64,000 bases of DNA, from positions 17,501 to 81,500 of the forward strand of contig JAODTK010002821.1 in the NCBI GenBank assembly GCA_026419785.1, in the 5' to 3' direction. This document shows positions 1 through 64,000 of the stretch, piece after piece; the stretch's first letter is position 1; every line of letters begins with the position of its first letter. The notes beneath the pieces were generated by a model. It did not search any database. It had not been told where the DNA came from and saw only the letters and a program-made list of their open reading frames with translations. A program made the translations under genes and the position numbers. The DNA comes from Sclerodactyla briareus (lineage: Eukaryota > Echinodermata > Holothuroidea > Dendrochirotida > Sclerodactylidae).

Positions 1-184
1 TATCGTAATTGGGCGGGGCTTATATGTAAATTTGAAGCGATACTTTTCTACCTTATTATTATATCCATTTTATTTGGACGGAAACAAATGCGTGAAATAT
101 ACCATTTGGTTTCAATTTACTAAATTGCGGGTGGCAGTTATTTGTTACAAGATTTATTTTACATGACGACAATCCATCTTTAAT

Positions 185-259
185 GTCGGAGCCGAGTCTC
201 GAACCCACGACCTCATGGTTGGAAGCCGCACGTTTTACCCTCTAGACGATACGCTCGGT
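185..259 (-). repeat. tRNA-like sequence, probable SINE head
   Basis: Read on the minus strand, this 75-bp stretch has an A-box-like segment (TCGTCTAGAGGG), an anticodon-arm-like centre (GCGGCTTCCAACC) and a good B box (GTGGGTTCGAGACTC). The stems pair poorly (T stem GTGGG against CTCGG), so I do not call a working tRNA. A tRNA-derived SINE head or tRNA pseudogene fits best. No tail or target duplication was delimited. The anticodon-like triplet would be TCC (Gly), but that is weak. Confidence 0.5.
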
Positions 260-1029
260 GAAATACTTATTTGTTGAGTTTCACTCGAAGTCCATCAATT
301 TGATAAGATATTTACTTTCGCTTTATGATGATATTTGCATCGCATGAAACAACTATCGGTGGCAAAAAACGTCCAGGACGTTTTTACGTACTGTCTAACA
401 CGGTATCCCTCTAATCGATATACTCACAGTCGATTATAAAATAGTCTAAGGTATTGCATACGTATATCATCGTTATGAGTTGATAATATTCGAACTTTTT
501 TTGTTCCAGGCCAGTCACTTCAACAATTATACGTGATATTCGATTTGTCTGTTTTGCGGGAAACCTGTAGCAATCATTTCCAAGCACTAATCCGGATTGA
601 AGTCTGTTCACACATGATACGTTGACGTTCGTCACGTCACGGCTGACGGATGTGACCGATACAGACACCCGCCCGTCAAGATCCGTCTTTCCATATCAGT
701 TCAATGCTACTGCGAATGAAATTCGACCATTGAAAAATCGTTAGCGGTATGGTTATATATAATTTTTTAGGTCATATATCGAATTCGAATATTTGTATGA
801 GGAAATGCTACGATATGGGTAACATATCTGCCGAATAGAACTTCAAAGAATCGTGTGTCTGCATTATCGTCCTCACAAAAATGGACCGTGATTCTAGTAA
901 ACTTGAACTGGTACTAAAAAACAAAAGGGCTCTTCCTTGCATAAGTGGCTCGTCTGAGATTGAAGTTTTCATTCGAATTTGATATAATAGTAGTCCTCGC
1001 GTGTTACTGGGCCGGGCAAGCCAGATACT
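260..1029. other. No gene recognised; one arm of a dispersed inverted repeat
   Basis: I see no coding sequence. Positions about 600-690 are similar, in inverted orientation, to about 6870-6965: both contain the core CATCCGTCAGCCGT with GGGCGGGTG nearby. The pair may be two copies of a short dispersed element. The rest is AT-rich and unassigned. Confidence 0.4.
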
Positions 1030-3945
1030 ATTTACGATAGGCATATTAGCAAGCTGTATTTTTCTGCGCTAATGTTCAAAGTATCAGGAATAATTATGAT
1101 GAGTTCCGAATTTTGGTCCAGGAACGGAAGCCTGACGTAGTTGGAATTACAGTCTTGGCATACAGTGAAATTCCTCAGCCGAAGCTCACTTCCAGGTTTT
1201 GTTGCTATAGGCAAAATTCGTACAGATACTCTCCGTGGAATTGGGGGTGGGAGTTTTGTTGTATGTGAGGTCTGAACTGAATAGCATGAGAGATACAGTA
1301 TTGGTGTTAGTTACGTCAATTCTGTTTGGTGTGAAATTCCGTCCAACGCTTCAGATATTCCCAATCCTTATAGTCGGTGTTGCATATCGCTCTCCCAATA
1401 GCTCTGAAAAACAACAACTCGCTTCTTTTTGACTGCTTTCAAAAAATGTCCCGTAAGCGTACGATATTATGGGTGATTTCAATTATCCAGATAATTCTTG
1501 GTCTGATGGTAGTAGTGGTAGGCAAGGTTCTGCCTTTTTTAATGTCACCCAAGATTGTTCCCTTTCGCAGCATGTTCATTCCTACCAGAAAGCATAATAT
1601 TTAGATTTAGTTTTGAGTAGTTATCCAAGGGTTTTGTGGATAATGTAGAGAGTTTTGGTAAGCTTGGTGCAAGTGATCACGACATTATAGCTTTCGATGT
1701 GTGTTGTTCTGACAATATTCCACAGAGCGTTGAGGTCGTTCCTTGTTTCCCGAGGGCCGATCTGAATGGCATTTCTTGGTTTCTGAGTAATGTAGATTGG
1801 TCTAGTTTCTTAGAGAATTTGAATGCTGTTGACTCCTGGAAGGGTTTCATTGGCAACGTTAACGAGTTAATGAAAGTTACGTTCCTTGGAAAAGCGTCGT
1901 ACGAAGAACAGAAGGCTTCTTGGGAGAGAAGGGAGGTGTTTCTGGCCGTTAAAAGTGAGAAGAAATTTGGCGACTTTATCGTTCTACTGGTTCTTTGTCT
2001 GATTTAGATCGTTTCAAAGTTCCGCAGAGGCTAGTCAAACGTTTAGTTCCTGGTGCTGAGCTCGATTTCGAGAGGAGACTGCCTCTAATATAAAGGATAA
2101 TCCTCGTGCGTTTTTCTCTTATGTTAGGGGGAAGCAGAATGTGAAGAACAACCTTGGTCCACTGTTAGTGTTCGTTTCAGGTAATACAACCAGTGATAGT
2201 CAAGGGAGAGGGCAGCGTTATTAATAACTATTTTCGTCGGTATTCACTCAGGAACGGATAATTTCATGACCTTGTGGTAGGTGTGCTCATATAATCCTAT
2301 GGCTATAGTCGATTCGCATGATGTGATAAAGGAGAAACTACAGAATCTCAAAAGTGATGAAGCTACTGGTCCCGATGGAGTTTACCCTTCTTGTTAAAAT
2401 CTTTTGCCGACCCGTTGTCTGTTCCAATTAACAAATTATTTTCAATAACACCTTGCAAGAAGGTGTTGTTGGGATGATTGGAGAAGAGCAAATGTTTCTC
2501 AAATTTTTTAAAAAAGGAAACCGGTCTTCTCCTTGTAATTACAGGCCAGTGAGCCTTACCAGTGTTGTCTGCAAGGTGTGAGACTTCGGGATCATACTGT
2601 CGATTTTTTCAAAGAGTAGGCCTATAGTCTAATTCGGGGTTCTCAGCATGGTTTCAGGAAAAATCGTTCGGGTTTGACTAGTCTCTTAGAATTTATGGAA
2701 GATGTTACTAGGTGCCGTTGACAAGTGCAGTGCTGTTGATATAAATTTCCTAGACTTACAAACAGAGCCTTTTTGACTAAGGTACCTCATGAGCGTCTAT
2801 TGCTTAAATTGAAAAGTTTTGGAATTAAGGCAAAATGTCCTTGAGTGGATCGTCAGTGGCTTCTCAATAGGGAACAATGAGTTGTAATCAATGTTCGGTC
2901 GTCTTCTTGGCAAAAGGTCACTAGTGGTGATTCCCAAGGATCGGTTCTTGGGCCTTTTCTTTTTCTGGCGTATATTGACGATCCGGAAGCTTCGGTGCAT
3001 TCCAGAGTAAAAAGGTTTGCCAGAGACGTACCAAGTTGTATCGTGAGGTTGCTTCGAACGATGATTGTTGCAATTGTCCAAAGGATCTTGATATAGTCTC
3101 CAAATGGTCTTTCGATTGGCAAATGTTTTTCAATGACGATAAGTGCAAAATATGCTGTTGGTTTCCACAATCGCAACGCTTTTTTTTTCAATTTAAAATA
3201 TAGTCATCAGGTGAATTCAGGGAAGGATCTCGGTGTTCATTTGATTCTTCTTTGAAACATTTTGAGCATTGTGCTGATGCTGCGAGGAAAGGTAACTGGA
3301 TACTTGGCTGATCAGACGTCAGTTCAGTTTCCTTGAATGAAGATATTGTTGTCAGGTGTTTAAGCAGCTGGTGAGGACCTCACAGGGAGTATTCTGTCCA
3401 AGTCATGTCCATATTTCTCGAAAAACAAGCAGGTTATTGAAACGTTCAGCGGAGGGCCACTAGATAAATTCACTCTCTTAGAGATTACCGTACGGGATAG
3501 AAGATTAAGGCGTTTGGTCTTAACTTCGAGGAACTGGGACGAAATCGTGGTTGGTTGGTGATTTGATTATTCAGGTTTTTAAAAATTGTCATGGTTTCGA
3601 GGGCCTTTCATTCCACTATTCTTGAGTTCTTCCAAAGTTACCACCAATAGGGGTCATTGCCTCAAGGTCGTCGGGAAACGCTGTTGTAGATTGGACATTC
3701 GGAAATATTTCTTTCTCTCGAGAGTTAGTTAGAGAGTTATTAATGAGTGGATAGCCTTCTGAAGTGTGGTTCTGTCTAAGAGTGTGGATGCATTCGAGAA
3801 CAGTCTTGATTTATTTTCCAAGAATTGTGGGCGAATCTTTGAGCATCTGGTTATTCTTCTCTTTGGATGTTGTGGCTTCGGGTCTCTCATGAGGAGTTTT
3901 CTTTCCGACCCTTTTTCACTAAACTTAAAAACTAAGCTAAACTAA
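1030..3945 (+). mobile_element. Degenerate CR1-like non-LTR retrotransposon (endonuclease + reverse transcriptase)
   Basis: Conceptual translation, read across several frameshifts, gives the expected order of domains. An apurinic endonuclease region lies at about 1080-1720: GVGVLLYVRSEL near 1240-1280, a broken GDFNYPD-like motif near 1470-1490, and SDHDIIAFDV near 1670-1700. A reverse transcriptase follows: SDEATGPDGV near 2350-2380, a broken FKKGNRSSPCNYRPVSLTSV-like block near 2505-2570, QHGFRKNRSGLTSLLEF near 2645-2695, and an F-DKVPHERLLLKLKSFGI-like block near 2770-2830. The end has a SKSVDAFENSLDLFSKN segment near 3780-3830, like the C-terminus of CR1/Rex-type proteins. No RNase H is visible. 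The last bases (about 3920-3945) are a short AACTAA-rich stretch, as at CR1-like 3' ends. Stops and frameshifts throughout mean it cannot make protein. The exact 5' end is unclear and the clade (CR1, L2 or Rex1) needs a phylogeny. Confidence 0.85.
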
Positions 3946-4240
3946 ATTCCTTGCCGATGGTAAAGGGAAAATTAATGCTGCAACGTGCTCGTGCGTATGC
4001 GTGTATGTGTTATGACGCTTCCTTGTGAACACGATAACTGGCGAGCCGAAAGTTACAGAAGGTATACGAAAGTTATATTTGGTGAGTATGTACGTCTGTG
4101 GAGAGGAAGAACCTTACTGTTTCATTGTAAGTTTGAGGTCACTCAGAGTCAAACGTCATTGTGCTTTATGAGCACGATGACTTCAGAACGCATCTGCGAG
4201 TCTGCGAAGTTCCTATTACATATGACAGGTGAGTCACGTA

Positions 4241-6611
4241 CAGGGCGTAGCCAGCAATTTAAAACTGGGGGGGGGGGCATAGCACATATCGAGGGGCCAG
4301 AGCAACCGGCGCCAGACCCAAAGTGCAACTAGTAATTTAGTATATACAAATGAATGGAGAACTATTTGACCATTACGCTTGATTTTCACAGGGTTGGTAA
4401 GGACAGGGGCCAATAGCAACCTCGGTTAATTTGAGCTATTGTAATATTTTGGAAACAAGTGGACATTGTACTGTTTCCCGTAGGGGGATGGAAGGCCCTC
4501 GACCTCATGAGCCTGAACCCTAGCTAATTTTGACTTTGAAATGCAGTTTTATCTTCCCAGTAAACCCAAACACCTGAGGTGAAAAGCCCTTTGATCGATC
4601 AATGTTTGTGCCTTTTCGTTGCAAATACCTTTTTGATCATATCACACTTTATCTGTTGCCCGCAACAGATTCCGGAATCCCTTCTGGACTATGAGTAGCG
4701 TGGTTTATATTGCTACGGGACATAATTACCACTAAATTTGAATGCATAATAATTGTACATAACATAGAGGAAACATAATACTCAGTTAATGGCACATGAC
4801 AGCAAGGGGCGTATATTCATAAAATTCCAGTGGAGTGTGAATCATTTGAGACCGACAAGATTCTTATTATCGGTATTGTACAGGGGCGGCGCCATACGGT
4901 CGTGGAGGTTTTGCTCTGGGTCCCCGACCGGGTGGCCAAACGTTTTCGTTAGTAATCTTGTTCTGTTATATGATCTGGGGGAGGGGCACCCCCTCCCCTT
5001 TGGGAATTTTTGCAAACTGAACCTTCATGCAGACGCAAAATGGTGCTGTCCTAGTACGATATGCTAGCATGAATTATTTAATAAAAATATTCTTTTTTTG
5101 CAACATTCACATCATGGTCTGCTTAGCCCAGAGCTGATGAAACCGATATTTAATAATTGTCCTAGGGGTGATCGTGGAACACATGTCCATCATAGTAAAT
5201 CAATTTGCTGTACTCCTCGGACGTGCGCCGCGCACCTCTTTTTTTTCTTGCTTCTCCTCCCCGACGTTTCTCGCTTTGCTCCCGACAAGGGGGGGGGGAC
5301 TGCTCCGTGGGCGCCGCCCCCGCATTGTACGTCGATATTTCGAATGTAGTTTTACAGGGGGTACGAAATATTTGATTCAATGTGAGGTGGAAACGAGTTT
5401 GTATTTTTTTATTGACTCGTGGATTTACTACCAGATTGCAGAATGCCACACGCAAACATACACTACAATTAGAATTTTTTTTTTGACCAATCTAACACTT
5501 AAAACAGCGTTGGACATGCAAATTAGGGGAACACCAACCCAATGCACTTACGTATTATCACATACATAATGTGGGAAAAAAGTGCCTATTTACGCCGACA
5601 TCCCTATCGGTGACCCCCGATCAGACACTGATAAGGCGACCAAACGTAGGCAAGTCCGCCCACCGATCAACAATTGAATCCAATCAATGCCCATCTGTGG
5701 TGAGATCACGCTCACAAGCCAGTGTCAATACGTCCCGTAGTCGGTCTTGGCCATGACAGAAGTAAGAACGTCTTCACTAGTTTAAAGCTAGAGAAAACTT
5801 TTCACTCGATGCGAAAGTATTGGTACAGTCATCATGGCAGAGGCACCTCTTAGGTACAGGTCACGGCTATAATCAATAATTTTTTCAACCTAACTCGAGG
5901 TCGGAGAGCCGAGAACCGACTTCTTTGTCGCCAGAGACCGACTCTGATTTCCACCCCCCCCCCGTATTTACGACCCTGCATGACGCGTCGATGACTGAAA
6001 GAATACAGTGACAAATGACAATTATAACATTTTGAAGTCTGTATTGAGAGATCACAAGAATATCAACACAACATACCAGTCGCCGTCATAAAAAAAAATG
6101 AACTCAATAATTTTGTGATGGTCGGGTTGTAGTATAGGCGAGAGAAAATAATTAGTATTGCAATGTTGCAGTCCTATATTCAAAATTATATTACCAGTCA
6201 GCTGGCATGGTCTAAACTCGTTCTCAAGGCCAATGGCCAACACGTTTAATACTGTAGTTGTTCACCCAAAGAAATATGGGTACTCGGTGGACACTAATTG
6301 GGTACAACGACTTGGGTACGGTACGTATCATTGGCTCTGCGTTCCAATTCCATGTACCTTGTTGTTTATGAAAACTACATCAAATCGTGGTCGTGATCAC
6401 CTTGTCTTCACGAAAAAGTGACCTTCTTTTGACTTCATAATTCAGGGCGTGAGTACAGTGTAGCTGATGCCCCTTACTGTTTGCCACGCACTAGGATCCA
6501 CCCTATATCAGCGTCAGTATATTTGACTTTTGAACACAAAACCTTGAATTTGGGGGGGCAGGAGGGAGTGTGGGGGCCAAGGCCCCCCCCCCCCCCGTGG
6601 CTACGCCACTG
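4241..6611. mobile_element. hAT-like non-autonomous transposon with 8-bp target duplication
   Basis: The left end starts CAGGGCGTAGCCAG, followed by a G run. The right end is a C run followed by GTGGCTACGCCACTG, the inverted counterpart. The flanking 8-mers are GTCACGTA (4233-4240) and GTCAAGTA (6612-6619), 7 of 8 identical. Short terminal inverted repeats of CAG-TGGCGTAGCCA type with 8-bp duplications are typical of the hAT superfamily. No transposase was recognised in its 2.37 kb, so it would depend on a source element. A smaller hAT-like candidate sits inside it (4881-5321). The TIR and duplication are seen directly; the superfamily is inferred. Confidence 0.75.
4881..5321. mobile_element. 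Small hAT-like MITE candidate nested in the 4241-6611 element
   Basis: The left end is CAGGGGCGGCGCCA. The right end near 5321 reads TGGGCGCCGCCCC, the inverted counterpart with mismatches. The left flank is GTATTGTA (4873-4880) and the right flank is GCATTGTA, 7 of 8 identical if the boundary is set at 5320/5321. The boundary is uncertain by one or two bases. G-rich runs next to both ends match the other hAT-like ends in this window. Confidence 0.5.
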
Positions 6612-6619
6612 GTCAAGTA

Positions 6620-7754
6620 TATAGCAAGAAGAATCTAGTGCGCTTCATGTACCAACCCAACTTTCACTAGTCAAGGTTACAAGTTCGTGAGTAACGAAAA
6701 TGCAGCCAAACCGAGGGTATGGCATGTACATATGTGAACAGATAAGTTACCGGTACTTATGTGAAGAATCTGACGGAACTATTCAAAAATTTGATATAAT
6801 TCGACCTACTTCGGCACTGGTGCGTATATGAAATCAACAAAATAATAGGATTCAATCATCCCCAAACGATCCTGTTCGGACGGGCGGGTGGGTGTTTACG
6901 TCGCATCCGTCAGCCGTACGGAAATAAACCCGCAGTAACGTGACGGAACGGAACGTAGTCCTGTGTGGACAGGCCTTGACGACATTCGTCAAGGTCAACT
7001 GGAATTTTCTGTCAAGGTGCACCGTGGATTCGAATTGGGATTATTGTTGTCAATGGGTTTCATATTCCGTATCCTAGGAATTCTTTTGTTCAACGGGCAG
7101 ATCAGCGATTGACGGTAAATATCAGTGAAATGTACGTCAAGGGACTGGTAATTATCACCTGCATTATCCCGGTACTTTCCAGCCATGCATCCATTTGTAA
7201 GCCTTTAGGCACTCTCAAATGTTTCGTTTACTACGATTGTTGCCCAAAACTTATTACCACTTATAACCCTTACACTTACACGTATACACTATATTTATTG
7301 ACTAATATGTCAAAACCTGCAAAATGCTCATTTTCCTACAGATTAAGTTTGAGCTTTCTGTAATAATTGGTCAGGGAATGTTACCGGGGGGGGTGGTTGG
7401 GGGGGTAGTAGTAGTGCTTCATAGTATTCTTCCTCTGAAGTTTCAGGATTTTCGTTGGATCTGTTTGTGTTAAAGTCTTGGACCTGGTCTCAATCGAGCA
7501 GAGTCCACGAAGTACCCGACCAAGTATTGGGATCGAGACCAAGACCCGGCTCAAGCCCTTCAACAAATGAGTTGTTGAGGGTGGCACTTCTCAGCGGCTA
7601 ATGCTTCCAGGCCGTAAGTACAAACAAGTTTTGAATGGTGGTTCCAATCATGTTGAAATTCAGTGTGTAGTCGCGAGAGAAGAAAAACACTGTAAGACAA
7701 TATTTTGATGAATTTTCACGCGTAAACAGAATACATAAATCAGCTCTGATGAAT
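6620..7754. other. No gene recognised
   Basis: This holds the second arm of the inverted repeat (about 6870-6965) and a G-rich patch at 7385-7410. I see no domain or splice structure. The small open frames here look like chance. Confidence 0.4.
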
Positions 7755-7905
7755 GAGAACTGTACTTGGTATATGAGTCAGGTCAGATGTCATCTGAGGC
7801 TAACAGGGTCAAAGTCTTCAAAGTTGGTAAGCAAGTATTCAATGTGGTCTGTCAGGATGAAATTTAGTGACAGCTCCCTACGTAAACCAATCTGAGGGTA
7901 ACGAG
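7755..7905 (-). repeat. Diverged fragment of the ~305-bp tandem-repeat family
   Basis: The segment with ACTTGGTAT, GTCATCTGAGG, CAGGGTCAAAGTC and GATGAAATTTAGTG matches, in inverted orientation, the repeat unit arrayed at 51165-52450. The similarity is patchy; it may continue weakly to about 8150. Confidence 0.5.
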
Positions 7906-10900
7906 AGTCGGCGTCCGAAAAACACCCCAAAAAGACCTTGTAGGCCCTGGAACATAATTTCTGAAATGCTTATTTTTGGCCAATCAAGTGAGAAGGTGTA
8001 GTGTGTTGGCTTCCGAAAGAAGTGCAAAACTTATTTTTTCAGGGGCATCGGGATAATCCTTGATAAAAAAAAAAAAATAGCGGAATTTGTGAAAAATAAA
8101 TTTGGGGAACATTAGCTTGTATTGAGTCTCGGGTGGGATCTCTCCTTCTTCAACGTATCTGTCTCCAACATCTGTTTCTTCAGTTCCAATGTAGCTTGTC
8201 ATACTTTTTGTAGCAGCCTTCTATAACTTCAACAGAGTCTCAGCCCGTTACACTCTTTGTGAAATCTGTTATCATTAGTGGCTAAGCGTATCTCCTGCAG
8301 TCCCCTACCAGTCCGACATCCCATTCCTCTCTCCCAAGGGTGGTATCCCACAACCCGCAGAATACGTAACTGGGGGGACAAGATATGAATTGAACCATGC
8401 CAGGGTCTGCTAATCACCCATGTTGTGTACGTTTTCCGGTATAGGTCTGTTTCGGGTATTACATCGTTCAGGTTGCGCTATACATTTCCTCTCTCACATT
8501 TTTTGTTTTCTACGTTAGGGGATACGTAGGTGGAGATGCGAGATGCAGCGTGACTCCATAGTTGTCAAATCTACGCGAGCACAGATGAGACAGTGCCTGT
8601 ATATGCTATATTTGTTTGCGAGGTCGATACAGGTTCCACCATAGTCATGGAATCGTCCCACCAAAATTAGATCGCACTTTATATCCTCGGCAAAGAACCA
8701 TGTGTACGTGTACCTGCCAACAAGTTGCAGGTATTTACCGCATCACGCAAACTATTCTCGAAATCTCCATCAAGGACATTAACGACCATAGGTATAAATG
8801 CTGCATCTTGCGGTTTCTGATGTGGGATCGCAATTCACACTACTGTTTTCTTTTTAAAGCAAAAAAAATCTATCTGGAAAACGTGATTTTGACATTTCAT
8901 GACGCTTCGAGCATGATGCCTAGTTCAGAAAGAAAGAAAAATATTTCATGTTTAATGGAACACAAGCTTATTTTACAATAAATAAGTCAGATCCAAGAAA
9001 AAAAGAAGGAACTGCTCTTCTCAATATAGATAGAGGTGTCAAAATATGGTCACCCCCCCCTTGCGACGGCGGCTTCAAGAACAATGACAGTGAAAGCGCG
9101 ATATATTGACTAGTTATCACACTGTCAGATTGTAGTGATAGTTACAGGCTTTGACGACAAAGCTATGGGATGTCTAAGGGAAATGACGGGACGTATGATG
9201 ACGTTATTATGTGAGCATGCGCTATAGTGAACTAGTCTGATGGTGGCGTGTCGGACTCTAAGACAGCAGGCAGATTCTGTGGCTCAGGTGAGGTTCATGT
9301 TCCGCGATACCGTTGGTGCCTTCTTGGAGTTCAACTGTTGGAGTGAGGAAAACATAAGTTCCTGTTATCTATATCGACGGTTTAGGCCTGTTGGGAGGTC
9401 GAGCAATTGAGAGAGCTCACTGAGGGCGTACTATGGATCAGTTAAGGGGCGTCCCCACCTGACTCTGCGCTGCGCCCAAGTGGTTAAGCATAACTAAAAC
9501 AGAGATTTCCATGCTGGATGACACGACTGCGCGAGCCACATTTTGATTGCAAAACGGGGTGAATTTAAGAGAAAGAAACTCATTCGACTGATTAAGGCGC
9601 GGCGTTTGGCGTGGAAGGAACGAATCCGCGTAGCGGCCACCGATTGTGGGCGATCCTATTAACGTCACAGCCACTGTAACCCTGGCAGGATCGAAATGTA
9701 AGACAGTCACCCACAAGACGCCGCAAGTGATAGTTATATCGTTGCTCTTGCTTACTGGCTTTGATGTATAGTTCAGTAAGTGGGATATGTTAATCCCGTT
9801 TGGTTATCCAGGGGGAACACGATATTAATGCAGCGGCTGTTAGTTCCCAGGTCGGGGGGTATTATACGTTTGAGAGTCGAATCAATTCAGGCTGTCACCG
9901 TACAGTAAATACAGTTACAACATATGTACAATTTGTGATGCCCTCATATTGTGAATCTTGGTCAGAGCTCGTGCTTTTTTCGTATTCAATATTCAATATT
10001 AACAGTTTATTACCACCGTTAAGCAGTGTCCAATCCGAGTTTATTTTAAGGAAAGAGGGCGAAAATGCCGCGATAAGCCCTAATTCCTATGGATACAATC
10101 ATGGCGAAAAACGTTACATTATATGTATACTGTTTACGGGACACATAAATGCATAATTGGATAAATTGTGGCCCAAGCGTTCAAGAATTTAACAGTTCTC
10201 GCCCTTTGTCGCACAGACGGAATACAGGTGAGCTGTAGCAGCAATCAGTCACCACCGGGCGAGCATGCGAGTAGAAACAGGTCACTGAGACACCGAGATC
10301 AGTCAAAATATTTCATTCCGAGGATATTATGCCCCTCGCCACCGCTGTCAACTCTCTGTTCATGTTGCTGCTGGGTCTTCGTCGAAGGAAATGAAGATCG
10401 GTTGTGTGTGCGTTTGTTTTTTCTTGACGAGTTTCCTGGTTTGCTATCACTCACATTGGAGATCGGGTAGTCAGGGTGGTGGATTCTTATTTTTTCACCT
10501 TCCGTGGTGGTGAGGCGCCGGTCTATTTTTCCGCGAGTTTGGATACTTGCCTTCCCTGGAGTAGTCGCGAGTCTGTTTCATGGTGAAAGGTTAGATGCTT
10601 TCCGTCGCGGGTGCTGGGATTGGAGAATTATTAAAATCTTCAAGCGACGGGTAAAGCGTCCTTTTTCTGATGAACTGGAGGGGCTTTCGACTCTCCCGGG
10701 AGATGTTGTATTCTGTTTGTTTGTATGTTGAATGGCGCCCCGGTGTTTTGATTCATACGAGTGGGGCCCACTGAAAAGTACAAGTTCTCTGCACGGCCTC
10801 CAACTTGTCCGTTCTATTCGTTATTCCGATGTTCCCGGCTTTGGGTCTACCAGCAAATCGAATGTGAACTCAATTTACGTTCATCTGATATTATTTTTTT

Positions 10901-12975
10901 CTTTCCTGTGGTATGGGACCCTTCCCTTTTGGTCTTGTACTGGCTGAAATTCTCTGGAAGAGCTGCCTCCCTGCTGACCCATAGAGGCTCAAGTCTCAGC
11001 GACTCGGTGCTTCTTTACGTTGATCTGAGTTAGAACTGCTGTCGGGAGCGGTTGTTCATAGGTGCCTGAGTGACTCGCCCCCTGATGTAGCATCACGTCA
11101 GCTTCGTCGTTCGTCAGTTCTGCTTCGAGCCCCGTTTTCTTATGGGCAGCACTGTCATACGACTTCATCAATCACCACATTCCAACACCTGCAATGCCAT
11201 GACCCATTGTCGACCTTTGACGTTTTCGCATTCGTGTTTCGATTTACCCGACAAGACTAGGACAATGAAACACTTGCAATCTCCTCCACTCTCATTATTC
11301 TGAAAGATCCACCAAGGCATGCCGGGACAACGTTAGATCCGAGTATACCAAATACCCCCGCAGACTCCAACAGATGATAAGAACAGTTCAACACAAGCAC
11401 TGTCCCGCAGAGGCGAATATCACGCTTCTCCAATCTCTTGGCTGCTTGGTCTTGAACCGCTGTGATGCGGAAATCGGAGAAGGTGTCGTTATCTTTTGGG
11501 CACATAGAAGCTCAATTACGAGTGGAATCTTATGCAACACCGAATGTGTATTACAAACCCGGTTTATTATACACAATATACTGCATCTACCCGCCGCTCC
11601 CGATCACCCGGCCTCCTCCAGGAAGGAAATCAAACATTATTCCCGTATGCACTATGCTTTATGCTTATAATGGACTTTTCGATCATATTTAAGAATCCAT
11701 CCAGGCACAATGATGCGTTACTCTCTAATAGAATAATGTAAGATAAAGGCCTATACATCTGATTATCCGAGACATTATTGTTAAGGTTACCTTTTCTCTA
11801 CTTTCTGGAAATCTCCTGAATAGGTGTGAGTTCGAAAAACGACCGTTGTGATATTATCAGTGACAGGTGAATCATCTCTGAAGGTTATATAAATTTACAT
11901 AGATGAGAATAATGGAAAGCTGTCATCCATACATGTGCCAAAAATATATAGGCCTAACTATCATTCATCTGATATTAGACGAAGGACCCTGACTCGCCTT
12001 GTTCATGTAGAGTTTGGGTAAACCAGTATACCATGACGACACCTGATTTGAGCTTATAGTACCTGCAGTTTATTTTTCACGGGGAATATTAAAACGTGTA
12101 CACCATTTAATATTTCATTATAATTATAAGCATAGGCGTATTGGTATTTGGCCTATGAAACTATTATTACATTATTACATAATCCCCGGCAATAGAGAAA
12201 AACATGCAAACCGGGGGGGATTCGTTAAATTCAATGGTCTGCGAAATCGATATAGACATAGTTAGTACCACTCTTGATTTCTATAAATAAATATTTTGGC
12301 GGATATCTATGAGTTCAATTCAGGTCACCCTCGCCAAAACGTGCACCAACTGGACAATATGGGATATTATGCCTTAAAAAAATACCTACGTCGTTACTCA
12401 AGCTTTCCGGGTAATTGCTTTCATCCATGTATTGCGTTTAGTGAACTGCTCCCGTTGAAGATATATATCGTAACAAGAGCACAAATTTAACCAGCTTGCC
12501 TGCATATCTCGAGGGAAGGGTGAGGACAGTGGAGTACACACTATCTAACTGTATTAAGATATTTCATCCGCATTCATGACACCATATGCGTTCACATCGA
12601 TGCCTGCAGACGACGTCATTAGAGACCTTGGTAGCTGATCTCATGAATGGGTGAATTATTGGATTGCAACCAAAAAAACAACCAACGTGAGCTCTAGATC
12701 CATACACATGCTCATACGTTTTATTAATAGTCCAATCGAGCAAATTGCATATTGGCGCCCAGGCTGGTCGATATTCTAGGGCTATCGCGTTGAATATTAA
12801 TTTATCTTTCAATGATTTCCCTTTTGTAATATTTGTGACCAGAACATAAAAACGGTTTCTCCCTTTTGTGTAAATTTTACATGTAAACTTCTAACGTGTT
12901 AACTCAACATAGACAGCTGAGGCTGAATAGGGAGTACTTAGCAAAAGGTTAAATTCAACTATTTGTCATAGATCC
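7906..12975. other. Five kilobases with no recognised gene
   Basis: I searched both strands and found no recognisable domain, tRNA or clear repeat. Several open frames of 60-120 codons occur (for example near 9440-9716 on the minus strand, 9800-10156 on the plus strand and 10760-11030 on the plus strand), but none shows a known motif or a convincing pair of splice sites. Parts could be old transposon sequence or gene-flanking DNA. Confidence 0.35.
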
Positions 12976-12990
12976 AGGTAGGCGACTTGT

Positions 12991-13030
12991 CCCCCCCCCC
13001 TTCCCCCTTCCCCACTGGCCACGGCTCTGG
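12991..13030. repeat. Orphan hAT-like terminus
   Basis: C-rich runs followed by GGCCACGGCTCTGG resemble the right ends of the hAT-like elements elsewhere in this window (C run, then a GTGGC-type inverted end). I found no matching left end with the same 8-bp flank, so the element may be truncated or too diverged to pair. Confidence 0.3.
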
Positions 13031-13774
13031 ACTCATAGGTGTATGGGCGAAACTAAGAACAAATACATCGATTCCATTGCAATGAATCATGTACACGAGT
13101 TTCTGGCATTTGTCAAAACCTTAAAAATTCATCGCAAAACAGTCTGGTTGGCCTTTTTGCGTCGATTTCGCCAATTTTCGCTTGTTATCTAGTCGTTCGC
13201 TTCCTGAATTTGAATTCTGAGTTTGTCAGCACCAAGCCCAAGCAATTCAAAGATGACGCGCCTATACTAATTTGACGTTGCTATTGTAGACTATTAAAAT
13301 GAACAATACTAGTATGCAACACGTCATGTTTTTGTAATGTCTACGTGCGAGGCATGCACAACCGGACTTTAGGGTCATCAGTCGCCCTACCCTATAGCCT
13401 AAAAGCCAAAATGTCCCGCACCCTTGCTGGAAGGCGATAGCACTCCTTGGGATTAATACACCATGCACACATACAGACACTTCCCCCATTCAGGTTGCTC
13501 TACCTAGAATTTGCCCCCATAGCTTTCCTTCAATCGAAGTTATATTAACACAGATACTGTATGTTGCTCCACGAGGTTACCATACAAATTCAATTTCAAG
13601 CTCTTCAGTGTTTGCTCGCACGGCGACATGTGTTCCTTCAAATAGTTCCAGCATTGGTCCTGACGATTGCGCGATTGCATCTACCAGTTAATCGAATAGC
13701 TCCATGGTCTCCCCCACCCTACCTCACTCCACCATACCCTCCCTTATTCATGTCAGATCCCATCCAATACTCAC

Positions 13775-14407
13775 ACTGTGAATGTCGACTTGCATTGAAG
13801 TTCCTTGCGATCAGATAACCGACTCTGTAGTACGCCTACCGCCAGGAGTATACTCCAGATTACGTAGATTAGCTGGCAGACTAGCAGGAGGGCCTTCAGA
13901 ACTGCAGTAGAAGGACAGCACGATGTCGGATCCCAGGACCACAATGAAGTGAGTCACACTCAGCTTTATGACCACGTGAAATTGTTGGAACCTTGGAGGG
14001 CCGAGAGAGACTTTAGTTGTATCCACTAAGACCAGGAGTAATGTAGTCGCCATTGACGTCAGCAGGGGAAACCCGAGGAACCAGGCGAGGCGGGATGCCA
14101 GCAGTGACATTCGCTCCAGTGATCCGTATGGGTTAACTATCAGAGATACTCCTCGGCTGATGCCAATAGGAATAACAGGCAGTTGAGGGAGGTACTTAGA
14201 CCTCTCTGTGTCACAGTTTTCGTCACGAAGATATCAATCAGAGTATACATGGCAATGATTGCGACCAAACATCAGAGCAGTCGATCCATAGATATGATGA
14301 ACCAGCTATTCCGAGGTCCATGTATGCGGTTGGTCCAATCCGGCCAGGCTCCGGCCAGGGCTCTGGTGCGATATCGTTCTCATCAGGAGCAATTACATCT
14401 AGGTCAC
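13775..14407 (-). CDS. Exon of a multi-pass membrane protein, proline-rich transmembrane protein 3/4-like
   Basis: On the minus strand a strong acceptor (TTCTTTTCTTACAG) opens at 14407 and a GTGAGT donor closes at 13775, giving a 633-bp internal exon. The reading starts with an acidic, proline-rich stretch (DLDVIAPDENDIAPEP), then runs through two frame changes into SRGVSLIVNPYGSLE, hydrophobic helix FLGFPLLTSMATTLLLVLVD, the link TTKVSLGPPRFQQ, a second helix around VTHFIVVLGSDIVLSF and, after another frame change, a third helix QLIYVIWSILLAVGV before the polar tail SRLSDRKELQ. The order R-NPYG, GFP-LTS, TTK-PPRFQ and three helices resembles the C-terminal membrane domain of PRRT3/PRRT4-type proteins as I recall them; a database search is needed. 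The frame breaks could be assembly indels or signs of a pseudogene. Other exons were not found. The protein's function is poorly known and I assign none. Confidence 0.5.
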
Positions 14408-15544
14408 CTGTAAGAAAAGAATATAAAAGAACAACTGTAGTTATCGCGAACGTCCAGCGGCAGAGGACATATAACTGCAAATGTAGATGTAACGTAGAGC
14501 ATTGCTCAATTATAGTCCTGTAACAGGTAGACCAACAGTAATAGTGTTTTTTGTTTTTTCGTGTTACTTCTGTTAATACGAAGACAACAATTGCTATACC
14601 GACTGCTCTAGCGATCAATGTGATTGGCTATTGTATATCAATCAATTGTTCCCATCGTTAGGATCAGAGAGTAGTGTCACGTTCTACCAACGCCGGGGTT
14701 TGGTACTGAATAAACGCCACCCCAGCAACATGCACGGCCCAACATAGGCCTCCACAATGAATAAGCGCAAAAGAATTTGATCATAGATCTATACTCTGTG
14801 CGTCTATTTTCTATTACAGCAAGTCCATAAAAGCTTTCTTTAAAAAAAAAGTGCGTTCCATACTGACTTTGGAACATGGGCTTTGTTGCGCCAAGCGTAC
14901 GGTTGAACTATAGGCTGGAAACCTTATTCGTTTAAGGAATATTTCATTTTCAGTAGTATGAGGCCAGGACTCCCTTGTCGCGTTTTGCGGTCCGCGGTAC
15001 GCATGTTAAAAATCGCGAATCCACGTGAGCTGAGCTGAGATGGGGCCAGTGTCCGAATATGTCCCATTCAGTTCTGAATGAAAGCAAACCAGCACTGAAT
15101 AGGCGAGAATGTACCCCAATGCGTATAGGGATGAGTACCGGTATCACCGCGAATGTCTTCCAAGGGAATATCTTCCTCAAAAGCCCAATCAACGACAATA
15201 TGGGCTGCTGCATTTTTAGTTCTTCCCGCATTAAAAACTTATGGTGGTTCACATCGCATCCCGGTTATGCATACGCAACAATGCAATTCAAAGGCTTCAC
15301 AAAGGGGGTCTAATCCGTCTCTGTACAGCCAACTCAAAAAAAGTCTGCGAACGTTTTCGTTATCTTCCTTTCATCAACATTAGAGGAACAGTAATAAATA
15401 AAGTACGTTTTCGGGGCTACCACCACCCATTGTAACCCCGACTGTACATACGGCAACCCCACTCATCGTTCGCAATATTTTTTATTCTTATCGAACCAGC
15501 TCAATGTTATAACCTTGGCCGGCAACTGAAAGAAGAAGAATATT
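14408..15544. other. No feature recognised beside the membrane-protein exon
   Basis: On the minus strand this is upstream of the membrane-protein exon and would be intron if that gene is real. I found no earlier exon. No repeat family stands out. Confidence 0.35.
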
Positions 15545-15822
15545 CTGTATAATAGGCATATACTGCCGAGGATCGAAACCTATTCAAGGCCCAGAGAGGG
15601 TGCAGACCTGGGACTGACCTTGTAGTCACTACGAAGCTCTCCCCATAGGTACACGAATAAGGTATGTCTTTGGATGATAACCCAATGTGGGTGTGGGTGT
15701 AGACACACGCAAAACGGTAAACGAACAGGCAAATTACCTACCACTAGTTGTCCCTGCTTCTTGCTGGAGCGCGCGCGAGAAAGGCAACATGTACCATTCA
15801 TAGTCCTTGGTATGGACCTGAC
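15545..15822 (-). mobile_element. tRNA-derived SINE, body and tail half (split by a hAT-like insertion)
   Basis: Read on the minus strand from 15822, the sequence gives GGTCCATACCAAGGACTATG, a GTTGCCTTTCTC block, an AATTTGCCTGTTCG block, a GCGTGTGTCTACACCCACACC block, and near the end CTGGGCCTTGAATAGGTTTC. Each block lines up in order with the SINE at 48597-48925. The tRNA-like head belonging to it lies at 17532-17592; a hAT-like element separates the halves. The ATACCAAAGACT-type segment followed by a conserved centre recalls the Meta-domain SINEs of invertebrates, an assignment from memory. Confidence 0.7.
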
Positions 15823-17531
15823 CAGGGGCGGCGTCCAGGGTTTTCGATAGGGGGGCAGATTTGCCAGGGATGTTGGACATGGGCGAGGGGTCCAATTGCG
15901 ATTTTTAGAGTCATTAATACTGCTAGATCAAATGGTGCCACATTATACACTTTGTAAGTGTATTACGTCAACGAGTTCTAACAAAAATCCATAAATTTCT
16001 GGAAAAAAATTTGCAATGATGACAAATTTTTCCAGGCAGGTCATTATTCATTCGCTACAACTGACACAAAAATAAACTCAAGGAAACCGTACCTACGTTC
16101 TGTACAGGTAGGCAGGCTTACTTTTGCAAAAAAATACTTTTTTGTTAATAATGCAAATTCGAAGATATCTAATGGCGTAAATGGCATGGGTCGGAGTGAT
16201 CACGCATGCACGTGGCAACATAAGGCCGGAAACGGTGCTGCGAAGTTTGACAAGTTAAGTTAACATTGAGTCCTTTCAACTAATATTAAAACGGCGGCTC
16301 AAATGGATCCAAAAAGTAATCATCGGGGCGTAGCGGAGGGTTGGTTATCGGGGGGGGGGGGTTTTTTGTAATTTTGTAGGCTGATGTTTGCCCGGACGGA
16401 TCGGTCAATGTGACTGATATGGTGGGTGAGGGGTCAAGGGGAGGGGGTGTCCCCCTCCCTTTGGAAAGTTTTGAATATTTGAAACGTCCGCAGTGCAATC
16501 TGTGCAATATTTTTTTATTAATATTGGGCGTCAGTAATTACTCGACCCGCTCACTACGTGCGCGGGCCCTGTCATTTGGAACGCCGAAAAATTCTGGCGA
16601 ACGAATCCTAAACAATGCCCAATTTTATTGCAGGTCGTGGGTATGAAGCAGACCATCGATTCACACTGCGCGCGAAGCGCGCAAAAATCTAACACTTCAA
16701 TGGGGCAATTGATCAAATTTCAGCCCATTAGTCAAATTCCAGACAATCATGTCCCACTTTTGCCACTCGCATGATTTCCCGCCTAAACCGACTGTTTCAT
16801 TGTTAGGTTCTGGGAAATTCTTTCTTAATTGTTTTCTGCAAAATGGCTCCGAAATAATGTATCTCTGGAATATAGGACCAAATAGGATGATAGAATGTCA
16901 AACAGTAACGTACGCCTTCATTTCCCTTTTTGACCGCAATGACGACAGACTCGTGGCACTCGCCAATTACAAACTACAGCGACGGGCCGTCACATTATCT
17001 CATTTGCGACGTGCCATTCTCTTGCCGACGCTGAATAGGTCAATTAGATGAAGAGCCAGGAGTCGAAATGCCCGATATAATGTCTGCTTCGTGTTTTTCT
17101 TTCCATTCCACTTACCATTCCCTGCCTCCATTCACTCCTGTACTCCCTTTCCCTTTCTCCTCTTCTCTTTTCCTCCTCTCTCTTTCCTCTCTCTTCCTCC
17201 TCTCCTCTTTTCCTCTTCTTTTCCTCCCTCTTTCTCCTTTTTGACGACAGACCGAAAATTTGCCGACGGCATGAGATTATTCCCCCCGCTCGCTACGGCC
17301 CTGTAAAATACGATACATTTGCGAACGCTATATTACAGCAAACATGGAGTCTCGCTTTGAGCTCGCTGAGAATGAAGAAAATTGGATAAAGTATTTTGAC
17401 CCTTCACCCACACCCGACGAAAACGTGTGCATTAAAAACATATATGACGATTTTATTTTTTCTGCCCCAAACCCATGGGGGGGGGGGAAGCCGCCCTTCC
17501 TGCCCCCCACCCCCCTGTGGCACCGCCCCTG
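15823..17531. mobile_element. hAT-like non-autonomous transposon with exact 8-bp target duplication
   Basis: The element starts CAGGGGCGGCGTCCAGGG and ends CACCGCCCCTG. The flanking 8-mers are identical: GACCTGAC at 15815-15822 and at 17532-17539. Removing the element rejoins a SINE (15545-15822 with 17532-17592), which confirms the insertion. The two ends differ past the TIR: the left has a GGTTTTCGATAGGGGGGCAG stretch, the right (inverted) has CCACAGGGGGG, then a C run, then CATGGGTTTGGGGC. Both end types recur, in swapped order, at 34786 and 43515, so this and the large unit belong to one family. At 1.7 kb with no transposase recognised it is non-autonomous. A C/T-rich tract lies at about 17091-17245. 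Confidence 0.85.
17091..17245 (+). repeat. Polypyrimidine (C/T)-rich low-complexity tract
   Basis: Almost pure pyrimidine on the plus strand, with CTCTTTTCCTCCTC-like repetition. It lies inside the hAT-like element 15823-17531. The open frame over it (proline, phenylalanine, serine and leucine only) is a composition artefact. Confidence 0.85.
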
Positions 17532-17592
17532 GACCTGACTACAGATCTCTCGAGTGGCAAACCGTTGCTCTAACAACTGTGCTACCAATCGA
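17532..17592 (-). mobile_element. tRNA-like head half of the SINE split by the hAT-like insertion
   Basis: On the minus strand this reads GGTAGCACAGTTGTTAGAGC, a good RNA polymerase III A box, followed by AACGGTTTGCCACTCGAGAG. It then stops at the target duplication GACCTGAC. The rest of the SINE resumes at 15822. The B box is not clear, being lost or changed near the insertion point. Confidence 0.7.
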
Positions 17593-18959
17593 TGACATAC
17601 ATATAGTTAATGTTAGGCTGGTATGGGACGTCTATGGTACTCACTGGCAATTGATGGTATACGTGGTGGTGGCTTCTTTGGATTTGTTGGAATCTTGTAG
17701 AAGGAGCCATCGCTTTCCTTGGACGTCAGGTTTTTGAGGCTCGGTTGTACTTGACAGCGGGGGCAGAAGAGTCGGCAGAACATTAGGGATGCTACCGGAA
17801 ACCACGTGGACATGGTCCCGTTATTTTCTCGTTTCTGTCTTCCCTCCTCTTCTGGATCGGGAAGATTTCCTATGGACCGTGGGTATCCCTTCCACACTGT
17901 GCGGTATAGATGTTAAATTCCACTTTCTACTTCTCCAAACGCCCATATCAACCTTTTTTGGTAACACGGCGGGTGTACCACTGGTATTTATCGGAGACAT
18001 TTCCATGTCTGTCTAGTACCCGTCTTCGTGATGCTACAGCTGATGCTTCTACCGAGTCAAGCAACAACAACATTACTATTGAGAATATATTGCCATATTA
18101 AGACGTGTGATTCGACGAAAACGTATCGTTTGGTATATCCTATCCAACTTTTATCGTTGATAATGTAACGTCGCTGACATTGATAGGACCAGACGATGCT
18201 CCAATACAGCCTTTCAAAACGAGGAAAACTGCCAGAGATCCTTTTGAAACACTTAAGCGTTATTAACCTCCTCCGCAAACCGCGCAAAGTTCCTGTATGT
18301 TATGAATGTGGGTATTAGCCTACAATGGACCAACCACCCGTCTGTTTCCTTGTGACGGCCCTTTAGCAGTCTATTCGAACCAGGTGAGACAACTCATTTG
18401 GTGTATGTATTGATTGTGACACAGTGAAGAATAGCATATTATTGTTTTCGATCGATGGTTCGATCTCGTACGGTGGATGTGACCTTAGACGTGCTATTGG
18501 CTATTGTGTTCTAAGTGAGACGGTATCCGTTGTTGAATTTCATGACAAATGGTATAAATTACCAGTTATAATCTAGCCTCGATGAAACTGAGAGAACTCC
18601 CTGTATAATTTGTATATAACTAGCAAATACATTTTTGAAGCACCCAAAACGATTCACGTAATCACATGAGGGTAGTACTAGTGGGTTACTTATATCACAG
18701 TAACGACATTGCATGATTATAGTATTCCAGATATTTGCCACTATAGGTCATGCTATTTATAGTGTTTTGGAGGCGCATTTCTCCAAACAATTGGCCTCCT
18801 AAGTATTGATGAATGTTATCGTCTCTGTAACAAGCTTCTAAGCTATCTTTGCGTTGGGGTTTCCTGTGCCACCACGGACCTATCTAACTTAAACAGGGCG
18901 TTTCATTGACAATATTACCAAAGAATCCGACACATGTAGACGGAGGTACCAACAGAGAA
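17593..18959. other. No gene recognised
   Basis: Both strands were scanned; no domain, exon pair or clear repeat was found. Small open frames overlap on both strands near 17600-18100 without recognisable motifs. Confidence 0.35.
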
Positions 18960-19290
18960 AACTAGCGAGAGGCGATCCAAGCAGGATGGACTAGCTGGAG
19001 TAGCGACCGGGCTGTGTGATGAGTAGGTGCCCAAAACTGCGGTGAAGCGTCCGCACCAGCCGATCGAAACATGTGACAATGGCGAAGTGACAGGAGAGAC
19101 AATTGGAGGAAGCAGAGATGAGGATGGGCCCGGCATTGATGATATGACAAAAAATGAGAGAGACACATAGTATAAGATGGTTTGGCTCCGCCGGAGGAGA
19201 AAAAAGGATGACTGTGCCGGGAAGAGGATTCAGAGGATAATGGCCAGAGAAGAGAAGAAGCGACAGGCCCAAGAGAGGCTTACGTGATCG
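18960..19290 (+). mobile_element. Possible LINE 3'-end fragment
   Basis: Near 19175-19285 the plus strand reads RWFG, then DDCAGKRIQRIM, then a lysine/arginine-rich end (with a frame change, RPKRGLRDR). This pattern resembles the last part of some LINE reverse transcriptases (RLRWFGHVMRR...GRPKRRW). Upstream there is a mostly open but stop-interrupted frame. The evidence is one short motif, so the call is tentative. Confidence 0.4.
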
Positions 19291-20084
19291 TTAAAATTAC
19301 AATATGAAGGGACTGGGCCTTGAACAACTCGAACCTGACTATTCTTACTCATTCCGTGTAGTTTTTATCGCCACCATTTTGGTTAACGCACAGTTTTAAC
19401 TAACTTTCGCGTATATTGATGGCGTCCAATATTTGCTCCTCTATGGGAACTCAAATTTCGCCAAAAAAATGCCATCCACACTGACGAGGTGTGAAAAGTA
19501 GCACAACAAGAGTACTTCTAAACCACGTTGACGCAGTCGCAAAAACAGGGCCATATAAACTAACCGGTTGGGCTGTCCAAGAGACGCAAAGAAAATTAAA
19601 TACTGGGTCTGTGGAATTACGACCAGACAGTAAGGAACCTTTTTTACGATGCTCATGACAGCATATACATCACTATGTAAGGGAATAACCGTTAAAGCAG
19701 ATGTATAGACAGTCGCTCCCTATAAAATCGTTTGGCAACCCCGTTCCCCCCGCACTCCCATGGAGGTTAGGAAAAACACTTTTGACCGGGATTACCTCTA
19801 TTTCAAACCCCAACAATTTACCAATTTTGTTATTAAGTGACTGATGTTCAACCAAATGTCAGGAACATGGCAAAAATTCCTCGCACTTCAAGCGCGATTC
19901 CCTTTTTTCTCAGTCCAAAGCGACACACAGTAGTACATACATTCATGTTCACAATGCTTTCCATACCGAACCTGACCAGGGTTCACCTCAATCGAAAGGA
20001 TTAATGATTCCTTTACTGCAAAACTGCATTCTTGACCTATCCTGTATACAAGATTCTTGCTTTGGAAATGGGGATCACGTAACC
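19291..20084. other. No gene recognised
   Basis: No motif, splice pair or repeat was recognised in this stretch on either strand. Confidence 0.3.
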
Positions 20085-20345
20085 ATTATGGTAACACACG
20101 GGCAAGTATGAGGTTCATCCATTCGAGTGGGTTATCGTGTTTACAAGCTGGAGTTGGCAAAGGAATCAACTGTTCAAAATATTCATATTTCTTCACCAAA
20201 AATGAACCCAGGTCTACATTGAAAATGATAGGGTTCTTTACTACCGATAAGAAAGTTGCACACCAAATTCCATCATACCAACCATTTTGGGCTTATCGTG
20301 TCCACAGGACTTTGGCATCTGTTGACCTCAGATGACCACCAAAGC
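20085..20345 (+). repeat. Single diverged unit of the ~305-bp family
   Basis: AAGTATGAGGTTCATCCATT, TTATCGTGTTTACAAGC, GATAGGGTTCTTTAC, GATAAGAAAGTTGCACACCA, ACCATTTTGGGCTTATCGTG and TTGACCTCAGATGACC follow each other in the same order as in the array at 51165-52450, on the same strand. It is one unit long and has no microsatellite beside it. Confidence 0.75.
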
Positions 20346-20461
20346 AATATGGATCAATGTACTCATTACGCGAACCAAGTAATTCGCTGCGTCATCCATC
20401 CAAGTGAGGTCAACAGGCGCGAATCCATGGGAGGGGGCTTTTTTCGTCATTTTTTTTTTTT

Positions 20462-20600
20462 AATTAGTTGGGTGAATATCGGGCGACTTGATCATACCTC
20501 ATACTTTCACCTGTTTAGATTTTTCATTTCGTGATTTATTTGCAATACGACAGCCGGGTAACCTGTGCTGATGTCAACTCAAGACGTCTGTTCTTTAATG
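20462..20600 (+). repeat. Direct repeat R1 (pair with 21988-22125)
   Basis: Shares long identical stretches with 21988-22125, including TTTCACCTGTTTAGATTTTT, TTATTTGCAATACGACAGCC and GGGTAACCTGTGCTGATG. The two copies flank the Helentron-like element at 21139-21959. A poly-T run precedes this copy. Confidence 0.85.
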
Positions 20601-21138
20601 CACACTTCAGAATCAGAACAGTCAACTCATCAATACTAAATTTCAGTATGCATAATTATTGTACATTCCTGAATATTTGTCCCGACCTCTGACAATGCGT
20701 AGTGAGCACAGTGGCACAGGTGCATTAGGTCATTTTGGGACATTTCATGCAAATAGGCCTATGCCAAATGTTTCTTCTCCTGAAGTTGAAATCCGAAATG
20801 AGATGATCTTGAACTTCGTTATTATTAATCTAGAATAATTATTATCATATTAAACTGCCCTCGATGTTATAGCTTACGACTTCCAGGAGGTTATGGGCAT
20901 TTTGGTTGCCGACTATAATTCATATGAGTAGAATAGCGAGCAGAAAGTGAAAGGTCCAGGCTTTCCTAAATAGCTACCTATGGGAGGTTTCTTAGACCCT
21001 GATTGTCCGATGTGTTTCCCCTGCCTGACCTACCTACAAATTCGGACATTCCCTTACATGTTTATCATGGTAGGTGTTCGAAGATCGAAAATCAGCCTCA
21101 TTTGAGTTAGAAATCAGATTCCAATCAAAATTCCCGCA
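20601..21138. other. Unassigned sequence between repeat R1 and the Helentron-like element
   Basis: I recognise no gene or repeat here. It is AT-rich with no coding pattern. Confidence 0.3.
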
Positions 21139-21222
21139 ATTTTTAGCTCAAACCAGCTGGTTGAGCTATTGGAATCTGCATGGCCACTCTATCGCATTAT
21201 CGATATATTATCTCTCTATCAT

Positions 21223-21255
<33 letters not shown>

Positions 21256-21959
21256 ATCTATCTATCTATCTTCTATCTATCTATCTATACTCTATCTATC
21301 CAGTGTGTCAACAATTGCCTTTTTGGCTCTCAAACAGTCATTCTGCGATGAATGTTGACCAAACTCGGACACAATGTTCTTTGACGCCATGGGACATGTT
21401 TGACATTGTGAAAGTCAAGGTCAAATACCATTAAAGTTCCCACTTGGGCCCGTCAGCCCATTTTATGAAATTTCCCACAATGGTACTCAAATGCATCTCC
21501 TCCCCCAAGATTACATTGATGTTCTTCAACGTTACCTTGTATGGTCCCTTGGGTTAGAGGGCCATCAGGGGAGTTTGGGATCCTGAGTCAAGTTTGGGCC
21601 CTAGAGCCCAATATATGAAATACTGCAAAATCCTGTATCTCCAACAAATTCTGTCGCAAATTGCTGATGTTCTGTCATAGTGACAGTCTAAAAGCCGTAC
21701 CTTCAAGGTTAGGCCCGGGATTTACATAGACCGCCAGGCCCATTCTCACTATGGGCCCTGCGGCCCATTATGTAGAATGTCTATAGCCTGCTTAGACATC
21801 TTTGGGCCATATTATCATGGTCCCAAGTTATTACAGGGCACAATAGGCCATTGTTTGAAACTACCTTCTTGGACTCATGATCTTGAACATTATCACATAA
21901 TTGTACATCTGTCCTGGTTCATTCATGCGGTGTGAGCTACCGCACCATTGTTGCCCTTG
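21139..21959 (+). mobile_element. Short Helentron/Helitron-like non-autonomous element with (CTAT)n tract
   Basis: The 5' side opens TTTTTAGCTCAAACCAGCTG, then a (CTAT)n microsatellite (21212-21300), then AAAGTCAAGGTCAAA and diverged TGGGCCC-rich units. The 3' side reads TGTGAGCTACCGCACCATTG, TTGCC, CTTG, then T. The same parts in the same order, inverted, make up the copies at 37581-42316 and 57087-60235. The 3' end in those copies has a hairpin (AGCACC...GGTGCT) just before CTTG, CTAG or CTGG and a flanking T. AGCTCAAA near one end and TTTGAGCT near the other form short subterminal inverted repeats, as in Helentron-derived non-autonomous elements. It encodes no protein that I can see. The exact 5' boundary is uncertain. 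Confidence 0.65.
21212..21300 (+). repeat. (CTAT)n microsatellite
   Basis: Imperfect run of the tetranucleotide CTAT/TATC. It is an internal part of the element at 21139-21959; the two larger copies carry the complementary GATA repeats at the matching place. Confidence 0.95.
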
Positions 21960-21987
21960 TTTTACGTGCCCCCCCCCCCCCTTTGTG

Positions 21988-22125
21988 AATTAGTTTGGTG
22001 AATATCGTATCGGTCGACTTGATCACACCTTATACTTTCACCTGTTTAGATTTTTCATTTCGTGATTTATTTGCAATACGACAGCCGGGTAACCTGTGCT
22101 GATGGCAACTCCATAGACGCTGTTC
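21988..22125 (+). repeat. Direct repeat R2 (pair with 20462-20600)
   Basis: Second copy of R1, 28 bases beyond the 3' end of the Helentron-like element. A poly-C run precedes it, where R1 has poly-T. Confidence 0.85.
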
Positions 22126-22129
22126 TATG

Positions 22130-22495
22130 ATGCGCACAATTATATGAATCGTCTTGATAAATTTTCTAGACACTTGTCAAGCAAAATAAAAAAGAATGTT
22201 CCCAAATGAGCCTCAGATTGCACTAGAGAGCCTCAAAAATTCCACGCCCATGCCGAATACCCTCATAATGCGTGCTGCGCACACATTGGGTCTTGTTCTG
22301 TGGAATGGCAACACAGAGGTGGCCCGTGCTACAGGCGACATGACATGACCTAGGTCTGTTAATATTTCCAGATGTTGTTTATGATACACAGAATTTTATG
22401 AATCGTCTTGGTAATTTTCTAGAATCTTGTCAACCAAAATCACGCAAGATGTTCCCAAATGAGCCTCAGATTGCATGAGAGAGCATCTAGAATCC
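22130..22495 (+). repeat. Direct repeat, two units about 245 bp apart
   Basis: Units start near 22135 and 22380. Both contain ATGAATCGTCTTG, AATTTTCTAGA, CTTGTCAA and GATGTTCCCAAATGAGCC or a close variant, followed by TCAGATTGCA. This may be a short tandem or two copies of one dispersed element. Confidence 0.75.
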
Positions 22496-24929
22496 GACAG
22501 CTTCCGGGGCCCTGGACCCACGCCGAGAGGACTTCTCGCTACGCGCTCGTGGGGTGCGCTGCCCGCACACAGGGATTGGTCTGCCAGTACCCTACTCGAT
22601 TCTCGATTCACAGCACAAATTTAGGCCCCCCCTCCCTTGGGGGAAACCTGTATCCACGCCTGGTCATAAGTATTGTGCTATAATGCTACAATAACTTTTA
22701 AGCACCTATGGGGATATGAGAGACATCTGTACATGGCATGTAGGTGGGATCCTGTCATCGTATTTACACATACACAAAAATTGGCAAAATATGACTTTTT
22801 CCTGATTTTCTAAAAAATTGCCCTTTTCCCCCCCCAATTCTATATGCCATGATCCTGTCCACGAGTAGAAAGATTTCAGCTTGATAAGGCGTTTCGGGGC
22901 AAGTTCTGGGCTAATCGGATGTTAGTGAGAATACAATCATCACAATCTTCTCTTCAAAACGACCTATATTTATACACAACAAAATCAATATAGTTCTCGT
23001 ACCCCCTAATAAAACTATTGGCCTACACACTCATTTTAGCCTTGATCTGGACAATTAATACTGTACTGGTTGTGTGCAGGTGTTAGCTTCTAGTAAATCT
23101 CAGATGACCTTCAAATTCATCCAAAAACAATTATTCATTGTACGCATCATGGAGGACACACATATTAAGTATGAGCTTTTGGTAGAATCATGGTTAATCC
23201 GAACAATTGCGGAGTATGTATGAAGAGGGTAAATTTTCATACGCGCAAGAGTGGGGAATCTTTGTCCATCCAACGGAATAATCCAGGCAACTCCGGGTAA
23301 TTTCGTTAAGAAAATGTCCGTCACAACAGACTGCATGCGTGTCTTGTCGCCTGTAGAGGCAGTAACTGTGCTATACATCAGTTCATCAGTGTCATTTATT
23401 GAATAATATAATGTTATTTAAAAAAAACAGTATATTTATGTTTACTACTTGCAAAATTGTTACTTTCGTTACTTAGTACTAACGTAGTTAAAGTGGATTT
23501 CATGCAGGAGCTAGTCTTAATGGACCACCAGGTTTCTCTGGAATCCAAAATGTAGCAAACATTTCCGATTATTTTTGTTGTGTTTCTTCATCAAAATACA
23601 CGGGAAATGCCGGTAGGTCTCTCAAACCAAAATTTTTCTGATACGCTCCGCGCGAACACAGTGGCGCCCGGCTTAGATGGTCAAATATTGAACCACACAA
23701 CGAATTTGCCAGATAACAGCAGAACTTGGAAAATCCGGCACGACAACCTCTTCAGTTTGAGTTCCACACTGGCTTTTCAAACTACATGCAGATGTTGTAT
23801 TTCAGCCTGAGCTGGTCATGTTTCTGCTTATGGTTCCTGCTTACTGTGTCTGCACTATGCGACTGCGTCACTGCGCTTCTGTAGTGATTCGGTCTGTTGT
23901 TGCCATAGTACAAGCTCACAGGGTAGCCTACTGTCTGCAGCTATTTTCAGGTGTCTACTAGTACGTGTCACGTCGTCGTCGTCTGCTACCCTATTTGGAG
24001 ACGTAAGCTCAGTACAGACGCCATTTCAGTGATCAGTAAATGAGTGAAAGGACTTTTGGAAAAAAGGGACCCGGAAGGGAAACGTCTTCGAGCATTCAAA
24101 TTGGTCCCATGGACATGCCATTTGGGATTTGAAATGAAAAAGTAGCGCCTGCACAGAGATGTTCTCATTTGTATTTTTAGGCACTATGGTGTGTGCTTGC
24201 CCCAAACTGTTTTAGCACGCATCCAAAACAAACGCATATGATAAACCCGCGAGCCTAATATTTGCTGTCTGAGCTTATATAAACCAAACTTGCTGTCTCT
24301 TTGGCATGACTCCTGGGTATACCGCACCCAACGCCTAAAAGGTTCATCTTGTTGCGCCCATTTGCTATGAAGGCATGTATCAGTTTAGTTTGGTTCAGTT
24401 TAGGTCAGTTTAGTAGGAAGGGTCCGAGAGAGGCATAAACACGACCAAACATCAGATCTACGGAGAGAGCGGCTATTCCACTCACATTTCGAAAGAAATA
24501 CTCCGAATGTCTCATTTTCAACGTTTACCACGAAGCTTGGACGATGGCTCCTATCAGTGGTATCATTAGAAAATTCTATGGCGCAATATCATGGACACTT
24601 TCGAATTACAAACCTGGATCAAATCACCCCGAATCCGCCTATAGCTTGCACGAAATACTCCAGGTGAATCCAATTGCATTTACTATAGCAGCTTCCGCGC
24701 AGTGCTTGGAAGCTTTCAATGTAGGATAAGAATACACGTGCACACCAACATCTTTTTTTCAGAATTTACAACATTGATTTCTCTACCATTTAAACTAAAG
24801 GACGCACTGGCCAATCGGAAGACCATTTAGAGATCCGGTGTTGGGCGTTGTCCCATCACAGTTTCTGTATGAGTCCATACAAAGGTTATAAGTTGTTTTT
24901 ATATTTGTGTTATTTGTTTTTATTCCTTG
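22496..24929. other. No gene recognised; one orphan hAT-like end
   Basis: Near 22621-22662 there is a C/G-rich patch followed by CTGTATCCACGCCTG, like an inverted hAT end (CAGGCGTGGATACAG), but no left partner with the flank GTCATAAG was found. Elsewhere I see no exon or clear repeat. Confidence 0.35.
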
Positions 24930-25520
24930 GCTGTAGTCAGGGAATATATGCAGTCATGACAGTGTGTGTGTGTGTCTCTCTCTCTCTCTCTGTGTGTGGT
25001 GTGTGCGTGTGTGTGCGCGCGTGTGTGTGTGCGTGTGTGTGTGTGTTTGTATGTGACGCCTGGCTTGTGAAGAGCTAATTCTCGACCCCACCTGGATGGA
25101 TGAAGCTCATACTTGGTATGTGCGTTCCCCATATTGAGTACATGATCCTGATTGTTTGGGGGTGGGGTGAGGTCATCTGAGGTCATTAGAGGTCAAAGTC
25201 TGAAGTCGTGAAGAGGATAAGTCCAAAATGCTTGGTTCAATGAAAGCTGAAATTTGGTGAGTAGCTTTCTTCTGGGTCTAGGGGAGTATAAGAACCCTAT
25301 TACTTTTTGTGCAGACCAGATGTCATTATGGGGAAACATGGGGAAATTGTGAAAAATTGATAAATTTAGCTTGTGAAGAGCATAACTCGACCCCAATGGA
25401 TGGATGAAGCTCTTGCTTGTCATGTGGGTTCCCCATGATGAATACATGATCCCTATTGTTTGGGGGTCGAGTCAAAAGTCATATTAGGTCAGCATAAAGT
25501 CACAGCTCTGCGAGCCTGTG
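24930..25520 (-). mobile_element. Element of the ~305-bp tandem family with (GT)n tract
   Basis: About 1.5 diverged units of the 305-bp repeat (25080-25500) in inverted orientation relative to 51165-52450, next to a (GT)n/(CT)n microsatellite. Beyond the microsatellite, the minus strand reads GACTGCATATATTCCCTGAC, matching GACTGCATAGATTCCTCTGA beyond the (CA)n tract at 52565. So unit, microsatellite and short end sequence occur together at both loci, which suggests one mobile element design. The far ends are not delimited. Confidence 0.6.
24958..25055 (+). repeat. (GT)n/(CT)n microsatellite
   Basis: Runs of GT, CT and GT in turn. It belongs to the element at 24930-25520. The Cys/Val and Thr/His-rich open frames over it are artefacts. 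Confidence 0.95.
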
Positions 25521-26749
25521 GACACGATAAGTCTATCAGAACTCTTGGTCCTACCGAGCTGGAGTTTGATGTTAATCATTCCATTATCCCATTTGTTCAT
25601 AGATTATTAGAAATGAGTCAAGAAAGCACATGTTTTAATGGCCCTCATATCGTGTTCAGGCCCTCAGGCCCGCTCATACAGGATACCACTGCTCAGTAAC
25701 GCACATTATCGGATATCGGCGCTATACCTACTACTGTCCTCTTCTACTTTGCTTCTTTAACGCATTTTCCTGGCTATATACTGACATATTTTAGAAGGAA
25801 CGCTCTGGGCATTCGTACTCTGATAGGCCGATTCGCGAACTTTGCTGTAGTGTTCTGAAACGTGACCAGATGAAAAATATTTTGATAATAATCTGTGCGT
25901 TTTTTATTCTTCTCCCTAAATGTTGTCAGTACTATCATTGCTACTGCCTCATACAACACATCCGCGCGACATTCTCATGAAAACTCGCTACAATCCTGCT
26001 GACCGAAGTCATTCGTGAATACATGAATATTCAACGTCGATAAATATGAATTACCGATTGATGCGTTTGTTAGGGGAGTTATTGTTAGGGGAGGTAAAAT
26101 TAGAAAAATATATGTATGTTGAATGTTAAGAAAGAATACGAAATGAACCTGGAAAAAGGAGAGTTTTGAAGATTTTCCCGGCAAAGATCTCCAAAATCAA
26201 AGTTGTGAAGTGCATACATGTCAACTCAGTTCTTGTTGGAGCATACTTGATGTATCGTGGTCGTTTATTGCCATCATACGGACACACAGAATGATTTGGT
26301 GGATTCATATCTGTGGACATATTTTATTCAATGCAATATTCTTGACAAAGTAGACCATGTGATCTGCTAGTCTTAACGTATGGGGTTTGAACGACTTTTG
26401 AGCGTGTGGATCCCCGACAGTATTCTGTAGCATCAGCAGTTAGAAAATACGGCAATTTAGTTTAGCCTCTGCGACTGATATTTATTATTTATTTATTTTC
26501 ATCAATGGCGTCTTTCGGGGTCCTTGATGAACTATAAACTTCACTTTTGTGGAGAAAGCTCTCAGGGTATGAGGGGATAAGCATCACAAAGATCGATCCC
26601 GGTATTCAAATTACCGCGTGTCAATAAGCGTTTATCACGGACTTCGTTTTCCGTTAAGAGAGGAATTATCGTACCTTCAACACCATATCAGATCGCCTTG
26701 CTCTATTAACTGTTGATAGAACTTATCAAATAAAGTCCACCTCTACAAA
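25521..26749. other. No gene recognised
   Basis: AT-rich sequence with only short open frames and no motif or splice pair that I trust. Confidence 0.3.
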
Positions 26750-27420
26750 TTATTAATGCTTTTGGCCAAAAGAATCCTGAAGAAACAGAAGCTTCTACCA
26801 CGATCTGGAAAATCTAATAAATACAATGAATAAAAAAGTGTTGATAATATGTGGTGATTTCAACGCGAAAGTCGGCTCATCAAATCCCCTCCATCCAAAC
26901 TATCGCAAAATATACCACATGTAAAACCGATACGAATGGTGATTTGGTAAGGAAAAAAAAAAAACGAACAATGGTAATACTTTCTACAAACACAAACTGG
27001 AGCATATCAACACTTTTACGAGTAATTTCATACCTTCTTACCACAGAAATCCTATAAGAAGTCAAATTGACTATTATTGCCTCATTGAACTTCAAATCTA
27101 TTAACACTGACGTTCGAGCATACAATGGCCTTCGTATCAACGCTGATCGCACAATCATTATAAGTAGTTTCACTCTGACTATGCTCAGCGAAGGGCAAAT
27201 TTATCTAGTCACTGAGAACCAACTTTCCCAGTACACGAAACTGTAAACAAGGCTCTGAACAAAACACATTTTTTTTAAAAATACCGCAAAGCTAAGCTGG
27301 AATAAACTTTTATCAATTTGCTTAAAAAATTCGTTTCATAATACCGGACAAGCAACCGTCTAAGAACAAAAAAAAACAAAAAAAAAACAAAGAGAACGAA
27401 AAGATCTTAGACTCCAAAAC
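26750..27420 (+). mobile_element. LINE fragment, endonuclease domain
   Basis: Reading across frame breaks, the plus strand gives IICGDFNAKVGSS near 26840-26882, the canonical GDFNA motif of LINE endonucleases. Then come a TNGDL segment, a YRNQIDYIIASLNFKSI-like segment near 27048-27100 (with a frameshift), and VRAYNGLRINADHTIII near 27113-27165, which matches the NTDH catalytic end of the domain. It is a different family from the LINE at 1030-3945. An A-rich stretch follows at 27365-27400. The continuation to 27800 is unclear. Confidence 0.75.
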
Positions 27421-28054
27421 CACCACTTTATAGATGTACCCTCAACCTAAGAGTGAAAACCACAAGGGAACAAACAGGTTGACGCCCATGCGTCGGATAC
27501 TACAACTCGAAGTGAGAGGCGCACTATTGTGTGTAATGTTAAGCACAATCCAGTCTGTTTACTCTCTATCTGTGAATTCTGTCAGAAATGCCCCATCTCT
27601 GTTGCTTATATTAATTTAGAATGTCTAGTACAAGATCTGCAACAACTTCAGTGATGGAAGCACGAAACAACATCATAAATCCGAAAATACAAAAATTCGA
27701 TCGAGTCGGCAGATAATGGTTGGATAACAGTTTCCGGAGATAAGCGATCATTTGCTGTGTTCTGAGCCCGTCTATAATAATATCGAAACGTAAATTGAAC
27801 AATTGAACTCAACAAAGCAACATTCAGAACTTTAAATCGGGATGTGGGTTTAGTTTGTCTCTTCTACTTTGCTCGTTGAGAGGAAATCGGTTACATGGCC
27901 ATTGACGGTTGAAACAATAAATGCTAGATATCTTTGTTTTCCTACTGTGACTAATGCATACATTGCGCACTTACTGACTCTCCCAATTCCCCTGCATAAT
28001 GGACCAAAAAAAGGTCAATAACTCATATTACAGATTATATAATCCGCCGTAAAA
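27421..28054. other. Possible continuation of the LINE fragment; nothing certain
   Basis: Weak coding-like text, broken by stops, follows the endonuclease fragment. It may be the linker between endonuclease and reverse transcriptase, but no RT motif was found. Confidence 0.25.
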
Positions 28055-28665
28055 CTGGGTAAACTTTGACACCCAGGTTAACGTTGACATGTTGGGGTTT
28101 TAATCAAATTGTCGACTGCCCTCGATCTCCGGAACGGTTTCAATTAATTTGTTATTTCGTGATATATCAAAGGTATAAATGGAAGAGATTTTCCACATTA
28201 GATTAATTATCATAGATGTACCTGAAGCACATTGAAAACATTGAAATGCATAATAATTAGCTCATTGCATATTATCTTGCAAGCTCCCATTGACCCTGTA
28301 AGAATTTCTGGTTTTCAAAGTTATTTTTTAAGTCCTTGCGTCCTCACTTTTCAAAAAATCGAACTTTGCAAGAAAATCTTGAATAATAAATTTTATTCAT
28401 TTTTATAATGTACTGCGTTTGTAAACTGGGGTAACTTTGACACCCATGGCTGCTTTGACAGGTTGGGGTTTTATAAAATTGGTCGACCGCCCTCCATTCT
28501 CCGGAACGGTCAAATTTGTTATTTTTTCGTGATATATTGAAGTATAATGGAGAGATTTTCCACTTAGATTATTATCATAGAATGTTACCTGAAGCAAATT
28601 GAAAACATTGAAATGCCTACATAATTAGCTAAGTTGCATAATTATCTTGCAGCTCCATTGAGGTA
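28055..28665 (+). repeat. Tandem duplication, two ~250-bp units about 365 bp apart
   Basis: Units at about 28055-28300 and 28420-28665 share AACTTTGACACCCA, CATGTTGGGGTTTT or CAGGTTGGGGTTTT, TCTCCGGAACGGT, TTCGTGATATAT, GAGATTTTCCAC and TTGAAAACATTGAAATGC in order. The spacer (28301-28419) is AT-rich. Confidence 0.85.
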
Positions 28666-28700
28666 TTGGAAATGGGCTTGGACCTGTAGGCTATAGATAT

Positions 28701-29020
28701 CAGGGGCGATCCAGGATTTTCGGTTTAGAGGGAGCTGCCTAAAATTATCAAATAAAGTCTTGGGAGAAGATATGGGAGCGCAGGCGGCGCGAGCCCCAAT
28801 CGGGGGTGTTGCGCTGAATTCTCCTATATACTGAACTGGTTCATTTGATTTGAACGCACGTATTATCATTGGCGTAGCCAGAGATTTTTTTATTAGGGGC
28901 CATTGGGGTGCCGAGTCTGTGGTGTGTGGGGCCAAGACATATGAGAATCAAACCATGTGACCATCTGGCGGAGCGCCACCAGGGGTTAGCGCGGAGCGCA
29001 TCAGAAAATTTTCTGGTCTG
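28701..29020. repeat. Two hAT-like left ends without recognised right partners
   Basis: At 28701 the sequence is CAGGGGCGATCCAGGATTTT, like the end at 15823. At 28867 it is CATTGGCGTAGCCAGAG, followed near 28970 by GCGGAGCGCCACCAGGGG, like the inner part of the element at 29992-30994. Neither pairs with a right end that has a matching 8-bp flank. Confidence 0.45.
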
Positions 29021-29991
29021 AGAGACCTCACCAATGTATTTTGTTGGGAAAAATCATAACTAAAAAATTCTGAAATGATCGTTTTCAAATGGTTTTGCGG
29101 AAACAACCTGGTTTGTCCATTAAGACTAGCTCCTGTATTTAACCCACTTCAACGTAGTACGAATGACAATTTTGGCAGTAGTGATCCCCAATATACACAT
29201 TTTTGGTGCCGTGATGACAAAGTCTTCACAAAGATGGGTTTCTACTGCGCGTATTGATTTGACTCCTTTCTAACACCATCGGGATGAGTGAAATGAATAA
29301 TTGTTTTGGATGGATTTGAAGGTCATCTGAGTCACGGAGTTTCCTACCACCTTGCACACAAAACGAGCACAGAATCAATTGCCCAGAGCAAGGTTAAATT
29401 GACGTGTCGAGCTTTCTGGAGGCGGGGGGTAACAAGACTATATTGTTTTTGGTGTGTGCGTAATATGGGTAATTTTTGGAGAGATTGTGAGAATGTATTT
29501 CTCAGCCAACTCGGATTAGCCCAAAAACTTGCCCCGAAACCCCTGCTCAAGCTGAAACCTTTCCTACTGAGTGTACAGGATCCTGTGATTTAGAATGAGG
29601 GCATTTCTCAGAGAAAATTATGAAACAGTTTTCTATTTTGTTCATTTGGGTGTAAGGATAAATGACGATACACGATCCCCACACCCTGCCATGTACGTTT
29701 TGTACTCTCAATCCCCATGGTAATTAAAAATTGAGTGGGGCACCTTATAGCACAATCTTTGACCAGGCTTGGACACAGTTTCTTCCAATAGGGTTGGGGT
29801 TATTTTCGTGATGTAATCGAGTACCGACAGACAAGTCCCTATGCGCGCTTCATCAACCGTGACTCTATGGGAACATGGCCAAATAAACCGTAACTCATTA
29901 TTCGTTTCACACAGTAGCTATCTTCGACTGAAGGTCCTCGTGGGACATTTACACCCACGCGTGACGACAAAACATGTAGGCTAGCTACAAA
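29021..29991. other. No gene recognised
   Basis: An open frame on the plus strand (29306-29593) has no recognisable motif. Part of this stretch may belong to the orphan hAT-like end at 28867. Confidence 0.3.
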
Positions 29992-30994
29992 CTGTGGCGT
30001 CGATCCTTTAAAAAGGGTGAGGGGGGGCACAATCGATTCAAATGGCACCATCTAACGGAGCGCCACCATCGGTGCGCGAAGCGTAGTAAGAAAATTTCAG
30101 ATTCTCCTACCCTCCATATTCGACGGAAATGCACTTGCCGGCGCATATCCCCATCTACATTTGTTATTTGAGTAAAATACACACCAAAAGTTTCATTGTG
30201 TAATACTAAGATGATTTACCGAATATCACACATGGACGGTATTTTTTTTATTACCTTTTCTACTCTGGCTTTATATTGTGCGTGGGGGATCCGGGTCTAC
30301 CGGGGACCCATCCCTGGTGGAATCGAAGGGAAAAGCCATAGCGTACGAGACCCTTCCAATTTGGGAAGGCAGAATTTTGAATACCCAATTTTTTAAACCT
30401 AAACTGTTTCTTAAATTTAACTATTACAAATACAAGTCAGTCAGCACAGGGCTATGAAATTTTGCATGTTTTTTCCGGCCTTATCGAAGAAGTCTTCAAA
30501 CAATGCACGCATTTTTTCACGTTTGCTTTTTCCTTCCCAGATGCCACAATTTTCATTCTCAGAAAATTGGGGGGGGCAGTCCTTCCCCCAAGGCTCCTGA
30601 ATTATTCGAGTGAAAAAGAGTCGAGCATTATATCCATATTTAACCTACAACGCCTTAGATAAAACGACATTGTCGCGCAAAACAATGATGCCCTTTTGGC
30701 TATTCGATTTAAAATTCGAGAATTCGGTAATGAAACATGGGTATCCTTCGAATTCGGCCCTAGTCGGGTCCATCTCTTCACCTGGGTCCGCACCTGGAAA
30801 TTAGTGGACAATTCCAACGCGATTTTTTGTTTGGTTGGGGGGGGGATCAAAAATTTGAATCCTTAGAGGATTATAAAAATCGGCATGTGCCTTTAATTTT
30901 TTTATACGGTCCGGAAAAGTTGGGGGGGGGGGCAAACGATTTGAAAGTGGTGACATGTCCCCAACCTCCCCGTCCCCCCCCTGTGACGCCCATG
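29992..30994. mobile_element. hAT-like non-autonomous transposon (second family) with exact 8-bp target duplication
   Basis: The left end is CTGTGGCGTCGATCC and the right end is TGTGACGCCCATG; inverted, the ends agree at 8 of the first 10 bases. Both flanks are GCTACAAA (29984-29991 and 30995-31002). Long G runs lie just inside both ends. The inner sequence, including GCGGAGCGCCACC and a TCGACGGAAATGCACTTGCC block, matches the element at 34923-35901 in inverted orientation, so they form one family of about 1 kb. No transposase is visible. Confidence 0.8.
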
Positions 30995-31329
30995 GCTACA
31001 AATCTTCCGACCGGAAATGTTTCTGCATCATCGAAGAGATGTTCGTTTTTCGCCGCACACAACATTCATTCAAAGCGCGTTGTCGCTCTGACGTGGGGAA
31101 ATCACCACACATGTCGTCGCAAATCATTTATAGCCCTGAACAGCGCACTCGGTCCGTTACTAATAGTACAGTTTGCCGTGCCTAGATACCGTACGCTTTT
31201 GAGGAGACTTAAGAATACCTAACAATACAACCCATCCGCATCGTTGTGCTTCTTTTGATTGTGGGGCGTGGCAGATGGGGCTTGTGTAAACTTTAACTCA
31301 ACGGATCAGGCCGGCAAAAAAAAATTCCT

Positions 31330-31391
31330 CTCGAGATTTTTTAGGGGGGGCGCCCTGGGTGCGCCCCCCCCCCTGGTCGCCGGCCCCTGGA
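31330..31391. repeat. Orphan hAT-like right end
   Basis: GGGGGGGCGCCCTGGGTGCG, then a C run, then GGTCGCCGGCCCCTG, resembling an inverted CAGGGGC end. Its flank GATATAGC was not found before any left end, so it stays unpaired. Confidence 0.4.
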
Positions 31392-33515
31392 TATAGCTCT
31401 TCATCCACCCAATTTTACGTCTGTTGTTACCAATCCAGCACTGTTGCCTTTTGAATATGCATCGCATAAGTATAGCAATATGTCAATATGTACATTTCCG
31501 CTGCAATTTGTATTGTCACTTATGCAGATGTCTTCCAATACTTCAGGAGCAGTGCCAACTGGTATTCACGCTACATAGCCATATGCACCAGACTGTTATT
31601 AATGAGACACATCGCGTATATAGTGCCGGGTAGTGTAGGCTGAATTACGACAGCGACAGGACCAATTGTAATATTATCGAATGCGGAAAACGTATTTGAA
31701 AATCAGCGCCAGATCACGGTTGGTAAAGTACGTGGGGGCATCACAGACTGGCGATGCGCAGACAGTCATGGCCAATCTTGATCCAGTAGTTCAGTAAATA
31801 GTGTTATAGGGATAAATGGGAAAAGCGGGGATTCACAAATGTCATAGCGCGGACCACTGCAAACGAATAGGGGGAATCAATGGTGATTTCTTTTACTCTG
31901 ACACCGAAGCTCGGACTTCCACGTGAAATCATCATTAAGTTTAACCGAAAAATTCAGCCCTCGGAAAAAACCAAATTTGCATGGAAAATGGTATATTTGG
32001 GATTAAGAAATGATACTGGCTTCGGAACAAGATGAATAATTACGTTGAAACTGTCCTTACAACTTAATCTCAGTTAAGTTGGTAACGTATGCTGATTCAC
32101 TTCTCTGGGCACAAATTGCGGCAAGTGAGAAAGCCCTTGGGGATGGTTGTCACCGTTCGTAAGCAGTGGTGACACCTGCCCTGCAAGTGTGAGAAACTAT
32201 CACGGAACAATACCATTGACCACAAAACCTGCCAACAAGAACGGAGCAAAAAATTAACAAACAATGCTTTAAAGTAGGACTATATTGGTTCATATTTCGG
32301 AACTGGAATTCCATATGCGCATACAAATGTGTTGGGAAATAGTCTAAATCATGGTATCTTTGATGCTGTATTTTGATCGTGTATATCCTCATAAAGTTCA
32401 GTGTAAACAAGGAAACTAATTTTGTGAGGGAAGAATGTTGTTACATTATGCGATTTTTAGAAGGCCAAGCCACTGATTTTCTAGCTACGGAGGCATTGAC
32501 AATATGTGATGCTTCTGTCATTTTCAACGGGCAATACAAAATTGAAGACGTATTGAAAGAGACATATTGTGTGCGTAGTGATATTTTATATGACACCTAT
32601 GAGAGGAAGGCAGGAACAACAAAGTATTATGAGCTGATTGGAAAATTGTGAATTTTAGGCCGTGAAATGAAAGGATCAGTTACGTACAACGGAATGTTGA
32701 CAGAAAAAACACTGCACACACGAATGTCATTCGAGGGTTATGTTGTTGTGTATATGGATGTATAGGGAGATAAATGTGGAGTGGGGTTCTTTTATTTCAT
32801 TAAAGGATTCGATGCCGTTCGAGGGGGGGGGGGGGGGAGGGCTTAGGTCAGTGCTAACACCGCAAAACGGATCAACGACAACCCACACGGCAGCAGGGGG
32901 GCAAATAACAGTGCCCAAGATTGTAACATTATAAGACTTGCATTTGCCTCTCTTGAACTGTTGTGTTTTAATACGAACCAGTATTACTGCGAGGCACACT
33001 CGAATTGTTGAAATTGTTCTCCGAAAACGGGACAAACCTCAGAACGTTTGCCAAACAGAGGGGAATATTACATTTCGAAATGGCATGCAAAAAACCAATA
33101 TGTACTGCTGTGTATGCAGTACATTCGGGAGCAGTGTGAGGCATTATAACGAGTCGCGCACTAAAAGTACCAAAACTCTCTAGAAGATTGTTTGAAGTTA
33201 AGCGAGAAATGAAAACCTCTGGTAAGCCTTGAGCATGCGCATTCCGACAGGTGTCGATGATTGTGTTATTGGAGGATACGAATGAACCAATAGCATGCGT
33301 ACTACAAAATAAAACTACGCCCAGACCCAGACAAGGAGAGTGCTTGAAATTCACTTAAAGGGAACGACTGGCTTCTACCAAAACTATTATATCAACACGT
33401 CGATAATTATTGAGTTCGAGTTCTCTCCAACTATTACCCGCCTCAAGGCAAGTTGTCATCATGAAAGTTAGTTTTATGTGTCTTGTATTGTCTTGTACAT
33501 GAGTGAGGTGTTATA
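31392..33515. other. No gene recognised
   Basis: Open frames occur (for example 32373-32651 and 32938-33183 on the plus strand, 32968-33354 on the minus strand), but none shows a domain. A 16-G run lies near 32823-32840. I would not annotate a gene here. Confidence 0.3.
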
Positions 33516-33519
33516 GGGG

Positions 33520-33690
33520 ACGACGGTGAGGAGGGGGGGGGGGGGGGTACGGGGAGGGTCATAGCCGTAGAATCGCGGGGGAGGGGGATACAGCCCCCCC
33601 CAAAAAAAATAACCAACCCCCCCAAAAATTTGATGTTGGGGGATGGCCTATGTGACACCCCCCACCCCCCCCCCCCAAGATCCAGCGGTA
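33520..33690. repeat. Dense G-run and C-run patch
   Basis: Several G runs and C runs of 7 to 15 bases occur within 170 bp, like the G/C-rich zones just inside the hAT-like ends. No terminal repeat was found. G-quadruplex formation is possible, and such runs are also error-prone in sequencing. Confidence 0.6.
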
Positions 33691-34785
33691 CAGGGCACAG
33701 CTATAACCGAAGGGCCGAACATGCTTCATATTTCTCAGATGCCCTTTTTATGTTGAGGCAAGCCAAAATGCTAAAAAATTCAGCGCTACGCGCGCTGTGT
33801 TCTGTCTTTTCCGTAATGTGTAATAAAGTAGCCCATGCACAATAACTTTCGCCCCAGCAATATGTTCTCCATTCGTGTTATCTACAAGTGCAGTGAACTT
33901 ATGGAAAGGCCACAAACTGAGAATTGTTTTGGGGACACGATTAAGGCTGCCCCCCCCCCAATGATGGAAGCCAACATGGTATTTTCCTAACACAGAACCA
34001 TTGGCTAGATTGAGTTCTAGCCTACTTATAATCCTTCATTTAGCGATAACAGACTGGTTGCCAACCTCACGTCTCCGTCTCCGACGCCGGAAACTAGCCG
34101 ATTAGCGCAATAACTCTCCAACACTTCATCCGATTAACACGCAAATTTGGTACATATGTCCGTCTTAGTGAAATTGGATGAGTTCGAAAGTGGGCTTACG
34201 GAATGACTGCTACCCTTCTATTGTGCAGGTTTACACTAAATACAGGATTACTGCCCCGATTTACACGAAACTCGGGGGTGGCGACAAAAGTTGGCCCGAG
34301 AAACATGACGGTGATTCATGGTCACCAGAGGTGAAAATTGTGTCTTTTTTCTCGATTTCTAACTTTGTCGTATATTAAACGAAACTTGGCAGAATGTGGA
34401 CTACAGTTGGTCTGAACAACAGGGTATAAATTAAAGTGCTTTCTCTAAAGGAGGTCCACAACGGCCGTTTCTGCGGGGGTTTACACATGGCCGTTTACCC
34501 GCCGCACATGTCGATAGACGATGAAAGCGGGGATCGTGCACTCAGTATGAAGGTTTACGTGTTGACGTTTGGCCACTACATAGGGCGCGGGGGCGGGGCA
34601 AAACAACTTCTGAGACATGTAAAATTTGGACAAATATTTGAACACGGAAAACAAATCTGGGAAGACCCAATTTTACACGCGTGGTGTCAAGCCAATCTCT
34701 AAGATGCGGGCAACCTCTCAAACCAACTGGAGGGGTCCTTACAAATAGGATCTGATGTACGGCTCGCTCCACATGAACATATGGG
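33691..34785. other. No gene recognised; short similarity to 36600-36790
   Basis: The stretch 34690-34740 (GATGCGGGCAACCTCTCAAA, then GGGTCC) resembles 36738-36785 (GATGCGAGAAACCTCTAACC, then GGGTCC), which hints at a further dispersed repeat. Otherwise unassigned. Confidence 0.35.
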
Positions 34786-34922
34786 CAGGGGCGGCGCCAC
34801 AGGGGGGAAAGGGGGGCGGTTGCCCCCCCCTATGGGTTTGGGCGAAAAAATAAAATCGTTGGAACGATGTTTTAACGCATTTATTTTCGTAGGGGGGGTG
34901 GGCTGAGGTGTCTATATATGTT

Positions 34923-35901
34923 CATGGGCGTCAACAGGTGGGGCGGGGGGGGGGGACAGGTCCCCCCACTTTTAAAAGTGGGGGGGGATATTAATATTCT
35001 TTGTCCCCCCCCACTTTCGGGACCGTAATAAAAACATAATAGGCACATGCCCGATTTGTATCAACTCTGAACTGATTCAATTTTGTATACCAAACAATAA
35101 TCGCGTTGAAAATTTCCTTAAGTCCACTAATTCCAGGTGCGGACCCCAGGTTGTGAAGAATTGGGACCCGACGGGCCACGCGAAGTGGAAGGATTCCATG
35201 GAGTCATACCGAGTTCCGCCAATTTTTTGAAGTGTTTCGCGCGAATGCTGTTTTTCTTCAAGGCGTTGGCAGGCTAAATATGCGATTGTAATCTTCGAAT
35301 CATTCTTCACTCGAATAATTTCAGGAACCTTGGGGGAGACTGCCCCTCCCCCATCTTCTGAGATGAAAAGTCGGGCGAAAATGGGGAATCATTGGGAAGG
35401 AAAAGGCAGAGTGAAAAAAGCCTGAATTTTTCGCAGTCTTTTTCGATACAAGGCCCGGAAAAATGCATTTTTTCGCCGCTTTCGCGCGCACCAGTAGTTT
35501 CCAATGACCGTAAATCGGGTACAAATTCTGCTCCCAAATTGGAGTAGTCCCGTACGCCTATGGCTTTTCCAGTCGATCCCAACCAGAGACCGTTCGGTAG
35601 CCCCTTGGATCCCAAGCAAAACAATAGCCAGAGTAGAAAAGGTTATAACAAAAATACCATGTGTGATACTTAGTAAATCATCTTAGTATGTATCAATGAC
35701 ACCTTTTTGGTCTTGTCGTTACTCGAAATCACACATGTAGTGGGTGCTATTGAGCTGGGCAAGTGCCGTTTCCGTCGATATGGATGGTATGAAATCGGAA
35801 ATTTCTTTGTACGATCGCGCCACCTATGGTGGGCGCGCCCGCTCAATGGTCATTTGCTTCGATGGTCCCCCCCACTTTTCCAAACGCTCCGATCGCCCCT
35901 G
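34923..35901. mobile_element. hAT-like element of the second family, nested, exact 8-bp target duplication
   Basis: Starts CATGGGCGTCAACAGG and ends CGATCGCCCCTG. Both flanks are TATATGTT (34915-34922 and 35902-35909). Inner blocks (ACCGTAATAAAAACATAATA with GGCACATGCCCGATTT, GGAACCTTGGGGGAGACTGC, AAGTGCCGTTTCCGTCGATA) match 29992-30994 in inverted order. It sits 137 bp inside the larger hAT-bounded unit, so it is the younger insertion. Confidence 0.8.
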
Positions 35902-36008
35902 TATATGTTACTACTACTACTATCAAGTTTGTCGGAGTCGAACAAATTCTTCGTTATGGGGGGGGGGGGGGCCCGTTCCCCCCAATCAAATCCTAGTGGA
36001 AAAATAAA

Positions 36009-36600
36009 CTAGAGCACAATGGGTGCTGTAGCTCAAAACCACAACTGTACCAAGACGAATGTACAATTGTGTTAAATGTTCAAAAACATGAGATCAAGAA
36101 GGCAGTTCAAGCAATGATAACTACCCCTTAAACGACCTTTGACCTGATCGTCATATGGCCAAAGAAGTTTTGCAGTCACTAACAAACATTGTTCAACTCA
36201 GTTTGTTCAATCATGCATAAAAGATATGACCGATTGAGAGAGAAAAGGGCAATTTTACACAGGGGCCCATTGTGTCCCTTCAATGACCTTGACTTCACAT
36301 GGTCAAGGAGGTCCCAAAGGTGATGGAACATGGGGTAAAGTTTGGTCAAACATCCATCAAAAGAATGACTAATTTTGCTCTTTCCATCCATAGTGTAATC
36401 CCAAGTGCGGATGAACACATGTGGAATTTGCCCAAGAAGAATTGGGTTGGGACACTAATTCATGTTGCCCCCCCCACCAATGCTTCCAATTCGCAACTGC
36501 CATTTTCTTAACACTTTGCACACAAACCAAATAGCTTAGGTTTAGTCTACTTTATACTTATTGTTTATGACCAGACTGGCTTTGCCAAGACCTAATGTGC
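36009..36600 (-). mobile_element. Helentron-like element, 3' part
   Basis: Read on the minus strand it ends GAGCTACAGCACCCATTGTG, CTCTAG, then T: hairpin, CTAG, flanking T, as in the other copies. Going right it shares with the larger copies a GATCAAGAAGGCAGTTCAAG stretch, a ATGGCCAAAG block, a GATTGAGAGAGAAAA block and a GACCTTGACTTCACATGGTC block. It lacks the GATA tract and the long inner array, so it is a truncated or shorter subtype; the right limit is approximate. Confidence 0.6.
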
Positions 36601-36824
36601 TGCTTTCTGATAAAAGATGAAAGCTATGTATGCAAAAAAAATAACAGGATGGGATTCCGGGCGTGCACATCAGTATGGAGGGTACGTGAGTGACGTGCGC
36701 CGTTTTCCACGGCATGTGATGTTCGAACAAATGTTCAAGATGCGAGAAACCTCTAACCCAATTGGAAGGGTCCTCTATGGCAGCGGAAAAACATTGAAAA
36801 AAGGGGTATGGTAAGAAGTTTTCG

Positions 36825-37330
36825 AACATTTATTGTCAATTTCAGTGAAATTGCTCACTGCCATATACAGCGCGGGAAGGACCGGTTCTTGCAATCTGGA
36901 GGGTATGTAAAAACAAAAATTTTTATTGTATGCTACGCGTCAATCTATGGTGGCCCGAATTGAAAAGAAAGAAGGAAAATTTATTTATAAAAATTTTGAA
37001 ATTGAAAATTCGGAAATGTATTGCCAATTCTAGGGATTTTGCTTACTGCCTTACAGCTGGGACGTGCCGTTCTTGCAATCTGGAGGGTCGTAAAACGAAA
37101 AAAGTTTTTGTAGGCTACGCGTCAAGGATGGTGACCCGAACTTGAAATAAACATTGATATTCTCAAAGCGTTTTTGGAAACTGAAATTTCGGACATTACT
37201 GCCAATTTTTGGGATGTTGCTTATGCCATACGACCCGGAAAGTGCCGGTTCGTGCAATTGGAGGGTCTGTGGAAACGGAAATTTTCGCTACGCTCCGCCG
37301 CCACCGCTAGTGGGCTCCGCTTAGATGGTT
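36825..37330 (+). repeat. Tandem repeat, about three ~180-bp units
   Basis: The landmark CTGGAGGGT (or TTGGAGGGT) falls near 36897, 37081 and 37259. Each is preceded by a TGC-CT-ACTGCC(T)TA-like stretch and GTGCCG or ACCGG, and the first two are followed by TACGCGTCAA. The unit resembles a block inside the second-family hAT-like element (AAGTGCCGTTTCCGTCG). Confidence 0.75.
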
Positions 37331-39359
37331 CTTACCTCATATGCCCACCAATAATTTATTCACAGATAAAAACAAGATTGTGTACAAACTGGTGAAATCA
37401 ATTGTGCTTCTCACCGGTCGGTTTCGCTTGTGTTTTGACTGAATGTGACATTTGTCCGCCAGTAACCGCAGCGACCAGGTGCCGTAGGCTGAGGGGAGGG
37501 GTGTGGCGAGGGTGTGTACCCGTGGGCGAACGCGAACGAACCCCGCACCAGTGGAGTTTCACGCAAAATTAAAAATGAAACAAGAGCACCCAATGGTGCT
37601 GTAGCGCAAAACAGACAATAGAACCAGACAAATTCAAAATTATTGTAAATGTTTGAGACAATGAAGTAAGAAGGCCAGTTTCAAACATTGCCTATTGTGC
37701 CCCTGTAGCACTTTGACACTTGGTCTTATATGGCCAAAGCTGTCTTAGCATTCAATAACATTGCTACTCAGTTCGGTCAACATGCATCGAAGAATACCAA
37801 TGAGAGAGACGAGGGTGGTGATCTGCCCAAAGTGTTTCGCCGGCTTGTGCAATCTGTGGTTTCTACCATTAGATGAAGCCAATTACTAGCAAACTATAAA
37901 TGTTGAGTTGAAGATGTAGTTTTTAACAACTCTGCGAGAGGAATTCCACCCATTGAAATGCCAACGTAAAATTTGTTAACTGGTCACCTAATTGGAATTG
38001 TTCTGCTGAAATCTCGTCAGTTCATGAACCGCATCCTGATTATATGTCAAAAGTCAAACCGCATCATTATAGCATTGTATGTTCTGGACGTAATCTGGAT
38101 AAAGAGCATAAACATACACATCTATGATGGAATAGGCAATACTATTAATTATGGTGTGATTGGTTACCTTACTTCAGATTGATCACCTATTCACCTACAC
38201 CTACTCTAATTATGATTAGATCACCTCACCTACTTTGCCATTAATGTTATCATAGCTATAGCTGAAACCATACAAACAACAGGTCCATATTTCATTGTGG
38301 ATGCGTGTTTTCCCGGTTCGGTATTGCGCATGTTGCAGAGGACATGTAAGTCTGTGTCTGGGAATGGTTCACAATAGTATGGGCAGTCGGCTGTAAAACG
38401 TCCACATGGAGCATGAATGTTGCTGCCCAAGTTATGAGAAAGTGGTCGATCCTGGGATTCACTGATTGTTGGGGGATGGAAACCAAACTTGTGGTGCTCT
38501 GTGAAACAGGTTACACCCTGCCTTGATATCATTTTGACCACTTCTGAGAAGAGTGGTGAGTTATCAAAGATGAAAATAACCAGGATCCGAGGAGGCTTGA
38601 GTGGCTTCCTGTATGTCATGAGAAGCGGTTGTAATCAGCAAGTTAGATCAGAAGAAGCCTACAGGGCAGAGAGAAATGGACTTGGTGGAAATTGGTTACA
38701 ACAATGTGGACTTTAATAACCAGTAGTTTTTTTGGTGATGGTACCGAGATCATACTGATAATATCGATGACAGATCAGCTAGTTACATGAGAATTATCTG
38801 CAGGTTTAGCTTTAAATTTGAATTGTGGTCTCTGGGTTGTTGAGTGTGATCAAGCTATTATTCCCTCTCATAACCATAGACAGTGCGCGTTGGGAGCCAA
38901 AGTCAAGAGGTTGGATAATACAGTAGTGGGGGCTGCACTTGGCAATGGGTTGAAGCCAATCATGGAGAGGTGCCCGGAGATCGGAAGCCCCAAGGCCCAT
39001 GGCCATGGCTTGTGGGCAATGCGCCTCTGAGCCCCACGCAAGTTGACTTCTTTCAAGGCCAGCTTGAGTGGAGGAAACACTAGTTAGTGTTGCAATTATT
39101 AGAGATATGGCATTTTTCTACAAAGCATGGGTTGTGGCTACTGTGCAAGCATGGTATTATAAGAAGGTACGTCTGCACAGTGGCCTATCCCAACCTCAGA
39201 TGGGGAGATTGTCAGGGTAATTTTTTTCATATTGTAATGATGACAACATTTTCCGAAGGGAGGGTAACTTGTCTCATATCATACAAGCATTAACACACAA
39301 TATTCTGGGTAGGGAAGGGGTAGCAAGATTTTCCGGGGAAGGGTAAGCTCATATCCATA

Positions 39360-40640
39360 TTGAGCATAATTCTATATGAATCCTAAATGTACAACGTGCG
39401 TACATTGATAGGGATAGCAGTGGGGCTTGTGTTGGCAGTGCTGACTTGCATTGCACCGGTATATTTTTCAAAACCACATCTCATTCTATTTCTTAATCTA
39501 TTTACTGTATGCATTCGCACTGATTCCATTTCTGATTCTCAATCCTACTAGTTTTTTCAAGGATGGGTGGATAGGCAAAGGATTTCAATAATCCATCTCA
39601 TGATGTTCATACTCACTGCCTTTTTCCCTAGGTTTTTTTTTTTTGTATTATACCAGAAGCCTAAGAGGCTACTCTAAAATTGACTTTTTCTCCTAAATTA
39701 AAATTGGGAAGGCTACCGCACTTGCTGGTTCCATGCTCCCAACAAAGCAGTTAGCACCTCTGCAACAAACTTTTGCCTTTCTGTCTTTAGGGGGGAGGGG
39801 TGGAAGGTGATCACAATTTTTTTTTTTTTTGTCTTCTTATATGTGCATTTATTCGATAGTTGTAACCTTATATGAGCATAATTCATCTAAATCATCTATG
39901 AAGTGTCACAATTTGACATTTTAGTTGGGGGGTCATCTCATTGATGTGATTTGCCTATTCTCAATTCAGCTCCCTTCCGATACACTTTGTACATGATGTA
40001 GTAAAAGAACTAACAATTTCTCAGGATGACCACATATAGGCTGCAGGATGCAAGGGAGTGTAACTCGGTCACTACAAGAGCCTCCTTCCCCGTGGACTAC
40101 AGGCAATCCCCAAGGGCTATTTGTTTATCGCAATTGGGGGTGCCTTGTTTTATTAATTCTGACAGGGGTCTCAAAACATTGTAGTTCAGTGTCAAAACGT
40201 ATTACATTGAAATTGAGTGAATGGAGTTGCATAAAACTGTAATTTGGAACATCATAGTAGTGGGTGGGGAAAATTGTGAGGGGGGGGGGGGGTGCAGGTA
40301 TGCGGAAGAACCCAGTTATGGGGAAATATGAGAGGAAGCACGGAAGATGTGTAATTTATAGGGGGTACTAGTGGATTCAGGTTTGTCAACATTTGTCATT
40401 GGGGAAATCATGATGAAGGGGGTGGGGGTGCCCACTGGGGCGGGGGTGTTGGGGAAGGCGGGGGGTAGGCTGAATGGGCCAGCAGCGCCCCAGTATGAGG
40501 GAGGGAATAGAGAGATCAGGAAAAACATTCGGGAATTAGACGCACATTCACAGTAGGATGTGCTCCCATGACGAACATTCGCCACTGACCATGCGTCACA
40601 ATATGGAATATAGCATTTTGATGCATTTAACAGATGGGCC
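39360..40640. other. Segment present only in this Helentron-like copy
   Basis: The copy at 57087-60235 has no counterpart. The segment holds poly-T runs (39635, 39820), a G run (40280) and G-rich sequence near 40415-40465. I recognise no gene and no hAT ends in it. Confidence 0.5.
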
Positions 40641-40839
40641 TAGAACAAACAGTGGACTAAGCCAGAAGATCCCGGCCACCCTGATGGACCACTACAAGGA
40701 GCATTAAATAAGACCACCCCCCCCCCCCCAATTTGGAAACTTGAGATGCATGTCGAGTCTAAGTGTTTATTCCATGAATTTTTATAAAAATGGCCGCTGG
40801 CCCAAGGGGACCTTGGATTCAAAAGGTCCGAACACCCCA

Positions 40840-42160
40840 GGTTCGACGTTAGACCATCATCGTACCAAATGTCAGTACTGTGCACCAAAACTTGGGAGAG
40901 GAGAAGCATTTGTCTATTCCACATGACGGGCTATTTCAGGCCAACACTGGGGACATGGGTCCCCAATCCCTGGGCACCATGAAGGTAGGCTATCAGACCA
41001 TCCTGCATGACCGAAAACATCGGCACTGTGCAAATGGATTTGTAGGAAATACTATTATTTCGCAGTATTTATATGATGAGCCATAGGCCCAAACTGGGCC
41101 TGAGGACCGAAATTTCTGGACGAGCAAAGGGCCTTTTACGAAGGAACCTACATGTGACGTTGAAGAACCCAATGAAGTTTGGAAAGGAGATGCATTGCGA
41201 ACACCATTGTGTGAAATATCATCAAATGGGCCCTAGGGCCCAAGTCAACCTTGGACAGAAAAAATCATAACACCAAAGGTATGTCTACAGCCATTCTTAT
41301 GGCCGACATCAGCACTGGGCAAAAATGCATTTCGTAGGAGATACAAGATTGCAGGATTTCATCTATTGGGCCCTAGGGACCAAACTGGGCCCTGGCCCCC
41401 AAATTCACGAAAAACCCGATGGCCCTCTAGCCAAAGACCATTACAAGTAACGTTTAAGAAAATCAATTGAACTTGTGGGAGGAGGTAGAGATGCATTTGA
41501 AGTACCATTGTGTGAAATTCTGAATGGGACGCGGGCCCAAGTGGGCCCTTGGACCAACAATTCCTGAACACCCCAAAGGTACAGCTGTCAGACCAGTCAG
41601 TATGAATGCATGTCAGCAATGTGCAATAAAAATTTGTAAGAGAAGCATTTTGCGAAATTCCACATAATGGGCTCCAGGGCCCACAATGGGCCTTGGGAAC
41701 TAATGCCCTGGGCACCCTAAAGATATGGCAATTAAGACCACCATCACGACTGAACATCAGCACGGGCAACAAAATGTAGGAGATACAAGATTTTATGGTA
41801 ATTATATAATGGGCCCTAGGGGCCCCAAAGGAGTCCTGGAGCCCAAAAATTACCGAACACACACGATGGCCCTCTACCCAAGGACCATACATGTAACCTA
41901 GAAGAATGAATCGTGTGGGAGGAGTTGCATTTCTTGTACAGCGTGTGAAATTCTAATGGGCCCGGGGCCCGCGTGAGGGCCTGCGACCAAAACTTCCGAA
42001 CACCCCGAAGGTACGGCTGTTAGGACATCATAATGCACGAACATCAGCAATGTGCACACAAATTTGTAGGAGATACATTGGAATTTTACACATAATGGCC
42101 TATACTGACCCTCAATGGCTTTGACCTTGACCGTCACAAGGTCAATATGCCCATGGGTAA
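40840..42160 (-). repeat. Internal tandem array, ~147-bp and ~295-bp periods
   Basis: The landmark 'gaccatc...catcagca-tgtgca' falls near 40845, 40995, 41290, 41585, 41732 and 42018, giving steps of about 147-150 or 286-297 bases. Each unit holds TGGGCCC/AGGGCCCAA palindromic blocks and a TTTGTAGGAGATAC block. Units are diverged and indel-rich. The same array is in 58890-60000. Confidence 0.75.
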
Positions 42161-42318
42161 TGAACATGTGTTCAAGTTGGTCGACATCATCCAGAGAATG
42201 TTTGGGAGCCGAAAAGGCAATGGTTAAACACTGGATAGATAGATAGATAGAAGATAGATGAGTGCATGCAGATTCCACAGAGGCTCAACCAGCATAGCTG
42301 AGTTTGAGCTGAAAAATG

Positions 42319-43010
42319 TTGGGTGATAGTTTTCAACACTCTCTTGTGTATATGAAAAACCATTTTTTCGCGCTCTTCTGCGCGCGTGGCCATGTTTGCT
42401 TCGTCAGTTCTATTTGATCCGATGATATCCACGCAGGATCTAATGTACCAAAATCAAGCTCGCAGATGGGGGGCCACGTTCCCCCAATCAAATTCTAGTT
42501 ATTAGTTTATGAAAAACCCAAAAAATTCTTCGTGCGCTCACGCGCGCCTGGCTGTGATTTCTTCGTCAATTTTCACTTTGACCCCGATTATATGCCACGC
42601 ATCATGTTAATGTACCAAACATGAAATTCGCGGATTCGGAACAAATCTTTTCGTAGATGGGGGGGGCATGTTCACCGAAATCCCCAAATGAAACAAGTTG
42701 TGGTGATAGTTTTTAAACTAGGTAATAAAAAAACTCAAAAATTTGCGCGCGATGAGCGGCGCGTGGTGTTTTTTCTACATCAATTTACATTTTATCCGCT
42801 TATATGCCATGCATGATATCTTGTACCAGAAGATCAAATTTATCGGATCGAACAAATCTTTAAGATGGGGGGGGGGCACTTCCTCCAATCAAATCCCTTG
42901 TGAAAAAAAAAAAAATGTTGTGTGATAGTTTTTAACACTTATGTGAGTAAAAAACCCAAAATTTCTGCGCGCTTCGCACGCGTGCCTGTGTTTTCTTCGT
43001 CAATTTGCAT
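42319..43010 (+). repeat. Tandem repeat, 3.5 units of ~175-217 bp
   Basis: Units begin near 42319, 42495, 42699 and 42916 with GTGATAGTTTTTAACAC or a variant. Each continues AAAAACCCAAAA, a GCGCGC-rich patch, TTTTCTTCGTCAATTT, TTTGACCCGATTATATGCCA, a CGAACAAATCTT block and a G run with CCCCAATCAAAT. A partial unit lies at 35925-36003, before the Helentron-like end. Confidence 0.8.
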
Positions 43011-43523
43011 TTGACCCGATTGTATGACACGCATATTCTACTTGTACCGTTGGGACTCGACTTCAAGGAGACGTTCATCTATTCGGCTGGGGGACGCCTC
43101 CCCGGCCACCCCAGTCTGCATATTTACCTCGCAGCTGTATTTAGTCCAACAATCGGCAGTGCAAAGTTCAGAACAATCTTAATCCTTGCCCATAGGCGCA
43201 CTGTACTTAAGGCCTACGTTTCCGATCAAGTTTTGTTTTTTGTAGCTATCAGTTTAGACGAGAACCCCTCTTCATCATAAAGTGAGGAACATTTTAAATG
43301 AAAATCCCCATTTATACAAATGACAGGACAAAAACGCCAACTTAAAGATATTTTCAGTGTCATGAAACGGCCCGAGAGGCGATCCCTGTCATCTGGGAGC
43401 TTCAGACGGCTAAATTTTCTGTACGCTACCGCGCACCCTGTGGTGGCGGGCTCCGCTTAGATATCAACTCATCAACGTTTTGCCCCCCTATGTAAAACCC
43501 TGGTCGGCCGCCCCGCATATGGG

Positions 43524-43937
43524 TCACAGAAGTCGATGGAGGAAAACAACCCAGGTAGCTAACACAATCACATCCTTCATTGATGGATTGAGATTGGTGG
43601 AATCCAGTGAGATTGGAGCAAAACTAGCAAGGCCGGTACTAATCTGCCCCACACCACCCTGTCCAGGCGTACACTGGTGGTTTGGGGCGCCCGCCCAAAC
43701 GGCAGCACGCTCATGAATTGGCTCAGCTTCGCTTGTACCTCATCAAGAAGATTGGGTTAATAGAGTCATGCCCGCCGCTTGACGAAGATGTAGCCGGGTT
43801 TTGAAGCGACAATGCATTGCTGCAATGTGCCTCCCGCGGTGAGCTATCTTGGCAGTTTGACTGATGTATATATTTTTATTTTGTGAGTGCCTGACGATAA
43901 TAGTACAATCTTGGCATGTTCATTTCGTTCATTTGTT
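43524..43937. other. No gene recognised
   Basis: Short stretch right of the hAT-bounded unit; no motif or repeat seen. Confidence 0.3.
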
Positions 43938-44615
43938 AGGGTGAGACTGGTGTCTCATCCTCTCGCTGGTGATGTCGGTGCACTGCCTAGCATAGAGATG
44001 GACTCATTCCTTTTGCTGGGCGCTGTTGAGTCATAGTTTGAGACGGTGTCTCATTCCTTCTCCGGGGCACAGTTGGAGTCTATGAAGTGAGACTGGGTGT
44101 CTTCTCTCACTGGGCACAGTTGGAGTCTATGAAGTGAGACTGGGGTGTCATTCCGCTCGCTGGGTGATGTTAGGGTCTATAAAGTGAGACTGGTGTCCTC
44201 ATCCCTCTCGCTGCATGGGTGATGCTGGGGTGTAAGGAGGCCCTGTTGTGTCATGATATGATGGTATAAACACTGCTATCATGGAGATGTCTTCGTTCCT
44301 CTCGCTGGGCTGCTGTTGGATTCAATTGAGGTGATACTCAGGTGTCCCTCATCCTCTCGCTGGGTTATGCTGGGGTCTATAGGGGCCATGTTGTAAGTGT
44401 CATGATATGATGATGATACACTGCTAGCATGGAGATGTTTTCATTCCTCTCGCTGGTGCTGTTGGAGTCTATGAGGTGACACTAGGTCTCATCCCTAGCT
44501 GGTTCTGTGGGGGTCATAGGGCCATGTTGTAAGTGTCATGATGATGATGATGATCACACTGCCTAGCAGGGAGATGTTTAATTCCTCTCACTGGGTGCGG
44601 TTGCAGTATATTGAA
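43938..44615 (+). repeat. Composite minisatellite (~60-bp subunits, ~145-bp higher order)
   Basis: The subunit GTGAGACTGGTGTCTCATCC, CTCTCGCTGG, then G-TGTTGGAGTCTAT, recurs about every 60 bases. A longer unit with GGCCATGTTGTAAGTGTCAT and CTAGCATGGAGATG recurs near 44281, 44430 and 44568. Indels between units are common. Confidence 0.85.
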
Positions 44616-45769
44616 GCCCTTCAACAGAGTGGGTCAGCTGCGTATCATTTGAAATGAAGGGCCTGGAATTTGTCTCCATGTGTGCTTAGATGAGCTATGT
44701 CTCCTCGGAATTACCTCATGCAGTAAGGGGGTATTCACAATGTAATATTTTGTACAGAACAACAATTGATTTTGTAGGAAGATATAGAGGTCCTCATCTA
44801 TTCATGGTAACACCACCAACACCAGTTTTGTTTCCCGAATCCATCATAAGATTTTTCTTTTTAGAAAATTTTAACGAAGCAAAATTTGTAAAACGACTCA
44901 CCATGGTATATTATTAGAAAAAAAAAAAAAAAAAAAAAAACAATCATCCCATCACACAAAGTAATTAATAATATAACTGTTACCTTGATAAGAGATTATA
45001 TCAGCAAAATAGTTTCCATTATGAAACTGTGAAATTTAATGAAAGTACTACATTGATAAGGCAGTACATGAGGTAATTTGAATGTCCATGAGAAAAACGA
45101 AAACAAAATGTTGTGGGTCAAGATGTTGTCAGGTCAGGCAGAATCAATGTCCTGATATGAAATTTGCCCTGACTGGGTCGATATTGATTTACCCAACGTT
45201 CCGCAACCATTGGGCCTCGACCATTCATGGGCCTCGCACAAATTTTGTTGCACAATAATTGTGCTCAAAGACACATTGTAGGAAAAATACTTTTTCCAGC
45301 ACACAACTGGTAGTCTTTTCAAAATTGTCCATTGTCTTGTGGTCTGGTTGTGCACTCTCAGCAATACGGGATACTTGACTAGCCCAAAATTTTCTGCATG
45401 CACTGAACCAAGTGATGGTTGAACTCAACATGCATTCAAACAATCGTTCGGCACAGGTATATAGGACTTCTTATAATTAGAGTTGCAGATTCAATCCGAA
45501 CACTCAACACAAGTATATTATGCCATGTTCATGATGCATATAAAATTAGCCAGGTACAGTCCTTGAATTGAACAAGCTTCAAGGTCAGGTCTGCCTACTA
45601 TTACCCATCATAAAAAGTCCTAAGTGACAAGCCACTGGCTGTTTCTGTTCCAGTTACCTACTACTATTTCCAGCAAAATGGCAGCAAGTCCATTTTTCAA
45701 GAGGCTTTGGAAATTAGCAATGAGAGAGGTATATGTATACTAAATCAAACCGATCAACATGGGGATTAC
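44616..45769. other. No gene recognised; poly-A run at 44918-44940
   Basis: A 22-A run follows ATTAG. It could be a retrotransposed tail, but no coding or SINE body precedes it. The minus-strand open frames near 45134-45443 show no motif. Confidence 0.35.
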
Positions 45770-48060
45770 AGGTAAATGAATAGTTCAATGTTGAACTTGC
45801 TGCGTTGGAGAAACTACCTAACGGAGTCGATAACATGGTTAAGCCAAGGAAAATAGTTCTATGCTACCTATTCAAGTCGGAATTGCGCTAATCACCAATG
45901 AAGGCAATCACATGGTACAGGTGGTGAATCGATCTCATGGTTAACCTGTTCAGATAGGGTTAAAAACTACCTAATTAGGCCAATCTCTGCTGGGTGTGAG
46001 ACAATAAATAGTTTCACTATTAACCTGTTAGATAAAACAGAACTAATTAAATAAGCCAATTCAATGTGGGTACAAGACAATAAATAGTTTCACACATTAC
46101 TGTTAGATAGGATAGAACTACCTAACTAAGCCAATTCACATTGCTGGGTGGGTGAGGCGATAATAGTTCACATATTATCGTTAGATAGGATAGAAACTAA
46201 CTAAACTAAGCCAAATCACTGTTGGGACGGAGACAATATAAGTTCACATATTAACCTGTTCATATAGGAGAGAAACTACCTAAATGAGCCAATCAAATGC
46301 TGGGACCAAGAACAATATTAAAGTTCACATATTAACCTGTTCATATAGGAAGAACTACCTAACTGAGCCAATTCAAATGTGGGTACAAGACAATAAATAG
46401 TTAAATTCACATATTACCTGTTAGAATAAGAGAAAAAACAACTACTAACTAAGCCAATCACAGCGGTCGGTAAAGACAAATATATAGTTCACATGTTAAC
46501 CTCTTCAGATAGAATGAAATCCTAAATAAGCCAATTCACATGCCTGGGTTAACACGCCAATAAATAGTTCAACAATTACCTGCTCAAATTAAGAGAAAAA
46601 AACTACTTAACTAAGCCAAACACATGCTGGGTTACAAGGACAATAAATAGTTAACATATTAACCATGTTCAGATAGGATAGGACTACCTAACTAAGCCAA
46701 TCACAGCTGGGTGATGAGGACGATAATAGTTCACATTATGATCCTGTTTAGATAGGATAGAACTACCAACTAAGGCCAATTCACATGTTGGGCACGAGAC
46801 AATATATAGTTCACATATTAACATGTTCATATAGGATAGAACTACCTACACGAGCCATCAAATGCTGGGTACAAGACCAATATATAGTTCACATATTAAC
46901 GGTTCATATAGGATAGAACTACCTAACTGAGCCAATCAAATGCTGGGGACAGAGGACAATAAATAGTTCACCTATTACCCTGTTGAATAAGAGAAAACAA
47001 CTACATAACTAAGCCAATCACATGTGGGTACACGACAATATAGTTCACCATGTTAACCTCTTCAGATAGAATAGAACTACCTAAATAAGCCAATCACATG
47101 CTGGGTACAAGCCAATAAATAGTTCACATATTACCCTGCTCAAATAAGAGAAAAACTCCTTAACTAAGCCATCAACATGCTGGGTACAAAGGACAATAAA
47201 ATAGTCAAATATACCGTTTGCAGATAGGATATGACTAACCTAAATAAGCCAATCAATGGCTGGGACAAGACAATAAATAGTTACTATTACCCTGCTCAAA
47301 TAGAGAAACCTACTAACTAAGCCAATCACATTGCTGGGTACAAGACAAATAAAATAGGTCACATATTACCTGTTCAAATAAGAGAAAAACTACATAACTA
47401 AGCCAATCACATGCTGGGTACAAGAAATGAAATAGTTCAAATATGACCTGTTGGTAGAGGGAAATACCTGAGCCAATCGAAGGCTGGGGACAAGGACAAT
47501 ATAGTTCACATATACCCGTTTAGATAGGATAGAACTTCCTAACTACGCTAATCACGAGACAATAAATAATACACACAGATCAACTGTATAAAGATAGAAA
47601 CTATATAACTAACACAAATCACATAATGGGTGGTACTAGACACAATAATCAGCATGGGTGGAAAAAATTGGAAGGTGGGAGCTCTTCCCAGGAAATCTTT
47701 GCCCATTCTGGAGGGAAATCTTGCAACCTGGAGGGAAAACTCTTTCAACTTTAGGGGTAATCATGTAATTTTTCAGGGCAACAAATTCTCTCCGGGAAAT
47801 TTACATTTTTTCCCATCACTGATAATCCAGTTTCACATATAAACAGGTTTTATCTGGATAGACTACCAAACTGAGCCAATTCACACGTGGGGTACAAGAC
47901 AATAAATAGTTCACATATTAAATGTAGATAGGATAAAAACGTACCAAACTAAGCCAATCACATGCGGGGTACAAGAAAATAAAATAGTCACATATCACTC
48001 TGCTTCAGTCTAGGATAAAATACTTGAAGGCCAATGGTCATGTAAATATGACTGGATTCT
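45770..48060 (+). repeat. Satellite array, ~78-bp monomer
   Basis: The monomer consensus by eye is CTACCTAACTAAGCCAATCA, CATGCTGGGTACAAGACAAT, AAATAGTTCACATATTAACC, then TGTTCAGATAGGATAGAA, about 78 bases. Roughly 29 monomers fit the span, with frequent small indels. A non-satellite segment interrupts it at about 47640-47830. Further monomer pieces lie at 48565-48597 and 48925-49010, so the array once extended to about 49,010. Confidence 0.9.
47640..47830. other. Non-satellite insertion inside the satellite array
   Basis: This segment does not match the monomer. It has short internal repetition (GGAGGGAAATCTT / GGAGGGAAAACTCTT) and no terminal repeats that I can see. Confidence 0.6.
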
Positions 48061-48564
48061 TGGTACTTTCTAATTTACATTATGACAAACCGTGAAATCA
48101 ACATGGAAATTTCAGCCGAATCAGTCGATTTGTGTTCTGATAAGCACAATCAGCTAGTTCCAATATCACCTTGTGACATTAAGGATCTGGGGAACTTCAG
48201 AAAACCCCTATCTTCACCGTCATATAAAAACAGCTACTTTTGTAAATCTTGTACGCAAAACATTATAGATGGGATCAAATGAAAACATACAAAATTGATC
48301 ACAAAAATTGAAGAAAACTAATCATTTTTAAGTGACCACCTTATTTTGTCTTTTGTTATCATGGCGCCCAAAAAGGCAGCAATACTGGGTAGGGGTTTAT
48401 CCATGGTCTTTGCATCATCATCTGTGATGTCTAGATGTCTTCAAATTTCTCATGAAGAAAAGGCATGTCTCAAAAAAAAACAAGGCACACATGCTAGGAC
48501 TCCAAATATGGCACCCTTTTTACCTGTGCTAGTTTAAAACAGTCTGTTACATGGCCATGGCCCT
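48061..48564. other. Unique segment between satellite pieces, no gene assigned
   Basis: An open frame (48082-48282, plus strand) reads with reasonable codon look but no known domain. Another at 48346-48537 starts in an ATGGCGCCCAAAAAGGCAGC context. Either could be a captured exon, but I cannot support a gene. Confidence 0.3.
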
Positions 48565-48596
48565 TAGTCTAAGCCAATCACATGCTGGGTACAGAC

Positions 48597-48925
48597 AGAA
48601 TGTTGGCACAGTTAGTGGAGGCCATACACCTGGTAGACCGGGGTTCGATTCCCGGTCGGGTCATACCAAAGACTACCTGTTGCCTTCTCCGCTGGATGCC
48701 CGGAACAAGGGGTTGGAGCAGGCGACAAACGAGGGGTAGGCAATTTGACAGTTGCAGTCTGCGTGTGTTAACCCCACACCAAACATCGAAAAGTACCGCC
48801 AAAGACCAATGCTTTAGTTTGTGTACCGGTAGAGGGGATTCGCAGCTGACAGTAGGAGCAGTATCCAGGTCGCTTCCTTGCTGGGCTTGAATAGGTTTGA
48901 AACTATGCTTGGCAAGTATACCATA
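48597..48925 (+). mobile_element. tRNA-derived SINE inserted in a satellite monomer
   Basis: The head has a weak A box (TTGGCACAGTTAGTGGAGGC) and a near-perfect B box within GGGGTTCGATTCCCGG (48640-48655), followed by TCATACCAAAGACT. The body then shows GTTGCCTTCTCCGCTG, AAGGGGTTGGAGCAG, a GCGTGTGTTAACCCCACACC block and, near the end, CTGGGCTTGAATAGGTTTG. All these blocks recur in order in the split copy at 17592-17532/15822-15545. The satellite monomer breaks off at GCTGGGTACAGAC on the left and resumes near GACTAATAGTTTG on the right, so the SINE entered an existing array. The pattern recalls the Meta-domain SINE superfamily, from memory. Confidence 0.8.
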
Positions 48926-49034
48926 AAAAATTATAGAAAGACTAATAGTTTGCTGTTACCCTGTTTAGATAAGGTGAAAATATTGACCTAAACCAATTAC
49001 ATGCTGGGTACAGTCCCCTGTCAAGATGAATTAA

Positions 49035-49640
49035 CCTACAGAGTGGTATTCCTGGTCCAGTATGTCGGGTTTAATTCCTCGGCAGATAAACAAAGGCCTC
49101 TGTAGGGTAATATCATGAGTGGTTGGTGCGGAGTGCTAGGGTCTTCATCTCCCCCTATCAGTCAGAGGTTTAGCTACATCCAAGAGTGGTATCCTATGGT
49201 TAGGGTCGTTAATCCTCGGCTGAATAACAAAGGCCCTTGGTCGGTATATCATAGGGTTTGGTTAGCGGAGTGCTAGTACTTCATCTCCCCCCTTATCCTC
49301 GGAGTTTAGCTACACCACACAGAGTGGTATCATGATGGGTCAGGTGTCGGAATTCCTCGGCGAATAACAAAGGCCTCTGTCCGGGGATTCATAGGGTTTG
49401 GTAGCGGGTGTAGGTATTATCTCCCCCCTTATTCCTCCGATAGCTACATCCCAAAGTGGTATCCTGGTTAGTGTGTCGGGAATTCCTCGGCGAATAACAA
49501 AGGCCTCTGTTCGTACATATCAATAGTGTTTGTTAGCGGAGGAGTGCTAGGTACTTCATCTCCCCCCTTATCCTCAGAGTTAAGCACATCCACAAGTGGT
49601 ATTCCTGGTCGATGTGTCGGGTAATTCCTCTGCTGCAAGC
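49035..49640 (+). repeat. Tandem repeat, ~4.3 units of ~140 bp
   Basis: Units start with AGAGTGGTATCCTGGT near 49041, 49182, 49322, 49453 and 49596. Each has AATTCCTCGGCGAATAACAA, AGGCCTCTGT, TAGCGGAGTGCTAG and CTTCATCTCCCCCCTTATCC. The array directly follows the last satellite piece. Confidence 0.9.
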
Positions 49641-50566
49641 ACACACCGACTACCAGGACAATTGCCTTAACAAACCGATGACTATTTTGAAAAATGCAAT
49701 TCCTGAGAAAAGGACATATAAATAATGCACACAAACGGAACAGAACAATTCCCATGATCATATAGCCATAAATTGGTTAGGACCAGGATAGCAGGGCATC
49801 CCTTCTATCACCCCGCGAGGAGAAGGAAACACCTCTAAATTGCTTGAGGTTTCCATTCATTTCAAATTCTGAATCACATGTAGACAGGCAGATGCATATC
49901 CCACCCTGCCATATGGGTGAGGAGAGCTAAAGCCAAAGAAATCAGTTCGTCGATGTACTAGTTACATGACCCCGGGTGGACTGTATCCGCCTAGCTGACA
50001 AAGGGAAACAGACGCAGTCGCAATGACTCCTACATGATGAGTTAGCCTGTGAATTGTCATTTTCTAATGCCCACTTTTAGGATCATTGCTTGATATGTTC
50101 AATTCTTCTTTTTATTGCTTGATCTGTGGGTCAGGATGCCAAGTGAGGCTCATCTAGGAACCCGGCCTATGATACGTGCATGACCAGCAGTGATAACTCG
50201 CCTCCTTCTCGACTAGGCTGCTCAGATGATTCGAGGACGAGGGTGTTACCATTCCCAAACTGCTAGCGATACGGCATTTAACGTCTTCTCCGAGAGGACG
50301 ATCAAGTGGAATTCGGGATGCGACCACTTTCTTGGAATCCGGAGGAGCGGAAGCTTCATGTCTACATGGACAACTCTAAGCCGACTGACGAGACTACAAA
50401 TTTCTTGAAACAAATTTCAGGAAAGCCAAGCACGAAGCCACTGCAATACAGCGAAACCACAAAGTGAAGACCCAGACCTCGTCCATCGCAACTATAAGGT
50501 ACAGCCACCTAGGGTAAAATGTCCAGTAACTGCTAGAATTCAAACTTAGAATGTTTTGCTTGCAGA
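49641..50566. other. No gene recognised
   Basis: No motif was found. On the plus strand, a possible splice acceptor at its end leads into the weak ORF 50567-50894. Confidence 0.3.
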
Positions 50567-50894
50567 AGCATCACTGCTAACACTCTGCCAGTCTTCTGCT
50601 ACTGGTGGCAGGCGGGCATCAGCTGATAGAGTCTCTAAACTACTAGAGGGTTCTGCCCATTGGCCGATGGCACAGACACAACCCTGGATTAAGCCAGTTG
50701 CGGAGTTACAGTTTAATGGAGATAACAAATCAGGGAAAATTGGAAATTCAACATTGAACGTACAGGGTGCAGAACATCTTTCAAAAACTCCCTGCACGAA
50801 AATGACAAATCCTGCCAACCAAACACTTTACGGATTTCCCCCCATACTCAACAACAATAACATCCAAAAACATGAGGTTGTGTGTCCAAAATAG
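50567..50894 (+). CDS. Unidentified ORF, possible terminal exon
   Basis: An acceptor-like sequence (AATGTTTTGCTTGCAG) precedes an open frame of about 109 codons that ends in TAG at 50892-50894. The product is polar, without membrane segments; I see no known domain, only an asparagine-rich stretch near the end (PPILNNNNIQ). No partner exon was found on either side, and the opposite strand also has a 90-codon frame. I recognise no function; chance is quite possible. Confidence 0.25.
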
Positions 50895-51164
50895 TGGTGA
50901 CAGTTAAAAAACCAGAAAGCCAAAAGCTTAGTGATTCCTTGACTTTTTCTGACAAACTATAGCTAGCCACGAGACAAATGGGAGATGGCACCAGATCATA
51001 TGCCCGCGCAACATAACAACTGCGAATTTCCTGTTTATCCCAACCACCAATAGGGTTCCTATACTCTGAGAGTTGTGTAGCTACACACTGAATTTCGAGA
51101 TTTTCAGGGAACTTTGACTTAGATGACTCGACCTTCAACCAAAACAATAGGGTTCATGTATCAT
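50895..51164. other. No gene recognised
   Basis: A minus-strand frame spans it without motifs. The ~305-bp array starts at its right edge. Confidence 0.3.
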
Positions 51165-52590
51165 GTGGGGAACACCCACATACCGAGTATGAGCCTTATC
51201 CATCCAGGCAGGGTCGAGTTATATCAGGTTTACAAGCCAAAATTGCCAAAATATTGACTTTTTCACAAATTTTCTAGTTTGACCAAAATTCCCCCCGACC
51301 TATACAAAGAACAACAGTGTTCTGCCTGATCCCATAAGAAAGCTACACAACAATTTCAACCTGGATCAGACCAACCATTCCTTGATCATCATTTTACAAG
51401 GTTTTCACCGCTGTGACCTCAGATGACTTATGAAACCTGACCCCAAAACAATAGGTTTCATGGACTCAATAATGGGGAACACACATACCAAGTATGAGCT
51501 TCTCCATCAGGCGGGGTCGAGTTAGGGTGTTCACAAGCAAAATTGGCCAAAAATCGACTTTTCAAATGTTCTTTTTTAGGTCAATAGTCACCACGACCTA
51601 TACCCAAAAAATTGGGGTTCCTGTGCTCCCCCTAAGAAAGAGTCACACCAAATTTCAACCTGATCAGACCAACCATTCTGGACTTATCGTTGTTTACAAG
51701 GTTTTCAGACTTTGACCTCTGTGACCTCAGATGACCTTGACCTGACCCCAAACCAATAGGGTTATGTTAATCATCATGGGGAACACACATACCAAGTATG
51801 AGCTTCATCCATCCAGGCGGGGTCGAGTTATCGTGTGTACAAGCCAATATTGGCCAAAAATATCGACTTTTAATTTTCTTTTTTCGCGTCAATATTCACC
51901 CCGACCATACCACAAACAATGGGGTTCCTGTGCTCCATAAGAAAGCTTCACACCAAAATTCAACTGATCCAGACCAACAATTCTGACTTATCGTGTTGAC
52001 AAGGTTGTCAGAACTTGACCTTGGTTGACTCAGATGACCTCTGACTTGACTCACCAAACCAATAGGGTTTCTGTACTCTCATGGGGAAACACACTACCAA
52101 GTATGAGCTTCATCCATCCAGGCGGTGTCGGGTTATTCAGGTTTACAAGACAAAAATGGCCCCAAAAATATCAACTTTCACCAAATTTTTCACAGTTTCC
52201 CACAAAATTCACCCCCACCTATACCAAACCAATAGGGTTCCTGTGCCTCCCCATAAGAAAGCTAACACCAAAATTCTCAACCTGATCAGACCAACCATTA
52301 TGGGCTTATCTGTTACAAGAGGTTTTCAGAATTGACCTCTGGTGACCTTTCAAAACCTCTGACCTGGACCCCAAAACAATAGGGTTATGGGTACTCATCT
52401 GGGACACACATACCAAGTATGAGCCGGACCACTCAGACCTGATATCAAGGGATCGGTTTACCAAGCTGGCGTCACACACAACACAACACGCACACAACAC
52501 AACACACACACGCACACACACACACATACACACGCACAAGAACACACACACCACACACACACAAAAATTGTGACTGCATAGATTCCTCTG
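51165..52590 (+). mobile_element. Tandem array of ~305-bp units with terminal (CA)n tract
   Basis: The landmark GGGGAACACACATACCAAGT falls near 51165, 51473, 51774, 52080 and 52398 (steps of about 301-318). Each unit carries GAGCTTCATCCATCCAGGCG, GGGTCGAGTTATCGTG, CCAATAGGGTTCCTGTGCTC, CAACCTGATCAGACCAACCA, TTATCGTGTTTACAAGG and TTGACCTCTGTGACCTCAGA. A (CA)n tract at 52466-52565 ends it, followed by GTGACTGCATAGATTCCTCT, which is shared with the inverted element at 24930-25520. Single units occur at 20085-20345 and 7755-7905. The design (tandem core, microsatellite, fixed end) parallels the Helentron-like copies here, but hairpin and CTRR ends were not found. Confidence 0.75.
52466..52565 (+). 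repeat. (CA)n microsatellite
   Basis: Imperfect CA/CACAA run closing the ~305-bp array. Confidence 0.95.
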
Positions 52591-52894
52591 ACTTCGTCAT
52601 GAACATCAATAAGCTGTAACGATATAGTTATTGGGGGATCTTGTTATTCCCCGGAAACTGCTACAGTGGTGAGCATAAGCATATACAACCATTGAAAGTT
52701 ATTCAATTGCATTGATAGACTCAAAACCAACCAGATTATCATTCAATACCATATGTGATATGTCAGCTGCCAAGAATTCCAACAGCCTACGTCCTGACTG
52801 ATTTTAACTCCACATGAAATTTGTCCAATGACTGTCAAACACCCAAATATGCCACAGCATCCTGCTGACCACCTGCAGCAGTGCTGGAGGACTC

Positions 52895-53005
52895 AAGTTG
52901 TGAATCGGACTCTAGTCCGGACTCCAGTCCCCATTTTCAAGGACTCGGACTCAGCACTTGCACTACAATGATCGGACTCGACCCAAGGATTGGGGACTCG
53001 GTCCA
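52895..53005 (-). repeat. Degenerate GGACTC hexanucleotide repeat
   Basis: GGACTC/GGACTCGG words in loose repetition (CGGACTCTAGTCCGGACTCC, AAGGACTCGGACTCAGC). A second such patch lies at 54585-54690. The aspartate/serine-rich frames over it are composition artefacts. Confidence 0.7.
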
Positions 53006-53203
53006 AGTCCTCTATTTTCCCAAATACAGAACTTGATTTTACGATCGGCAGTACAAGACAACTAAAATAATACGCACAACGCTCTGCCAAACAAGTAGCC
53101 CAAATTTTTCCCACCTACTTCCGACTGCCCGATGTCTAAATCCGGAGGGTAATTACATCATTCTCACACGTACGGTTCACATAACAATTACCGTATTACT
53201 TTA

Positions 53204-53485
53204 CGTTAAGCGCCCAGGGCGCTTTGCAAAATTTTAAGGAGGGCGCTTACGAGAGTATATATCGGCCTACACCAATCGTATCGTAAAAGGACGAAATTAT
53301 TGGATACAGGAACATTTTTACGGACAACGAGTTTTTTTTATGTTTGGGGTGTGTGTGCCCATGTAGCAAGAATGTAACGACCACGGAACTTCACACAGGC
53401 AACGGCCCCAGGTAATAGGGAAGTTCGGTAGCGAACCTATGTTGCAAAAAGGTGGGTGGCACGTTATGGGAGAGGGCGCTTAACG
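53204..53485. mobile_element. MITE candidate with 12-bp terminal inverted repeats
   Basis: CGTTAAGCGCCC at 53204-53215 is perfectly inverted as GGGCGCTTAACG at 53474-53485, giving a 282-bp unit. A further AGGGCGCTTACGAG copy lies just inside the left end. I could not define a clear target duplication, so the superfamily is open. Confidence 0.55.
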
Positions 53486-54584
53486 GAATGGAGACGGTAT
53501 GAGGGATTAACAGAACATGCTATTGCTAACGGCAACAAACTATACATTGTGCCGAAAAGTTTACTAGTTTTCCGTTCGAAAAATTGTTTGCATTATAAAA
53601 TCAGCCTGGACAAAATATATCCTTTTTTTTTTTTTTTTAAACAAACCAAATAAATGTGATACCTACTAAACGAAAACGGACAGCCATTTACCTCTGTCTA
53701 TAAGATACCTAAACGAAACATTAACGCAACCTTGGAAATACTCAAATCGAGTTTGGGGCTCACCCAGATTATAGCCTAGTCTTTCCTTTCATGTGTGCCA
53801 ATTGTATGTTAAGACACTCTTAACCATGTGCTTTTTTTATTTGTTATCGCAACTGGCAGTGGGTATTCATTTGCGCGAACATGATAAATTAATTAAGGTG
53901 AATAGATCATGGAGGAAATTACCGGCAGGCGGTGTGAATCTCTGTGATTCATTGGGGTGCAATTGCTTTTGTCCCCACGAACATTTGCAGTAACTCTTTC
54001 GATATCACTTGATCGATATGGCGTCAGCTCATTTCATTCATGCGGTATAGAAACGAAAATAGTGGGATAGTTGAATGATAAGTGTGTGAATTTAAAGAAA
54101 AATCACAGGGAGGGGAGGAAGATCGGGTTCAATGATGAAGGAAGACTCCTTGAAAAAGGAGATGAATGTGGAAGAGAGCAATATGTCACTCTCGATACTT
54201 TCATGCTAGATAATGCATGGCAATGATATTTTACAAATGTTATTTCAACTTTATAATATTTTTCATTGAATGTGACTGTATGCTCCAGGGAGTCAAGGCC
54301 CTACCAAGGAACCTCCCATTTGTGTTGACACCCATAGGATAGACATTATTGCCCTTTGTATCTTGGAGCTATCAGAGTAGATCATTGCCTGCACTGTCAT
54401 GAGGTAGACCAGCCCAAGCCCTCTCAGTTAAAATTCTTGTTATTTCAGTAAATTGTTAATCAGTAGCCGCCGCATTTAAAACATTTCTGGTATATCAACA
54501 AGCAATACAGTGGTCACGGTTGTCAGGATTGTTAAGTTAGCCTCCGATTTGTAAAATAGTACAGGTCAAATTTGCATAAGGAAT
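53486..54584. other. No gene recognised; poly-T run near 53620-53638
   Basis: The plus-strand frame 53793-53993 starts with a hydrophobic stretch like a signal peptide (LLTMCFFYLLSQLAVG) and has several cysteines later, but no further exon or known domain was found. I note it without calling a gene. Confidence 0.3.
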
Positions 54585-54690
54585 TGAGGACTCGGACGCG
54601 GACACTGTACTGTGACTCGGACTCTGACTCCACTCGGAGCCAATGACTCGGACCGGATACTGATGACTCGGACTCGGATTGAGAGGACGC
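54585..54690 (+). repeat. Degenerate GGACTC hexanucleotide repeat, second patch
   Basis: ACTCGGAC words recur (GACTCGGACTCTGACTCC, GATGACTCGGACTCGG). It is the same motif class as 52895-53005. Confidence 0.75.
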
Positions 54691-56744
54691 GACTTCAGCA
54701 ATGCCCGGCAGGGCACCCGCCAGATGGTGCCAAAAAAAAACTATACTGGAAAGTAGCCCATACCCCATCAGGACGAAGTTGTGACTGGGGGAATTAGGCC
54801 AGTGGTATTTGCAACATGTGAGAATCCAGACACATGTCTGACAGTGTAATGATTCGGGTGAAGAGTGTGAATTATTAATGTGTAAAGGGAGTACTGACAA
54901 CTCTGGATTAGAATGAAAACCTACCAAGAATGAAGTATAAACTATGCCTTCTCATATCATTCGATGAGCAGTGGATTCTTCAAGAGCGCCCTCACTGTTT
55001 TCAGGGTACCATTTGTTCGGTCTTACTGCAATTTTAAGTAGGTGACACATCAAGGGGTAGATGTCTACCACTATTGAATGGTTCACGACTGAACCCCACT
55101 CCTGATAGACTGGGCCCAGAATCATGAAGAGGGATGCATATCAGAGAGTGAATTGCTGTAGCCATGAGGCCTTTACACCTCTTGTAATCTGTTAACGGAA
55201 AACAATATACAATAAATAGCTGAAGGTTTCACTCAAATTAGATGCAAGGAGGAAGAGGTTTAGGAACACTTTTTTAAGTGTCATAAACGGTTCAATATTT
55301 AAACTTTGCCAAAATGAGCTACTCAGTCTGAATTCTGAGGAGAGAGGATGATGGGGTGGCCAGATTGAGAGAAGTAGAATTCACCAGAATGGGACTAATA
55401 TGCTAAATAGAGGGGGGATTCATGTGTAAGTATGAGAGGTTGGGAGAGAAGTAGACTGCCCTTTATACCTCTTGTTAATCTGTTAGGAAAACAAATAAAA
55501 ATATATATAGAACATGGGTGCAAAAATACACCCCCAAAATATATGTTATATATGTTAGACATATATATATACACATATATTGAAATCTGTACTTTTTTGC
55601 CTTGCACACTCCAGCTCTGCCTCAGTTGTGTTTCCTGAATTTCCCAACCTTAGGGAGGACTCCCTCCCCTCTCCCAAGAAAAATCTAAATAATACTGGAA
55701 AAGTATCTATTCCAGGGACTGTAGACCAAAACCTCAGCTGCCAGCATTTCTACAGGAATGACCGTATCTTAATTTTCTATACCGGGACCATTGTGCACCT
55801 CCAGTTATAACTTCCCAGCCGAGTTTCATGGAGGCCTGAAGTGTAACAGTATATCCAGTCTCCTCAGGGAGTTATGAAGTCTATGGTATCTTTATGTCCA
55901 CCACTCGGACAGAATTTATTAGCGGGGACTGGAAGCAAAGGGAAGCTAAAAACACAGAGTTTTGTACTTCTGTTTAGATATCATGACCACTACACGTCAA
56001 TTCCAGTGACTTCATGCACTCGGATCCCATATGCCGGTCTGTAAGCCATTCACTAAGCTCAGGGCCAGGTTCACAGGGAACAGAGCCACTAATGACATAG
56101 ATGAGGGGTACAGTAGGACATAAACCCTATGTGGCAAACAAATTAAAGGGATTCAAAGCTTCATTGTCAAAGGCCAGTGATCATTCAATCATGAATCATC
56201 AGAAAATTTTGGAGGTCATTCCAAGGCTCTTTCCCTGAAATTTGTTGACTTATTTGGTCTAACAATTATGTATTCGCCCCGATACAAGTTCATTAATGAT
56301 TCAGCTTGATCGATGATAGCAAACAATATTCAGGACTATGAACCTGTAGGTGTGTCAGTGCTATCAGTGCTCTGGCCACTGCTACATAACAACATGACTA
56401 AGTTCTGCGTGTCCTACAATAGCCTTGATAGCAAATTATCCATCTGGAACATCGGGGTTGCGGTTCAAATTTCAATACCAGTGCTGGTGTGATGCCCAAT
56501 TTCGATATATTTAAGTTTCACTCTCATTCTAAAACCATCTGATTCAGACAGTGGCACTGACTCGTGTTGCTACATATCATAGAGAATGGATAGACACAGC
56601 CTCACACACAGGCAAATTATGGTCTTCTCACGAATTAGGTGGCCAGAGGCAGACTCCTTAAATCAGGCTCAACAGCTTTCTAACCAGCGTCCCAAAAGTT
56701 ATATACAGATAATCAGTGTCTACCCAATGAGTCTCAAATGAGAC
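54691..56744. other. Two kilobases without a recognised gene
   Basis: Two short similar stretches occur near 55150-55210 and 55440-55500 (CCTTTATACCTCTTG-TAATCTGTTA-GGAAAACAA-ATA), suggesting a small direct repeat about 290 bp apart. An AT-alternating stretch lies at 55498-55580. No exon was found. Confidence 0.35.
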
Positions 56745-56945
56745 TAGTGTAGCAATTATTGGGTCTGTGTGTGAGCAATCATTGAGTTGTGTGGTAGCAA
56801 TCAGGGTTCTGTGTGTTGCAGCAAACATTGGATCTGTGGGTTGTAGCAATCATCGGGGTCGATGTGTGTAGCAATCATTGAGTCTGTGTGTAGCACCATT
56901 GGTATGTGGGTGTAGCATCGGGTCTGTGTGTGTAGCAATCATTTT
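56745..56945 (+). repeat. Minisatellite, ~30-bp unit, about 7 copies
   Basis: The unit is close to GGGTCTGTGTGTGTAGCAAT followed by CATT. Copies vary by indels and substitutions. Confidence 0.85.
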
Positions 56946-57086
56946 ACATGTATCATCAATCGTTACAGGTGACTAGGTCTCTGAAGGAGGGTGTATGAAG
57001 AATGAGAATTCTACAGCTGAAAGCAGCTCTGATATATCTGGTCTCATCTATATCTGGTAAAATGTCTTTTCGAATTTGAAATTCAA

Positions 57087-60000
57087 CCAGAGCACCAATG
57101 GGTGCTGTAGCTCAAAACTGCACAAATGAACCAAGACAATTCAAAATTATGGTTCATATGTTTGAGAGCATGAAGTCAAGAAGGCAGACTCAAACAATTG
57201 CCTATTGTGCCCGGAACAACCGCTTTGACCTTGGATCTTCATAAGGCCCCAGCTGTCTTAGAAGTCAATAAACATTGATACTTAGTTTCGGTCAACATCA
57301 TCGAAGAATAACCAATTGAGAGAGAAAAACAAGGCGTGGTGATATGTCCCAAGTGTCTGGCCCGCTTGTGCAATCAGGGTTTTCTACCATTAGAATGAAG
57401 CAATTGCTAGCTAACTATACATGTCGAGTTGAAGATGAAGTTTTTAACAACTCTGAGAGAGAATTCCCACCCATTGGAAAATGCCAATCGAAAATTGTTA
57501 AAAACGGTCACAATAATTAGCATATTTTATGCTGCAATCTAGTTAAGTTTCAGAACCTGCCATCTTGACTTATATGCCAAAGTACAAACCACATATATAG
57601 ATCGGATGGTCATGGCGTAATCTGCTAGAGATAAACAATAAAATCTAGGGAATAGGCAAATTACTCCTTAATTATGGGTTTGGGATTGGGGCCCCTAAAT
57701 TCTGATTAGATCCACTTACACCTAACTGTTTGTTGCCTTAATGTGATCAATCGCTATAGCTCTGGAATTGAAACCATTACGAAACATGACCATTATTTCA
57801 TTGTGGCTGCTTCCTGGTTTCTGTAAGTTGCGCCATGTGCAGGGTGAACATTTAAGTATCTGTCTGGGAAGGGTTTCACAATAACTCTTGGCAGTCGGCT
57901 GTAAACAGTCAATGGAGCATTGAATCTTTGATTTCAGGTTCTGAGAAAGTGGTCGGATCTGGGATTCACTGTGTCTGTTGCGAGGGAAACGTAACATGGT
58001 GGTCCTGGGCCCGGTTACACCCTGCCCTTGATATCATTGGACCACTTCATGGAAGAGTAGGTGAGTATCCAAGATCAAAAATAACCAGGATGCCTAGATG
58101 AGGCTTGAATGGCTCCATGAAATGTTGTTGTGGAAAAGCTGTAATCAGCAAGTAAGATCAGAAGAAGGCCTACTGGGCAGGAAATTGAATAAGGGGTGAA
58201 ATGTGTTACACACTGAGGCTCTTAACCAGTAGTTCTCTTTTGGGTATATGGTACTGAGATCATACTGATAATACGAGGATCCAGCAGTTACAATGAGACG
58301 ATCTGAGCGGTTAGCTTCAAATTTAGCATTGTAGTTTCTGTGTTATGTTAAAGCTATTATTCCCTCATCATAAAACATTAGATATGGTGTTGTGTACAAC
58401 AGCCAGGGGTTGGATATTACAGTGGTGGAGGCTGCACATTGGCAATGGGTTGCAGCCAGTAATGCAAGAGGTGACGGAGGCCTGGAAGCCCTGAAGGCCA
58501 TGGCAATCGGCTTTTGGGCAATGGCCTCTGAGACCCAAAAGTACTTCTTTTCAAGGCCAGTTCTGAGTGGGAGAAACACTAGTTATATGTTGGCAATTGT
58601 ACTTATATATATGGCATTTTCTACAAAGCATGGTCTGTTGGCTACTGTTCACAGATTGTATTATAATGAAGGCTACTGCCCACTTGCCTATCCCGCCTCA
58701 GATGGGGAAAAGAGGATTGTTGTCAGGTATTTTTTCTATTGTACTTGATCCCACATTATCAAAGGGGGGAACTTGTCTCATATTCATACAGTCATAAACC
58801 CAATACTTCTGCATGGGTAGGGGAGTTGGTGGCAAATTTTTCGGGGGAAGGGTCACCTCATCCCGCGAAATTGCAATCCCAAATCCCTAGTCACCATGAA
58901 GAGATGACGACCGCAACATGGCCCTGTGCAACTAGATTGGTAGGAAATACTATATTTCACCACAGTTTTTTCATATTATGGGCCCTAAGGGCCCAACTGG
59001 GCCTTGGGCCCTAAATTCCTGGAATGAGCCAAACCCTCTCTGAAGGACCATTACACCTGAACGTTTAAGCGACCCAAATTGAAGCTTGTGGTGGAGAGAT
59101 CATTTCGAACACCATTGTGTTAAAAATTAAAAATCATACAATTGGCCCTAGGTCCCGAGTCAGACCTTGGAACCTTCAACAGCCTCAACCCCCCAAAAGG
59201 ATTTATCATACCATCATTATGACTGACATCATCACTGTGCAACTGAATTTCGTAGGAGATACAAGATTTTGCATTATTCATGTAATTGGGCCCTGGGCCC
59301 AAACTGGGCCTGGCCCAAAGCTTCCCGATGCTGTCAACCCAAGTACCATTACATGTAACTTTAAAGAAATCAATTGAAGCTTGTTGAAGAAGATGCATTT
59401 CAGTAACCATGGTTGAAACGTCATGAAATTGGCCCACGGGCCCGAGTGGAACCTTGGACCCAAAATTCTGAGCACCCCAAAGGTACGCTGTCAGACCATC
59501 ATTTTACTGAATGTCAGCATCGTGCACTAAAATTTGTAAAAGGAGAAGGCATTTTGGCGAAATTCCATGATGTACCCCAGTGCCCACACTGGCATTGGGA
59601 CCTATTCCCTGTGCACTCTAAAGATATGGCTATTAGCCCACCATTACGACTGCCATCCACTGTGCAACAAGTTTGTAGGAGTACAAAGATTTTATGGTAT
59701 TTCATATAATGGCCCTTGGGCCCAAAGTGGGTCCTGACCCAAACTTCCCACCCCCCCCCCCCAGTAGCCCTCTATCCAAGGACCATCACGGTAACCTAGA
59801 ATAACATCAAATGAATCGTGTGGGAGGATATGCCTTTCAAGTACTATTGTGTGAAATTTCATCAAAATGGGCCCTTGGCCCGAGTGGGGCCTTGGACCAA
59901 AAAATCCTGAACACCCCGAAGGTACGCTGTTAGACCATCAGAATGACTGAACATCAGCACTGTGCACCAAATTGTAGAGAGATACTTTTGAAATTTTACA

Positions 60001-60235
60001 CATAATGGGCCAATATTGCCCCTTTTATGGGCTTTGACCTTGACCGTCACAAGGTCAAACATGTCCCACGGGTCATGAACATTGTGTCCCAGTTTTTGTC
60101 GACATCCATCACAGAATGACTGTTTGGGACCAAAAGGCAATTGTAACACACTGGATAAATAGATAGTAGATAATAGATAGGAGTGACTGCAGATTGCCAA
60201 TAGCTCAACCATCACAGCTGGTTTGAGCTAAAAAT
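57087..60235 (-). mobile_element. Helentron/Helitron-like non-autonomous element, most complete copy
   Basis: The 3' end, read on the minus strand, is GAGCTACAGCACCCATTGGT, GCTCTGG, then T: a 6-bp hairpin (AGCACC/GGTGCT), CTGG (matching CTRR) and a flanking T. The other side ends with GACCTTGACCGTCACAAGGT, a GATA-rich tract (60153-60180) and CACAGCTGGTTTGAGCTAAA. AGCTCAAA (57109-57116) and TTTGAGCT (60222-60229) form short subterminal inverted repeats. Inside lie an ~1.8-kb non-tandem region (57087-58870) and a tandem array (58890-60000). Hairpin with CTRR end and A/T insertion are known Helitron features; subterminal repeats, tandem core and microsatellite are known for Helentron-linked elements such as DINE-1 and bivalve pearl elements. 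No Rep or helicase was seen. Confidence 0.7.
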
Positions 60236-61267
60236 GGTCTCTGTGCCACAGGGCATATCAATTTCCGACCGACCAAATATGTTTTGTTTGAGTCATGAAC
60301 CCATGGTTGCTGACTCCTGTGCTGGATTTCTGCCATCAAGACCGCCATTTACCATCCCCATCCAACTGACCTTCATCGGCACTTTCTACTGTCCATGTAC
60401 TCGCCACTGTTAGCATGATCAATTCTGTTCTGTTACTGGTGCCTACACAAACACCACCTTCAGATATCTCTACTGAGTAACAAACATCCTTCATAATTTT
60501 ATATTTGGCAATCAGTAAGCCTAGACCCTGATTAATTTCCATTCCTATTTAGATTCACATGACATATATGCTTTGTCAAGTCGTCTCGCCAATGGAGATT
60601 TCGCCTGTTCTGTCCGATATTTTAGCTCACCATTTGGAAATACGTACGCCCTCATTTCAAGCAGTCGCTTATCTGTCCGCCTCGGGCGTGACAAATCCCA
60701 CAGGCGTATTAAACTGGGGGCGCACTCATAAACCAATAATCGCCGGAAGGCCTGACAGAGGCTAGAATATATGTTTGAATAAACCAATAAGCTCACTTCA
60801 GCTATTATTAAACTAATGTTGGTAATGTAGGGGGGGGGGGGGTCTGGGGGTAGAATAATTAAACAAGAATCAAACATACATGTAGTAGTACGCTTTCAAA
60901 TTCCCATCTTACACTGTATGTGTCTCCCACTGCCTGGCAAGGGTAATACATCACATGCAGGAAACATTGAATAAAAAAAGACCCAACCTGTCGTGTTTAT
61001 TAACGGCACATAGTCTACACCATTAAATATTCATTGAATCCGTCCAGATTGAGCGAGTAGACGAAAACCTAGTAACCTTGTCCAAGCCAGTCTTCACTTT
61101 TCTAGAAATAAATGCCGCCTTCAGCTTCTTATCACAGGGCTGCCTGGTTGCTGCTTACTACAAAGGAAGGAGTGACAGCCATTTTCAGGTTCCTCCACCA
61201 TGCAGCTGATGAGACGAGCAGATGTTGGGTACACTCAGGGTTTTTGATGCGGGTACATGCTACTTAC
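60236..61267. other. No exon recognised between the Helentron-like element and the ENPP exon
   Basis: This is downstream of the ENPP-like gene on its own strand, so a last exon with a membrane anchor could lie here, but I did not find one. A G run is at 60832-60842. Two frames near 60336-60877 on the minus strand lack motifs. Confidence 0.35.
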
Positions 61268-61439
61268 TGCCTTCACTCATGGTACCACGGAGCATCCATC
61301 CTGGGTCCGCCACCACCACTATGGGAGGGGTACGGACATTGTTCTTGTAATGTAATTCCGCAGGTATCTCATCTTTCTTGTATACAGTGACGTGGGGTGC
61401 TTTCTTCATTGCTTCATAAACATGCATCAGTATGGGAGG
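61268..61439 (-). CDS. ENPP4/5-like ectonucleotide phosphodiesterase, downstream exon
   Basis: On the minus strand an acceptor (TTTTCTTTGACAG) opens at 61439 and a GTAAGTA donor follows 61268. The exon reads MHVYEAMKKAPHVTVYKKDE, IPAELHYKNN, then TPPIVVVADPGW. ENPP proteins have a segment of the type HVTVYKKEDIPERWHYKNN...PPI...AD-GW at this point, shortly before the last metal-binding part of the domain. The exon continues the larger one at 62258-63066 across an 818-base intron. The joining phase is off by one base as written, which fits the single-base indels seen elsewhere. The rest of the domain (HGYDN-type motif) and the membrane anchor were not found to the left. Confidence 0.8.
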
Positions 61440-62257
61440 CTGTCAAAGAAAAATGAACGGCTCAATGTTAATGATGTGAAATTCAGAATTTCACCTTGAG
61501 GATCCAACCATTTGTGAAACATGTGCAGCATTCAATGTCATATCGAAGACTTAGAAACTCTAAAGTTCCCAATATAACATCTAAAGAAACCCAGCAGTTT
61601 GCAAATGGGTTAATAAATGAAAGGTCAGGCAACCGTGGAAGTCATGAAAGGGAAGTGAAACTGAGAGAAGATCATAAATAAAACCGTCTGAGGTGAGTCA
61701 CATGGACGGCATGTTAAATTTGGGCTTATTTTCTGGGAGGTGCCTGGTCGAGAGCTCATCCCTATACCCACTGAGCGCACACAACCAGTTTAATTTATTG
61801 GTTGAGTAATATCGCACAGGCCAGTTCTAACCCAATGTCCAATGTCCATTGACAGCAACAAAACAATGTCTACCAGTATTGTTACCTATGTCCCATCAAC
61901 AGAGGCATTGTCTCATAATCCCCCCCCCCCCCCAATATGGTACATTGGCACCATGATGTTTTCTTTAGTTATGTTGTAAGAAGTTGTACAGCTTTTCAAC
62001 AAAATGTATCTGGCTATTTTTTTCAGAGCAAATAGCCCGTCAGTAAGTTCTGAGTTGATCCAGAAATATAATAGATTGCAGCAAGCACTATTTCAATGTT
62101 TTGGGATCAGAGTAACACTAACTTTGTAGGTAATATTGCAGGTGAGCCAGGTTCTAAAGGAGCTGGGGTAATTTCTTCTGAAAAGTAACCCCTGGTCTCT
62201 GGTCCCTTATTCCAATCCCTGCAGCCATCATACTACACCCTTGAATACAATACTTAC

Positions 62258-63066
62258 CATTTCTTGGCCAGATTCCCAGCAGAGGATTGTGATCCGTTGT
62301 CAAGTACTGGTAACCCGTCTGATTCAGATACTGATCGGCGTAGATGATTTTGCTGAGATGACAGCCATCATACCATGATCAGAGGTGATGATGATGTTGA
62401 CCTTATCCCAGAGGTCTGCTGCCTCTAGTTTCTCTTTCAGGTACCTCAAGGTCCGGTCGCAGTATTTCAAGAGTCCGTTCAGTTCCTCAGAGTCTGGCAA
62501 CCAGGTGGCCAACCTTGTCAGGCTCCTTGTAGTAGAGGGCGACAAAGTTCACGCTACCATTCGCAAGCAGAGAGACAGTCATATCAGAGAGTCATCGAAT
62601 GGAAGGTTGCTGTCATATTTGGATGTTCGTAATCCGGTAGAGTACCATTAAAAGCTACATTCATCCCTGGATAGTCGACCACGGCACTACTACCACCCTG
62701 CCGCTGATTGGTAATCCAGATGGGTTCAACAAGGCCATTCTGGCTCCACCACAGTAATTTTTGTTTCACAGGGAGAAGGTACTATTACAGATTGGGGTCA
62801 TATATATCATTGCCTAGGAGACCATGAGACTCCTCATATAACCCAGTTACTATGGTGTGTAATGATCAGGGAATGTTTTTGTCCCATAGGCATTGATTGT
62901 TATTATGCGTTCCCCTTTAAGCAGCAATGTCATTGAATGTAGGAGTCAGGCCTCTTTTAAGATAATCCCATCTAAATCCATCGACTGAGGACACTCCGAT
63001 TACACAAATTGGCTCTTGTGCGGCATTAGCACAGTTTACTGCAATCAAGGATGACAATATTAGGGC
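62258..63066 (-). CDS. ENPP4/5-like ectonucleotide pyrophosphatase/phosphodiesterase, N-terminal exon
   Basis: On the minus strand, reading over a few frame changes, the exon gives a hydrophobic leader (ALILSSLIAVNCANA), then VDGFRWDYL near 62965-62988, TKTFPDHYT near 62855-62885 (its second threonine, in KTF, is the nucleophile position of the family), VTGLYEESHGLLGNDIYDP near 62800-62850, VEPIWITNQRQGG near 62690-62735, VNFVALYYKEPDKVGH near 62510-62560, VNIIITSDHGM near 62370-62405 (zinc ligands), and TTDHNPLLGIWPRN up to a GTAAGT donor after 62258. ENPP enzymes are usually secreted or cell-surface zinc phosphodiesterases acting on nucleotides or related phosphodiesters; the substrate cannot be told from this. 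The start codon is unclear: an in-frame stop precedes the leader. Frameshifts mean either assembly errors or a decaying copy; the conserved catalytic motifs favour errors. ENPP6/7-type assignment is not excluded. Confidence 0.85.
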
Positions 63067-63973
63067 CTAGTTAATGTCAACAAGCAGGAGGGTTAATCGG
63101 GTTATAATCTCCGGATAATACCACATAAACTATGATCTGATTAACAATGAGTGAGGCTGAAATTGAAAGATTCGATTAGCACTAATTTTATTCAATCAAC
63201 GGTAATATTTCTTTACAATTCTTTTTTATTCGTTAAAAAAACTTGTCAAGAATTTGGTGATGATTGTTAAAAAACTTAGAGGAGCTGATAATTAAAAACA
63301 AATATATGGCGCATAAAATATGGAATGTTAATAAGTAAGTCTGTTAAAATATATTTAAGATTTTAGAGGGAACTACTTTTTCATATCTATATGGAAGGTT
63401 TTGGTAGCACTTTCCACAGACTAGCTCATACCGTCGCATTATCCTCCCCATTAGGCTCGGCATATATTATTTCATGTATTGTTTTTTTCTGTCAAGAGAA
63501 ACCAATTTTTGTTTCGCTAAAAATGTACCCTAAATTTCTATCTATCCATCTAACATTGAAACAATGATTGTTCTATACTGAATTGTTCTCATTTCTTATG
63601 TTGTCTAGCTTGTCCAGTTTACAGGATGTGAGCATGGGTTTGATTTGACAGGAAGTGAGATAGTAGTTCCGTAATAGTTGCCCAGCTAGAATGGCCCCCA
63701 TTCCAAGACTCAAGGTTTGTATGTACCAAGTACAGTCATTTGATCAGGGGGCTTCGCATGGAGCTATATCTTCAATCAATTGAGTTCCGTCCGGTTAATG
63801 CAGGCACATCTATGGCAGTCTATTCTGGTTGTCAGTACATCTATGGTATCTCTTTGGAACTGAAATGATGAACACAGACTCCTAAGTGTACTGTAGTGGG
63901 GATATAAACAAACCACGCACACACACAACACACACAGTATCACAATCGATCTACAGTGATACCTGAATATAAA
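63067..63973. other. No gene recognised; (CA)-rich patch at 63914-63945
   Basis: This lies upstream of the ENPP-like exon and may hold its 5' UTR or promoter. It is AT-rich; I found no reliable promoter element. A short CA-rich stretch precedes the Helentron-like end. Confidence 0.35.
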
Positions 63974-64000
63974 CTAGAGCACCAATGGTGCGTAGCCAAA
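63974..64000 (-). mobile_element. 3' terminus of another Helentron-like copy, cut by the window edge
   Basis: On the minus strand the sequence ends GGCTACGCACCATTGGTGCT, CTAG, then T, the same hairpin, CTRR end and flanking base as the copies at 36009 and 57087. The body lies beyond the window. Confidence 0.65.

Follow-up and report, generated by a model that had tools for sequence, protein, structure and literature searches.

Very probable non-autonomous Helentrons carrying a partly ordered tandem array in Sclerodactyla briareus, and a Rep relic near the same array

Introduction

In the accepted model of Helentrons, the Rep protein nicks one DNA strand and moves it into a T-rich site, a hairpin near the 3' end of the element serving as the end signal. 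In the part of PMC4067079 cited here, the non-autonomous Helentrons (HINEs) of Metaseiulus and Culex and the DINE-1 elements of Drosophila are described with subterminal inverted repeats (subTIRs), a 3' palindrome and a T-rich target, all shared with the family reported below; as in this family, they leave the target unmodified and encode no proteins, and some copies contain microsatellites or tandem repeats. The same part places the subTIRs of the mite HINE 2-4 nt from the 5' end, and gives an S between the G and P of Rep motif 2 as a mark of Helentrons. In the Pacific oyster, the main text of PMC7492417 describes Cg_HINE elements and cites the Pearl elements as recategorised alongside them.

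In this study we focus on a dispersed repeat family of the holothurian Sclerodactyla briareus, found in a 64,000-nt stretch of contig JAODTK010002821.1 (C2130:17501-81500, hereafter the window) and followed through the 319-Mb assembly of 3171 contigs. A sequence-only reading of the window had assigned the family to the Helentron-associated elements. The features of that design are indeed all present, namely subTIRs, a 5' inverted repeat, a microsatellite, central tandem repeats, a 3' palindrome and a T-rich target; moreover, the copies have no recognisable coding capacity, and no target was duplicated at the sites read. The ends are conserved and paired, empty sites without duplication exist, and a Rep relic lies near the family array. 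This dispersed, non-coding, rolling-circle family thus very probably consists of HINEs.

Results

Layout of the family and copies in the window

From 5' to 3', the family starts with a T-run, followed by the subTIR TAGCTCAAACC, the inverted repeat GGTTGAGCTA, an ATCT/GATA microsatellite and an array of ~147-bp monomers bearing GGGCCC. The 3' half comprises an optional 1.6-kb module, the subTIR GGTTTGAGCTA, the hairpin AGCACCATTGGTGCT, CT[A/T]G and then T. The two subTIRs form a perfect 11-bp pair contained in both end patterns used below, and the palindrome near the 3' end is present in the family. The 5' inverted repeat and microsatellite follow the subTIR, the ATCT tract being very short in some copies, among them L055, L056 and L060.

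Three copies in the window (A, B and C) have both ends and a GATA/ATCT tract adjoining the array, as the sequence-only reading had proposed. Copy A is a complete element on the minus strand (57087..60233), with its 5' end at 60233 and its 3' end at 57087. Its 5' subTIR lies at 60220..60230, the inverted repeat, which is the complement of the subTIR and one base shorter, at 60201..60210, and the ATCT/GATA tetranucleotide microsatellite at 60153..60181. The central array, with monomer order babcaba, extends over 58995..60011 (approximate limits) and the non-array module over 57300..58860. The 3' end is made of the subTIR GTTTTGAGCTA at 57108..57118 (consensus GGTTTGAGCTA), the hairpin AGCACC-CATT-GGTGCT at 57091..57106 and the terminus CTGG at 57087..57090, after which the host T follows. 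Copy C (37581..42316, minus strand) is also complete; it has the array babcacabc, the 3' module found in A and a further ~1.4 kb. The two copies align over most of their length, with 76% identity in the array half and 75% in the module half. Copy D (36009..36246, minus strand) consists of a 3' end only, with ~240 bp alignable to A, and copy E (63974..64000, minus strand) is a 3' end truncated at the edge of the window.

The short copy B (21141..21959, plus strand) lacks the module and, of the 3' region seen in A, retains no more than the final ~126 bp. Its left flank recurs at seven other places where the matches stop at the T-run, and at least two of these, on C296 and C1919, adjoin exact 5' ends; B therefore probably lies within a larger composite repeat and may not be an independent insertion. 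Around this copy (20456-22080), its leftmost ~300 bp are found again in L064, where they adjoin the same end of the element, and a portion of its right flank is repeated ~1.5 kb upstream.

Single-base indels are unusually numerous between A and C: over ~1.7 kb, 121-181 gaps stand against 173-255 mismatches, depending on gap costs. The tandem arrays at 45941-47555, 49073-49630 and 51139-52424 show 11-15% indels. Either indel-rich decay or assembly error would produce such a pattern.

Conserved ends and their pairing

The five 3' ends announced by the sequence-only reading are all present in the window. They read GAGCTACCGCACCATTGTTGCCCTTG at 21959 (plus strand, hairpin eroded) and, on the minus strand, GAGCTACAGCACCCATTGTGCTCTAG at 36009, GCGCTACAGCACCATTGGGTGCTCTTG at 37581, GAGCTACAGCACCCATTGGTGCTCTGG at 57087 and GGCTACGCACCATTGGTGCTCTAG at 63974, each followed by T. 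Four of the five were recovered by a fuzzy scan, and the end at 37581 was recognised by eye. The window contains two exact AGCACC-N(0-30)-GGTGCT hairpins, where 0.10 would be expected. Genome-wide, the exact 3' pattern AGCACCATTGGTGCTCTNGT was found 433 times (210 + 223) and its reversed version never, a longer pattern including the subTIR 94 times against 0 when reversed, and the hairpin alone 1220 times against 241 in the control, per strand. Since each of the five window ends carries one to four changes relative to the exact 3' pattern, the exact counts of ends are lower bounds.

Among 30 aligned 3' ends, the third terminal letter is A in 14, T in 13, C in 2 and G in 1. The CTRR terminus proposed earlier thus holds for the 15 ends with CTAG or CTGG and fails for the 13 with CTTG; CT[A/T]G fits. 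Similarity among the 30 ends stops at CT[A/T]G, and T-rich DNA lies beyond. T also occupies the second position after CTNG in 27 of 30 ends, a position left free by the search pattern, while the first T was built into the 433-match pattern and is not independent evidence there.

At the opposite end, the pattern TTTTAGCTCAAACCAGCN{0,8}TGGTTGAGCT has 184 exact matches (87 + 97), against 0 for its reversed version. Among the 46 exact 5' ends listed, on contigs up to C1801, eight are followed, 1.2-5.4 kb downstream and on their own strand, by an exact 3' end; any other arrangement of the two ends within 10 kb occurs once. A fuzzy scan upstream of exact 3' ends found a 5' end within 6 kb at only 7 of 20 fetched loci, two of them odd: L045 has no a, b or c monomer by typing, and in L048 the 5' end is only 88 bp away. 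The latter (5912-6020) is a miniature copy, with 88 bp from the 5' end to the 3' hairpin and neither array nor body.

A canonical non-autonomous Helitron family, with 5' TC, a 3' hairpin ~11 bp from CTRR and insertion between A and T, would account for the 3' hairpin and for the half of the ends that conform to CTRR. However, the 5' end is TTTTAGCTC and not TC, and the family has subTIRs and a 5' inverted repeat, which together make this explanation very unlikely. In addition, the base before the T-run is T in 10, A in 4 and G in 2 of 16 cases, the 3' flank is T-rich, and the linked Rep described below has GSP, the Helentron form.

Insertion sites

Joined-flank junctions of eight copies were queried (A, B, C, L036, L037, L041, L045 and L049; L047 and L048 were left out). 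As expected from the sequence-only reading, related sites uninterrupted at the predicted termini exist, here for three of the eight junctions: one place for L037, four for L049 and ten for L041, with one more for L041 in L036. For A, L036 and L045 no empty site occurs among the best 40 of 355 candidates scored. None was found for B or C either, the C junction giving a weak and doubtful bridge of about 8 bases only.

Five empty sites were fetched and aligned, and six alignments were read overall. The L049 flanks GTT and TTTGG meet in GTTTTTGG at C2420, the L049 empty sites at C2809 and C1260 having fewer T; the L041 flanks GAT-T and TTTCACC meet in GATATTTTCACC; and the L037 empty site contains about six additional bases where the flanks join. 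The target at the bridged junctions (3/8) is T-rich and not duplicated.

These alignments also bear on the possibility that the family is a MITE or some other cut-and-paste transposon that has inverted termini and tandem repeats inside. Its inverted repeats recall such elements, and the bivalve Pearl elements were first called MITEs, according to the main text of PMC7492417. Nevertheless, the repeats are subterminal, the hairpin and CTNG lie outside the 3' one, and no target duplication occurs in the six empty-site alignments (L041, L049 and L037 sites), so that a cut-and-paste origin is extremely improbable.

A partly ordered array of three monomer types

Monomers were typed as a, b or c with three references cut from L036, and ten other stretches were tested, L036 being excluded as the reference source. 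The cyclic order a-b-c is followed in 46 of 62 steps, steps across array gaps being counted and three of the ten stretches coming from the single C2413 locus; shuffling gave a mean of 22.4 and, in 20,000 shuffles, a maximum of 37. Stretches one to six monomers apart were also compared within seven copies. L036 scores 0.65 at distance three and 0.15 at one, and the top score falls at distance three in A, L037 and L049 as well. In C the maximum is at five (0.31), ahead of three (0.27) and two (0.24); L041, with a score of 0.51 at distance two, is off-order (cacacababb, 5/9 steps); L047 has hardly any excess at any monomer distance. Copy B contains two monomers only.

Other arrays occur in the window. 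One of them, also dispersed and built of ~305-bp units, was observed at 51139-52590 and 24930-25480, and also in L067 (2845-3165) and L071. At three places a GT microsatellite and a comparable lead (AGTCAGAGGAATCTATGCAGTCA, with variants) lie beside it, an arrangement of left module, microsatellite and array that suggests a further element. A ~79-bp array of about 20 copies, A-rich on the plus strand, occupies 45941-47555, and no likeness to the HINE family was noticed there.

The 3' module

The module measures 1.6-1.8 kb in A and C. Scoring the best 40 of 254 candidates for the module of A gave 82 matches, which locate it, at 77-84% identity, in at least 39 further genomic places. Its first ~178 bp are often repeated just before it (e.g. 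C155:116853-117032 and C2460:213170-213884), and these repeats are a second array type within the family. At three places, on C155, C121 and C1137, the 3' hairpin lies ~200 bp past the module. Gene capture was rejected as the origin of the module on the strength of its own repetition in the genome, the ~178-bp repeats often preceding it and the hairpin beyond it; the 1.6-kb segment is taken as a module of the family.

Coding capacity and a Rep relic

The stop-to-stop frames of copies A and C reach 197 aa at most. A Pfam scan of 10 of the 19 window frames of at least 120 aa (stop-to-stop), including 4 of the 6 such frames inside A and C, gave no match.

Three PF14214 matches were found in the assembly, at two loci. 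The better one, C2413:102597-103668, has E-values of 3.2e-9 and 2.8e-11, and its frames contain IEFQQRGSPHAH; the relic has the Helentron-type Rep motif 2, GSPHAH, with S between G and P. One Rep piece (P0002) weakly matches the Helraiser transposase (E 0.043). The family array ends at about L068:764-788, and a 263-aa Rep frame carrying the first PF14214 match starts at 997, ~230 bp further on, in the same orientation; a frame spanning the array end (L068 690-1022) matches DUF6570 below threshold (E 0.022). The 263-aa frame is unbroken, which argues against gross assembly error at this locus. On the same strand, a family 5' end lies at C2413:95119, with microsatellite and the array cabcabcab (8/8 steps), and the Rep frame is 7.5 kb downstream.

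An autonomous partner with the same ends, as suggested by the sequence-only reading, was therefore found in part. A Rep relic lies near the family array with a family 5' end on its strand, but fuzzy scans of the C2413 stretches read on either side of 97400-99600 detected no family 3' end, and C2413 does not appear in the list of exact longer 3' patterns. No helicase is recognisable after Rep and no PIF1 match occurs at C2413; the only PIF1 match found in the assembly, on C3088, has two stops. Downstream of Rep, a GDFNC stretch and, in another frame, ILDLVFSN...SDHN resemble, in our view, an endonuclease; the former has a weak endonuclease match (E 0.21) and the latter none. From ~104.8 kb a different, 305-bp array begins.

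We favour the view that the C2413 locus is a decayed helper of the family, and consider this fairly probable. Three observations speak for it: a family array stops ~230 bp short of the 263-aa frame and shares its orientation, the 5' array has the family order, and just one other Rep relic was found in the assembly. There is nevertheless a substantial chance that a family element inserted beside an unrelated Helentron gene, or captured it. In line with this alternative, ~3.1 kb of sequence following the last remnants that look coding yielded no 3' end. Two or more interruptions break up the array between Rep and the 5' end, where 2.2 kb fall outside the stretches read, and the two array stretches closest to Rep are poorly ordered (3/6 and 2/3 steps).

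No second good copy of the Rep pieces was found in the assembly. L069, on C2926, was rejected as a second helper: it is 48% identical, has one stop, and its 3.1 kb show no similarity to the copies. A common origin of the 3' module and the C2413 Rep element was likewise dismissed, L068 past ~788 having no similarity to the nine copies compared.

Discussion

Judged from sequence, the layout of the S. briareus family is the published HINE layout, a new member of a kind already known. A Helentron Rep/helicase supplied in trans would recognise the 5' end, with its T-run, subTIR and inverted repeat, and the 3' end, with its subTIR, hairpin and CT[A/T]G; it would copy one strand by rolling-circle transfer, the 3' hairpin presumably acting as stop signal, and the copied strand would join a T-rich site without duplicating the target. 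This action on the family ends is what we infer. The C2413 relic would descend from the family's helper, and unequal exchange or slippage among monomers would change the array length. Similarity among family copies is roughly 67-84%, and the helper search, which covered the best candidates only in a possibly incomplete assembly, brought up no intact helper; the family is thus probably old and inactive.

As a tentative and rather doubtful extension, the three-part ordered array might be an original part of the Helentron lineage, situated upstream of Rep in the helper itself, and not picked-up cargo. In that case the transposon would have been spreading a higher-order satellite across the genome, and the array would serve it as a regulatory or replication module of its own. 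Dispersed copies that keep the monomer order, together with a Rep relic near the same array, offer a testable connection between rolling-circle transposition and the way in which satellite DNA arises and spreads.

A literature search with the end sequences as text, figures and supplements aside, returned only one unrelated immunoglobulin paper. Compared with the mite HINE, as described in the part of PMC4067079 cited here, the 3' subTIR ends 20 nt from the terminus instead of ~38-60 nt and the hairpin lies 4 nt from it instead of 8-35 nt; the terminus CT[A/T]G differs from those given there for the Metaseiulus and Culex HINEs and DINE-1. The proto-Helentron of Phytophthora infestans, in the same source, resembles the family in its 3' CTAG and Helentron-type Rep, but has A/T insertion and Helitron structure.

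The main text of PMC7492417 describes the closest likeness in Cg_HINE: a left module of subTIR, inverted repeat and microsatellite (usually with 4-nt units), a centre of satellite-like repeats (140-180 bp for the most part in the oyster), and a right module of subTIR and palindrome. By the wording of that main text, the tendency to a three-part a/b/c monomer order sets our family apart; "higher-order" and "higher order" are absent from the main texts, figures aside, of the oyster papers PMC7492417, PMC8268682 and PMC11136912, and such an order may have been published elsewhere. The oyster study, in the same main text, could not relate ten Helentron-type autonomous Repbase elements to its Cg_HINEs, whereas here a Rep relic lies near the family array. 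Thus array-carrying HINEs were already known from bivalves (PMC7492417, main text), and our work adds a Rep relic close to the array.
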